Below, one piece after another: positions 1 to 64,000 of a DNA stretch of 64,000 nt. Below the pieces are notes generated by a model. It searched no databases. It was not told where the DNA came from and worked only from the letters and a program-made list of their open reading frames with translations. The translations under genes were made by a program, and so were the position numbers. The stretch covers positions 3,681,941 through 3,745,940 of the forward strand of contig WTGQ01000002.1 in the NCBI GenBank assembly GCA_011525365.1, read 5' to 3'. Source of the stretch: Acidobacteriota bacterium (lineage in GTDB: Bacteria; Acidobacteriota; Thermoanaerobaculia; Multivoradales; Multivoraceae). The first letter of the stretch is position 1. Each line of letters opens with the position of its first letter.

Positions 1-1485
1 CGATTCCCAGCGGCCCTGTGACAGGAAGAGACGCGCCTCCAGCAGGCGCGCCTCGACGACCCCAGGCGCGCTCCCCGCCATCAGGCCCTCCCGGCGCAGG
101 TTCTCGATCGTCTCGGCGACTCCCACAAAGCGTCCGGTCCGAATCCGGATCTCCGCCAGTTTCCCGTGCGCAGCGGCTCTCCCGGCGGGTCCGTCGCAAC
201 GCCGGAACAGGCCCACCGCGATACACGCAGCCCGTTCGGCGCCATCGAAGTCGTTCACCGCCAATCGAACCGTCGCCAACTCGTTGTACAACAGGGCACG
301 TTCGTACACGGGAAGCCGCGCCCTGAGGTGCCTGAGACCGGTCGCCAGCAACTGCTCCGCCTGACTGAACCGACCGTTCGCCACGGCGAGCCGAGCCCTC
401 GCAGCAAGTTCCATCCAGTGTTGCGGGTCGCTCCAGCGTTCCGGCTTCCTGACCGCGGGTTCCAGCAGTCCGGCCATTGCGTCAAGCTCGCCTAGTTCCC
501 ACTTCGCCAGGGCGCACAGGACTCGACCATGCGCCGCCTCGGCGCCGACCGCGACGTCGAGCACCCTCTCCGACCAGCGTCCGATCTGATCCGAACGTCC
601 CGCGACCGCATGGATTCCGATCGCCAGCTCGCACTGTTCGAGTGCGCGACGGCCCGAGAGCGCCCGGTTCTCCAGTGTGCTCAGCGTACGACGCGCGGCG
701 GCGGTCCGGCCCAACCGAAGCTGAGCCCGGAGGCGGACCAGGACGTCGTCCGTTCTTCTCCTGTCCTTCACCCGCTTCAGCACGGCTTCGAGGCGCCCTT
801 CTTCAAGGAGGAGGCGCGCCTGCGCCGACCGGTCGTCCGCCGTCTCCGGCGGCGGAGAGTCGGAGTCGGCGTCCCTGACGCGTCGCCAGTACGACTGCGC
901 AGCCACGCCGCCCGCGGCGATCTTCCGGCGTTCGTCGCCGTCCCTCGCCGCCAGCATCCGCCGCCACCGGGATTGCCCGGCGACCGCCACCCTCTCGCCG
1001 TCCCGACTCTCCAGGACGGCGAACAGGGAGGAGCGCGCGGCCTCGAACCTGTGACCCCACAGGAAGGGCGCCCGAGACAAAATGTCGGTAACCATCCGGT
1101 TTCCGGACACCGGTAGCAGTTCGTCGCGCCAGGTCTCGAACAGGGGCCGGAGCACCGCCCGCACAGCGCTGCGGCCCGGCGCGCCCTCGCTTCCGAACAC
1201 GAGCACGACAAGCTGCCTCAACAGGACCTGCGGTAGCCGGTCGTCGCGCGCGGGCTGCACCAGCGCCGGAGGAATCCGGAGAACGCCGTCCGCATCGACG
1301 CGAAGCTCCTCCCAAGCCTCGAGCCGCCACCCGGCCGCCCGCACATGAGCCAGCAGGGCCGCGCCCTGAAGCAGAAACGCCGCACGGTCGCGATCGGTCG
1401 CGACGATCTCGTTCAGATCGGTTGCCCCGACGCCCTTGGCAACCGGCTGAAGCGCCTGGTGACGGATGCGAAGGATGCGAGTCAT
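1..1485 (-). CDS. TPR-like helical protein, C-terminus beyond window edge
   Basis: This frame is absent from the ORF track because it has no stop inside the window. Reading the minus strand from the ATG at 1485 gives 495 uninterrupted codons to base 1. The product begins MTRILRIRHQALQ and is Ala/Leu/Arg-rich and helical. From about residue 215 it shows TPR-like A/L/G patterns such as ARLLLEEGRLEAVLKR and AQLRLGRTAAARRTL. The ATG overlaps the aroA stop as ATGA, so it should be translationally coupled to the operon. The plus-strand ORFs across 18-1348 look like its antisense shadows. I do not recognise the family; large multidomain regulators with TPR-like regions are one possibility, but the effector domain, if any, lies outside the window. 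That it is coding is fairly sure, its role is not. Confidence 0.72.
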   Translation of the reverse strand, partial: MTRILRIRHQALQPVAKGVGATDLNEIVATDRDRAAFLLQGAALLAHVRAAGWRLEAWEELRVDADGVLRIPPALVQPARDDRLPQVLLRQLVVLVFGSEGAPGRSAVRAVLRPLFETWRDELLPVSGNRMVTDILSRAPFLWGHRFEAARSSLFAVLESRDGERVAVAGQSRWRRMLAARDGDERRKIAAGGVAAQSYWRRVRDADSDSPPPETADDRSAQARLLLEEGRLEAVLKRVKDRRRTDDVLVRLRAQLRLGRTAAARRTLSTLENRALSGRRALEQCELAIGIHAVAGRSDQIGRWSERVLDVAVGAEAAHGRVLCALAKWELGELDAMAGLLEPAVRKPERWSDPQHWMELAARARLAVANGRFSQAEQLLATGLRHLRARLPVYERALLYNELATVRLAVNDFDGAERAACIAVGLFRRCDGPAGRAAAHGKLAEIRIRTGRFVGVAETIENLRREGLMAGSAPGVVEARLLEARLFLSQGRWES

Positions 1486-2807
1486 CGTCGGATCCCCGAA
1501 AGATCCCGCCAGAAGCCCGGGTAGGACTTGCCGACGACCTCCGGATGCCGAATCGAGAGCCCTCCCCGGCGCAATCCCACCAGAGCCATGCTCATCGCGA
1601 TGCGGTGGTCGTCGTAGGTGTCGATCGGGATGCGCGGCGCGCCGGGCGGGGCTACGAGGCCGGGATCGCCGTCGATCCGCAGGCCGTCCGCCAGCTCGTC
1701 GACGGCCACGCCGGCGCGCCGCAACCCGGTGGCCACCGCGGCCAGACGGTCGCTCTCCTTGATCCTCAGGTGCGCCACGTTGCGAATCCGGGTCGTGCCT
1801 TCGGCGAAGGCCGCCACGGCGGCGAGCGTCGGCACCTGGTCGGGCATCGCCGAGAGGTCGCAGTCGACCGCGGTCAGGGTGCCGTCGGCCTCCACCCGAA
1901 TCTCCTCCTCCGTCGCCTGCACCGTGGCGCCCATGCGCTCGATCAGCCCCAGGAAGGCGCGGTCGCCCTGGCTCGCCACAGGTGAGAGACCGCGCAGGCG
2001 GACCGAGCCGCCGCAGATCGCGGCTGCCGCCGCGGGATAGGCCGCGGCCGAATCGTCGCCCGCGACGCGATAGCGACCGTTTGCCAGTTGGGGCCCGCGC
2101 GGTTCCACGCGGAACTCGCGGGCTTCGCCGTCCCGACGCACCTCTACCGGCGCGCCGAAGTCGGCCATGACTTCGAGAGTTGTGTCCACATACGGACTAG
2201 AGACGAGAACGGGCACCAGGACTTCGATCGGGCCCTCGGCATTGAGCGCCGCCATCAGCAGCGCGGACACGTACTGGCTCGATTCGCCGGCGTCGATCTC
2301 GACCCGGCCGCCAGCCAGCCTTCCGCCGCGAACTCGAACCGGGGCGCAGCCCGGCCGGCCGAGCTCGTCGATCTCGGCGCCGAGCCGTCGCAGGGCCGCG
2401 ACCAGAGGGCCGATCGGCCGTTCGCGCAGCCGGGTGGAGCCGTCGAGAATCCACTCGCCCGGGGTCACCGCACAGCTCGCGACCAGCAACCGCAGCAGCG
2501 TCCCCGCGCTCCGGCAATCGAGCCGCACCGCGTCTTCACTGCCGTCCTTCAGCGGCGGTTCCACCCGCAGTCCCGAGCCCGAAACGGAATGGAGTCGCCA
2601 GCCCATCGCGTCGAGCACGACCCGGAAGGCCGCGATGTCGTCGGCCTCCAGCAGGTTCTCGATCGTCGCGGGCTGCCGCCCGATCAGCGCCAGGTTCAGG
2701 GCGCGGTGCGAGATGCTCTTCGAACCGGGCGGCTCGACCACGCCCGAGACCCGCGCGGCACGGCGGACCGGGTACGGGTCGGGAAGAGGATCCGTCAGCC
2801 CAGCCAC
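1482..2807 (-). CDS. aroA: 3-phosphoshikimate 1-carboxyvinyltransferase (EPSP synthase)
   Basis: This is the sixth step of the shikimate pathway: it transfers enolpyruvate from PEP to shikimate-3-phosphate in the cytoplasm. The 441-aa product has the family length and signatures: the N-terminal PPGSKSISHRAL substrate loop at about residue 27, a DCRSAGTLLRLL segment, the KESDRLAA motif at about residue 340 and DTYDDHRIAM near residue 390. Its 5' end overlaps the lpxH-like gene by 13 bp and its stop overlaps the next gene as ATGA, so it sits in a five-gene minus-strand operon with plsC, mrp and lpxH. Nothing looks truncated. Confidence 0.96.
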   Translation of the reverse strand: MAGLTDPLPDPYPVRRAARVSGVVEPPGSKSISHRALNLALIGRQPATIENLLEADDIAAFRVVLDAMGWRLHSVSGSGLRVEPPLKDGSEDAVRLDCRSAGTLLRLLVASCAVTPGEWILDGSTRLRERPIGPLVAALRRLGAEIDELGRPGCAPVRVRGGRLAGGRVEIDAGESSQYVSALLMAALNAEGPIEVLVPVLVSSPYVDTTLEVMADFGAPVEVRRDGEAREFRVEPRGPQLANGRYRVAGDDSAAAYPAAAAAICGGSVRLRGLSPVASQGDRAFLGLIERMGATVQATEEEIRVEADGTLTAVDCDLSAMPDQVPTLAAVAAFAEGTTRIRNVAHLRIKESDRLAAVATGLRRAGVAVDELADGLRIDGDPGLVAPPGAPRIPIDTYDDHRIAMSMALVGLRRGGLSIRHPEVVGKSYPGFWRDLSGIRR

Positions 2808-3472
2808 AGCAACTTCCGATCGTGAAACCAGGCGTCCGCGATCCGGACCTCGCCGTCACCGACGGTCCAGCGGCGGGCCGCGTGGAAGTGACCGAGCAGC
2901 AGCACGTCGTTTCCTTCGGCCAGCCGGCGCGCCGCATAGCGCCGAATCACCGAGCCCGGAATCCGGGCCTTGTGCTCGCGGTTCGTCCGCGCCAGACCAC
3001 GCTCCGTGGAAGCGACGAGACGGCGGCCGACCGCTCGCGGCAGGCGGAACGTCAACCACCGGCTCACTGCGTTCTTGGACAGGCGCCGCCAGCAGAGGTA
3101 GCGCCAGTCGCGCGGATTCAGTCCGTCGCCGTGAACTGCGAGGTACTTCACGCCTTCGGCGTCGAAGCTGACTTCCCGGCCGCAGTCGTCGAAGAGGTCG
3201 CCGTAGGCGCCGTCAGCCAGGAAGAAATCGCGGTTCCCCTCCACGTAGGAGACCCGGATCCCCCGCCGCCTGAGGCCGCGGATCGCGGCTGCGAGCCGCC
3301 GTATCTCGGGCGTTTCGAAGCGCCGTGATCCGATCCAGAGATGGAACAGGTCGCCGAGGAACAACACCCGGACACAGCGCCCGGGGTCGAGCGCGCCGAG
3401 CTGTTCGGCCAGATCCTCCCCGCTACCCCCGGGGCCACCCAGGTGGGCATCGGCGATCACGGCGACAGGCAT
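2795..3472 (-). CDS. lpxH: LpxH-like UDP-2,3-diacylglucosamine diphosphatase (metallophosphoesterase)
   Basis: This is a calcineurin-type phosphoesterase of 225 aa. The metal-site motifs appear in order: ADAHLGG, GDLFHLWIG, GNRDFF, HGDGLN and GHFHAAR. The GNRDFF block and the overall length fit the LpxH group, which hydrolyses UDP-2,3-diacylglucosamine to lipid X at the inner face of the inner membrane during lipid A synthesis. The neighbouring acyltransferase gene (plsC) fits an envelope-lipid role. Translation starts at the ATG at 3472, 18 bp after the mrp stop, and the end overlaps aroA. The family also contains other phosphoesterases, so the exact substrate is inferred. Confidence 0.82.
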   Translation of the reverse strand: MPVAVIADAHLGGPGGSGEDLAEQLGALDPGRCVRVLFLGDLFHLWIGSRRFETPEIRRLAAAIRGLRRRGIRVSYVEGNRDFFLADGAYGDLFDDCGREVSFDAEGVKYLAVHGDGLNPRDWRYLCWRRLSKNAVSRWLTFRLPRAVGRRLVASTERGLARTNREHKARIPGSVIRRYAARRLAEGNDVLLLGHFHAARRWTVGDGEVRIADAWFHDRKLLWLG

Positions 3473-3490
3473 GAGTTCGAAAGAGGTTCC

Positions 3491-4564
3491 CTAGACGATC
3501 GTCAGAGTCGGCCGTTCCGAGGCCACCTCCAGCAGCCGCCGCTCGATCGCCGTCACGATGCCGCGGAAGATCGCCGCGTGGGGGCCGCCGGCGTCGGAGA
3601 CCACGATCGGCAACCCGTCGTCGCTGCCCCGGACCAGGGCGCCGTCCAGCGGAATCGCCCCAAGGACCTCGCAGCCAAGCAACTCGGCGGTCCGCTCGAC
3701 GCCGCCGCGTTTGAAGACGTCGGTCGTCTCGCCGCAGTGGGGGCACACGAAGGTCGACATGTTCTCGACCATCCCGAGCACCGGCACCTCGACCTTGCGG
3801 AACATGGCGAGCCCCTTGCGGGCGTCGATGAGCGCCACGTCCTGCGGCGTCGAGACGATGACGGCGCCGGAAAGGGGCAGCTTCTGCGAGAGCGTCAGCG
3901 CCGCGTCCCCGGTGCCGGGCGGCAGGTCGAGCAGCAGGTAGTCGAGCCGGCCCCAGTCCACGTCGCCGAGCAACTGGCCCAGCGCCTTCATCACCATGGG
4001 ACCGCGCCAGATCACGGGCGTGTCCGGATCGAGAAGAAACCCGAGCGACATGACACGCACGCCGTGGCGCTCGAAGGGCTGGATCTTCCCGTTCACGATC
4101 TCCGGCCGGCGGTTGATGCCGAACATCAGGGGGATGGACGGACCGTAGATGTCCGCGTCGAGCAGCCCGACCTTCAGGCCCAGGGCCGCCATCGCGGCGC
4201 TCAGGTTGGTTGCCACGGTCGACTTGCCCACACCTCCCTTGCCGCTGGCCACCGCGACCACGTGGGACACCCCCGGCAGCAGCGAGGGGTCACGCGCCGT
4301 GGCCGGCGCCGGCGCGGTCGCCACCTCGAGCGAGACCTGTACGTCGGACACGCCGTCGAGGTTCCCCACGGCATCGACGATGCGCCGTCTGATCTCCGTG
4401 GCGGCCTCCGGGTCCCGCGTCGGCACCCGCAGATCCACGACCACGTTGCCGCCGGTGACTCCGACCCGCTGCACGAAACCGAACGACACGATGTCGCGTT
4501 TCATCCCCGGGAAGGTCACGGTGCGGAGGCACTCGCGTACTCTGCTCTCGATCGCTTCAGCCAT
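3491..4564 (-). CDS. apbC: Mrp/ApbC-type iron-sulfur carrier P-loop ATPase
   Basis: This scaffold/carrier ATPase transfers Fe-S clusters to apoproteins in the cytoplasm. The N-terminal ~90 residues are a MIP18/DUF59-like domain (MAEAIESRVREC onward). The Mrp ATPase follows, with the deviant Walker A GKGGVGKST, DADIYGPSIP, the DLPPGTGDAALT segment and the C-terminal cysteine pair CPHC that bridges the cluster in this family. The track starts 21 codons upstream, but MAEAIESRV at 4564 is the usual family start and leaves only an 8-bp overlap with plsC. The length of 357 aa is typical. Confidence 0.93.
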   Translation of the reverse strand: MAEAIESRVRECLRTVTFPGMKRDIVSFGFVQRVGVTGGNVVVDLRVPTRDPEAATEIRRRIVDAVGNLDGVSDVQVSLEVATAPAPATARDPSLLPGVSHVVAVASGKGGVGKSTVATNLSAAMAALGLKVGLLDADIYGPSIPLMFGINRRPEIVNGKIQPFERHGVRVMSLGFLLDPDTPVIWRGPMVMKALGQLLGDVDWGRLDYLLLDLPPGTGDAALTLSQKLPLSGAVIVSTPQDVALIDARKGLAMFRKVEVPVLGMVENMSTFVCPHCGETTDVFKRGGVERTAELLGCEVLGAIPLDGALVRGSDDGLPIVVSDAGGPHAAIFRGIVTAIERRLLEVASERPTLTIV

Positions 4565-5312
4565 CCGTGTCTCCCGTGTCCGAGGCGGTCCGGAGGCCCG
4601 CCAACCGGCCCACCCGCCGCTCGACATCGAGCATGAACGACCGCCGGCCCCGCACCCCGGCGGCGGCCGGGTCGACGACCTCGCCGAAGGTCAGCTCGAC
4701 GACCTGCGGCCGCACCGCCAGCGCGCCCTTCCGCCGGATGCGGCCCGTGCCGCGAATGCCCACCGGCGCCACCAGCGCTCGCCCCTTCAACGCGAGCAGG
4801 AACCCGCCCCGCTGAAACGGCCTCATCCGCGGGCCGGAGCTGCGCGTCTCCTCGGGGAACACGACCAGGGACACGCCGGACGCCAGCAACCCCGTGGCGG
4901 CGGCGAACGTCTCGCCTGCACGACTCCGATCCTCCCGGTCCACCGGGACGAAACCGGCCGCCTTGAGCCCCCAGCCGAAGAACGGCAGGCGGAACAGGCT
5001 GCGCTTGGTCAGGAAGCGCACCGGCAGGTCCAGGATCGCCAGCAGCGCCGCGATGTCGTAGAGGCTCCGGTGGTTCGCCATGTAGACGACCGGCCGGTCG
5101 CCGATGGCTTCCCGCCACGCATCGTGGCTGCCCCCGGCGTAGTTGAGCTCGAGCCGAACACCGCTCGACCGGAGCAGCCCCCGAGCCCAGAGACGAGCCT
5201 GGACTCCGGCCCAGTCACGGCCCGGGAACCAGGAGGCGACGGCCGCGGCGACACCCATCACGGCGCTGCCCAGAAACAGGTAGACGTTCCCGGTCAGCGT
5301 GGCCAGCGCCAC
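4557..5312 (-). CDS. plsC: 1-acyl-sn-glycerol-3-phosphate acyltransferase (PlsC family)
   Basis: This membrane-bound acyltransferase makes phosphatidic acid. It has an N-terminal hydrophobic segment (LTGNVYLFLGSAVMGVAAAV), the catalytic NHRSLYD (NHx4D) box, a basic TKRSLFRLPFFGW region and motif III as FPEETRS, where most homologues have FPEGTRS. The track ORF begins at 5510 inside the region upstream of and overlapping divergent mlaE, and its first ~65 residues are not family-like. I prefer the GTG at 5312 just before the membrane segment; a GGAGGA lies about 19 bp upstream, so a somewhat earlier non-ATG start is possible. It is the first gene of the plsC-mrp-lpxH-aroA operon. Confidence 0.85.
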   Translation of the reverse strand: MALATLTGNVYLFLGSAVMGVAAAVASWFPGRDWAGVQARLWARGLLRSSGVRLELNYAGGSHDAWREAIGDRPVVYMANHRSLYDIAALLAILDLPVRFLTKRSLFRLPFFGWGLKAAGFVPVDREDRSRAGETFAAATGLLASGVSLVVFPEETRSSGPRMRPFQRGGFLLALKGRALVAPVGIRGTGRIRRKGALAVRPQVVELTFGEVVDPAAAGVRGRRSFMLDVERRVGRLAGLRTASDTGDTDG

Positions 5313-5492
5313 CGACCATCCACCCGATCCTCCGCCCGGAGCTTTCGCCGTAGACTCGTTGCGCTGAGTCGTGGGGCGCAGGTTCGTGGGGTTCCGGATC
5401 GACAAGATTCTGCTCGGTGCCGTGAGTTGGCAGAAGCTACACCAAGCATCCACCACGAGGGGCGACTCCAACACACCCTTCTCCATGGGCAG

Positions 5493-6272
5493 ATGCAACA
5501 GGCTGAACACAGGATTCTGATCGATTTCAAGGCCCCTTTGCGAGAGGTCGGCGCCATCTGGTTACTGACTGTGCGCGGAATTGCCGCCCTCGTCAGCCCC
5601 CCCTACGAGTTCCGGTCATGGCTCGGTCAGATGGGACACCTCGGCGTCAGTTCGCTCGGCGTCGCGTCGGTGACCACTCTGTTCACCGGCATGGTGCTGG
5701 CTCTTCAGACCGCGTACAGCCTGCCTGAACTCGGGGTCAAGTACTACATAGGCAGCGTGGTTTCCAAGTCCCTGACCCGGGAACTGGGACCCGTGCTCGT
5801 GGCCCTCATCGTCGGCGGCCGGATAGGGTCCGGAATGACCGCGGAGCTCGGCACGATGAAGGTCACGGAGCAGGTCGACGCCATGCGCTCGATGGCCGCG
5901 GATCCCATAAAGAAGCTGGTCGTTCCGAAGCTGGCGGCCACTCTGATCATGTTGCCCGTGCTCACCGTCCTCGGCGACTTGCTGGGCATTCTCGGCGGCC
6001 TGTTCGTCGCTGTGAATCAGTTGAACCTCTCCGTCGGTCTGTACGTCAACGACGTCCTGCAGACCCTCACCATGGAGGACGTCTTCAACGGCCTCGGAAA
6101 GTCGGTCTTCTTCGCCTGCTTCATTGCGATCATCGGCTGCCACAATGGCCTGACGGCGAGCGGCGGCGCCGAAGGCGTCGGGCGTGCCACCACTCGCACA
6201 GTCGTCTGGGCTTCCATCATGGTTCTGGTATCTGATTTCTTTCTGACCAAGTTGTTCCATGTCCTCGTCTGA
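5493..6272 (+). CDS. mlaE: MlaE-family ABC transporter permease
   Basis: This is the permease of an MCE/Mla-type lipid transporter that moves phospholipids between the membranes of diderms. From ATG 5493 it is 259 aa with about five hydrophobic segments and the MlaE signature region TRELGPVLVALIVGGRIGSGM followed by AELGTMKVTEQVDAM, which contacts the ATPase. The track fuses it to 448 antisense codons upstream (4149 start); the family start is MQQAEHRIL. Its 3' end overlaps mlaF by 14 bp. It is transcribed divergently from plsC. Confidence 0.93.
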   Translation: MQQAEHRILIDFKAPLREVGAIWLLTVRGIAALVSPPYEFRSWLGQMGHLGVSSLGVASVTTLFTGMVLALQTAYSLPELGVKYYIGSVVSKSLTRELGPVLVALIVGGRIGSGMTAELGTMKVTEQVDAMRSMAADPIKKLVVPKLAATLIMLPVLTVLGDLLGILGGLFVAVNQLNLSVGLYVNDVLQTLTMEDVFNGLGKSVFFACFIAIIGCHNGLTASGGAEGVGRATTRTVVWASIMVLVSDFFLTKLFHVLV

Positions 6273-7062
6273 GCCCGCCGACAGCCGAAAGGCAGTGCGA
6301 GAACCGCTCTACGTCGTGCGCGGACTCTGCCGGCGCTTCGGCGAACGAGCCGTACTCGACGACCTGAGCTTCGAAGTTCTGCGCGGGGAGTGCCTGGTCG
6401 TGCTGGGGCGTTCCGGCTCGGGCAAGAGCCTCACGCTGCGCCAACTCAACGGACTCGACCCGGCCGAGGGAGGCGAAGTGCTGTTCGAGGGCACGGACCT
6501 CGTCCAACTGACGGAGCGCGAGTTGTACACGGTGCGCCGGCGGATCGCGATGCTGTTTCAGTCAGGCGCCCTGTTCGACTCCTTCGACGTGCTGGAGAAC
6601 GTCGCCTTTCCCATTCGCGAGCACGAGCGCGTGAGCGAGGAGGAGGTTCGCGAGCGGGTGGCCGCGGCACTCGCATGGGTCGGACTGTCCGGGATCGAGG
6701 ATCGGATGCCCGCGGCTCTTTCCGGCGGCATGAAGAAACGGGTTGCGCTTGCCCGCTCGCTGGTCCTGGAGCCCGAGGTCGTCCTGTTCGACGAGCCCAC
6801 CGCCGGGCTCGACCCGGTCACGGCGGCGACCATTTCCAGTTTGATCAGGAGCACCAGGGACGAGTTCGGAACGACTTCGGTCGTGGTGACGCACGACATT
6901 CGCCTGGCCCGCCACGTCGGCGACCGCCTCGCACTGCTCCACGACGGGCGATTCCGGTTCCTGGGCTGCTGGGAGGAAGCAGAACAAAGCACCGACCCCG
7001 CGCTCCGGGCATTCCTCGAAGGTCGGTTCCGCTCCGCACAGGAGGACATCGATGCAGCGTGA
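6259..7062 (+). CDS. mlaF: MlaF-family ABC transporter ATP-binding protein
   Basis: This cytoplasmic ATPase energises the MCE lipid transporter. It has Walker A GRSGSGKS, a Q-loop in MLFQSGALFDS, the signature LSGGMKKRVALARSL, Walker B VVLFDEPTAGLDP and the H-loop VVVTHD. The LSGGM-K-R variant is characteristic of the MlaF/Mkl group. The protein is 267 aa. The start lies within the last codons of mlaE and the end overlaps mlaD by 11 bp, so the three subunits are probably made together. Confidence 0.94.
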   Translation: MSSSEPADSRKAVREPLYVVRGLCRRFGERAVLDDLSFEVLRGECLVVLGRSGSGKSLTLRQLNGLDPAEGGEVLFEGTDLVQLTERELYTVRRRIAMLFQSGALFDSFDVLENVAFPIREHERVSEEEVRERVAAALAWVGLSGIEDRMPAALSGGMKKRVALARSLVLEPEVVLFDEPTAGLDPVTAATISSLIRSTRDEFGTTSVVVTHDIRLARHVGDRLALLHDGRFRFLGCWEEAEQSTDPALRAFLEGRFRSAQEDIDAA

Positions 7063-8212
7063 CTCGAACACAATCAGGGTGGGTCTGACCGTGCTCGCGG
7101 CCCTCGTCGCGCTGGCGGCTTTCATCTTCGCGATCGGCGAGCAGAGCGCCCTGTTCACGCCCACGAACAGCTACCGGACCATGTTCCCGAACGCCGCGGG
7201 GCTGGTCGAGGGAAACCCGGTTCAACTGAACGGCGTGACCGTCGGCAAGGTCGACCGCATCCTGCTCAGCGAAGACCCCGACAGCGAACTGCTGGAGGTG
7301 CGGATCAGCGTCGAGCGGCGCTATGCGAACCGGCTGCGGCGAGACTCCCTGGCGCGGCTCAAGACCCTGGGCCTGCTGGGCGACAAGTACGTGGAGATCA
7401 CCTCGGGCTCGCCCGAAGCCGTCCTCCTCAATCCCGGCGAGGAGATCCCGGCAGCCCTGCCGACCGACGTCGACGAACTGATCGCCAGCGGAGCGGACGT
7501 GGTCGACCATGCGGTCGTGACGGCCCGTTCGCTGTCGAACATCCTCGCCCGCATGGAGCGTGGCGAGGGCCTGCTGGGCGAACTGGTCGCCGCCCGCGAA
7601 GACAAGCGGGTCACCGACACGGTGATCCGCACGCTCGAGTCGATCGAGCGTGTGGCCGATCAGGTCGAGGCGGGCGACGGAGTCCTCGGGCGGCTGCTCA
7701 CGGACCGCGAGATGGGCGACCGGATCGCCTCTTCGATCGAGGAACTGGACGAGACCCTGAGGCTCCTAAGGGAAGGCGACGGCCTGGCGCCGGCGCTGCT
7801 GCGCGACGGTGAGCTGAAGGCCCGCTTCGAGACGACCCTGACGGACACGCAGGTTGCCGCCGCGGATCTCCGGGAGATCACTGCCGATTTGCGCGAGGCC
7901 GACGGCCTCCTGCCCCGGCTGCTGAACGACGAGGAACTGAGCGAATCGCTGACCACCGAGGTCGAGCAGCTCCTCAAGCGGCTCAACTCGACGCTCGACC
8001 AGGTCGCGGAAGGAGACGGCACCGCGGCCCGCCTGATCAACGACCCCGCCATCTACGAGGCGCTCGACGACCTCGTGGTCGGCATCAACGAGTCGAGGCT
8101 GCTCCGCTGGCTCGTCCGCAACCGCCAGAAGGCGGGCATCAAGAAGCGGTACCGGGAGACCCAGGACGCGATCGCGGCAGCCGGATCCGAGGATCCCGGG
8201 GAACGACCGTGA
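7052..8212 (+). CDS. mlaD: MlaD-family MCE substrate-binding protein with long repeat-bearing C-terminus
   Basis: This periplasmic lipid-binding subunit is anchored in the inner membrane. Residues 8-28 are a transmembrane anchor and about 38-115 an MCE domain (NAAGLVEGNPVQLNGVTVGKV). The rest (to 386) is helical with a recurring G/A-D-G-x-L-x-x-L-L-x-D motif: GDGVLGRLLTDRE, GDGLAPALLRDGE, ADGLLPRLLNDEE, GDGTAARLINDP. E. coli MlaD is about 180 aa, so this is a long form that could build a helical barrel or bridge across the periplasm, as in PqiB/LetB-like MCE proteins (inference). The stop overlaps the next GTG as GTGA. Confidence 0.9.
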   Translation: MQRDSNTIRVGLTVLAALVALAAFIFAIGEQSALFTPTNSYRTMFPNAAGLVEGNPVQLNGVTVGKVDRILLSEDPDSELLEVRISVERRYANRLRRDSLARLKTLGLLGDKYVEITSGSPEAVLLNPGEEIPAALPTDVDELIASGADVVDHAVVTARSLSNILARMERGEGLLGELVAAREDKRVTDTVIRTLESIERVADQVEAGDGVLGRLLTDREMGDRIASSIEELDETLRLLREGDGLAPALLRDGELKARFETTLTDTQVAAADLREITADLREADGLLPRLLNDEELSESLTTEVEQLLKRLNSTLDQVAEGDGTAARLINDPAIYEALDDLVVGINESRLLRWLVRNRQKAGIKKRYRETQDAIAAAGSEDPGERP

Positions 8213-8490
8213 TCGCCTGCTCCCGTTGCGGCCGGGAACGGGAGGCGCTCGCCGCGCCGCCGGTGCCCGGCGCCACCGGCGAGGAGATCGCCGAACGCGT
8301 CTGCGCCGGGTGCTGGGAAGAGTGGGCGGCGATGGAGATCAAGGTGATCAACGAACTGCGCCTGAACTTCATGGATCCGGCGGCGCAGGCGACCCTCACG
8401 AACCACATGAGGGACTTCCTCTTCCCTGGCGACGACTCCAGCGTCCAGCCGGGGGAACGACTCGATTTCAACTCGATAGGGGAGCCTTGA
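8209..8490 (+). CDS. YggX-like Fe(2+)-trafficking/oxidative damage protection protein, two-CxxC variant
   Basis: This 93-aa soluble protein resembles YggX, which helps protect or repair Fe-S clusters. The family pattern is recognisable: a Cys near the N-terminus, a PPVPGATGEEIAERV segment matching PPYPGELGKRI, then WEEW, INELRLNFMDPAAQ and MRDFLFPG. It differs in having two CxxC pairs, CSRC at residues 4-7 and CAGC near 35, suggesting a zinc or Fe site. The start is a GTG overlapping the mlaD stop (GTGA), so it is coupled to the lipid transporter operon; the link is unexplained. The family call is by motif resemblance only. Confidence 0.75.
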   Translation: MIACSRCGREREALAAPPVPGATGEEIAERVCAGCWEEWAAMEIKVINELRLNFMDPAAQATLTNHMRDFLFPGDDSSVQPGERLDFNSIGEP

Positions 8491-8492
8491 CG

Positions 8493-9092
8493 CTACCGCC
8501 ACGGCCGGCGCGGGGGCTCGCGGATCCGGCGGAGCATCCGGCGACGCCGGTTCTCCGGATCGGCCGGATCGTTCGAGAACAGGCGCATCACATCGCCGTC
8601 GCGGGCGAAGCGGTAGCGGCGCGCCGGCTTCCTGCCGTTCAGACCCTTGGCCGCGCTCTTCGCGTAGGTCCAGAGCTGGACGTCCGGATCGTCGATGTCA
8701 CGATGCTCCTCCCACTCCGTCTTCTCCGGGTCGCCGAACAGGATGTAGACCATGCCCCGGTCCGTGCGCCGGCCGAGCCGGCCGGATTCCGAGTAGCGCT
8801 TGTCCGCCTCGGCCGCGCGGACGTCGAACTGCCGCCGCAGACCGGAGTCGCGGCGGCTCCAGAACTCGTCGACGAACGCGGCCGCCTCGTCGTCCGACTC
8901 CAGCAGGAGATAGAGGGTCCGTTCCTCCTCGTCGGCAAGCTGACCGAGGGGTCCAACCAGCCAGCTCGTGTAGCCGGGACCGAGGAACGGATTGATCAGG
9001 TCGTCCGGATGGAGCCGCTCGAGGCTCTCCGCGGCATGCGCGGCACCGGCGGCCAGGACCCCGAGGGCGAGCGGCAGACCGAGCCGTCGCAC
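8493..9092 (-). CDS. GWxTD domain-containing secreted protein
   Basis: This is a 199-aa protein with a signal peptide (RRLGLPLALGVLAAGAAHA) from a GTG at 9092, one base after the folE stop. It carries the GWxTD-domain core: a DEFWSRRD segment, then RYSESGRLGRRTDRGMVYILFGDPEKTEW and LWTY. The family is common in Acidobacteriota and relatives and has no known biochemical function. Many members are longer, so this is a short form. It ends two bases after the convergent YggX-like gene, leaving no room for a separate terminator. It is probably cotranscribed with folE. Confidence 0.8.
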   Translation of the reverse strand: MRRLGLPLALGVLAAGAAHAAESLERLHPDDLINPFLGPGYTSWLVGPLGQLADEEERTLYLLLESDDEAAAFVDEFWSRRDSGLRRQFDVRAAEADKRYSESGRLGRRTDRGMVYILFGDPEKTEWEEHRDIDDPDVQLWTYAKSAAKGLNGRKPARRYRFARDGDVMRLFSNDPADPENRRRRMLRRIREPPRRPWR

Positions 9093-9093
9093 G

Positions 9094-9720
9094 TCAACGG
9101 CCCTTCAGCAGGTCCAGGAACTCCTCCCGAATCGGGCGTTCGTGGAAGATGCCCCGCAGCGCCGACGTCACCGTCCTCGCGCCCGACTTCTCCACCCCGC
9201 GCATCTCCACGCAGAGATGCCGGGCCTCGATCACGACCATCGCGCCGCGGGGCCGGAGTTCCTCTTCCAGAAAGCTCACGACCTGCTCGGTGAGGCGCTC
9301 CTGGAGCTGCGGCCGCTTGGCGTAGAACTCGAGGATGCGCGCGAACTTGGACAGGCCCAGGATCTTGTCGCCGGGGACATAGGCCATGTGCGCGTGACCG
9401 TAGAAGGGCACCAGGTGGTGAGAACACATGGAGTAGAACGGGATGTCCTTCTCCATCACCATGGCCCGGTAGTTCTCGTCGTTGGGGAAGGTCGTGACTC
9501 TCGGCTCGGTCCCCTGGTCCAGGCCCCGGAACATCTCCAGGTACATCCTGGCGACCCGCTCGTGGGTGGTGCTCAGATTCGGGTCTTCCAGGTCGAGACC
9601 GAGCTCGACGAGCACGGCATGTACGCGCTCCGCGATACGAGCCACGCGCTCCCCGTCCCGAACCGCCGGCGGACCGGTTTCGTAGGTCGAAACTCGCTCG
9701 ACCGGCTCCAGAACGCGCAT
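9094..9720 (-). CDS. folE: GTP cyclohydrolase I
   Basis: This enzyme converts GTP to 7,8-dihydroneopterin triphosphate, the first step of folate and pterin synthesis. The 208-aa protein carries the zinc and active-site motifs SMCSHHLVPF, GLSKFARILEFYAKRPQLQERLT and EARHLCVEMRGV, with both zinc cysteines present. It starts at ATG 9720, 56 bp from the divergent selenoprotein gene; a PTPS-family gene follows that. The context fits folate synthesis, with PTPS-III in place of FolB. Confidence 0.96.
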   Translation of the reverse strand: MRVLEPVERVSTYETGPPAVRDGERVARIAERVHAVLVELGLDLEDPNLSTTHERVARMYLEMFRGLDQGTEPRVTTFPNDENYRAMVMEKDIPFYSMCSHHLVPFYGHAHMAYVPGDKILGLSKFARILEFYAKRPQLQERLTEQVVSFLEEELRPRGAMVVIEARHLCVEMRGVEKSGARTVTSALRGIFHERPIREEFLDLLKGR

Positions 9721-9776
9721 CGGCGCATGCTACCGTAGTCGCCCACGGCCAGAAACAACGACGGGGACGGAGTCCG

Positions 9777-10004
9777 ATGAGCCGAGTGACGATCGAATAC
9801 TGCGTGATGTGAAACTACCGACCCCGAGCCGCCGGTCTGGCGGCTCAGTTGAAGGAGCAGTTCGACCTCGACACCGAACTCGTGGACGGCGGCGGCGGCG
9901 TCTTCGAGGTCGCCCTCGACGGCCGCCCCGTCTTCTCCAAGAAACAGCTCGGCCGCTTCCCCAACAACGGCGAAGTCGAGCACGCCGTCGCCGCGTTGCT
10001 GTAG
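9777..10004 (+). CDS. SelW/Rdx-family selenoprotein, Sec encoded by in-frame UGA
   Basis: The ORF track has no entry in this frame because of an in-frame TGA at 9810-9812. Read through as selenocysteine, the product is 75 aa: it begins MSRVTIEYCVMU, continues NYRPRAAGLAAQLKEQF and ends EVEHAVAALL. This matches the Rdx/SelW thioredoxin-like family: strand, CxxU redox motif, NYRPRA helix, GGVFEV strand, SKK and a GRFPNNGEVEHAV tail. Bacterial Cys homologues have CxxC followed by NYRPRA here. A hairpin of SECIS form starts 13 nt after the UGA. Start ATG 9777 is preceded by GGAG. SelW-type proteins are thought to be redox partners of thiol proteins; the substrate is unknown. It lies between folE and a PTPS gene. 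A nonsense mutation is the alternative, but the hairpin argues against it. Confidence 0.85.
9810..9846 (+). promoter_or_regulatory. UGA recoding site with bacterial SECIS-like hairpin
   Basis: The TGA at 9810-9812 is followed after 13 nt by a perfect 8-bp stem, GAGCCGCC (9826-9833) pairing with GGCGGCTC (9839-9846), around the loop GGTCT. There are 21 nt from the UGA to the loop. Bacterial SECIS elements lie just downstream of the UGA inside the coding region and need G at the loop start; the E. coli fdhF loop also contains GGUCU, which SelB contacts. The hairpin is embedded in codons for the conserved RAAGLAAQ helix. Confidence 0.8.
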
Positions 10005-10016
10005 CGCCACGGCACA

Positions 10017-10073
10017 GGTAGCACCCGTCCTCCGGGTGTCGGTGCGCCGGCCCGCTGGCCGGCATCCGCTACC
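10017..10073 (+). repeat. Structured intergenic palindromic element (copy A)
   Basis: Between the selenoprotein stop and the PTPS start, an outer stem GGTAGC/GCTACC encloses two hairpins: CACCCG-TCCTC-CGGGTG and GCCGGCC-CGCT-GGCCGGC. The 30-bp segment at 10037-10066 is identical at 29 of 30 positions to one at 52885-52914, and a looser copy lies at 10621-10648. It may be a REP-like repeat or an RNA terminator/processing hairpin. Confidence 0.6.
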
Positions 10074-10094
10074 CGGCAACGCTACGATCAAGGC

Positions 10095-10583
10095 GTGTCC
10101 GGCACTTACTCACTACGCCTAAGCAAGGAGGACTTCAAGTTCTCCGCGGCCCACTTCACGGTGTTCTCGGAGGATGAGGCGGAGGCTCTTCATGGACACA
10201 ACTACCGGGTGCGCGTGGAACTGGGCGGTCCAGGGGTGGACGAGTTGGAGTTCCTGGTGCCGCTCGCCGCGGCGAAGCGGGAGATCCGGTCGCAGTGCGC
10301 GGAACTCGACGAGAAGGTTCTGCTGCCGGAGGAGTGCCCGCATCTGGAGCTGACTCCATCCGACGAGACCGTAACTGCCAGGTTCGGAACGCGGCGCTAC
10401 GAGTTCCCCTCCCCGGAAGTGGTCCTGCTGCCGGTGGCGAACGTGACCGTCGAGGCGCTGGCCCGGCTGCTCTGCCAACGCCTGGCGGACCGATGGGACT
10501 CTCTTCGCGAACGCGTGGAAACGCTCGAAGTCATCGTGACTGAAACCCGGGGCCAGGGCGCCAGCTACCGGCGCAGCCTTTAG
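10095..10583 (+). CDS. 6-pyruvoyl-tetrahydropterin synthase family protein, PTPS-III-like
   Basis: This is a 162-aa member of the PTPS/QueD family. Zinc histidines are seen in FSAAHF (His20) and HGH (His33, His35), and ETRGQGASY gives the C-terminal pterin-binding Glu. The catalytic Cys four residues before HGH in QueD is absent (Ala); instead Glu30 sits in an E-x-x-H-G-H arrangement, the pattern I recall for PTPS-III, which cleaves dihydroneopterin (triphosphate) to the 6-hydroxymethyl product and replaces FolB in folate synthesis. Nearness to folE supports this. It starts with GTG. The subfamily assignment is motif-based; QueD- or biopterin-type activity is less likely without the Cys. Confidence 0.82.
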   Translation: MSGTYSLRLSKEDFKFSAAHFTVFSEDEAEALHGHNYRVRVELGGPGVDELEFLVPLAAAKREIRSQCAELDEKVLLPEECPHLELTPSDETVTARFGTRRYEFPSPEVVLLPVANVTVEALARLLCQRLADRWDSLRERVETLEVIVTETRGQGASYRRSL

Positions 10584-10620
10584 GAATCCCGCCGGGAAAC
10601 GCGGCTCCATCGTTGCAGGC

Positions 10621-10648
10621 GAGTGCCGGCGAGGACGCCGGCGCACCC
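10621..10648 (-). terminator. Convergent intergenic hairpin, relative of the palindromic repeat (copy C)
   Basis: GCCGGC (10625-10630) and GCCGGC (10637-10642) form a 6-bp stem with a GAGGAC loop in the 124-bp gap between convergent PTPS and RNA methyltransferase genes. Read on the minus strand, GGTGCGCCGGC...GCCGGCA matches the core of copies A and B. There is no clear T-tract, so a terminator role is only inferred. Confidence 0.4.
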
Positions 10649-10707
10649 AGTGTGTGCCACCGTCGCATCCGTACCGACCACGACCAGTCCGCGGCGGCGT
10701 CCGGGTA

Positions 10708-12075
10708 CTACCGACGCCGTCGCAACTGCGCGACGGTTTCGATGTGGGCGGTCTGGGGGAAGACGTCGAAGAAGGAAATGGACTCGAGGTCGAAGTCGCG
10801 GGTCAGGTCGCCGAGGTCGCGGGCCAGGGTGGCGGGGTCGCAGGAGACGTAGGTCAGGCGGCGGGGCGCGGCGCTGAGGAGGGCGCTGCGGACCTTTCGC
10901 GGGAGGCCGGCGCGGGGCGGATCGACGAGGACCCGGTCGAGGCCGGGTTCCAGGCCGGGACCACCGCGCCGGCGGTCGATCCAGCTCTCGACCGCGGACC
11001 GGTCCACGCGGCAGTGACGGAGACCGTTACGGCGCAGATTGTTCCGCGCGTAGCGGGCGGCCACCGACTCGGCTTCCACGGCCGTGACGGATCGGTAGCG
11101 GTCGGCCAGACCGACGGTGAAGAAGCCGACGCCGGCGTAGAGCTCCACGGCGGCCTCGCCATCGAACGGCCCGACCGCCGACAGAAGAAGCGACTCCAGG
11201 AGCCCGCCGTGCGCCTGGAAGAAGCAGCGGGCGTCGTAGCTGAGCCGTTTCCCCAGAAGGTCGATCTCGAGTTCACCGCCCGGCAGGCCGTCGCCAGGCG
11301 GCGCCGCTACCACCGGGCTGTCCGGCTCCAGGCCCGCCGTCGCCAGGCTGAGACGGCTTGGCTGCGTCTTCGAGGCAGCAGCCGGGCCACCAAGCAGCGA
11401 GGGTAAGCCGCGCAGCTCGTTCTCGAGCGCCGGAGCGAGCACCGGGCAGCGGTCGACGAAGACCAGGTCGTGGCTGCGACGGCGCCGGAAGCCGACGCCG
11501 ACCGACTCCTCCGGGCTCGCATCCCCGTCCGAGCGTGAGGCAACATGGACCTGCGCCCGCAGCCGATACCCCCAAGCCCTTTCGCTCACCGGCTCCTCGA
11601 AGCGGCACGCGGCGAGCTGGGCCGGGGCGATACCGCCCAGCCGGCGCAACGTCTCCACGGCCGCCGCCACCTTGAGTCCCAACTGCTCCGCGTCCTCGAT
11701 GTGCTGGAGCTGACAGCCGCCGCAACGCTCGTAGAAAGGACACGGCGCCTCTCGCCGCAGGGGCCCCGGCGTTTTCACCTCCTCGATCTCCGCGCGGGCG
11801 TAACTCGGACGGCGCTCGGTGATCCTGGCCTCGACCACGTCGCCGGGGGCGGCCCGCGGCACGAAGACCGGCATGCCGCGCCACCGCGCGAGACCGTCGC
11901 CGCCGAGCACGATCTTCTCGATGGTCAGCTCCAGGCGATTGATGCCGGCCAGAGCCGCCAGCGCTTCCAGGCGCTCGGCCGACAGCGGCTGCTTTCGAGG
12001 ACTCGCTTCAGTCGTGGCCGCCGCCGGTGTGGCGCCGCCCGTGTTCCCACTCCGGATCCCGGCGCGCGAACTCAT
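10708..12075 (-). CDS. Class I SAM-dependent 23S rRNA/tRNA (uracil-5-)-methyltransferase, RumA/TrmA family
   Basis: This radical-free m5U-type RNA methyltransferase has a 4Fe-4S site. After a TRAM-like beta-barrel domain (IEKIVLGGDGLARWRGMPVFV) come the cluster cysteines CPFYERCGGCQLQH and, later, DRCPVL. The methyltransferase core follows with VELYAGVGFFTVGLA (SAM), DPPRAGL and the catalytic YVSCDPATLARDL. The track starts at 12129; I prefer ATG 12075 (MSSRAGIRSG), which overlaps the upstream small gene by 68 bp. The first ~30 residues are low-complexity, so the real start may be slightly later. The exact RNA position cannot be told from sequence. Confidence 0.88.
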   Translation of the reverse strand: MSSRAGIRSGNTGGATPAAATTEASPRKQPLSAERLEALAALAGINRLELTIEKIVLGGDGLARWRGMPVFVPRAAPGDVVEARITERRPSYARAEIEEVKTPGPLRREAPCPFYERCGGCQLQHIEDAEQLGLKVAAAVETLRRLGGIAPAQLAACRFEEPVSERAWGYRLRAQVHVASRSDGDASPEESVGVGFRRRRSHDLVFVDRCPVLAPALENELRGLPSLLGGPAAASKTQPSRLSLATAGLEPDSPVVAAPPGDGLPGGELEIDLLGKRLSYDARCFFQAHGGLLESLLLSAVGPFDGEAAVELYAGVGFFTVGLADRYRSVTAVEAESVAARYARNNLRRNGLRHCRVDRSAVESWIDRRRGGPGLEPGLDRVLVDPPRAGLPRKVRSALLSAAPRRLTYVSCDPATLARDLGDLTRDFDLESISFFDVFPQTAHIETVAQLRRRR

Positions 12076-12244
12076 CGAGTTCGCTCGGCACTTCGACGAG
12101 GGTCCGGCTGAGTTCCGGATCGCAGACATCGTTCTCGCACTCGTAGACGTAGACGTTCCAGTCGTCCCGACGGCGGTAGGCGCACAGCGTCTGGTAGGTG
12201 TCGCAGTGGCCGCACTTGATCGAGAGGTTGCGGATATTGATCAC
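12008..12244 (-). CDS. Small cysteine-rich protein of unknown function
   Basis: This is a 78-aa ORF from a GTG at 12244. It has CGHC near residue 11 and a later CENDVC pair separated by an aromatic, charged stretch (DDWNVYVYE), which suggests a small zinc-ribbon fold. The tail is Arg/His/Gly-rich. It overlaps the start of the RNA methyltransferase in another frame, and the N-terminal part looks genuinely coding while the methyltransferase frame there is low-complexity. I do not recognise the family. Confidence 0.6.
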   Translation of the reverse strand: MINIRNLSIKCGHCDTYQTLCAYRRRDDWNVYVYECENDVCDPELSRTLVEVPSELDEFARRDPEWEHGRRHTGGGHD

Positions 12245-12292
12245 GGCGCCATCGCTCTCCCGGTTCGCGGGAACCGCTGCCTGTCCGGGGCC

Positions 12293-12844
12293 TCAGCCGG
12301 ACGTGACGGCGAGCGCCTCCTCGATCGCGTTGCGGACCACGCTGGCCCCGGTGATGCCGATCGAGATGTAGGAAACGTCGCCCCGGGGGTCCAGCACCAC
12401 GAGCGTCGGCAAGGCGTAGAGCTCCGCCGCGCCCATCACCTCCTCCTCCGGGTCCAGCAGCACCGGGTAGCTGAACGGAGTCTTTTCGACGTATCCGCGG
12501 ACCGTCTCCGGATCCTCCCCGCTGTTCAGGGCGAGGAACGACACGCCCCGGCCGGCGTACTCCTCACGCAGCTTCTCGAGAATCTCCGCCTGGACGACAC
12601 AGGGCTTGCACCATGTCGCCCACATGTCGACCACGACGACATCGCCCCGCAGGTCCGGCGGGCCCAGCCGCGATCCGTCCAGCGTGTCCAGCCGGAAGCT
12701 CGTCAGGATCGGATCGAGCTCCGCAATCTCCGGCGGCTCGGCACCCGCGACGATGCTCGACACCAGGAAGCCGAAGACCACCACCAGGACCGCTCCGGCC
12801 ACACCCAGGCCGATCAGCAGACCGACCGCCAGACGCCTCGTCAT
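12293..12844 (-). CDS. TlpA/ResA-like membrane-anchored thioredoxin-family protein
   Basis: This 183-aa protein has an N-terminal membrane anchor (residues 6-33) and a periplasmic thioredoxin fold: DLRGDVVVVDMWATWCKPC with the redox CKPC, then the insertion typical of TlpA/ResA and the cis-Pro segment YALPTLVVLD. Such proteins reduce disulfides during cytochrome c maturation or envelope redox homeostasis. Its stop lies 48 bp before the GTG of the small Cys-rich gene, and it follows nrdJ in the same direction. The partner is unknown. Confidence 0.87.
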   Translation of the reverse strand: MTRRLAVGLLIGLGVAGAVLVVVFGFLVSSIVAGAEPPEIAELDPILTSFRLDTLDGSRLGPPDLRGDVVVVDMWATWCKPCVVQAEILEKLREEYAGRGVSFLALNSGEDPETVRGYVEKTPFSYPVLLDPEEEVMGAAELYALPTLVVLDPRGDVSYISIGITGASVVRNAIEEALAVTSG

Positions 12845-12870
12845 GCCGGCAGACTAACAGCCGGCCCGGC

Positions 12871-15741
<2,871 letters not shown>

Positions 15742-15997
15742 CTGCTACCTCCCTGGTCAGCACGGGTCCCGACGTGGTCCCGTGGGCTTTCGCGGTGAAT
15801 GTCGAACTGTAGCCCAGAACGGCCCTCCGGCGCAAGCAGAATCGCCGCGAAAACCACTTCATGTAGCCCCACGCGCTCCATGTGCCCACTAGATATGGAC
15901 ATTCATCGGTTCATAGCGTTCTGTCTATGAGTGTGGACCTCCTTCGGAGAGCGACGGCAGATCCTGCGGATTCGAGGCGGCGATAAGCTCCTCTGCC
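15742..15997. other. Divergent nrdJ / mutase intergenic region with a weak NrdR-box-like site
   Basis: This 256-bp gap is between nrdJ (minus) and the mutase (plus), which lies downstream of a GTG start. It is noticeably more AT-rich around 15890-15925. On the minus strand 15901-15886 reads TGTCCATATCTAGTGG, matching 10 of 16 positions of the NrdR box, with a good right half and a poor left half. No second box in the usual spacing and no B12-box motif of a cobalamin riboswitch were found. The regulatory call is tentative. Confidence 0.3.
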
Positions 15998-17566
<1,569 letters not shown>

Positions 17567-17570
17567 GCCG

Positions 17571-17843
17571 GTGAAGTCGGCCTACGAGCGGGCGCTCGAG
17601 AAGCTCGAGAGCCGGGGCATCGCGGCGCCACAGCATGACGCTCTCGACGAAGAGCAGCGGCGGCGGATCGAAGGCGCCCGCAGCCGCCACCAGGCGAAGG
17701 TGGCTGAACTCGAGATCCTCCACCGCAAGAACCTCGCCGCGGATCCGGCCAAGCGGCTCGAGGAGGAAGAGAACTACCGCGTCGAGCTACGGCGTCTCGG
17801 CGAGCGCCTGGAGAGCGACATCGAGCGCATCCGTAGCGGCTGA
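17571..17843 (+). CDS. Small charged coiled-coil protein of unknown function
   Basis: This 90-aa GTG-start ORF begins four bases after the mutase stop. It is rich in Glu, Arg and Lys with heptad-like spacing (YERALEKLESRG, RHQAKVAELEILHRKNLA, EEEENYRVELRRLGERLE), so a helical hairpin or coiled coil is likely. There are no cysteines or membrane segments. Coupling to the mutase suggests coexpression. I do not recognise the family. Confidence 0.65.
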   Translation: MKSAYERALEKLESRGIAAPQHDALDEEQRRRIEGARSRHQAKVAELEILHRKNLAADPAKRLEEEENYRVELRRLGERLESDIERIRSG

Positions 17844-17881
17844 AGCCTAGTCGCACTCCAGGCACCGACCAACTGGACCGG

Positions 17882-17896
17882 GTGCCGCCCCGGCAC
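17882..17896. terminator. Short hairpin between convergent genes
   Basis: GTGCCG-CCC-CGGCAC forms a 6-bp stem in the 145-bp gap between the mutase operon (plus) and the secreted-protein gene (minus). There is no T-tract, so it is a weak candidate. The rest of the gap shows nothing recognisable. Confidence 0.3.
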
Positions 17897-17988
17897 TCGA
17901 CGAAAACGTAGTGCTCGGCGCCAGCGGGACCGACTGTGCGACCTCATCGCCTTCCCGGCAGAGTCACCGGCCTCGCGCAGTTTGGAGG

Positions 17989-19305
17989 TCAAGGCTCAAC
18001 TACTTCGCGCGCCGTGGTCACTTCCAGAGGTTGGAGGCCTACGGCACGGTTGGCCAACATGTAGTGCCCGGTGCCATCGACTTCGGCGCCCGCAGGGAGT
18101 CGCGCCACCGCCGAAACTTGAGCAACCGGCTGAGTCTCAGCACCGATAACGACCCGTTCCGCAAGGCCCCATCCCTCGCTCTCGTCCTTGTCGACTCCGC
18201 CGAATCGGACGATCACCTGCTCCCCCTCCGAGACCGAAGCAGACAACCTCGTGTCGCGTAACCGAAGGGCTCCTTCAGACAACAACGCCGGCCGCCAGCG
18301 GCGGAGATCAGGCTCGGTCACCAACTCCAGAATCTCCGTCCAACCAGTACGGTCCAATCGCCACAGCAACTGGCCGGAGGAGTTGACCACGTCGAATCCA
18401 TGGAGCCCTGCAAGAAGCATAGTACCGTTTCGTGCGATCCCCCAAAAGTCTGTGTAGCCGTCCCTATGGACGATGGACGTTGAAAGGAACCGCCCCGTCT
18501 CGTCGCGCGTGAGCACTCTCAACCATTCCACCTGATCCCGTCCGAACATCTCCGGTTGCCACATCACTATCCGATCGGCTCCAATGAAAGCGAACCTCCT
18601 CGGTGCGAACCCAGGTGCCAGTTCCCTCAACGCCAGTGTCTCGTCGCCCACAACGCCGTCCAAACCGTAGATGACGAAGGCCCGATCCTTCGCACGATAC
18701 ACACCGATAGCTCGACCGTCCGCACTGAACTCGTACCGGTCGACTTCGTCCTCGGGGTACCGTTCGAACACGCGAAGACCGGGCAACTTCCGAACCTCGC
18801 GGCCATCCGATCGATAGACGACGAGCGGAGCGTCGGACGACGCCCACGGCTCCGTGATTCCCCGGTCGAAGTCCTGCGTGTCCGCCGGCGCTAACTTGAC
18901 GGACTGCATGGCCAGCCAATCGCCCGTCTCGGCCAGACGATGAAGACGGGGCCCATCTGCCGACAAGATCGGCCCATCCAGGCCGATCAGGCGCGTCCAA
19001 AACGTACCCTCGGGGAATCCCTCGGGAGGCCACGGCTCTCCCAGCGGCGCACCACCTCGTGCAAAGACAACATCGCGGACCGAACCCAATTGGAAGTGGC
19101 GAGGCTGTCCCGGGAGCACTTCGCTCCGGATTAGCGAACCAATCTGAAAGTGCACCTGGTAGCCTCCGGCGTCATCTCCCTCCACGCACGCGTACCGAGC
19201 TGGCCCTTCAACCACGCACTGTTCGTCGTCCACAGGCTGACTGTTCGCGGCGGTCGCGCCCAACAAGAGACCCGTGAGAACTAGAGCTGTCTTCTCTTGG
19301 AGCAT
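17989..19305 (-). CDS. Secreted protein of unknown function, probable beta-propeller
   Basis: This is a 438-aa protein from the ATG at 19305 (MLQEKTALVLTGLLLGATAANSQ), a clear signal peptide; the track start is 12 codons earlier. The mature part has Cys at about 30 and 38 and repeated strand-turn-strand blocks with an xxLxxLDGxxLS or DGREVRKL look (for example LIGLDGPILSADG, VVYRSDGREVRK, FSADGRAIGVYRAKD, NSSGQLLWRLD), which suggests a propeller. Codon use is less GC-biased than its neighbours. It follows the M23 peptidase gene by 26 bp and is probably cotranscribed. No family is recognised. Confidence 0.72.
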   Translation of the reverse strand: MLQEKTALVLTGLLLGATAANSQPVDDEQCVVEGPARYACVEGDDAGGYQVHFQIGSLIRSEVLPGQPRHFQLGSVRDVVFARGGAPLGEPWPPEGFPEGTFWTRLIGLDGPILSADGPRLHRLAETGDWLAMQSVKLAPADTQDFDRGITEPWASSDAPLVVYRSDGREVRKLPGLRVFERYPEDEVDRYEFSADGRAIGVYRAKDRAFVIYGLDGVVGDETLALRELAPGFAPRRFAFIGADRIVMWQPEMFGRDQVEWLRVLTRDETGRFLSTSIVHRDGYTDFWGIARNGTMLLAGLHGFDVVNSSGQLLWRLDRTGWTEILELVTEPDLRRWRPALLSEGALRLRDTRLSASVSEGEQVIVRFGGVDKDESEGWGLAERVVIGAETQPVAQVSAVARLPAGAEVDGTGHYMLANRAVGLQPLEVTTAREVVEP

Positions 19306-19331
19306 TTCGGTTCCCCTTTCTTTGTACTGCA

Positions 19332-21308
<1,977 letters not shown>

Positions 21309-21336
21309 GATCCTCGTCCTCCTCGCATCTGTGTGC

Positions 21337-21525
21337 TAGACAAATGCGATTACCTGCATCATCCGGCGCTCCAGAGGCGGGAATCGGGCGGAACGCGGCC
21401 CACACCGCCCAAATCGCGGGCTTCCGAACCGGCCAGAATGGCCGTTCGGACACTCGGCTCGACCTGGCGCGCGCGATTCAGGGCTTGACATCGGCGATCT
21501 CGTGGCAGACAATCGCATTTATCTG
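21337..21525. repeat. Inverted ~21-bp repeat pair between M23 and recombinase genes
   Basis: TAGACAAATGCGATTACCTGC (from 21337, plus) and AGATAAATGCGATTGTCTGCC (from 21524, minus) share AAATGCGATT and most flanking bases in opposite orientation, about 145 bp apart. The right copy overlaps the recombinase -10 box. They could be binding sites for the recombinase or an operator for both divergent genes. Confidence 0.55.
21485..21513 (+). promoter_or_regulatory. Sigma-70-like promoter for the recombinase
   Basis: A perfect -35 TTGACA (21485-21490) is followed by a 17-bp spacer and GACAAT (21508-21513) as -10. The expected start of transcription is near 21520, giving a leader of about 58 nt to ATG 21578. 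The -10 lies inside the right arm of the inverted repeat, so binding there would repress. Confidence 0.6.
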
Positions 21526-21577
21526 TCCTTCTTCGAAGGCGGCCACGCGAGCTGGTGTCCGTGGCGGCTACCGCACG

Positions 21578-22507
21578 ATGAAGAGGCCGGGAGCACCAAC
21601 AGCAACCGCGCTGCGGTTTGGCGAGACCGTGTTCAAGGACGCCTATTCGGCGAACACCCACAAGGCCTACACCCAGGCGCTCAAGCGCTTCCTGGCGTAC
21701 CTGGGGGACCGCGAGGCGAACGACGCGAATGTGGCCGCGTTCTTCAAGGAAGAGGCCGAACGGGGACTCGCCCCGGCGTCGCTGTCACTGATTCACGCCG
21801 CAATCGGCGCCGCGACGCATTTCGCCGGCACGAAAGACCCGCGCGGACCACTGACGGCCCGGACCCTCGCCACCCTCAAGCGGCAACACGCCAGCCGCGG
21901 GCGCGGCCAGGTAGACGGCCTGAGACGGAAGGATGTCGACACGGCCGCCCGCCTGGCGGCGGCCGAGGGCACGATGCTCGGCCTGCGCGACGCCGCGCTG
22001 CTGCGCCTCGGCAGCGACGCCTTCCTGAGAATCAGCGAACTCGCCGCCGTCGAAGTGGAGCACCTGGGGACCGGAGAGGACGGCAGCGGCAGCCTCAGGC
22101 TGCCCCGGAGCAAGACGGACCAGGACGGAGAGGGCAAGACGCTCTACGTCTGTCGTGCGACGATGGCCGCCATCGGCGCCTGGCGCGAGGCTTCGGGCGT
22201 CTCTTCCGGACCGCTGTTCCGCGGTGTGTCCAGAGACGGCGCCGGCGTCAGCGCGACGGCGCTGAGCGAGAGCGCCGCGCGCAAGGTCATCCAGCGGCGC
22301 GCCCGAGACGCGGGAATCGAGGGCAGAATGAGCGGACACTCGCTCCGTATCGGCAGCGCTCAGTCACTCGTCGGCAGAGGCGCCTCCACCGCCGAACTCA
22401 TGCAGGCGGGAAGGTGGAACGACCCCAAGACCGCGACCCGTTACGCCGCCAACGAACTCGCCGCAAACGGGGCCGTTGCGCGGTTCTTCGAAGACGACAG
22501 TCGTTAG
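21578..22507 (+). CDS. Tyrosine recombinase / integrase
   Basis: This 309-aa site-specific recombinase starts at ATG 21578 (MKRPGAPTATALRF); the longer track ORF runs through its promoter. An N-terminal SAM-like core-binding domain (AYSANTHKAYTQALKRFLAYLGD) precedes the catalytic domain. Active-site residues are visible: Arg151 (FLRISEL), Lys179 (RSKTD), His254 and Arg257 (GHSLRIGS), Trp280 (AGRW, in place of the second His) and the Tyr289 nucleophile (ATRYAAN). All are present, so it looks active. It stands alone with no other phage genes, at one end of the accessory island. Confidence 0.9.
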   Translation: MKRPGAPTATALRFGETVFKDAYSANTHKAYTQALKRFLAYLGDREANDANVAAFFKEEAERGLAPASLSLIHAAIGAATHFAGTKDPRGPLTARTLATLKRQHASRGRGQVDGLRRKDVDTAARLAAAEGTMLGLRDAALLRLGSDAFLRISELAAVEVEHLGTGEDGSGSLRLPRSKTDQDGEGKTLYVCRATMAAIGAWREASGVSSGPLFRGVSRDGAGVSATALSESAARKVIQRRARDAGIEGRMSGHSLRIGSAQSLVGRGASTAELMQAGRWNDPKTATRYAANELAANGAVARFFEDDSR

Positions 22508-22521
22508 CCGCAGGCGAGGCG

Positions 22522-22536
22522 CCGGCTACACGCCGG
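22522..22536. terminator. Short hairpin between convergent recombinase and carB
   Basis: CCGGC-TACAC-GCCGG forms a 5-bp stem in the 43-bp convergent gap. There is no T-tract, so this is a weak candidate. Confidence 0.25.
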
Positions 22537-22550
22537 GGACTGGGCCGACG

Positions 22551-25784
<3,234 letters not shown>

Positions 25785-26144
25785 GAGCGCGCGGAGTGTA
25801 TAAGCAACCGGGCGCGTTCCCGGGTCGCTCCGCCAGCGGAAAACACGGAGCGGAAGAAACACTTTGACGCCGAGTCGCGTATACTTCTTTCAGAGGCGGC
25901 ACCGAGCCACAGGCAAGGGTCAAACCGACTTCGCGCCCTGGCTCCCGTGTCGTCACCCACCGGGTCGCGACTGGACGCGTCCGCGTCCAGAGGAACTGCG
26001 GCCCACCCCCGGACACGGTCCGGACCTGCCTTAAACCCTCAACTTCCGCTCAGCGGCCACCGGCCGGCTGAGGCGCGATTCAAACCCGGGAGGGGTTGCT
26101 TTCAGCAACCCCTCCTTCCACATCAGGCGGGGAAAGCGGCGGCC
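25785..26144. other. 360-bp intergenic region with several hairpins upstream of carB
   Basis: No ORF is supported here. Three strong palindromes are visible: CTGGACGC-GTCC-GCGTCCAG (25971-25990), CTCAGCGGCC paired with GGCCGGCTGAG (26049-26072, one bulge) and the 11-bp stem listed separately at 26089-26115. The carB-proximal 100 bp are AT-richer, with TATAC elements at 25813 (minus) and 25880, but no convincing -35/-10 pair. It presumably holds the lolC terminator and the carB promoter or leader. Confidence 0.5.
26089..26115. terminator. 11-bp perfect stem-loop downstream of the LolC-like gene
   Basis: GGAGGGGTTGC-TTTCA-GCAACCCCTCC is a perfect 11-bp stem with a 5-nt loop, about 30 bp past the lolC-like stop on the minus strand. 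No run of T follows in that direction, so it may work as a stabilising hairpin or a Rho-assisted terminator. Confidence 0.55.
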
Positions 26145-27381
26145 CTACTCCCAGTGGAGAGCGCGCGCCGGCTCGAGGGACGACGCCAGCCGCGCGGGCC
26201 ACCAGCACGCAAGGCCGACGACGACGAGGCTGAAGCCGGCCACCGCCAGCAGGTCCAGGGCCCGCACGTCGAACGGGACGCTGCTGATGAAGTAGATCTC
26301 GGCCACGCCGGGATCGAACCGCACGAGTTCGTAGCGGGTGATGATCGCGCTGACCAGCGAACCGAGCAGCAGACCGAGGCCGGTGCCCGCGGCGCCAAGG
26401 CTCAACCCGCAGACCAGGAACACGCGCCGCAGCCGCCGGGGGCCGAGCCCGAGCGCCGCAAGCACCGCGGTATCCCGGCCCCGCTCGCGCACCATGACAA
26501 CCAGGGCAGCGGCGATGTTGAAGGTCGACACCAGCACGATCAGGCCCAGCACCAGGAACAGGCCCCATTTCTGGAGCCTCAGCGCCGCGAAAATGTCCCG
26601 GTTGCTCCGGCGCCAGTCGGTGACGAGCGCATCGGCACCTACCAGGTCCTCGATTCTCCGGTGCACCGCCGACGGGTCCGCGCCATGCGACGTCGCCACC
26701 TCGAGGACCACCCCGACCGCGCCGAGGGTTTCGACCGCGTCCCGGTGGAGGACGGCGTAGCTCCGGTCGTACTCCGAGAACCCGGTCTCGAACGCGCCGG
26801 CCACCCGGAACGTGCGATACGCGAAGCGCGGCTGGCCCGAGGGCGAACCGACGATAGCCGTCAGCCGCAGCAACTCCCCGTCCGCCGCGCCGAGCGTCCG
26901 TTGGAGCTGGCGGCCGAGGACAACCGCGTCGAAGCCGTCGGCGTTCCGTCCGAGTTGCTCTTCGCCGGCGCCGAAGGAGGAGGCGCCGGGCAGGACGCCC
27001 CGGAACCAGACGTCCACGCCGGCCGGGTTCGCCCTGCTCGCCAGCGCGCCCTGGCCGGCCAGCGTGACGCCGACCTGTTCCACCCCGGCCAGCCGGCGCA
27101 GTCGACCGGCCGTTTCGTCGGCCGAAGCGAGATCTCCCGCGGCCTCGCCCAGAGGCGTGACGACCAGAGGTCCGCTCTGAAGCAGCCGGTTCTCGACCGA
27201 GCTCGTATAGCCGCTCATCAGCGCCATCGAGACGACCATGGCCGCCACGCCCAGACCGGTCGACCCGAGGGCCGACCTCGCGGTCCCGGTCAAGAGCCGG
27301 CTTCGTCCCCCGAGCAGGTAGCGCGCGGCGATCCACCAGACCACCCGGCGGCCCCGCGCCGCAGCACCCGGCTCGTGGGCG

Positions 27382-27389
<8 letters not shown>
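26145..27389 (-). CDS. LolC/E-type ABC transporter permease (FtsX/MacB superfamily)
   Basis: This 414-aa inner-membrane protein has one N-terminal transmembrane segment (LGSTGLGVAAMVVSMALMSG), a large periplasmic domain (about 70-275) and three C-terminal segments (LFLVLGLIVLVSTFNIAAALVVMV onward). The MVRERGRDTAVLAALGLGPRRLRRVFL loop is the FtsX-type coupling region seen in LolC/LolE, which pull lipoproteins from the inner membrane. No LolD ATPase is adjacent. It overlaps carA by 8 bp, an unusual partner between carA and carB. Confidence 0.87.
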
Positions 27390-28448
<1,059 letters not shown>

Positions 28449-28452
<4 letters not shown>

Positions 28453-28850
28453 CGCGCCGGCTCCGACAGTTCCAGCAGCACCCCGCCGGCGCTCTTCGGG
28501 TGGACGAACTGAACGGTGGCGCCTTCGGCCCCGGGGCCGGGCCGCTCGCGCAGGAGAGAGAGTCCGCCCTCTCGCAGTTTCCCGTCGTCCTCGTGAACGT
28601 CGTCGCTCCGCATGCACAGGTGGTGTATGCCCGGACCGCGCCGCTCAAGGAAGCGGCCCACCGGGGAATCGCTAGAAAGCGGCTCCAGGAGTTCGATGCG
28701 CGTGCCGCCGCAGGGGATCATCGCCACCCGTACTCCTTCGTGCTCGACCACCTCGATCGCCGTGATATCGAGACCCAGCTTCTCGTAGAACGTCCTCGCC
28801 TCTTCGATCGAAGGAACGGCGATCGCTACATGGTCCAGACCCGTGATCAT
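28449..28850 (-). CDS. mce: Methylmalonyl-CoA epimerase
   Basis: It interconverts (S)- and (R)-methylmalonyl-CoA so the mutase can act. The 133-aa protein is a vicinal-oxygen-chelate fold with metal ligands in GLDHVAIAV (His7), RIELLEP, GIHHLC and FVHPKSAGGVLLEL. It sits between meaB (30 bp upstream) and carA (GTGA overlap), so its link to the mutase at 15998 is by function rather than position. Confidence 0.94.
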
Positions 28851-28880
28851 CCCTCTGTACCTGTGGTGTTCCTGGGCGAC

Positions 28881-29912
28881 TCAGTCTTGCCGGAATCCGC
28901 CGACGAACTCGCCGACCAGCCGGTCCGCCAGATCGTAGGGATCGCCGGCCGGCCCGGATTCCCGCGGCGCCCGATTCTGCTGCGAATCGTCCTCTCCGTC
29001 CAGAGCCTTCGAGTCTCTGGCCGCGAGGAGATCCCGCCCGAACCGGTCGTCGTCGATCGAGCCCATGGCGAGCCGCAGAACCTCGGCGCGGTACAGGTCC
29101 AGCACCCTGCGCCGCAGGCGCGCCGCCCGCCGGGCGTCGATCTCGCCTCCCGCCCGCAGCCGTTCGAAACACGCGGACACCGTGTCCAGCACCTCCGCCG
29201 CGCCGTCGCCCGTTCGCGCCACGGTCGGCAGCACCGCCGGCGGTTCACTAGCGGCTCCGTCCGACAGGTCGAGCATCTCCACGATCGACCGGCGGGCGGC
29301 GGCGGCGCCCGGCAGGTCGCTCTTGTTGACGACGAACACGTCCGCGATCTCCATCGTCCCGCTCTTGATGGCCTGAACGCCGTCGCCCAGACCGGGCGCC
29401 GTGACCAGAACGACGAGATCCGCGTTCCGGCGAATGGCGGCCTGGGCCTGGCCCGTGCCCACGGTTTCGACCAGAATCCAGGGAAAGCCCGCGGCATCGA
29501 GCAGATCGCTCGCCGCGGCGGCGGCCTGCGCCAATCCGCCGCCCGCGCCCCGTGAGGCCATCGACCGGATGAAGACGCCCGGATCGGTTTCCAGGTCGGA
29601 CATCCGAACCCGGTCGCCGAGCACGGCGCCGCCGGTCAGCGGGCTGGTCGGATCGAACGCGAGCACCGCCACCGGCTCTCCCCGTTTCCGGAGCTCCCGG
29701 GCCAGGGCGGCCGTCAACGTGCTCTTGCCGACCCCGGGCGGTCCGGTCAGGCCGATCGTCATCGCGCGGCCGGCACGCCGGTAGGCCGTCCTTGCGAGGG
29801 CCTGCGTATCGCCGCCGCCCTCGATGGCGCTCAGAGCCCGCCCCAGGCGCCGGGTCTCGCGCCAGGGCTCGGGGTCGTCCAGCCAGGCTTCCGCCGTCCG
29901 GTCGACGCTCAC
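28881..29912 (-). CDS. meaB: MeaB/ArgK-family G-protein chaperone of methylmalonyl-CoA mutase
   Basis: This GTPase loads and protects adenosylcobalamin in B12-dependent mutases. It is 343 aa from the GTG at 29912 (SVDRTAEAWLDDPEP); the track ORF adds 127 antisense-derived codons. Motifs: P-loop GPPGVGKSTL, AFDPTSPLTGGAVLGDRVRM, VETVGTGQ, VNKSD. The ETVGxGQ block is typical of MeaB. The start overlaps the spoIID stop as GTGA, and mce follows. Confidence 0.94.
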   Translation of the reverse strand: MSVDRTAEAWLDDPEPWRETRRLGRALSAIEGGGDTQALARTAYRRAGRAMTIGLTGPPGVGKSTLTAALARELRKRGEPVAVLAFDPTSPLTGGAVLGDRVRMSDLETDPGVFIRSMASRGAGGGLAQAAAAASDLLDAAGFPWILVETVGTGQAQAAIRRNADLVVLVTAPGLGDGVQAIKSGTMEIADVFVVNKSDLPGAAAARRSIVEMLDLSDGAASEPPAVLPTVARTGDGAAEVLDTVSACFERLRAGGEIDARRAARLRRRVLDLYRAEVLRLAMGSIDDDRFGRDLLAARDSKALDGEDDSQQNRAPRESGPAGDPYDLADRLVGEFVGGFRQD

Positions 29913-31717
29913 GATGCGAACCTGCCGATGTCGACCGCGCCGTAGTAGTGCCACAGGATCTCGCGGTACGACAGACCGCGCTGCGCCATGAGGTACGAGC
30001 CGACCTGGCACATGCCGACGCCGTGGCCACGGCCGCGGCCGGCGAAGCGCCAGCCGGGAACGCCCCCATCGCCGGTTGCGGCCGCCAGCTCCACGATGTG
30101 TTCGGGGACATCGAGCAGCCAGCGGATCGCGAGGCCCCGGAGTTCCACCGTGCCCCGTTCGCCAATCAGGTCGATGCGCGCCACCCGACCCGAGACGCCG
30201 CGTTCCAGCACCCTCAGGGACTTGAGACCCAGGCCGGGAAAGCGCCTTTCGGCGGCCGCGCGCACGGAGTCGTGGGAACGCCAGAGCGACCACGGCTCCG
30301 CGGTCGCCTGATCGCGCCGCCTCGGCGCCTCGTGAACGATGAGGACCACACGGCCGCGGGCCAGGTAGACGCGCAGGCGGTCACCGGGCGCCGCCGCGAA
30401 GGCCCGCGTGGGAAAGCCGAGGTCCTCGCTCGGCGCTCCCGCGGTGACCTCGGTCAGCAGCAGCGCCGCCCCCGGAGCCAGCGCCACGAGCCGGCGACGA
30501 CCCTGCTGGCGCAGGTCGAGCCAGCCGCCGTCGAAGCCCCCCAGACCGCCTTCAACGACCTCCAGGTCGCCCTCGGAACGGGCGCGGCTCAGTCGCTCTT
30601 CGACCCGCCTCTCACGCACCCCGCGAGCGCCGAGAGACCTCAGCAGATGCCTGGCGGGCGAACCCGCAGCGCCGCCGGCCAGGGTCACGACTCCCCCTTC
30701 GACGCAGGCCGTTCCCACTGGGCCCTCGCCCGCCAGAAGAGGGAAGACGTGATCGACGAGTTCCGTGTCGCCGCCGCAGCTCGCGGTGAACAGGGCCTCC
30801 TGGGGCATGTCGCCGCGCAGCAGGATCTCACCGCGAGTGTCGGCGATCGCCTGGTCCGAGACCGGGTGTTCCACGTCCAGACCGCCGTACACCTGGCACA
30901 GCGGCGTGGCGCAGAGGTCGTACCCCTCCCCTTCGAACTCGCCAAGGCGCTTCACCGCGTACGTGCGCGCGGCCACGGCCTGCGCCTTGATCGCCTCGAT
31001 CTCCGGGTACAGGTCCGGCCCGAGCTCCACCGGCACGACCCCGCGCAGGTAGTCCTCCAGCGGCGCGGCGTTGACGACGTTCAGGCCGGTCCGGTCGCTC
31101 AGGAAGACCTCGAGCGCACCCCGGTAGCGGCGGCCCAGAATGTCAACGACACCGTCGGTCGACTCGAGCCGCAGCCTCCGCCCCGCGACCCTGCCGACTC
31201 CTTCGACCTCGAATCCCGGCTCCTCCAGGACCTGGCCCTCCACCGTGATCCAGACGTCGTCGAACCCTTCGACATGAAGCCGGCCACGAGCCTCCTCCGC
31301 TGCCTCCCGGTCACCGAAGCGTCCCACGCGGACCCGGTACAGGCCGGTGCCCGCATCGAGCACCGAGTCCGCTTGCTGGCCGAGCAGACCAGTCAACCGG
31401 CCGGCGAGCCTCTCCGCCTGCACCCGATCCCGCAACGCCGCCACCTGCAGGCGATGGACTCCCGGACTCCCCTTCCCCGGCGCCGCCATCACGTGGAATG
31501 GCCCGGCCACCTCGTACCGCCGGCTCGCGTCGTCGACGAGCCACGAAGGCCCGTCGCAGCACGCGACCTCGACCCGCTCCAGGTCCGTGGCCAGCCCGAG
31601 CCGAATCTCCTCCGGCAACACGATCGACGGAGGCGACGTCGCCGGTCCCGGCCCCGCCGCCAGCAGCAGACAGGCCGCAACACCCAGACCGAGGTTCGTC
31701 ATCCACCGCTCGACCAT
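29909..31717 (-). CDS. SpoIID/LytB-domain protein with SPOR-like domain
   Basis: This is a 602-aa exported protein: signal sequence (residues 7-26), a SPOR-like peptidoglycan-binding domain (about 92-165, VHRLQVAALRDRVQAERLAG), then the SpoIID domain (about 205-330) with LNVVNAAPLEDYLRGVVPVELG, AIKAQAVAARTYAVK and SCGGDTE. The C-terminal GRGRGHGVGMCQVGSYLMAQ segment is a hallmark. In endospore formers SpoIID is a lytic transglycosylase; in non-sporulating diderms like this one its job is probably cell-wall remodelling. It overlaps meaB by 4 bp and ends an 8-bp gap after the DnaC-like gene. Confidence 0.9.
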   Translation of the reverse strand: MVERWMTNLGLGVAACLLLAAGPGPATSPPSIVLPEEIRLGLATDLERVEVACCDGPSWLVDDASRRYEVAGPFHVMAAPGKGSPGVHRLQVAALRDRVQAERLAGRLTGLLGQQADSVLDAGTGLYRVRVGRFGDREAAEEARGRLHVEGFDDVWITVEGQVLEEPGFEVEGVGRVAGRRLRLESTDGVVDILGRRYRGALEVFLSDRTGLNVVNAAPLEDYLRGVVPVELGPDLYPEIEAIKAQAVAARTYAVKRLGEFEGEGYDLCATPLCQVYGGLDVEHPVSDQAIADTRGEILLRGDMPQEALFTASCGGDTELVDHVFPLLAGEGPVGTACVEGGVVTLAGGAAGSPARHLLRSLGARGVRERRVEERLSRARSEGDLEVVEGGLGGFDGGWLDLRQQGRRRLVALAPGAALLLTEVTAGAPSEDLGFPTRAFAAAPGDRLRVYLARGRVVLIVHEAPRRRDQATAEPWSLWRSHDSVRAAAERRFPGLGLKSLRVLERGVSGRVARIDLIGERGTVELRGLAIRWLLDVPEHIVELAAATGDGGVPGWRFAGRGRGHGVGMCQVGSYLMAQRGLSYREILWHYYGAVDIGRFAS

Positions 31718-31725
31718 CTGGACCG

Positions 31726-32475
31726 CTACCGATGCTGATGCGCCTGGAGTTCGTGGCGGTAGTCCCCGACGGCGTCGATGAGGATCGGCTTCGCCATCTG
31801 GTGGAGGCGGCTGATCAGGCTGGCGGGGACGCGGCCGGCCAGGGTCTGGGCGCCGTCGCTACGGTCGCCGTCGACTTCGGAGGTCAGGTAGTAGTTGCTC
31901 GTGAACAGGGTCGGCCGGCGGGCCATGTAGCGGCCGTTGATCAGCAGGTACAGCGTGTCGGAGACGAAGGGCGAGGGCCGTCGCGCGCCGAGCTCGTCGA
32001 CCACGACGACGTCCGCCTCCTGGAGCGGACGCAGCAGGTCGGCCTGGTTGCGCGGAGCGTCGGACTGGAAAGTCGCCTGGATGTCGGCGACCAGGCTGGT
32101 GAAGTCGACGAAGCGGCCGCCGACGCCGTACTGCTCGGCCAGTTCGATCAGCACGGCCACGGCGAGGTGCGTCTTGCCCCGGCCGCTCGGGCCGATGAAC
32201 ACCAGTCCGGCTTCGTTCAGCGATCCGTCGAACTCCATGAACTCCTCGATGTACTGATCGCAATCGCGGCGCGCGGTGAGGAGTTGATCGCCCACGTCCC
32301 CCGCGAGCCGGAAGTTGGTGAGCCGGCAACCCTGGTACTTCGGCGGAATGCCCAGGTCGTCGACGCGGCGGCCGCGGACGCGGGTCGAGTGGCAGGTGCA
32401 GCGCCGCGCCTGGTTCGTCGCGAGGTCGACGATCCAACCGCGCCCGGCACAGAGTTCGCAGCCTTCCTCGTTCAC
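31726..32475 (-). CDS. DnaC/IstB-like AAA+ ATPase with N-terminal Cys motif
   Basis: This is a 249-aa ATPase of the DnaC/DnaI helicase-loader family. The N-terminus carries CELCAGRGW followed by CTC, a probable zinc site. Walker A is GPSGRGKTHLA and Walker B VVVVDELGARRPSPF; sensor SNYYL and the SRLHQMAKPI arginine-finger region follow. In DnaK loci this type of ATPase is not usual; IstB relatives occur in IS21 elements, but there is no transposase. ATG 32475 overlaps the hspR stop (ATGA). The function is inferred as a helicase or nucleoprotein loader. Confidence 0.85.
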   Translation of the reverse strand: MNEEGCELCAGRGWIVDLATNQARRCTCHSTRVRGRRVDDLGIPPKYQGCRLTNFRLAGDVGDQLLTARRDCDQYIEEFMEFDGSLNEAGLVFIGPSGRGKTHLAVAVLIELAEQYGVGGRFVDFTSLVADIQATFQSDAPRNQADLLRPLQEADVVVVDELGARRPSPFVSDTLYLLINGRYMARRPTLFTSNYYLTSEVDGDRSDGAQTLAGRVPASLISRLHQMAKPILIDAVGDYRHELQAHQHR

Positions 32476-32903
32476 TCCTCGTCCTCGACCTTGACCAGCG
32501 CGCCGCTTCGCACCCAGACCAGGGCGTGCCGGCGCCGGACACCCCGGCGGCGGTCCGCCGCGTCGCGTTCAACGATCGAGAGTAGCCTGTCCCGCTCGGC
32601 CTCGAGCCGCGCCAAGCGTTCCTGCAGCGTGAGGATGACCTCGACTCCGGCCAGGTTGACCCCCATGTCCCGGGTCAGCGTGAGGATCGACTCGAGCCGG
32701 TTCAGGGAGTCTTCGTCGTAGAGGCGGGTGTTGCCGTCGCTCCGCCGCGGCTCCAGCAGGCCCTCACGCTCGTACAGCCGGAGGGTCTGCGGATGGATGT
32801 CGTAGCGCTCGGCGACCTTGCTGATCATCACGTAGCGGCCGCCCCCCACCCGCCGGCGGCGGGACGGGGGACGGCGCCCACGCGACGACCGCGGCGGCGT
32901 CAC
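32472..32903 (-). CDS. hspR: HspR-type MerR-family heat-shock repressor
   Basis: This MerR-type regulator has the helix-turn-helix MISKVAERYDIHPQTLRLYEREGLLEPRRSDGNTRLYDED and a coiled-coil dimerisation helix. HspR represses dnaK operons by binding HAIR sites, often with DnaK as corepressor. The GTG at 32903 abuts the dnaK stop, and the first ~22 residues are Arg/Pro-rich, so the true start may be nearer Tyr-Val-Met-Ile-Ser-Lys. No obvious HAIR palindrome was found upstream of dnaK. Confidence 0.87.
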   Translation of the reverse strand: MTPPRSSRGRRPPSRRRRVGGGRYVMISKVAERYDIHPQTLRLYEREGLLEPRRSDGNTRLYDEDSLNRLESILTLTRDMGVNLAGVEVILTLQERLARLEAERDRLLSIVERDAADRRRGVRRRHALVWVRSGALVKVEDEE

Positions 32904-34853
<1,950 letters not shown>

Positions 34854-34942
34854 GACTCTCTCTCCTGAATCAGGTCAGTTCTCATCTCTGGCGCCGCGGG
34901 CGGGTGCAGTCTCAACCGCTCCCTGGCCCCAACGCGACCGGG

Positions 34943-34971
34943 AGACTAAGACCTAAGCGGCTCGTTGTCAA
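34943..34971 (-). promoter_or_regulatory. Sigma-70-like promoter for dnaK
   Basis: On the minus strand TTGACA (34971-34966) is followed by 17 bp and TAGTCT (34948-34943). Transcription would start near 34936, about 83 nt before the TTG start. No CIRCE or clear HAIR palindrome is seen at it. Confidence 0.55.
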
Positions 34972-35055
34972 GTCCCGAGACGCAAGAATCTTATTGATGA
35001 TCGCTCAGATTGCGTCCGGGATCCTGGCGCCGGACGGGACCGGATCAGCGGGCAG

Positions 35056-35535
35056 TCAACCGCGGCTCTTTTCGACGTACCGCATCCGCAGCTGCGCGAG
35101 CAGATCCTCGAGCAACGCCGTCTCCTGCTCGGAGACGTTGCCCCGCGTCTTCTCCTGCAGCACCGCCAGCAGGTCGATGTGGAGCCGGGCCCGCGGCAGA
35201 TCCTGCGCGCTCTGACCGTCCGGTAGCTGGGCGTCGCCGAGCAGGAAAGCGATCGGTTCGGCTAGTACGGCGACCAGGTCCATGAAGCCGGGAGACTGTG
35301 CTCCGCGCGGCGGCATCTGCGGAGCATCCGCGGTCTCGGCGCGCGGAGGCGGCGTCGCGGACGCGGCCTGCTGGGACCCGCCGGCCGGCGCCTCGTCCGG
35401 GCTCGCCGCGCTGTCCTCGGTGGCGACGGAGGTTGGCTGTTCCGCGGCCGCCCCGGTCTGCTGCTGCTCGAGGAAGCGGTACTCTTCGCGCAGTTCGCCG
35501 TCGTCCGTGAACATCCTTCTGTCGGTGACCTTCAC
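35056..35535 (-). CDS. DUF1844 family protein
   Basis: This 159-aa protein starts from the GTG at 35535 (KVTDRRMFTDDGELR), preceded by GGAGG six bases upstream. A Pro/Ala/Gln-rich linker (about 25-75) leads to the DUF1844 core PGFMDLVAVLAEPIAFLLGD, ARLHIDLLAVLQEKTRGN and EQETALLEDLLAQLRMRYV. The family is widespread in Acidobacteriota and Deltaproteobacteria and has no assigned function. The track ORF starts 73 codons too early, inside mazG. Confidence 0.8.
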   Translation of the reverse strand: MKVTDRRMFTDDGELREEYRFLEQQQTGAAAEQPTSVATEDSAASPDEAPAGGSQQAASATPPPRAETADAPQMPPRGAQSPGFMDLVAVLAEPIAFLLGDAQLPDGQSAQDLPRARLHIDLLAVLQEKTRGNVSEQETALLEDLLAQLRMRYVEKSRG

Positions 35536-35557
35536 TTCCGACCTCCACGCCCTGCCA

Positions 35558-36394
35558 ATGCAAGATCGTAACAAAGGAGACGGCGCCAGAACCGACCCCT
35601 GCTCGCTCGCTCCGATCGCCGATCTGATCGACCGGCTGCGCGTCGATTGCCCGTGGGATCGTGAGCTGTCACTGGCGGATCTCCGGGCGTATCTGATCGA
35701 AGAGGCCCACGAACTGGCCGCCGCAATCGACGAACGCGATCCCGCCGCGATCAACGAGGAACTGGGTGATCTGCTGTTCGAAGCCGTTTACGTCGCCCGG
35801 CTGACAGGCGCCGAACTGGAGGAGGTGCCGCTCAGCGGAGCGATCCGCGGGGTGATCGACAAGATGGTCTCCCGACACCCTCACGTCTTCGGCGACGAGC
35901 AAGACCAGGCGAAGGCCGGCTCCGCGGCCGAGGTCGCGGCGATGTGGGAGCAGCGGAAGCGGAGCCCCGACGGCGAGCGCTCCGCGCTGGACGGCGTGCC
36001 GGCCTCTCTGCCGGCGCTGGTCGGCGCCTATCGCCTCGGGCAGAAGGCGGCCGGCATCGGCTTCGACTGGGACTCGACCAGAGCCGTGCGAGCCAAGGTG
36101 ACCGAGGAACTCCGCGAACTGGACGACGAGACGGCAAGCGATCCGGCCGGCCAGTCCGCCGAGGCGAAGGCGCGGGTCGAAGAGGAGCTGGGCGACGTGC
36201 TGTTCGCGGTCGCCAACCTCGCCCGTCACCTGGACGTGGACCCGGAACGGGCACTGGCGGCCGCGAACCGGAAGTTCCGCCGCCGCTTCGCGGCAATGGA
36301 GGCGGAGCTTGAGCCCGGCGGCGACTACGGAATGGAAGAACTGGAACGGCTGTGGGAGCGAAGTAAAGGTCGGGCTTCGCCCGGCGATCCTTAG
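35558..36394 (+). CDS. mazG: Nucleoside triphosphate pyrophosphohydrolase MazG
   Basis: It hydrolyses (d)NTPs and damaged or signalling nucleotides to monophosphates. From ATG 35558 the protein is 278 aa with two MazG repeats: the first with CPWDRELSLADLRAYLIEEAHEL and EELGDLLFEAVYVA, the second with KVTEELRELDDE and EELGDVLFAVANLARHL, each supplying the metal-binding ExxE/ExxD carboxylates. It lies 22 bp from the divergent DUF1844 start. The track fused it to 92 upstream antisense codons. Confidence 0.94.
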   Translation: MQDRNKGDGARTDPCSLAPIADLIDRLRVDCPWDRELSLADLRAYLIEEAHELAAAIDERDPAAINEELGDLLFEAVYVARLTGAELEEVPLSGAIRGVIDKMVSRHPHVFGDEQDQAKAGSAAEVAAMWEQRKRSPDGERSALDGVPASLPALVGAYRLGQKAAGIGFDWDSTRAVRAKVTEELRELDDETASDPAGQSAEAKARVEEELGDVLFAVANLARHLDVDPERALAAANRKFRRRFAAMEAELEPGGDYGMEELERLWERSKGRASPGDP

Positions 36395-36408
36395 CCGCCT
36401 TTGGCGGC
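36394..36408. terminator. Hairpin at the mazG stop, convergent with the S41 gene
   Basis: GCCGCC-TTT-GGCGGC forms a 6-bp stem right at the mazG stop; CGGGC-TTC-GCCCG lies just before it. There is no T-tract. It may serve both convergent genes. Confidence 0.4.
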
Positions 36409-36425
36409 ACCGACCCGTGCACCAG

Positions 36426-37652
36426 CTACTGCTGGTTCGGCTCGGCGGGCGCCTCCAGGATGCCCCAGATGAGATCCAGAGCCTCGTCCAGGACCGGATC
36501 CGATCCGTCGTCCCTCTCGCGGAAGGCGAGGACACCCAGGCGGCCGTCGTTGCTGACGCGGATTCTGCGGTTCAGCCGTTCGCCTTCAGGGTCCGTGTAG
36601 AAGGCCGCGGTCGTCTCGAGCACACCGCCGCCGTTCGGCAGCTCGATCTGCCGCAGCGTTCCGGCGTAGCCGAAGGTCGACTCGCCGCTGTGGTCCGCGT
36701 CGACCGCCTGGCGCAGGACGGCGGTCAGGATCTCGGCCGGTCCCTGTGAACTGCGATCGGTCAGGATGTCGATGTCTCCCGAGTACAGGCCCCCCGCGCC
36801 CTCGAAGGTCTCGAGCTTCCGGTCCTCCCGGTCGATCAGGCTGCCCAGCTCGCCCCCGGCGAACAGGCCCGCCACCGCGTAGGCAGCCTCCGCGGAACCT
36901 CCCGCGACGCCGCGGAGGTCGATCAGCAGGGAGTCGCCCGCGTAGCCGTCGAGCAACGCCTCCACCTGGGAGGCCGTCCCAGAGCCGAAGCTCGGGATCC
37001 TCAGCACGCCGACCCCGCGGATCTCATCGAACTCCGGTGGAAGCGGCTCGTACTCGCCCAGGGTCAGGCTCGCTTCGACGCTGTTGCCGCGCCGCACCAG
37101 CTCCAGGTTCAGTTCGGAACCGACCGGGCCGGCGAACTGACGCCGCAGCTCCCAGAGGGGCATCGCGCGGGACGAACGACCGTTGATGCCTGCCACGATG
37201 TCGCCCGGCTCCAGACCCGCGGTCTCGGCCGGACTGCCGCTGTCGACCGCAACCACATAGGCCGTGCCGCGCTCCTTGAGCACCAGGACGCCCGAGTGTC
37301 GGCGGCCCACCTCACGCGCCGCCCGGTACGACTCGACCTCGCTCGCCGGTACGTAGACCGAGAAGGGATCCAGGGCATCCGTCACGCCATCCATGGCGCC
37401 CGCCGTCAGACTCCGTCCGTCCGTCTCCTCGACGTACGAGCCGCGGATCAGCCGAAGTACCTCCTCCCACAGCGTGAGGTACTTGTAGATCGAGTCCCGT
37501 CCGGTGTCCTCCGGCTCGTCGCTGGCGCCCAGCCAGGCGCCGCCGGCGAGACTCAGGATGAGGAGCAGGGACAGGCAGACGACAGTCAGCCGGCCGCCGC
37601 CGAGCCTCCAGCGACGCTGCGCCGGCGACCGCCCGCTGCCTTCCGCCTCCAC
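36426..37652 (-). CDS. S41/CtpA-like PDZ peptidase, catalytic Lys not evident
   Basis: This 408-aa protein starts from the GTG at 37652, after GAGGGAG. A membrane anchor at about 20-42 is followed by the Ctp helix (TAGAMDGVTDALDPFSVYV), a PDZ domain (about 115-195, AGLEPGDIVAGINGRS) and an S41-like protease fold with the Ser region DRSSQGPAEILTAVLRQA. The Lys expected in a TFGKG-x-x-Q block is not seen; the sequence reads TFGYAGTLRQ, so it may be inactive or use a shifted residue. It sits after a STAS/anti-sigma pair. Confidence 0.78.
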   Translation of the reverse strand: MEAEGSGRSPAQRRWRLGGGRLTVVCLSLLLILSLAGGAWLGASDEPEDTGRDSIYKYLTLWEEVLRLIRGSYVEETDGRSLTAGAMDGVTDALDPFSVYVPASEVESYRAAREVGRRHSGVLVLKERGTAYVVAVDSGSPAETAGLEPGDIVAGINGRSSRAMPLWELRRQFAGPVGSELNLELVRRGNSVEASLTLGEYEPLPPEFDEIRGVGVLRIPSFGSGTASQVEALLDGYAGDSLLIDLRGVAGGSAEAAYAVAGLFAGGELGSLIDREDRKLETFEGAGGLYSGDIDILTDRSSQGPAEILTAVLRQAVDADHSGESTFGYAGTLRQIELPNGGGVLETTAAFYTDPEGERLNRRIRVSNDGRLGVLAFRERDDGSDPVLDEALDLIWGILEAPAEPNQQ

Positions 37653-37659
37653 CGCTCCC

Positions 37660-37998
37660 TCAGGCGAGCGAAGCGACTGCCTCGTCCTCGTCCTCCAGGA
37701 TGTCCAGCACGGTGACCAACTGAGTGATCTGGAGCACCCCGAGGACCCTGCTCGGCAGGGAGAAGAGGCGCAGCTTGCCGCCCCGGTTGGTGACCGTGGT
37801 GTAGGCGGCAACCAGCTCACCGACGCCGGAGGAATCGATCGTACGCACCCGCCCCATGTTGAGCAGGATGCTCGTAGCGCCCTCGCCGACCGCCGCAAGG
37901 ACGGCCTCTCTCAGCGCCACATCGCCCTCGCCAATCGTGATCCTGCCCTGGAGATCGAGAATTGTCGCTCCATCGCGCTGGCGCTTTTCAATCTTCAT
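37660..37998 (-). CDS. STAS-domain anti-sigma factor antagonist (SpoIIAA/RsbV type)
   Basis: This is a 112-aa single STAS domain with the phosphorylatable Ser region RTIDSSGVGELVAAY, the hallmark of SpoIIAA/RsbV proteins that bind and inactivate an anti-sigma kinase when dephosphorylated. The kinase gene immediately upstream overlaps it by 11 bp. No sigma factor gene is in the window, so the target sigma factor is unknown. Confidence 0.91.
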   Translation of the reverse strand: MKIEKRQRDGATILDLQGRITIGEGDVALREAVLAAVGEGATSILLNMGRVRTIDSSGVGELVAAYTTVTNRGGKLRLFSLPSRVLGVLQITQLVTVLDILEDEDEAVASLA

Positions 37999-38461
37999 TC
38001 GCTCCTCCCTGGTCTGCTTCGGCGCTGCTGCCCGGGGCGCCGAACTTCTTGTGAAGCCGGACCTTCGTGCCGCCGTCGGCGCCGAAATCGTAGTCGATCT
38101 TATCCATGAACCTGCGCATGTAGAAGATGCCCCTGCCTTCCGTCCTGAGCAGGTTGTCCGGGGCCAGCGGGTCCGCCACGGAGTCCGGATCGAAGCCGCT
38201 GCCCTGGTCCTCGACCGTGATGTCGACTCCGCTCTCGTCCACCGTCAGACACACGTCCACCTTCTTCTCGGGATCGAGACCGTTGCCGTGCTTGATCGCG
38301 TTGGTCAGCGCTTCCCGCAACGCGATGCCCATCCAGTAGCCCGTCTCTTCGTCGATCGGCAGGGACTCGAGCGTTTCGTCCAGCACCGCCTGAACCAGCT
38401 CGATGTTCTCGTACCGACTGCCGATGGAGAGCCGAATCGTCTGCTGAACGGGTTCCGGCAC
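37988..38461 (-). CDS. RsbW/SpoIIAB-type anti-sigma serine kinase
   Basis: This 157-aa GHKL-fold ATPase has the N-box MGIALREALTNAIKHGNG and G1 box VEDQGSGFDPDSVADP, with the FYMRRFMDKIDY segment following. It would phosphorylate the STAS partner and/or bind a sigma factor. The overlap with the STAS gene supports a functional pair. The C-terminus is Gly/Ala/Glu-rich. Confidence 0.9.
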   Translation of the reverse strand: MPEPVQQTIRLSIGSRYENIELVQAVLDETLESLPIDEETGYWMGIALREALTNAIKHGNGLDPEKKVDVCLTVDESGVDITVEDQGSGFDPDSVADPLAPDNLLRTEGRGIFYMRRFMDKIDYDFGADGGTKVRLHKKFGAPGSSAEADQGGANED

Positions 38462-38474
38462 GGCAGCCTCCGCC

Positions 38475-38963
38475 TCAGGACCGGGCCCGGGTCGCGCCGC
38501 GCTGGTGCTGGTATCGGCTTCCAGCGCCCGGTTCGCCGTAGGCCGTCTGCGGCTCGGACTCCATCGCGATGAAGATGAGCTGGGCGATCCGGCGACCGGC
38601 GTCGAGCACGAACGGCACCGGGCCGAGGTTCTGCAACTCCAGGGTGATGTTCCCCTCGAATCCCGGGTCGCACCAGCCGGCCAGCGAGTGGTTGATCCAC
38701 AACCGGCCCAGGGTGGACTTGAGCTTCAGGTCGCAGGCCACGGAACGCGGAATGCGCACGAACTCGAGCGTGGTGGCGAGCACGACCTCGCTCGGGAACA
38801 GCTTGATCCTGTCGCCGTGGAACTCCTCCGGATCCCGGGTGGGGCAGATCCAGTGGTCGCCGACGCGGACGTCGTAGCTCGCCGCGTTCACCTGATCCGG
38901 TTGGAAGGGGTCGACGCCACCCGCCTCGCCCCAGGCGCGGATCCAGTGGTCCGGCTTGATCAC
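38475..38963 (-). CDS. dcd: dCTP deaminase
   Basis: It converts dCTP to dUTP for thymidylate synthesis. The 162-aa protein has the dUTPase-like fold: KSTLGRLWINHSLAGWCDPGFEGNITLELQN contains the conserved Ser/Arg and catalytic Glu block, and the C-terminal QTAYGEPGAGSRYQHQRG segment closes over the substrate. It starts with GTG 38963 after GGAG at 6-bp spacing. Bifunctional deaminase-dUTPase relatives cannot be excluded. Confidence 0.9.
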   Translation of the reverse strand: MIKPDHWIRAWGEAGGVDPFQPDQVNAASYDVRVGDHWICPTRDPEEFHGDRIKLFPSEVVLATTLEFVRIPRSVACDLKLKSTLGRLWINHSLAGWCDPGFEGNITLELQNLGPVPFVLDAGRRIAQLIFIAMESEPQTAYGEPGAGSRYQHQRGATRARS

Positions 38964-38999
38964 GGCCGCTCCGCCACTGTGCCGTCCACGTTCCCCACC

Positions 39000-39974
39000 T
39001 CAGTAGAAGTAGACGGGACCGCCGTCCTCGCCCCGGTGAATCGTCTCGACGAAACGAATGACGCCCTCCTTGAGCGACATGGTCAGCGTCGACGTCCGGA
39101 AGCCGTCACCGAAGAAGCGGACGCCCCGGAGCAGGTCGCCGCCGGTGACGCCGGTGCAGCAGAACAGGATGTCCTCCCCCGGCGCCAGCTCTTCGGTCCG
39201 GTAGATGCGGTCGGGATCCTCGATGTCGAACTCGGCGAGCCGCCGCTTCTGCTCGTCGGAAAGCGCTGACAGCCGCCCCTGGATCTCCCCGCCGAGGCAC
39301 CGCATCGCCGCAGCCGTGATCACCCCTTCCGGCGCGCCGCCGGCGCCGATCACCGCGTGGATGCCGGTGCCGCGGACCGCCGCCGCGATCGCCGTCGACA
39401 GGTCGCCGTCGCCGATCAGCTTGATGCGCGCCCCGGCGGTCCGGATGTCGTCGATCAGGTCCCGGTGCCGGTCCCGGTCGAGTACCACCACGGTCAAGTC
39501 GCTGACGGCGCAGTCGAAGGCGCCCGCGATCGCCTTCAGGTTGTCCTCGACCGGAGCGTCCAGGTCAACCTTGCCGCGAGCGGTCGGGCCGACCACGATC
39601 TTGTCCATGTAGATGTCGGGGGCATGGAGCAGGCCGCCGCGCTCGGAGGCGGCGAGCACGGCCATCGCGTCGGAAGCCCCGGTGGCGCAGAGATTCGTCC
39701 CCTCCAGGGGGTCGACCGCGAAGTCCACCTGCAGATCGCCCGCGGCCCGGCGGCCGACCTTCTCGCCGACGTAGAGCATCGGCGCCCTGTCGCGCTCCCC
39801 CTCGCCGATCACCACCCGCCCGTCGATCGCCATCTCCGCCAGGACCCCGCGCATCGCCTCGACCGCGACGTGGTCCGAGTGGTGGCGGTCGCCGTATCCC
39901 ATCGTCTGTGCCGCCGCGACCGCGGCGGCCTCGGTCACGGCGACGAAGTCGTGGTCGCGAAGCTCCCCGGTCAC
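39000..39974 (-). CDS. glpX: Class II fructose-1,6-bisphosphatase
   Basis: It catalyses the irreversible step of gluconeogenesis. From a GTG overlapping the upstream stop (GTGA) it is 324 aa, the family length, with [27 protein letters not shown] metal-binding, and [26 protein letters not shown]. The track joins it to an out-of-frame upstream part (39000..41096). Coupled to the acyl-CoA dehydrogenase gene. Confidence 0.94.
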
Positions 39975-41191
39975 GAGCCGGCCCCCGCGGCGGCAGCGGC
40001 CAGCTCCGGCCGGTCGGCGGCCTCGCGCGCCTGACTGCGGCTCATCGGCGGGTTGAACGAGGGAATGCCGGTGATCGCCGCGCCGATCACGAGACCGTGG
40101 ATGTCGTGGGTGCCCTCGTAGGTGTAGACGGACTCGATGTTCAGCATGTGGCGTACCACCGGGTACTCGTCGGAGATGCCGTTGGCGCCCAGGATCTCGC
40201 GCGCCAGCTTCGCGCACTCCCGCGCGACCCAGACGTTGTTCCGCTTGCACATCGAGACGTGCTGCGGCTCCATCGTCCCCGCCGTCTTCAGGCCCGCCAA
40301 CTGGTAGACGAGGAACTGTCCCTTGGTGATCTCGGTGATCATCCAGGCCAGCTTCTCCTGGACGAGCTGGTGACTGGCGATCGGCTGACCGGCGAACTGC
40401 ACCCGTTGACGGGCGTACTCGAGCGCCGTGTAGTAGCACTCCATCGCCGACCCGAGGCCGCCCCAGCAGATGCCGTAGCGCGCCTGGTTCAGGGTCTGGA
40501 GCGCTGAGCCGACACCCCGGGTGCCCGGCAGGATGTTGCCTTTCGGAATGCGGCAGTTCTGGAACGAGAGTTCGCCGGTGACCGAGGCCCGGAGCGAGAA
40601 CTTGCCGTGCTGCTCGGCGCTCACGAAGCCCTCCGTACCCTTCTCGACCAGGAAACCGCGGATTCCCTCGTCCGTTCGCGCCCAGACGACGGCGACATCG
40701 GCGACGCTGCCGTTGGTGATCCACTGCTTGGCGCCGTTCAGCACCCAGCAGTCCCCGTCCCGCCGCGCGCGCGTGCGCATCGCCGAGGGGTTCGAGCCGA
40801 AGTCCGGTTCCGTCAGGCCGAAGCACCCGATCATTCGCCCGCTCGCGAGTCCCGGAATGAACCGGTCCTTCTGCTCCTGGGAGCCGAACGTGAGAATCGG
40901 GTACATCACCAGAGAACTCTGGACCGAAACCATGCTGCGGATCCCCGAGTCCCCGCGCTCCAGTTCCTGCATGACGAGGCCGTACGCGACGTCCCCCAGG
41001 CCCGGCAGCCCGTACTCGGTGAAGTTCGCCCCGAACAGGTTCAGATCGCCGAGTTCGGGCGCCAGTTCCATCGGCGCCCGCGCCTCGCGATGGCACTGCT
41101 CGATGATCGGCTTCACCCGCTCGTCGACGAACTGGCGGACGGTGTCCCGGATGAGTCGCTCCTCGCCGCTGAGCAGCGAGTCGAAGTTCAT
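39971..41191 (-). CDS. gcdH: Acyl-CoA dehydrogenase, glutaryl-CoA dehydrogenase type
   Basis: This FAD-dependent oxidase of acyl-CoAs is 406 aa from ATG 41191; the track start is a TTG nine codons upstream. FAD/substrate motifs include [32 protein letters not shown] and the C-terminal catalytic Glu block [13 protein letters not shown], where YEGTHDIH is typical of glutaryl-CoA dehydrogenase. That enzyme oxidises and decarboxylates glutaryl-CoA to crotonyl-CoA in lysine/tryptophan breakdown. The substrate is inferred from family resemblance. Confidence 0.87.
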
Positions 41192-41289
41192 GAAATCAAC
41201 GCCTGGAAATCGGTCCAAAGCCCTCTCCCGGGTGGTTCACGGCAGCGCCGAACCCTACCAGTCCGGGGCGGGCTAGCATCCGACCCGCC

Positions 41290-42132
41290 GTGACCCTGAT
41301 CCGAATCCTCCTGCCGCTTCTCGCAGGCGTCGGCTGCGCCTGGTGGATCGACCGCTCGACGGCGGTCAGGGGGCTGCTACCGCCGCGTATGGCCGGCGCC
41401 GACTCAGCGGCCCTTCGCCGCCGGGTCGCCGCGATGGCGCTGCTAAGCGTCGTCCTCTGGGTGGGTGTCTTCGCCGCTGCGGGCCAGATCGGCCTGGCGT
41501 CGCGCGTCGACCAGATCGACTTCGAGGACTTCTCCCGGTTCAACCTGTTCCTGATGCACGGAATCCTGGTCGCGACGCTGGCCGTCTGGCTCGGCCTCGG
41601 CTACTGGCGCTGCGGCCACGACGCCCGCACGGTCGTGATGACCCAGCTCGGACTGCGCACCCGCACCGGCCAGTCGATCCCGACCGAGATCGGGATTGGA
41701 CTCGGCGCAGGCGTGGTGCTGTGGGCCGGCGTGCTTGCCGTAGTGCTGTTGACGGCCCTGCTCCTCGCCGCCGCCGGCGGCTTCGAGAACCTCCCCAATG
41801 AAGCGCCGAAGATGGTGCTCTGGATGGGCAGCCTGCCCGTGCTCCTGCGCCTCATGGTCAGCCTCTCCGCCGGAGTCGTGGAGGAGGTGTTCTTTCGCGG
41901 CTTCCTCATGCCGAGAGCGGGCTTCGTCACCTCGAACGTCCTGTTCGTGCTCGCCCATCTCTCCTACGAACAGCCCTTCATGCTCCTGGGCGTCGCCCTC
42001 CTCTCCGTCGGCTTCAGCTACCTCACCATCTGGCGAGGCAACATCTGGCCAGCCATCGCCGCCCACTTCCTCTTCGACGCAATTCAGTTGCTCATCCTCG
42101 TGCCGTCAGCGGCGGGCGCAGCAGGAGGCTGA
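41290..42132 (+). CDS. CPBP-family intramembrane metalloprotease
   Basis: This is a 280-aa protein with about six hydrophobic segments and a GTG start. The CPBP (Abi) motifs are present: VVEEVFFRGFL (EExxxR), VLFVLAHLSY (FxxxH) and AAHFLFDAIQL (HxxxD). Relatives process prenylated or membrane proteins in eukaryotes; bacterial members have varied or unknown substrates, including bacteriocin immunity. Starts 98 bp from the divergent acyl-CoA dehydrogenase. Confidence 0.88.
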   Translation: MTLIRILLPLLAGVGCAWWIDRSTAVRGLLPPRMAGADSAALRRRVAAMALLSVVLWVGVFAAAGQIGLASRVDQIDFEDFSRFNLFLMHGILVATLAVWLGLGYWRCGHDARTVVMTQLGLRTRTGQSIPTEIGIGLGAGVVLWAGVLAVVLLTALLLAAAGGFENLPNEAPKMVLWMGSLPVLLRLMVSLSAGVVEEVFFRGFLMPRAGFVTSNVLFVLAHLSYEQPFMLLGVALLSVGFSYLTIWRGNIWPAIAAHFLFDAIQLLILVPSAAGAAGG

Positions 42133-42140
42133 ACGGGCTA

Positions 42141-42186
42141 GCCGCTTCGCGGCATCGCGCCTGGTGCGAGTCAGCACCCGCGCACC
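42141..42186. terminator. Two hairpins between convergent CPBP and NupC genes
   Basis: GCCGC-TTC-GCGGC (42141-42153) and GGTGCG paired with CGCACC (42163-42186) lie in the 58-bp convergent gap. No T-tract is seen. They plausibly serve as terminators for both genes. Confidence 0.4.
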
Positions 42187-42190
42187 GGCC

Positions 42191-43390
42191 TCAGATCAGC
42201 AGGCCGGCGATCGTCGCCGTCTGCAGGCAGGCGAGAGTGCCGGCGATCATCGCGCGGAGTCCGAGGCTGGCCAGTTCGCTCTTGCGCTCCGGGGCGATGC
42301 CGCCGATGCCGCCGATCTGGATCGCGATCGACGAGAAGTTCGAGAAGCCGCAGAGCGCGTAGGTGGCGATGACCCGGGACTTCTCCGACAGCTGGTTCTC
42401 GGCCGAGATGTCCTCGAAGCGGGAGTAGGCGACGAACTCGTTCGCCGCGGTCTTCAGGCCGAGAAGCGTTCCCACCGCGTCCGCCTCCGCCCACGGCACC
42501 CCCATGACCCAGGCCAGCGGCCGGAACAGGAAGCCGAGGATCATCTCCAGGTTCAGGCCGGGAAGCCCGATCCAGCCGCCCAGCGGGGCCAGGAGGCCGT
42601 TGACCATCGCAACCAGGGCGATAAAGGCAAGCAGCATGGCGCCGACGTTGATCGCCAGCTTCATGCCGTCACCGGCGCCCTGGGCGGCGGCGTCGATCAT
42701 GTTGGCCCAGGGCGTCTTGACCTTGAAGTCGGCCTTCGCCGAAACCTTGTCGGTTTCCGTTTCCGGGATCATCAGCTTGGCCATGACCAGGGCCGCCGGC
42801 GCCGACATGACGCTGGCCGCGATCAGGTGGCCGGCCGAGATCCCCATGCCGACGTACGCGGCAAGAACGCCGCCGGCGACGGTGGCGAAGCCGCCGGTCA
42901 TCACGGCCATCAGCTCCGAGCGCGTCATGCCGCCCACATAGGAGCGGATCAGCAGCGGCGCCTCGGTCTGGCCGACGAAGATGTTGGCCGAGGCGGACAG
43001 CGACTCAGGCCCCGAGGTGCCCATCACCTTCGTCATCACCACCGCGAACACCTTGACCACGCGCTGGATGACGCCGAGGTGGTAGAGCACCGCGACCACG
43101 CTCGAGAAGAAGATGATCGTCGGCAGCACCCGGAAGGCGAAAGGCACGTGCTCGAACCCCTGGCCGAAGACGAACCGCGATCCGTCGTCGGCGAAGGTCA
43201 GGAAGGTGGTCACGGCCGCGGTGGCCCACTCGAAGAACGCCTCCCCCGGGGCGGTCTTCAGGATGAGCAGCGCGAGGACGAACTGGATCGCGATGCCCGT
43301 GACCACGGTCCGCCAGCGGACCTCGAAGCGGTTCGTGGAGAGCAGCCAGGCGATGCCTGGAATGACGAGGAGTCCGATCAGGCCCGTCAT
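42191..43390 (-). CDS. Concentrative nucleoside transporter (NupC/CNT family)
   Basis: This 399-aa inner-membrane symporter for nucleosides has the CNT hallmarks: FVFGQGFEHVPFAFRVLP, FVGQTEAPLLIRSY, LGLKTAANEFVAY and ALCGFSNFSSIAIQIGGIG. Transport is usually driven by H+ or Na+; which is used here cannot be read from sequence. The gene follows hflC by 23 bp. Confidence 0.94.
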   Translation of the reverse strand: MTGLIGLLVIPGIAWLLSTNRFEVRWRTVVTGIAIQFVLALLILKTAPGEAFFEWATAAVTTFLTFADDGSRFVFGQGFEHVPFAFRVLPTIIFFSSVVAVLYHLGVIQRVVKVFAVVMTKVMGTSGPESLSASANIFVGQTEAPLLIRSYVGGMTRSELMAVMTGGFATVAGGVLAAYVGMGISAGHLIAASVMSAPAALVMAKLMIPETETDKVSAKADFKVKTPWANMIDAAAQGAGDGMKLAINVGAMLLAFIALVAMVNGLLAPLGGWIGLPGLNLEMILGFLFRPLAWVMGVPWAEADAVGTLLGLKTAANEFVAYSRFEDISAENQLSEKSRVIATYALCGFSNFSSIAIQIGGIGGIAPERKSELASLGLRAMIAGTLACLQTATIAGLLI

Positions 43391-43413
43391 CTATCGACCG
43401 ACCGCGAAACGGG

Positions 43414-44346
43414 CTATGGACCGCTGGCCTTCAGGAAGCTGAAGTAGTCGCTGTCGGTCGACACGACGAGCCAGGTGTTCGGGTCGATCGTCTTCTCGAA
43501 CGCCTCCATCGTGCGCAGGAACTCGTAGAAGCTCCGCGACTGGACCGACTGGTTGTAGGCCGAAGCGTAGATCTCGGTGGCCTCCGCGTCGGCCCGGCCC
43601 CGGATTTCGGTCGCCTGGCGGTAGGCCTCGGACTCGATCCGCTTCAGGTCGCGGTCCATGTTGCCGAGAATCTCCGACGCCTGGCCCTGGCCCTGCGAGC
43701 GAAAGCGGTCGGCAATCCGCTGCCGTTCCGAGATCATCCGGTTGAAGACATCCGGCTCGACCTGCTGGCCGTAGTTGATCCGCCGGAACTGCACGTCCAG
43801 CACCTCGATGCCCAGATCCGCGGTCCGATCCTGGGCCGCGACCAAAATGTCCTGGCGGATCGCGTCCCGTCCGGTGACGATCTCCTCGAGGCCGCCGCCG
43901 GCGTCCGGGTAGGACTCGTCCGCAGCCGCCTCGCGGTTCGAACTGCGGATCACCTCGATCAGATCGTGGTTGGCGATCGCGTTGCGGGTCTCGCCGTCCA
44001 GGATGTCGTCGAGCCGCGACTGGGCGCCCAACTCGTCGCGCAGCCTCTGGAAGAACAGCAGGGGATCCGAGATCCGCCACCGCGCATACGTATCGACGAA
44101 GATGAACACCTTGTCGCGCGTCGGCAGTTCCTCCGCGGAGCCCTGCCATTCCAGGAAGCGGCGGTCGAAGTAATGGGCCTTCTGGATGAAGGGCAGCTTG
44201 AACTTCAGTCCGGGAGTATCGATCGCGTCGCCGACCGGAGCACCGAACTGCGTGATGATCGCCTGGCGATCCTCGGGAACGATGAACAGCGCGTTGGCGG
44301 CGACGAGCAGTACCACCAGGACCAGGAGGATGGTGAGGACCCTCAC
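43414..44346 (-). CDS. hflC: FtsH protease modulator HflC
   Basis: This SPFH/Band-7 protein forms with HflK a periplasmic cage around the FtsH protease. It has an N-terminal anchor (LTILLVLVVLLVAANALFIV), the Band-7 core (FGAPVGDAIDTPGLKFKLPFIQKA) and a long coiled helix (RIADRFRSQGQGQASEILGNMDRDLKRIESEAYRQ). It is 310 aa. It overlaps hflK by 4 bp (ATGA). Confidence 0.95.
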   Translation of the reverse strand: MRVLTILLVLVVLLVAANALFIVPEDRQAIITQFGAPVGDAIDTPGLKFKLPFIQKAHYFDRRFLEWQGSAEELPTRDKVFIFVDTYARWRISDPLLFFQRLRDELGAQSRLDDILDGETRNAIANHDLIEVIRSSNREAAADESYPDAGGGLEEIVTGRDAIRQDILVAAQDRTADLGIEVLDVQFRRINYGQQVEPDVFNRMISERQRIADRFRSQGQGQASEILGNMDRDLKRIESEAYRQATEIRGRADAEATEIYASAYNQSVQSRSFYEFLRTMEAFEKTIDPNTWLVVSTDSDYFSFLKASGP

Positions 44347-45380
44347 GGCGTTCCCTCCCCGGCCTGCTGGGCCGCAATCTGCCGCGTCGTCCTCGCCGCG
44401 CTGACTCCCTCGAAGCTCATGATCGGCGTCAGGCCGTCGACGTCCTCGTCGACGACGATCTTCCGGCCCACCTGCGGCAGCACCCGCTCCATCGTCTCGA
44501 TGAACAGTCGCTTGCGCGTCACTTCCGGCGCCTGCCGGAACTCCTCGTAGAGGGCGTTGAAACGGGTCGCGTCGCCCTGGGCCCGGTTGACCCGGTCGAG
44601 CGCGTAGCCCTCCGCCTGCTGGATCGTCTGCCGCGCCTGGCCCTCGGCTCGCGGAATGACCCGGTTGTACTCAGCCTCGGCTTCGTTGACCAGCCGCTCG
44701 AGCTCCTGCTCGGCCTGGTTGACGGCGTTGAAGGACGGCTTGACCGGTTCCGGCGGGTTGTTGCTCTGGAGCACCACCTGGTCGATGGCGATCCCGGTCT
44801 CGTACTGGTTGCACAACTCCTGCAACGCGACTTTCACCGAGCCCTCGATCTCGGCCCGGCCGACGGTCAGCACTTCGTTCACGGTGCGGTCCCCGACCAC
44901 CTTGCGCATCACCGCCTCGCTCATGTCGCGGAAGGTCGCGTCCAGGTTGCGAACCCGGAAGAGGTACTGGTACGGGTCGACGACCCGGTACTGGACCACC
45001 CACTCGACGACCGCGGCGTTCAGGTCGCCGGTCAGCATGTTCGCCTCGTCCGGGTTGGACACGAAGGCGCTTCGCACCCCCACGCTCTCGCTGCTGAAGC
45101 CGAACTCCTCCTTCAACTGGCGCCTCACGGGCACCTTGGTCAACTGGTCGATCAGCGGGATCTTGAAGTTCAGGCCCGGCTCGGCCGTGCCGTTGTACTT
45201 GCCGAGACGGAGGATGACGCCCACCTCCTCGGGCTGCACCGTGTACACGCTGGACAGGGCCAGGAGGCCGGCCACCACCACCACGGCGATGATCTTCAGG
45301 CCGCCCAGGCGCTCGCGCAGCGCCTTGGTTACGTTGCCGAGATCGAGGGGGCTGTCGGCGCCGGGAAAGTTGTCAGGCAT
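44343..45380 (-). CDS. hflK: FtsH protease modulator HflK
   Basis: This is the larger partner of HflC. From ATG 45380 it is 345 aa: an anchor (LKIIAVVVVAGLLALSSVYT), Band-7 domain (GVILRLGKYNGTAEPGLNFKIPLID) and the helical AEAEYNRVIPRAEGQARQTIQQAEGYAL region. The track start adds 53 upstream codons that overlap the divergent helicase gene. The pair lies 64 bp from that gene. Confidence 0.95.
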   Translation of the reverse strand: MPDNFPGADSPLDLGNVTKALRERLGGLKIIAVVVVAGLLALSSVYTVQPEEVGVILRLGKYNGTAEPGLNFKIPLIDQLTKVPVRRQLKEEFGFSSESVGVRSAFVSNPDEANMLTGDLNAAVVEWVVQYRVVDPYQYLFRVRNLDATFRDMSEAVMRKVVGDRTVNEVLTVGRAEIEGSVKVALQELCNQYETGIAIDQVVLQSNNPPEPVKPSFNAVNQAEQELERLVNEAEAEYNRVIPRAEGQARQTIQQAEGYALDRVNRAQGDATRFNALYEEFRQAPEVTRKRLFIETMERVLPQVGRKIVVDEDVDGLTPIMSFEGVSAARTTRQIAAQQAGEGTP

Positions 45381-45444
45381 AGCAAACGAGGCTATGCCAT
45401 CGGCCCCCGGAAGACAACCGATGGAGCGGTAGTCTCTCCGCCTT

Positions 45445-47928
45445 ATGCCGCCGCGTTTCGACGACGACGCGAGGACGCTCCGGCTGTCCGTGGCGGACCT
45501 GCTCGAACACAGCGCCGCCAGACACCTCGGCTTCGCCAACCGGGGCGGTTTCGAGCGGCTCTGGGTGGGCCAGGCGATCCACAGCCGCTACCAGGAAGGG
45601 GCGATGGAGCGCGAGCCGAGCTACCGGCGCGAGGTCGAGCTGTCGTTCGAGTTCGAGCACCGGGGCTGGCGGGTCACCCTGACCGGCCGGGCCGACGGGA
45701 TCTACCGCGACGCCGGCGGCCGTCTGGCGATCGAGGAGATCAAGTCCGTGCGGCCGAACGCCGACCCCTCGCCGGCGCTGCTCTCGACCTACCGCCGGCA
45801 GGCAGCGACCTACGCCTGGATCGTCCACCGCTCGGGCGTCGCCGCCGCGCTGCCGGTGCGCGCCGAACTCGTGCTGATCGAGATCGGCACCGCCGAAATC
45901 GATCGCCTCGACGTGGAACTCGACTTCGAGGAGCTCGACTCCGACATCCGGCTGCGACTCAACCGGCTCGTTCGCGAGTACGAGTCGGCGAGAGCGGAGC
46001 GCCAGCGCCGCGAGCTGGCCGCCGAACGGCTCGAGTTCCCCTTCCACCAGCCCCGGCCCGGCCAGCAGGAGATCATCGACCGCGCGGGACTCGCGGTCGA
46101 GCAGCGCGAGCACCTGCTGGTCCAGGCGCCGACCGGGCTGGGCAAGACCGCCGCCGTCCTCTTCCCGGTGCTGCGCGAGGCGCTGGCGCACGACCTGCGG
46201 GTGTTCGTGCTGACCGCGAAGAACACCCAGCAGGCGATGGCCAACCAGGTCATCGACCTGCTGAACCGGGAGCGGGCCTTCCACGCCCTGCACCTGCGTG
46301 CCAAGGCGCGGATGTGCGCGAACGACGAGATCATCTGTCACGAGGACTACTGCCAGTACGCCCGCGACTACTACGTCAAGCTGCAGCGGAGCCAGGTCAT
46401 CCCCCGCTTGCTCGACGGGCACAGCCTGCTGAAGCCGGACACGATCTTCGATGTCTCGAAGGGGGTTCGGGCGTGCCCCTTCGAGATCAGCCTGGAACTC
46501 GGCCGGCGGGTGCAGGTCGTGGTCGGCGACTACAACTACGCGCTCGATCCCTTCGTCAAGCTGACGGAGTTCCAGGGCGACGCCGACCTCTCCGGAACCG
46601 TCCTCGTCGTCGACGAGATCCACAACCTGATCGACCGCGGCCGCGGCTACTACAGCCCCGAACTCCCGGCGGCAAGCTGCCGGGCGGCCCGGGCGGGTCT
46701 GCGCCGGGCCGCCCGCGGCACGGAGGGCGGGCCGACGGCGCGCCTGCAGGAACTCTGCACCGCCCTGGAGGAGCTGATCCAGGGCGAGGTCGACCTGGCA
46801 GTAGACGGGCCCCACCGCAACGCGGTGGCCGAGGGCGCCGCGCCCGAGGAGCAGCTCTGGCGCCTGCGGGCCGCCTTCGACCGGGGCTTCGTGGACTACC
46901 TCGAGTTTCGCCGCGACACCCGTTCCTTCGCCGCCAACGACGCCTTCGTCGAGCTCTACTTCGAGCTGCTGCGGTTTCTGAACACCCTGCAGCTCGCCTC
47001 CCAGCCGAAGCACGCGGAGTCCTTCAGCTTCCTGTTCCGACGGATCGACCGCGAACCCAGCCTGGCCATCCTGTGCAAGGACGCGAGCTCCTTCCTGGGG
47101 GCCACGATCAACCGCTGCCGTTCGACGATCGGCCTGTCCGCGACCCTGCAGCCGTTCGAGTTCTACCGCGACCTGCTCGGCCTCGACCCGGCCCGCACCT
47201 CGACCCTCGAGGTACCGAGCGCCTTTCCGGCCGGGAACCGCCGGGTCGTCGTCGACACCTCGGTCACCACCAGGTACCGCGTCCGCGACGAGAACTACGG
47301 CCCGATCGCCGAGCGGCTGGCCGAGTTCGCCCGCTCCGTTCCCGGCAACTCGATGGCGATCTTCCCCAGCTACCGGTTCCTCGCGGAGGTCCAGGAGCGG
47401 CTCCCCGACTGCGGCCGCACCGTCCTGGTCCAGCAGCAGACGACCAGCGAGGAGAAGCGGAAGGAAGTGCTCGACGCATTGACGAATCCGCTCCAGGGCG
47501 ACGTGCTGCTCCTGGCCGTGGCGGGCGGCGTGTTCTCCGAGGGCGTCGACTACCCGGGCGACGCCCTGCTCGCCGTGGCCGTGGTCGGCCCCTGCCTGCC
47601 CGCCGTGACCATGGAGCAGAAGCTGCTCCAGGCCTACTACGACGAGCGTTTCGAGCGCGGCTTCGAGTACGCCTTCGTGGTCCCCGGGATGACCCGCGTG
47701 GTCCAGGCCGCCGGCCGGCTGATCCGCTCCGCCGAAGACCGCGGCGTGATCGCGCTGTTCGACCGCCGCTTCCTGCAACGCCCCTACCGGCGGCACCTTC
47801 CCGCGGAATGGTGGCCGAAGTCGGCCGGCGACGAAGAAGCCGACATTGCCGGCCATCCGGCCACCACCGCCGCCGCCTTCTTCGGCGAGGCGGCGCCGCT
47901 CACGGCCGGCGGCGAGGACCCATCGTGA
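45445..47928 (+). CDS. RecB-like nuclease / XPD-DinG-like superfamily 2 helicase fusion
   Basis: This 827-aa protein joins two DNA-repair modules. The N-terminal ~130 residues carry PD-(D/E)XK nuclease motifs of the RecB/Cas4 kind: GRADG (Asp84), EEIK (Glu98-x-Lys100) and QAATY (Gln119/Tyr123). The helicase has Walker A APTGLGKT (Lys234), four cysteines (291, 298, 303, 344) placed as in the XPD/DinG Fe-S domain, a DEIH box (390-393) and QAAGRLIRS as motif VI. Such an enzyme would unwind and nick structured DNA. It is 64 bp from hflK and its stop overlaps the luxE-like GTG (GTGA), so the three genes form an operon. Confidence 0.88.
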   Translation: MPPRFDDDARTLRLSVADLLEHSAARHLGFANRGGFERLWVGQAIHSRYQEGAMEREPSYRREVELSFEFEHRGWRVTLTGRADGIYRDAGGRLAIEEIKSVRPNADPSPALLSTYRRQAATYAWIVHRSGVAAALPVRAELVLIEIGTAEIDRLDVELDFEELDSDIRLRLNRLVREYESARAERQRRELAAERLEFPFHQPRPGQQEIIDRAGLAVEQREHLLVQAPTGLGKTAAVLFPVLREALAHDLRVFVLTAKNTQQAMANQVIDLLNRERAFHALHLRAKARMCANDEIICHEDYCQYARDYYVKLQRSQVIPRLLDGHSLLKPDTIFDVSKGVRACPFEISLELGRRVQVVVGDYNYALDPFVKLTEFQGDADLSGTVLVVDEIHNLIDRGRGYYSPELPAASCRAARAGLRRAARGTEGGPTARLQELCTALEELIQGEVDLAVDGPHRNAVAEGAAPEEQLWRLRAAFDRGFVDYLEFRRDTRSFAANDAFVELYFELLRFLNTLQLASQPKHAESFSFLFRRIDREPSLAILCKDASSFLGATINRCRSTIGLSATLQPFEFYRDLLGLDPARTSTLEVPSAFPAGNRRVVVDTSVTTRYRVRDENYGPIAERLAEFARSVPGNSMAIFPSYRFLAEVQERLPDCGRTVLVQQQTTSEEKRKEVLDALTNPLQGDVLLLAVAGGVFSEGVDYPGDALLAVAVVGPCLPAVTMEQKLLQAYYDERFERGFEYAFVVPGMTRVVQAAGRLIRSAEDRGVIALFDRRFLQRPYRRHLPAEWWPKSAGDEEADIAGHPATTAAAFFGEAAPLTAGGEDPS

Positions 47929-48968
47929 CGACTCTCGTCCAGCGGATCGAGGCCTTCATTGTCACGGGCCATGGCGACTTCGACGAGCTTGCCGCGGCCG
48001 CCGCCCGCTCCGGGTATGAGCGGGTCGAGCCCTACCGCCGCCTGTGCGACCGGCGCGGCCTGGGCGCGGACGCGCTCGAGGACTGGCGCCTCGCACCCGC
48101 CGTGCCCACTTCCGCCTTCAAGTCGCTGAGGCTCGCCGCCGACGAACCCCGCGAGATCTTCAGGAGCAGCGGCACCACGCGAGGCGCGGAACGGCGGAGC
48201 GTCCACTACCACCCCTATCCCGACCTCTACCGAACCGTGATCGACGCCTCCTTCGCCGGAGCCTGCCTGCCCGCGGGCACGGGACGCCTCCCGATCCTCT
48301 CGCTCATCCCCGACCGTGCGATCGCCGCCGACTCGAGCCTCTCGTTCATGGCGGCTCACGTGTTCGAGAACCACGCCGCGCCCGGCAGCGCCTGGGCCGT
48401 TCAGGACGCCGGCATCGACCTGGACCTCGCCTGCCGCTGGCTCCGCGCCCGGACCGAAGGCGAGCCCGTCCTCGTCCTCGCGACCGCGCTGGCCCTCGTC
48501 CTGCTGCTCGACCGGCTCGAAGGTGAAACGGGAGGCCGCATCCGGCTGCCGCCGGGCAGCCGCGTCTTCGAAACCGGCGGCTTCAAGGGACGGAGCCTGG
48601 AGACGACCCCCGAGGCGGTCCGGCGACACGCCCGCACCCTGCTCGGCCTCGACGCGGAAGCCGTGGTGCGCGAGTACGGGATGACCGAACTGACCAGCCA
48701 GGCCTACTCCCGGCCCGGCGGCGAGCGGCTGCGCACGCCGCCGTGGATGCCGTTCCGCGTGCTGGATCCCGCAACGCTCGAAGAGGTCGAAGAAGGCGAG
48801 ACCGGGCTTCTCGCCTTCTTCGATCTCGCGAACGTCGGCTCGGTCTGCCACGTGCTCACCGAGGACCTCGGCGTCCGGGAGGACGGCACCTTCCGCCTGC
48901 TCGGCCGCGCCAGCGGCGCCGAACTGCGCGGCTGCTCCCTGACCGCCGAGGAACTGGGCGCCGCGTGA
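47925..48968 (+). CDS. LuxE-like acyl-protein synthetase
   Basis: This is a 347-aa ATP-dependent ligase of the LuxE family, which activates a fatty acid as acyl-AMP and passes it to the reductase subunit. From the GTG at 47925 the motifs are EIFRSSGTTRG (P-loop-like), RVFETGGFKGRS and EYGMTELTSQAYS, typical of the adenylate-forming superfamily. The track fused it to the upstream frame. It is coupled by GTGA overlaps to the helicase before and the LuxC-like gene after. No luxA, luxB or luxD is seen, so bioluminescence is unlikely. Confidence 0.87.
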   Translation: MTTLVQRIEAFIVTGHGDFDELAAAAARSGYERVEPYRRLCDRRGLGADALEDWRLAPAVPTSAFKSLRLAADEPREIFRSSGTTRGAERRSVHYHPYPDLYRTVIDASFAGACLPAGTGRLPILSLIPDRAIAADSSLSFMAAHVFENHAAPGSAWAVQDAGIDLDLACRWLRARTEGEPVLVLATALALVLLLDRLEGETGGRIRLPPGSRVFETGGFKGRSLETTPEAVRRHARTLLGLDAEAVVREYGMTELTSQAYSRPGGERLRTPPWMPFRVLDPATLEEVEEGETGLLAFFDLANVGSVCHVLTEDLGVREDGTFRLLGRASGAELRGCSLTAEELGAA

Positions 48969-50197
48969 GCACGCCCGAAGCCACGGCCCATCGTCTCGCC
49001 GCAACCGCGCCGTCGCTCCGCGCCATCCCGGACGAGCACGTCCTCGCCGCCTGGAACGACACCCTGGCAGCCTTCCTCGATGCCGACAGCCCGGAGCGCC
49101 GTGACCTCGACCCCGGCCTGCTTCAATCCACCGGGCTTTCACCGGCCGGCCTGAGCCACGGCCTGGGGAGCATCGGCGAAGGCATGCTCGGGGATGCCGC
49201 GGCCGCCGAACTTCAAAGGCCGCACCGCCAAGAGGATGACGGCTTCAGCCTGGTCGTTCTTCCGGCCGAGCCCCCCGGACTGATCCTCCAGTCCTTCCTG
49301 CCCGCACTCGCGGCACGCGCTCCCGTTCTCTTCAAGTCCTCCCGCGCCGAGCCCCGTTTCGCGCCGGCCTTCCTCGCCGCCCTCGGGCGGCGACTACCCG
49401 AGCTGCACGACGCCTACGCCGCCGTCACCTGGACCGGCGGCGACGAAGCGGTCGAGACGCCACTCCACGCCGCCGCCCGACTCGTCGTTGCCTACGGCGG
49501 GGAGGCAACGATCGATGCCCTCCAGTCCGCCGCCGTAGGCCGGCTCGTCGCCTTCGGACCGAGGCTCAGCCTCGGTTGGGTCGGCCCAGGTGCCAACCCG
49601 GAGCAGGCCGCCCGCGGCATGGCGCTCGACATCGCGACCTTCGACCAGCGCGGTTGCCTCTCCGTCCACACCGTCTTCGCCGAGCCGGACACCGCCCCCA
49701 CCTTCGCCGCCGCCCTCGCAAGGGCCCTCACCGAACTCGCGCTCGATCTCCCGCCCGGCCGGAGCAATACCGCCGACCGTGCCGGCGCCCGCCTCGCCCG
49801 CGAGGAGGCCGAACTTCGAGGCCTCGACTGGCACGGTGACGCCCTCGACGCCGGCACCGTCATCGTCGACCCCGACCCGCGGATCAGCCCCTCACCCGGC
49901 CTCCGCACCGTCCGCATCCACCCGATCGCAGGCGTCCCGCCGCTAGCCGACTGGAACGACCGGCTTCAGGGCATAGCCGTGGCCGGCCACATGCCCGCGA
50001 CCATCCGCCGCGCCTTCGAGCAAGCCGGCGTCTCGCGCTTCGCCCCGGCCGGCCGACTCCAGGCCACCGACGCCGCCTGGCGCAACGGCGGCATCGACCT
50101 GGCCGCCGAGTTCGCCTACGGCTCCGGCGGAAAGCCCGACACCGTCTCGACCACGACGCCGTCGTCGACCCGGAACGAGCGCGGCAGCGTCCGGTAG
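48965..50197 (+). CDS. LuxC-like acyl-CoA/acyl-protein reductase
   Basis: This 410-aa aldehyde-forming reductase resembles LuxC. It has an NAD(P)-binding layout (FSLVVLPAEPPGLILQSFLPALAARAPVLFKSS) and the acylated catalytic Cys in FDQRGCLSVHTVF. With the LuxE-like partner it would reduce fatty acids to aldehydes, for lipid, wax or signal synthesis; the product here is unknown. The GTG start overlaps the luxE stop. Its last 82 bp overlap the convergent MauE-like gene. Confidence 0.85.
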   Translation: MSTPEATAHRLAATAPSLRAIPDEHVLAAWNDTLAAFLDADSPERRDLDPGLLQSTGLSPAGLSHGLGSIGEGMLGDAAAAELQRPHRQEDDGFSLVVLPAEPPGLILQSFLPALAARAPVLFKSSRAEPRFAPAFLAALGRRLPELHDAYAAVTWTGGDEAVETPLHAAARLVVAYGGEATIDALQSAAVGRLVAFGPRLSLGWVGPGANPEQAARGMALDIATFDQRGCLSVHTVFAEPDTAPTFAAALARALTELALDLPPGRSNTADRAGARLAREEAELRGLDWHGDALDAGTVIVDPDPRISPSPGLRTVRIHPIAGVPPLADWNDRLQGIAVAGHMPATIRRAFEQAGVSRFAPAGRLQATDAAWRNGGIDLAAEFAYGSGGKPDTVSTTTPSSTRNERGSVR

Positions 50198-51081
50198 AGA
50201 GGATTCAGGAACGTCGGCGGCGCCTCGCGGATCTCGAAGGCGGGCCCGTAGGACCAGAAGAACGTCCGGTTCTCGTCCGGCGTCGCGGAGCTCAGGACCC
50301 ACATCCGGCCGCCGGCGAAGACGTGCTGGTTCAGGGCGTCGACCGCCTTGCCGAGGTCTTCGTCCAGGTCGGCGATGACCAGCCAGTGCTCGCCTTCTTC
50401 CAGCTCGGGCACGATCGTGCTCAGGCAAAGCCGGCTGACGCCGTCGCCGCTGCAGATCTCGTCGATCACAAGATCGGGCTTCAGCCGCGTCGCCAGGTTG
50501 TCGAGCGGCAGGTCCGGCGCGGCGCGGGCGAAGGCGAGCAGCCCGACGGTCAGGGTGCCGACCACGGCGAGCCGGATCCAGGGGGCGCCGCCGGCCGCAC
50601 GCCGGCCGAGGAAGGCCAGCGCCAGCGCCGGCACCATGAGCGCCAGGTCCTGCCAGAATGCCTCCGCCGGTGTCCGCTCGACCAGATTGCCGAAGCAGCC
50701 GCAGCCGGCTTCGTCCTCGGTCGCGATGCCGCGCAGGTCGCGGTAGTAGGTGCGGCCGGTGAGAAACAGGAAGAAGGCGACGAGGAGCGCCGACGGCCCG
50801 AGCACCCACATCCGGCGAAGCCCCAGGATCAGCGCGCTGCCTAGACCCATCTCGAGCGCCAGCGCGATCGCGGTGACCACGACGGCCGGCAGCAGGAAGT
50901 CGAGCCCCTCGATCTCGATCTGCTTGACGAACGCCTGCGGGTCGAGCGCCTTGACGACTCCCCCGAACACCAGCACGGCACCCAGGAAAGCACCGCCGGC
51001 CCAGCCGACGACGGGAAGTACGGAGGCAAGCGCCCCGCCTGAACCCGCCGCGCGGGTCTTGCGGCGCAGCTCACTCGACAT
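50116..51081 (-). CDS. MauE/DoxX-like redox-associated membrane protein
   Basis: This 321-aa protein has five hydrophobic segments and the MauE-type motif GCGCFGN (residues ~130) after RTYYRDLRGIATED, where MauE-like proteins carry a CxCFG cysteine pair linked to disulfide handling. A ~130-residue soluble C-terminal domain with two Cys (CSGDGVSRLC) follows. Partners in the cluster are unclear. It overlaps the end of the convergent LuxC-like gene by 82 bp and starts near the divergent ABC-F gene. Confidence 0.75.
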   Translation of the reverse strand: MSSELRRKTRAAGSGGALASVLPVVGWAGGAFLGAVLVFGGVVKALDPQAFVKQIEIEGLDFLLPAVVVTAIALALEMGLGSALILGLRRMWVLGPSALLVAFFLFLTGRTYYRDLRGIATEDEAGCGCFGNLVERTPAEAFWQDLALMVPALALAFLGRRAAGGAPWIRLAVVGTLTVGLLAFARAAPDLPLDNLATRLKPDLVIDEICSGDGVSRLCLSTIVPELEEGEHWLVIADLDEDLGKAVDALNQHVFAGGRMWVLSSATPDENRTFFWSYGPAFEIREAPPTFLNPLYRTLPRSFRVDDGVVVETVSGFPPEP

Positions 51082-51196
51082 GGCTCACCGTCACCTCTTT
51101 GCCACCCATCCCGTTGTTATCCTGACTCGCCGCCCGCCGCTCGTTCCGCCCCGCCGTCGCCCGGGCGGGACGCTCTACAACCGCGCAGATTACCCC

Positions 51197-52873
51197 ATGA
51201 TTTCCATCTCCAACCTCGCCAAGAGCTTCGGCGAGCAGACCCTGTTCGAGGGCGCGACCGTCCGTTTCGCCAAGGGCGAGCGGTACGGCATCGTCGGCTC
51301 GAACGGATCGGGAAAGTCGACCCTGCTGCGCATCCTGAGCGACGAGGAACCGGCCAGCGAGGGCTCGATCTCCATTCCCAAGCGTTGCCGGCTCGGGGTG
51401 CTGAGGCAGGACCACTTCGAGTACGAGACGGTGCCCATCCTGGACGTCGTCATGATGGGCAACGCCGAACTGTGGGACGCGATGGTCGAGAAGGACCGCC
51501 TGCTCGAGCGGGCCGACGAGCACTTCGACGGCGACCGCTACGCCGACCTCGAGGAGGTCGTGATGCGCTGGGACGGCTACTCGCTGGAGTCGCGCGCGGC
51601 CGAGATCCTGGAGGGACTGGGAATCGACACGGAGGTCCACCGGGAGCCCCTGTCGATCCTCTCAGGCGGCTTCAAGCTCCGCGTGCTGCTGGCCCAGACC
51701 CTGGCCGCCGCACCGGACGTTCTGCTGCTCGACGAGCCGACCAACCACCTGGACATCCTGTCGATCCGCTGGCTCGAGAAGTTCCTGACCGACTTCAAGG
51801 GGGTCGTGGTCGTCGTCTCCCACGACCACCGCTTCCTGGACAACGTCTGCACGCAGATCCTCGACATCGACTACGAAACGTTGACCGCCTATCCCGGCGC
51901 CTACTCCAACTTCGAGCGGAAGAAGGTCGAGGAGCGAGCCCGCCGGGAAGCCGAGATCGCCCAGCGGCAGCAGGAGATCGACCACCACCAGAAGTTCGTC
52001 GATCGCTTCCGATACAAGGCCAGCAAGGCGCGCCAGGCCCAGAGCCGCGTGAAGCTGATCAACCGCATGACGATCGAGCCGCTGCCGCAGAGTTCGCGCC
52101 GCTACCCGCTGTTCCGCTTCGACTCGCGGCGACCCTCGGGCAAGCGCGTGCTGACCCTCGAAGGGATCTCGAAGAGCTACGGCGACAACCAGGTGCTGGA
52201 CGACGTCTCGCTCGAGGTCGGCCGCGGCGAACGGGTCGCGGTGATCGGGCCGAACGGCATCGGCAAGTCGACCCTGCTCAAGATCGCGCTCGGCGAGGTC
52301 CGGGCCGACATCGGCGAGGTGGACTGGGGGTACGAGACCCACCCCGGCTACTTCGCCCAGGACCACCGCGAGCAGTTACTCGACAAGGAAGGAGCAGAGC
52401 GGAAGACGGTGGAGAGCTGGCTCTGGGACTGCTGCCCGGGCGAGCCGATCGGTTTCGTCCGCGGTCAGCTCGGCGCCGTCCTGTTCACGAAGGACGAGGC
52501 GGCCAAACGGATCGGCAGCCTCTCCGGCGGCGAGGCCGCGCGGCTGCTGTTCTGCCGCCACATCGTTCTCAAGCCGAACGTGCTCGTGCTGGACGAGCCC
52601 ACCAACCATCTCGACCTGGAGGCGATCGAGGCCCTGATCGAAGGCCTCTCCGCCTACCAGGGCACGCTGCTCCTCGTCTCCCACGATCGCTGGTTCGTGA
52701 GCCGGCTGGCGACCCGGATCATCGAGATCTCGGACGAGGGCGTGAACGACTTCCTCGGCACCTACGACGAGTACCTGGAACGCCTGGGCGACGACCACCT
52801 CGACCGCACGGCCGCGCTCGAGCGGGCGAAGCGGGATAGGCGGGAGAAGAAGGCGGCGGCGCGGGTCGGGTAG
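51197..52873 (+). CDS. ABC-F family ATPase
   Basis: This 558-aa soluble tandem ATPase starts at ATG 51197; the track start at 50750 runs through the antisense MauE-like gene. It has two Walker A motifs (GSNGSGKST, GPNGIGKST), two signatures (LSGGFKLRV, LSGGEAARL) and two DEPTNHLD boxes, separated by a P-site-type linker helix (ERKKVEERARREAEIAQRQQEIDHH). ABC-F proteins act on the ribosome E site; some rescue stalled or antibiotic-bound ribosomes. The subfamily and any resistance role are not decided. Confidence 0.93.
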   Translation: MISISNLAKSFGEQTLFEGATVRFAKGERYGIVGSNGSGKSTLLRILSDEEPASEGSISIPKRCRLGVLRQDHFEYETVPILDVVMMGNAELWDAMVEKDRLLERADEHFDGDRYADLEEVVMRWDGYSLESRAAEILEGLGIDTEVHREPLSILSGGFKLRVLLAQTLAAAPDVLLLDEPTNHLDILSIRWLEKFLTDFKGVVVVVSHDHRFLDNVCTQILDIDYETLTAYPGAYSNFERKKVEERARREAEIAQRQQEIDHHQKFVDRFRYKASKARQAQSRVKLINRMTIEPLPQSSRRYPLFRFDSRRPSGKRVLTLEGISKSYGDNQVLDDVSLEVGRGERVAVIGPNGIGKSTLLKIALGEVRADIGEVDWGYETHPGYFAQDHREQLLDKEGAERKTVESWLWDCCPGEPIGFVRGQLGAVLFTKDEAAKRIGSLSGGEAARLLFCRHIVLKPNVLVLDEPTNHLDLEAIEALIEGLSAYQGTLLLVSHDRWFVSRLATRIIEISDEGVNDFLGTYDEYLERLGDDHLDRTAALERAKRDRREKKAAARVG

Positions 52874-52880
52874 TTCCCCC

Positions 52881-52912
52881 AGTCTGTCGGTGCGCCGGCC
52901 CTCTGGCCGGCA

Positions 52913-52919
<7 letters not shown>
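52881..52919 (+). repeat. Palindromic element (copy B) at the ABC-F/metH junction
   Basis: AGTCT/AGACT flank GCCGGCC-CTCT-GGCCGGC; 52885-52914 matches copy A (10037-10066) at 29 of 30 bases. It covers the metH stop at 52913 between convergent genes. Likely a dispersed repeat serving as a terminator or transcript-end hairpin. Confidence 0.65.
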
Positions 52920-56392
<3,473 letters not shown>

Positions 56393-56401
56393 GTCGCCAC
56401 G

Positions 56402-56791
56402 CTAACGCAACAGCCGCGGCCAGATTCCGGCCGCGACCAATGCACCGACCGCGACGCCGACCGCGTCGGCGACCAGGTCCATCCACTCGCCGGAGCGGTA
56501 GCCGAGCTGGATCTGGACGAGTTCGATCGCGGCGCCGTAGGCGACTGCCGCCACCGCCGCGGCCAAGAAGCCGCGAACCCGGCCGGCGCGCGCGAAAGGC
56601 CGGCACCAGACCCAGGCCAGCACGGCGAACAGCAGGCCATGGACGATCTGGTCCCACGGCAGCTCGGCCGCCACCCGGCGGGTATCGCCGCCGAGCAGAC
56701 CCGCCAGCCACCGGACGCCACGCTCGAACGTCCCGGCCAGCGCCTCCGCCGGCAGCAGCAGAAACAACGCGACCACCGCGGCGACGCCCAC
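56402..56791 (-). CDS. VanZ-like membrane protein
   Basis: This 129-aa protein has an N-terminal hydrophobic segment and three further membrane helices, with the VanZ-like pattern WDQIVHGLLFAVLAWVW and GAAIELVQIQLGYRSGEWMDLVADAVGVAVGALV. Despite the name, most such proteins are not linked to glycopeptide resistance. It sits between sat/cysC (43 bp upstream) and metH (9 bp downstream). Confidence 0.85.
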   Translation of the reverse strand: MGVAAVVALFLLLPAEALAGTFERGVRWLAGLLGGDTRRVAAELPWDQIVHGLLFAVLAWVWCRPFARAGRVRGFLAAAVAAVAYGAAIELVQIQLGYRSGEWMDLVADAVGVAVGALVAAGIWPRLLR

Positions 56792-56834
56792 GGAGAGCAG
56801 TCGCCACCTGGGCGCGTGGCGCCGCCGGAGGGGC

Positions 56835-58556
56835 TCAGCGCGGTCCGACGAACCCCTCCTTCTCCAGGTGGAGGATGACCTGCTGGGCAGCCTCCTCGGC
56901 AGTGATGTCCGTCGTGTCGATGACCATGTCCGGATACTCCGGGACCTCGTACGGGTCCGAGATACCGGTGAAGGCGTCGATCAGTCCCGCCCGGGCCTTC
57001 GCATAGAGCCCCTTCACGTCGCGTTCCTCGCAGACCTCGAGCGGCGTCGCCACGTGAACCAGGATGAAACCGCCGCCGGCCTCGATCATCTCCCGCACGT
57101 CCTGGCGCACGTTCTCGTACGGCGCGATCGGGGCGCAGATGGCGATGCCGCCGTTCTTCGTGATCTCCGAAGCGACGAAGCCGATGCGACGGATGTTGAT
57201 GTCCCGGTGCTCCCTGGAGAACCCCAGCTCGGACGAGAGGTTCGTCCGAACGATGTCGCCGTCGAGCAGCGTCACTGGCCGGCCGCCGGCCTCCAGGAAC
57301 TTGACCAGGAGCACGTTGGCGATCGTCGACTTGCCCGCGCCCGAAAGGCCGGTGAAGAACACGGTGAAGCCCTGGCTGCTCCGCGCCGGGTGGCTGCGAC
57401 GCAGCTCGCGGGCCACTTCCGGAAACGTGAACCACTCCGGGATCGGCAGGCCCCGCCGCAGCCGGCGGCGGAGGTCGCTGCCCGAGATCGACAGTGTCCG
57501 CTCCCCCTCCTTGACGTTGTCGACCGGTTCGTACGAGTCCCGGTCCTCGACGTACACCATCATCTGGAAGGGGACCATCCTGACGCCGAGTTCGGCCTCG
57601 TGCTCGACCATCAGTTCCTGCGCGTCATAGGGGCCGTAGAAGGGCTTTCCCTGCGAGTCCAGGCCCGGTCCGGCATGGTCGCGGCCGACGATCAGGTGGG
57701 TGCAGCCGTAGTTCCTGCGGATCAGGGCGTGCCAGAGCGCCTCGCGCGGACCCGCCATGCGCATGGCGAGAGGCAGCAGGGCCAGCTCCGCGGTGTGGCG
57801 CGGATAGTGGCTCAGAACCCTTCGGTAGCAACGAACGCGCGTGTAGTGATCGAGGTCGCCCGGCTTCGTCATGCCGACGACCGGGTGGATCAGCAGGTTC
57901 GCCTCCAGTTCCCGGGCCGCCCGCAGGGTCAACTCGAAGTGCGCCCGGTGCATCGGGTTGCGGGTCTGGAAAGCGATCGCCGTCTTCCATCCGAGTTGCG
58001 CGAAGCGTCGCCGCAACTGCTGCGGCGTCTTCCGCAGTCCGGGGAAGTCGTAGTGACGGGGCAACTGGATTCCCTCGATCCTGCCGCCGACGGAGACGGT
58101 GTTCGTTCGCTGGTAGAGATGAGCGACGCCGGGATGGGCCTGGTCGAGAGTCCCGTAGACGAGCTCCGCTTCCTTGCGGCGGTCGTGCTCCCAGACGTCT
58201 TCCACCGTGAGCACCGCGAGCATCAACCCTTCCAGGTCGCGCAGGACCAGACGGGACCCCGCCTCCAGGCCGGCGGCGGCCTCCGGCGTGACGTCGAGCG
58301 TGATGGGAATCGGCCACAGCGCTCCGGATGGAAGGCGCATCGTCTCGCACACGCGGTCGAACGCGGCGCGGTTCATGAACCCGTCGAGCGGCGCGAAGCC
58401 GCCACACATCAGCAACTCCAGATCGCAGATCTGGCGCGGCGTCAGGGTCCAGGAGGGCCATTCGCGCGATCCCTCCCGCAGTTCGCTCAGGCGATCCGGG
58501 GCGGCAATCAGCGACAGCGGCGAGCCGCTGCGCCGCGCCCCTCGCGGCTCGGTCAT
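56835..58556 (-). CDS. Bifunctional sulfate adenylyltransferase / adenylylsulfate kinase
   Basis: It makes APS and then PAPS from sulfate and ATP. The 573-aa product from ATG 58556 (six bases after GGAG) has an N-terminal ATP sulfurylase (FQTRNPMHRAHFEL and VGRDHAGPG) and a C-terminal kinase (GLSGAGKST P-loop; LLDGDIVRTNLSSELGFSREHRD). The single-chain Met3/CysC arrangement is common in bacteria that make sulfolipids or sulfated sugars. The track fused 714 upstream antisense codons. Confidence 0.94.
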   Translation of the reverse strand: MTEPRGARRSGSPLSLIAAPDRLSELREGSREWPSWTLTPRQICDLELLMCGGFAPLDGFMNRAAFDRVCETMRLPSGALWPIPITLDVTPEAAAGLEAGSRLVLRDLEGLMLAVLTVEDVWEHDRRKEAELVYGTLDQAHPGVAHLYQRTNTVSVGGRIEGIQLPRHYDFPGLRKTPQQLRRRFAQLGWKTAIAFQTRNPMHRAHFELTLRAARELEANLLIHPVVGMTKPGDLDHYTRVRCYRRVLSHYPRHTAELALLPLAMRMAGPREALWHALIRRNYGCTHLIVGRDHAGPGLDSQGKPFYGPYDAQELMVEHEAELGVRMVPFQMMVYVEDRDSYEPVDNVKEGERTLSISGSDLRRRLRRGLPIPEWFTFPEVARELRRSHPARSSQGFTVFFTGLSGAGKSTIANVLLVKFLEAGGRPVTLLDGDIVRTNLSSELGFSREHRDINIRRIGFVASEITKNGGIAICAPIAPYENVRQDVREMIEAGGGFILVHVATPLEVCEERDVKGLYAKARAGLIDAFTGISDPYEVPEYPDMVIDTTDITAEEAAQQVILHLEKEGFVGPR

Positions 58557-58640
58557 CATCTGCTCCGTCGACGTCGTCGTAGTGCGGCCCAGCAGCGCCG
58601 GCCGGCCGGGCAGTCTAGCAGTAGCATCGGCCCGCGAACG

Positions 58641-60191
58641 ATGGTCTGGGAGCGAGAGATCGAGGAACTGAGGCGGCGTCGCGAGTTCGCCCGGCAGATG
58701 GGCGGCGAAGCCGGCATCGCGGAGCAGCACCGCCGCGGCAAGCTGACGATCCGCGAGCGTCTCGACCTGTTCACCGACGAGGGTTCCTTCCAGGAGATCG
58801 GCGAACTCGCCGGAGTGGCCAGCTACGACGGCAACGAGCTCCAGGACGTCCGGCCCTCGAACCGGGTTATCGGGCTCGCCCGCCTGAACGGCCGCCGCGC
58901 GGTTCTGAACGGCGGTGACTTCACCGTGCGCGGCGGCGCCTCCGACGCGTCGATCGGCGACAAGAGCGGCCACGCCCAGAAGCTGGCTCTCGGCTGGCGC
59001 CTGCCCTACGTCCGCCTCCTGGACTCCACCGGCGGCAGCGTCAAGACCTTCGAGAAGATCGGACGCACCTATATCCCGACCAACCCGGCCACCCCGGGCA
59101 TCGAGGACCTGCTGTGCAGGGTCCCGGTGGTCGCCGCCGTGCTCGGCTCCGTCGCCGGGCTGCCGGCGGTCGAGGCCTGCCTCGCCCACTTCAACGTGAT
59201 GGTCAGGGGCACGAGCCAGGTGTTCCCGGGCGGCCCTCCCGTCGTCAAGGCCGCGCTCGGCATCGACATCACGAAGGAGGATCTCGGCGACGAGCGCACC
59301 CAGGTGTTCGGCAGCGGCGTGATCGACAATCTCGCCGACTCCGAGGAAGAGGCCTTCGCGATGCTCAAGCAGTTCCTGAGCTACCTGCCCGACAGCGTCT
59401 GGCAGATGCCGCCCCGGGGCGACACCCACGACGACCCGGAGCGCCGCGAGCCGTCGCTGCTGTCCGCCATCCCGCGCGAGAAGAACAAGGCCTACGACCC
59501 GAGGAAGATCCTCGACGCGGTTCTCGACCGCGACTCCTTCTTCGAGATCACGCCGCACTACGGACGCTCCCGCATCGTCGGACTCGCCCGCGTCAACGGC
59601 TATCCGGTCGGCACGATGATCAACAACCCGAGCCATCTCGGCGGCTCGATGAACGTCGCCGCCGGCACCAAGGTGATCCGCTTCCTGCAGTTGTGCGACA
59701 CCTTCCACCTGCCGATGGTCTACTTCGCCGACGAGCCCGGCTTCATGGTCGGTCCCGAGCAGCAGCGCCAGGGGATCGTCCGCGCCGGCGCCAAGATGCT
59801 CTGCGCGACGCTTCGAACCCGTGTGCCTTGGCTCACGATCGTCATCCGGCAGCTCTACGGCGTCGCCGGCCAGTGCCACGACCGCCCGAGCGGCATGTTC
59901 CGGCGCGTCGCGTGGCCCTCCGGCCACTGGGGCTCGATGCACATCTCCGGCGGGGTGACCGCCGCCTACCGGCGCGTCATCCGGGAGTCCGACGACCCCG
60001 CGGCCAAGCAGAAGGAGATCGAGGACCGCCTCGAGGCCCTGGCGTCGCCGTTTCGCACGGCCGAGGCGTTCAACATCGAGGAGATCATCGATCCCCGCGA
60101 GAGCCGGCCGATGGTCTGCGACTTCATCGACACCGCCCAGGCGGTTCTCAAGACGCAGCTCGGGCCGAGTCCGACGCCCTACATGCCGTAG
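58641..60191 (+). CDS. Acyl-CoA carboxylase beta subunit (propionyl/methylcrotonyl-CoA carboxyltransferase)
   Basis: This 516-aa biotin-dependent carboxyltransferase begins MVWEREIEELRRRREFARQMGG. Crotonase-type subdomains show IPREKNKAYDPRKILDAVLD, FADEPGFMVGPEQQRQG and the C-terminal SGGVTAAYRRVIRE; the N half has NRVIGLARLNGRRAVLNGGDFTV. No alpha (biotin carboxylase) gene is adjacent. With mutase, epimerase and meaB in the window it may feed propionyl-CoA to succinyl-CoA, though other short acyl-CoAs are possible. It overlaps the convergent amidase by 13 bp. Confidence 0.9.
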   Translation: MVWEREIEELRRRREFARQMGGEAGIAEQHRRGKLTIRERLDLFTDEGSFQEIGELAGVASYDGNELQDVRPSNRVIGLARLNGRRAVLNGGDFTVRGGASDASIGDKSGHAQKLALGWRLPYVRLLDSTGGSVKTFEKIGRTYIPTNPATPGIEDLLCRVPVVAAVLGSVAGLPAVEACLAHFNVMVRGTSQVFPGGPPVVKAALGIDITKEDLGDERTQVFGSGVIDNLADSEEEAFAMLKQFLSYLPDSVWQMPPRGDTHDDPERREPSLLSAIPREKNKAYDPRKILDAVLDRDSFFEITPHYGRSRIVGLARVNGYPVGTMINNPSHLGGSMNVAAGTKVIRFLQLCDTFHLPMVYFADEPGFMVGPEQQRQGIVRAGAKMLCATLRTRVPWLTIVIRQLYGVAGQCHDRPSGMFRRVAWPSGHWGSMHISGGVTAAYRRVIRESDDPAAKQKEIEDRLEALASPFRTAEAFNIEEIIDPRESRPMVCDFIDTAQAVLKTQLGPSPTPYMP

Positions 60192-61738
60192 ACGTCCGGA
60201 TGGCGCAGGTGCCAGGCGGTGGCCTGCTCGTAGGCGTGGGCGAGGCGGCAGAGCGTCGGTTCGCTGAGGTCGCGGCCGACGAGCTGCAGGCTGTGGGGCG
60301 CGCCCGCGGACGAGAAGCCGCACGGCAGGGAGATCGTCGGCGTGCCCGCGAAGTCGGCGGGCACCGTGAAGAGCTGGATGCTGCCGAGCGGCGGATCGAA
60401 GGTCGCGGCGAAGGACTCCAGGGCCTCGCGGAACGCCCCGACCGTGTCGTATCCCATCGCGTCCGTCATCGGCAGCGCGGCGACGTTGGACGGGCACACC
60501 AGCGCGTCGACGGTCGACAGCATCGCCTCGAAGCGCTCGCTGAAGGCCGCGCGCCGTGCGGTCGCCTCCGCGTGCGCCTCGGCGCTCACCTGCGCGCCGA
60601 AAGCCAGGAACTCGCCGAAGTACGGCCCGTAGTCCGCGGCGCGGCTCGGATACGTCGCGGCATGGGCCCGGACGGCCTCGTAGGAGCAGAGCGGCCACCA
60701 GTCGTCGAAGGGCGCCGCCGGCATCTCGACTTCCACGACCTCGGCGCCCAGGCCGGCCAGCACCTGCAAGGCCTCCTCAACCGCGGCGGCGACCGCCGGG
60801 TCGACGCCCTCCGAGGCGTACCGCCGGTCGAAGCCGAGCCGCATCCCCGCGACATCGCCGTCCAGCGTCGGCAGGATGGACGGCGCCGGCGCGTCGAGCG
60901 CGGTCGGGTCGTTCGCGTCGGCGCCGGCGATCGCTTCGAGCATGATCGCGGCGTCGGCGACCGTCCGCGTCATCGGTCCGATGTGGTCGAGCGACCCGGC
61001 GAGTTCGAGCACGCCGTGGCGGCTCACCCGACCCCAGGTCGGCTTGAGACCGACGATGCCGCACTGGGCGGAGGGAAAGCGGATCGATCCGCCGGTGTCG
61101 GAGCCGAGCGAACCGAAGCAGAGGCCTGCCGCCGTCGCCACGCCCGAGCCGCTCGACGAGACGCCCGTCCACAGGCCCTCGTCCCACGGGTTGACAGGGA
61201 TGTCGAAGTCCGGGTGGTAGGCGCCCATCGCGCCTTCGGTCAGGTTCAGCTTGCCGAGCAGAACGGCGCCCGCGGCATGCAGCCTCTCGACCACGGTCGC
61301 GTCGTACCCGGGGACGAAGTCGGACAGCACCGAGAGCGCGCCCATCGTGCGCACGCCCTTCGTGTAGCAGAGGTCCTTGACGGCGATCGGGACGCCGTGC
61401 AGCGGCCCGCGGTAGCGACCGCTCTCGATCTCCGACTCGGCCGCCCGCGCCGCGGCAAGCGCCTCGTCGGCCATCACGGTCACGTAGCTCCTGAGCCGCC
61501 CGTCGACGGCGGCGATCCGCTCCAGCATCGCCTCGGTCAGGGCGATCGGCGAGAGCTCTCTGGCCTCGATCAGACTCGCAGCGTCGCGCAAGCTCATGTA
61601 GTGGATCGGCGCGTCGCCCATCGCTGCTCCTCCCTGCGGCGTTCCGGCCGTTCGATCGTCCGCGGTGCAGGACCCGAGCAACGGCACGGCCGCGCCGGTC
61701 CCGATCAGCCCGAGCGCCCTGCGGCGCGTCAACCGCAT
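60179..61738 (-). CDS. Amidase-signature lipoprotein with Tat-type signal
   Basis: This 519-aa exported enzyme carries a twin-arginine signal ([12 protein letters not shown]) with a lipobox (PLLGSC). The amidase signature is complete: Lys in [11 protein letters not shown], the cis-Ser in [12 protein letters not shown] and [12 protein letters not shown], with [10 protein letters not shown] following. Family members hydrolyse amides such as indoleacetamide, aryl- or peptidyl-amides; the substrate here is not evident. It follows gmd, overlapping its stop by 10 bp. Confidence 0.9.
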
Positions 61739-62778
61739 CCGACAGCTTCGAGGTCCGCGTCGACCATCATCTCGACCAGTTGACGGAAACCGACACGCGG
61801 ACGCCAGCCGAGACGCTCCCGGGCCAGGCTCGCGTCGCCGCGCAACGCCGGGACCTCGGCCTTGCGGAAGTGCCGGGGATCGACCGTGACCAGCACCCGG
61901 CCATCCTCCGCCACGCCCTGCTCCTCGACTCCCTCGCCCCGCCAGGAGAGAGGCATCCCGGTGCGGGCGAAGGCGATCTCGCAGAACTCGCGGACGCTGT
62001 GCGTCTCGCCGGTGGCGATGACGTAGTCCTCGGGGTCTTCGGCCCGCAGCATGAGCCGCATGGCCTCCACGTAGTCGCCGGCGAAGCCCCAGTCACGGCG
62101 CGACTCCAGGTTGCCGAGCTCCAGCCCCTCCTGCAGACCCGCCCGGATCCGGGCCGCGGCCAGGGTGATCTTGCGCGTGACGAAGTCCTCGCCCCGGCGT
62201 GGCGACTCGTGATTGAACAGGATGCCGTTCACGGCGAACAGGCCATGGGCCTCGCGGTAGTTCCGGGTGATGTGGAAACCGTAGGCCTTTGCCGCGGCGT
62301 AGGGACTGCGCGGATAGAAGCGCGTCGTCTCGCGCTGCGGCGACTCCTCCACCAGGCCGTAGATCTCGGAGGAGGACGCCTGGTAGAAGCGCGCCTCCGG
62401 CGCCTGTCGCCGGGCCGCTTCGAGCAGGTGCAGAACGCCCAGGCCGGTGACCTCGCTGGTGGCCCCCGGCAGCTCGAACGAGACCTGGACGTGGGACTGC
62501 GCGCCGAGGTTGTAGATCTCGTGGGGTCTCACTTCGGCGACGGCCCGGTGCAGGGACGAGGCGTCGGTGAGGTCGCCGGCGATCAGGCGGAGCCGCCCCG
62601 GGCCGCCACGGCCGTCCAGCAGGTGGTCGATCCGCCGGGTGCCGCCGGTCCGTGCCACCGGCCGGACCAGGCCCCAGACGTCCCACCCCTCCTCGAGCAA
62701 CTGCTCTGCGAGATAGGAACCGTCCTGACCGGTCACGCCGGTGATGAGAGCCCGCCGCGCGGCGGTGTCCCCGCTCAA
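61729..62778 (-). CDS. gmd: GDP-mannose 4,6-dehydratase
   Basis: It converts GDP-mannose to GDP-4-keto-6-deoxymannose, a precursor of fucose, rhamnose or perosamine in surface polysaccharides. From a TTG start overlapping the ribBA stop (TTGA) the protein is 349 aa with the NADP motif [36 protein letters not shown] and the YxxxK pair PYAAAKAYG. The track ORF begins about 144 codons too early. No downstream sugar gene is in the window, so the end product is unknown. Confidence 0.93.
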
Positions 62779-64000
62779 ACCAGCTTCAGCAGGTGGCCCA
62801 TCTTGTCCCGCTTGACCCGGAGATAGTCGCGGTTCGACTCGGTCGGCTCGATCTCGATCGGCACGCGTTCGACGATTTCCAGACCGTAACCGGAGAGGGC
62901 GATGTACTTGTGCGGGTTGTTCGTCATCAGCCGCATCCGGCGAACGCCGATATCGCGGAGAATCTGCGCTCCGATGCCGTAGTTGCGGAGGTCGGCCTTG
63001 AACCCGAGCTTGTGGTTGGCCTCGACGGTGTCGTGCCCCTCGTCCTGCAGATCGTAGGCGCGCAGCTTGTTGAACAGGCCGATGCCCCGCCCCTCCTGCA
63101 GCAGGTAGAGCACGACGCCCTCTCCTTCCTCGGCGATCGTGGAGAGGGCCTGGTGTAGCTGGATGCCGCAGTCGCAGCGCTCGGAGTGGAAGACGTCGCC
63201 GGTCAGGCACTGGCTGTGGACCCGCACCAGGATGTCCTTGTCCGGCTTCGGCTCGCCCATCACCAGAGCGATGTGCTCCTCGCCGGTGAGTTCGGCGTGG
63301 TAGGCGTGGGCCCTCATCGGACCGTAGAGCGTCGGCATGGTCGGGGAGGCGATCAGCCTGACCAGGCTCTCGTGCTTCAGCCGGTAGCGGATCAGGTCCG
63401 ACACCGTGATCATCGGCAGTTTGTGAAGGCGGCTGTACTCGACGAGATCCGGCACCCGGGCCATCGTCCCGTCCTCGTTCATGATCTCGCAGATCACACC
63501 GGCTGGCGCCAGCCCCGCGAGCGTCGCCAGGTCGACCGAAGCCTCCGTCTGCCCGGCTCGTTTCAGGACGCCGCCGCGCTTGGCGCGAAGCGGGAAGACG
63601 TGGCCCGGCCGGAGCAGGTCCCGCGGCTGGGTGGCGGGATCGATCGCGGTGGCGATCGTCGCCGCCCGGTCAGCCGCGGAGATGCCGGTCGTGACCTTGC
63701 CGCGGGCCTCGATCGACACCGTGAACGCGGTCTCGAAGGGCGCCGTGTTGTCCCGGACCATCAGCGGCAGGTCGAGTTCGTCGCAGCGGTCCTCGGTCAT
63801 CGCCAGGCAGATCAGTCCACGGCCGTGGGTGGCCATGAAGTTGATCGCGTCGGCGGTCACCTTCTCGGCCGCGATGGCCAGGTCGCCCTCGTTCTCCCGA
63901 TCCTCGTCGTCGACGATGATCACCTGGCCGCCGTCGCGGAAGACCTCGACCGCTTCCTCGATCGGCGTGAAGAGAGACGGCTCCCGTTCCTGACTGCGTC
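62775..64000 (-). CDS. ribBA: RibBA: DHBP synthase / GTP cyclohydrolase II (5' end beyond window)
   Basis: This makes both riboflavin precursors. The reading frame stays open to the right edge ([17 protein letters not shown] before [11 protein letters not shown]), so the start lies outside. The RibB half has [19 protein letters not shown] and [21 protein letters not shown]; the RibA half has the zinc/substrate motif [36 protein letters not shown] and DTVEAN. The track start at 63923 is an internal GTG. Its stop overlaps the gmd TTG. Confidence 0.95.

What the first reader, a model, noticed from the sequence alone, without database searches (positions are those of the whole stretch)
45445..50197. 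Nuclease-helicase fusion coupled to LuxE- and LuxC-like genes
Three genes are joined by GTGA overlaps: a protein combining RecB-type PD-(D/E)XK nuclease motifs with an Fe-S XPD/DinG-like helicase, then an acyl-protein synthetase and an acyl reductase. DNA processing and fatty-acid reduction are not known to me as a functional pair, and the overlaps imply coordinated production. It could be a defence or stress module, or a chance operon.
Basis: partly seen in the sequence, partly recalled or inferred. Interest (0 to 1): 0.72.

Follow-up and report, generated by a model that had tools for sequence, protein, structure and literature searches.

The report
Repair helicase beside unrelated fatty-acid genes
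In one genus of mostly uncultured Acidobacteriota, a DNA-repair-type nuclease-helicase of a known kind has come to lie directly in front of a known pair of fatty-acid-reducing genes; related bacteria keep other genes between them, so this looks like an ordinary accident of gene order rather than a new DNA-and-lipid system.

Summary
The three genes and both 4-bp GTGA overlaps are real. Gene 1 (45445-47928) is a PD-(D/E)XK nuclease fused to an Fe-S XPD/DinG-type helicase. This is the published EndoDinG architecture; its nearest solved structure is Finegoldia magna DinG (PDB 9kqh). Genes 2 and 3 are LuxE-like and LuxC-like, with catalytic cysteines kept. The direct helicase-luxE junction is conserved in the window's genus (18 of 18 genomes read; 14 with a 4-bp overlap) but was seen nowhere else. 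In the rest of the order, luxE often lies 0.7-12 kb downstream of the helicase (25 of 39 genomes), and in all 22 of those loci that I read, opposite-strand genes stand between. Other orders of the class keep the helicase (69 of 77) and mostly lack LuxE (3 of 77). In 39 LuxE loci from other phyla, no such helicase lies in the flanks held. Several order members lost luxC and kept the helicase. Best reading: loss of an opposing cassette inside an old syntenic block joined two independent units into one young polycistron. A defence or DNA-lipid module is not supported.

The parts
45445..47928 (+). EndoDinG-type protein, 827 aa: N-terminal PD-(D/E)XK nuclease (about 1-190) plus Fe-S XPD/DinG-type helicase (about 196-790)
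47925..48968 (+). LuxE-like acyl-protein synthetase, 347 aa, acyl-accepting Cys337 (LRGCSL) kept; GTG start overlaps the helicase stop by 4 bp
48965..50197 (+). LuxC-like acyl reductase, 410 aa, catalytic Cys231 (QRGCLS) kept; GTG start overlaps the luxE stop by 4 bp; its 3' end overlaps the convergent gene by 82 bp
44343..45380 (-). hflK, divergent from the helicase (64 bp between start codons), followed by the hflC-like gene 43414-44346; also beside the helicase in several other families
50116..51081 (-). MauE/DoxX-like membrane protein, convergent with luxC; conserved flank of luxE-luxC in the order

Best explanation
Two independent, known units now share one short polycistron. The first is an EndoDinG-type nuclease-helicase that most likely acts in chromosomal DNA repair or replication: the helicase unwinds DNA 5'-3' and the PD-(D/E)XK domain cuts it (inferred from the family). 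The second is a LuxE-LuxC pair that most likely activates a fatty acid, passes it to LuxE Cys337 and LuxC Cys231, and reduces it to an aldehyde (inferred from family chemistry and conserved cysteines). Both sit in an old syntenic block of this Thermoanaerobaculia order: hflKC, helicase, an opposing cassette, luxE-luxC, thioredoxin/mauE. In the window's genus the opposing cassette is absent (shown), most likely lost (inferred), after which the helicase stop came to overlap the luxE start. No shared function is needed to explain the arrangement.
For: Direct junction only in the window's genus: 18 of 18 read, 14 with a 4-bp overlap, 4 with 8-109 bp gaps. Elsewhere in the order, luxE lies within 12 kb downstream of the helicase in 25 of 39 genomes (24 same strand), with opposite-strand genes between in all 22 fetched, including G022 of the window's own family. 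hflKC and thioredoxin/mauE neighbours are also widely kept, so gene order here is generally slow to change. Helicase in 69 of 77 genomes of other orders, LuxE in 3 of 77. No helicase in the flanks of 39 LuxE loci of other phyla. Several f3 genomes lack LuxC and keep a shortened LuxE-like ORF beside an intact helicase.
Against: The linkage within the order is old, and same-strand in 24 of 25 near cases, and the overlap persists across a diverged genus; both would also fit weak selection for linkage. I did not measure the linkage of unrelated neighbour pairs on a tree. Loss of the cassette, rather than gain elsewhere, is inferred.
Confidence: 0.85

Rival explanations
1. The genus-specific operon is functionally selected: helicase and LuxE-LuxC are made together in a stress response that couples DNA repair with membrane-lipid or aldehyde metabolism.
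For: Overlap kept in 14 of 18 genomes of the genus; all three genes under purifying selection; same-strand linkage widespread in the order.
Against: Retention within one genus is expected of any neighbours in this slowly rearranging block. Four genomes have gaps of 8-109 bp and the luxE-luxC junction itself varies. LuxE and LuxC evolve faster than the helicase. Each unit is found without the other elsewhere.
Confidence: 0.08
2. An anti-phage defence module in which the nuclease-helicase degrades invading DNA and LuxE-LuxC alters the membrane or makes a lipid signal.
For: PADLOC's type IV DinG model matches the helicase core (9.6e-101); a few relatives lie on phage or plasmid records.
Against: No cas genes; the ten neighbours tested show only generic ATPase cross-matches. 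Neighbours are hflKC, a nucleoside transporter, an ABC-F protein and methionine-synthase-like genes. The helicase is near-universal in the class, unlike patchy defence genes.
Confidence: 0.03
3. A luminescence or quorum-type lux remnant.
For: LuxE and LuxC families are matched.
Against: Scores are about a tenth of the luminescence equivalog cut-offs (54.9 of 550 and 56.8 of 750 bits); no luxA, luxB or luxD in the neighbourhood examined. LuxE and LuxC are each single in this genome. A genome-wide luciferase search was not run.
Confidence: 0.01

Closest known systems
EndoDinG subgroup of DinG-like proteins (PMC11981726, section 3.7; Finegoldia magna DinG, PDB 9kqh)
   Same: N-terminal PD-(D/E)XK domain with the H, E, D, E, K residues; CCCC Fe-S motif; XPD-like helicase core; full-length sequence and fold match
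   Different: About 26% identical to 9kqh in the fold alignment; activity not tested; lies in front of luxE-luxC in this genus
LuxE-LuxC fatty acid reductase (PDB 7xc6)
   Same: Both families over Pfam cut-offs, adjacent, catalytic cysteines aligned
   Different: Far below luminescence equivalog cut-offs; no other lux genes in the neighbourhood; the order is luxE then luxC
CRISPR type IV CasDinG / Csf4
   Same: Related helicase core
   Different: No cas genes nearby; Fe-S and PD-(D/E)XK parts present; Csf4 model score far below cut-off (14.3 of 400 bits)

Membership tests
EndoDinG | N-terminal PD-(D/E)XK domain with conserved H, E, D, E, K | tested here: met
   H46, E63, D84, E98, K100; E63, D84, E98 and K100 invariant and H46 nearly invariant in 14 order members, all invariant in A4; definition in PMC11981726
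EndoDinG | Four-cysteine Fe-S motif in an XPD/DinG-type helicase | tested here: met
   C291, C298, C303, C344 invariant; Helicase_C_2, DEAD_2, HBB
EndoDinG | Endonuclease and helicase activity | not testable with these tools
   needs purified protein
LuxE-LuxC fatty acid reductase | Family match and catalytic cysteines | tested here: met
   PF04443 and PF05893 over cut-off; Cys337 and Cys231 aligned with 7xc6
LuxE-LuxC fatty acid reductase | Reduces fatty acid to aldehyde with ATP and NADPH | not testable with these tools
   needs enzyme assay
Bacterial luminescence (lux) operon | LuxE and LuxC at equivalog level | tested here: not met
   54.9 of 550 and 56.8 of 750 bits
Bacterial luminescence (lux) operon | luxA/luxB in the genome | not tested
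   only the neighbourhood was examined
Anti-phage defence system | Neighbouring defence genes | tested here: not met
   ten neighbours gave only generic ATPase cross-matches
Three-gene helicase-luxE-luxC module | Direct adjacency conserved beyond one genus | tested here: not met

The most novel reading that the evidence does not exclude
The long-lasting same-strand linkage of the helicase and luxE in one order, ending in translational coupling in one genus, reflects a real link between DNA repair and fatty-aldehyde metabolism, for example repair tuned to aldehyde-induced DNA damage.
Probability: 0.05. Interest if true: 0.55.

Novelty: new member of a known kind. Interest (0 to 1): 0.13.

Why it matters
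Mostly as a caution: 4-bp overlaps kept across a whole genus can arise when an opposing gene cassette between unrelated neighbours disappears, so operon structure inside one genus is weak evidence of shared function. It also shows EndoDinG to be near-universal in the class Thermoanaerobaculia; in the window's genome it is the only DinG/XPD-type helicase found.

Tried and rejected
Defence island: rejected. Cross-phylum three-gene module: rejected by the LuxE-anchored scan of genome contigs and the class-level helicase and LuxE searches. Luminescence: rejected at equivalog level and by context. Mobile origin: helicase relatives in phage and plasmid records are all under 60% identical, the plasmid ones mostly non-mobilizable, with a few on Legionella plasmids; no support. 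A class-III aminotransferase accompanies LuxE-LuxC in about half of the other-phylum loci; I checked whether its relative is linked here and it is not. Paper searches on LuxC-LuxE complexes or non-luminescent roles gave nothing decisive.

Full report
What is there. Three plus-strand genes, 45445-47928, 47925-48968 and 48965-50197, overlap by GTGA twice. The window lies at 3.68-3.75 Mb of contig C1 of a 4.2 Mb assembly. It is from the Acidobacteriota class Thermoanaerobaculia, judged from the titles of its close relatives, which are MAGs named Holophagales, Thermoanaerobaculia and Candidatus Multivorans.

Gene 1. Pfam gives Helicase_C_2, DEAD_2 and HBB but no nuclease family. The nuclease part is shown by the match to PDB 9kqh (1.9e-87, residues 11-407 and 498-789). 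An AlphaFold model (mean pLDDT 79.9, pTM 0.74) has 9kqh, Finegoldia magna DinG, as its best fold match at 3.7e-50. The residues that define EndoDinG in PMC11981726 section 3.7 are present: H46, E63, D84, E98, K100 and cysteines 291, 298, 303 and 344. EndoDinG is thus a published architecture. This is the only Helicase_C_2 protein found in the genome.

Genes 2 and 3. The LuxE and LuxC families are matched over the Pfam cut-offs, but at about a tenth of the luminescence equivalog cut-offs. The catalytic cysteines align with PDB 7xc6 and are invariant in the order; that these are the acylated residues is established knowledge of the lux enzymes, from memory. Pairwise dN/dS within the genus is 0.09-0.24 for the helicase, 0.19-0.34 for LuxE and 0.29-0.38 for LuxC, so all are maintained. 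Reduction of fatty acyl groups to aldehyde is inferred from the families.

Is the association conserved? Within the genus, yes: 18 of 18 genomes read, 14 with a 4-bp ATGA/GTGA overlap and four with gaps of 8-109 bp. For L085 the overlap is taken from the ORF coordinates, because the automatic stop finder ran on in a wrong frame there. Elsewhere in the order I compared helicase and LuxE positions in 39 genomes. In 25, luxE lies within 12 kb downstream, 24 on the same strand. In 14 it is far away or on another contig, in part because some contigs are short; in families f5 and f6 no near case was seen. In all 22 near loci that I fetched, opposite-strand genes stand between: an ECF sigma factor, a small protein that may be its partner, a metal-resistance-like protein, a dCache-HAMP Ser/Thr kinase, a plastocyanin-like protein, or a ferredoxin with a small partner (for G146 the ferredoxin is seen in the six-frame translation). 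There the helicase and luxE cannot form an uninterrupted operon. In G022, of the window's own family, luxE-luxC is also inverted. In the window's genus the cassette is missing.

Wider tests. In other orders of the class 69 of 77 genomes have the helicase and 3 of 77 a LuxE hit, none near a helicase. Twenty class-level helicase loci show varied neighbours and no LuxE or LuxC. A LuxE-anchored scan of 84,980 species returned the 80 best loci. In the 39 labelled as other phyla, LuxC follows LuxE in 36, the other three ending at contig edges, and the helicase is in none of the flanks held. Several f3 genomes have a shortened LuxE-like ORF of about 300 aa and no LuxC hit beside an intact helicase. 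Each unit therefore lives without the other.

Interpretation. The simplest account is an old syntenic block that rearranges slowly, in which other neighbours (hflKC, thioredoxin/mauE) are also kept. Disappearance of the opposing cassette in one genus brought two independent units together, and the stop-start overlap followed. Shown: gene identities, junctions, distribution. Inferred: the direction of the change, co-transcription, and the enzymes' activities.

Against a defence reading. PADLOC matches only the helicase, through its DinG core; the ten neighbours tested show only generic ATPase cross-matches, and near-universal presence in the class is unlike a patchy defence gene.

Limits. The genomes are mostly MAGs, so some absences reflect incomplete assemblies. 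Gene calls in other loci came from a simple codon-usage script. Only the 80 best LuxE loci were returned. Linkage of this pair was not compared with other neighbour pairs on a tree.

Noticed in passing
L114, L119, L126, L127, L129, L130 and others among L109-L151: In 19 of 40 loci outside the known Acidobacteriota ones, a class-III aminotransferase accompanies LuxE-LuxC, usually just upstream. A LuxE-LuxC-aminotransferase set could turn fatty acids into long-chain amines. The nearest relative in the window's genome (40% identity) is unlinked, at G000:C2:134394-135647, in a dnaA/dnaN/dnaX neighbourhood.
   Followed up: partly
L064, L174, L175, L178, L179: In some f3 genomes LuxE is reduced to a divergent ORF of about 300 aa with no LuxC hit, while the neighbouring helicase and ferredoxin remain.
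   Followed up: partly
L129:9935-12322 (+): A Myxococcales MAG has LuxE and LuxC matches in one open frame, a possible fusion protein.
   Followed up: no
L038:10058-12688 and relatives in L032-L071: The cassette that the window's genus lacks includes a dCache-HAMP Ser/Thr kinase with a plastocyanin-like gene and an ECF sigma factor with a small partner; its absence from this genus may be of interest in itself.
   Followed up: no
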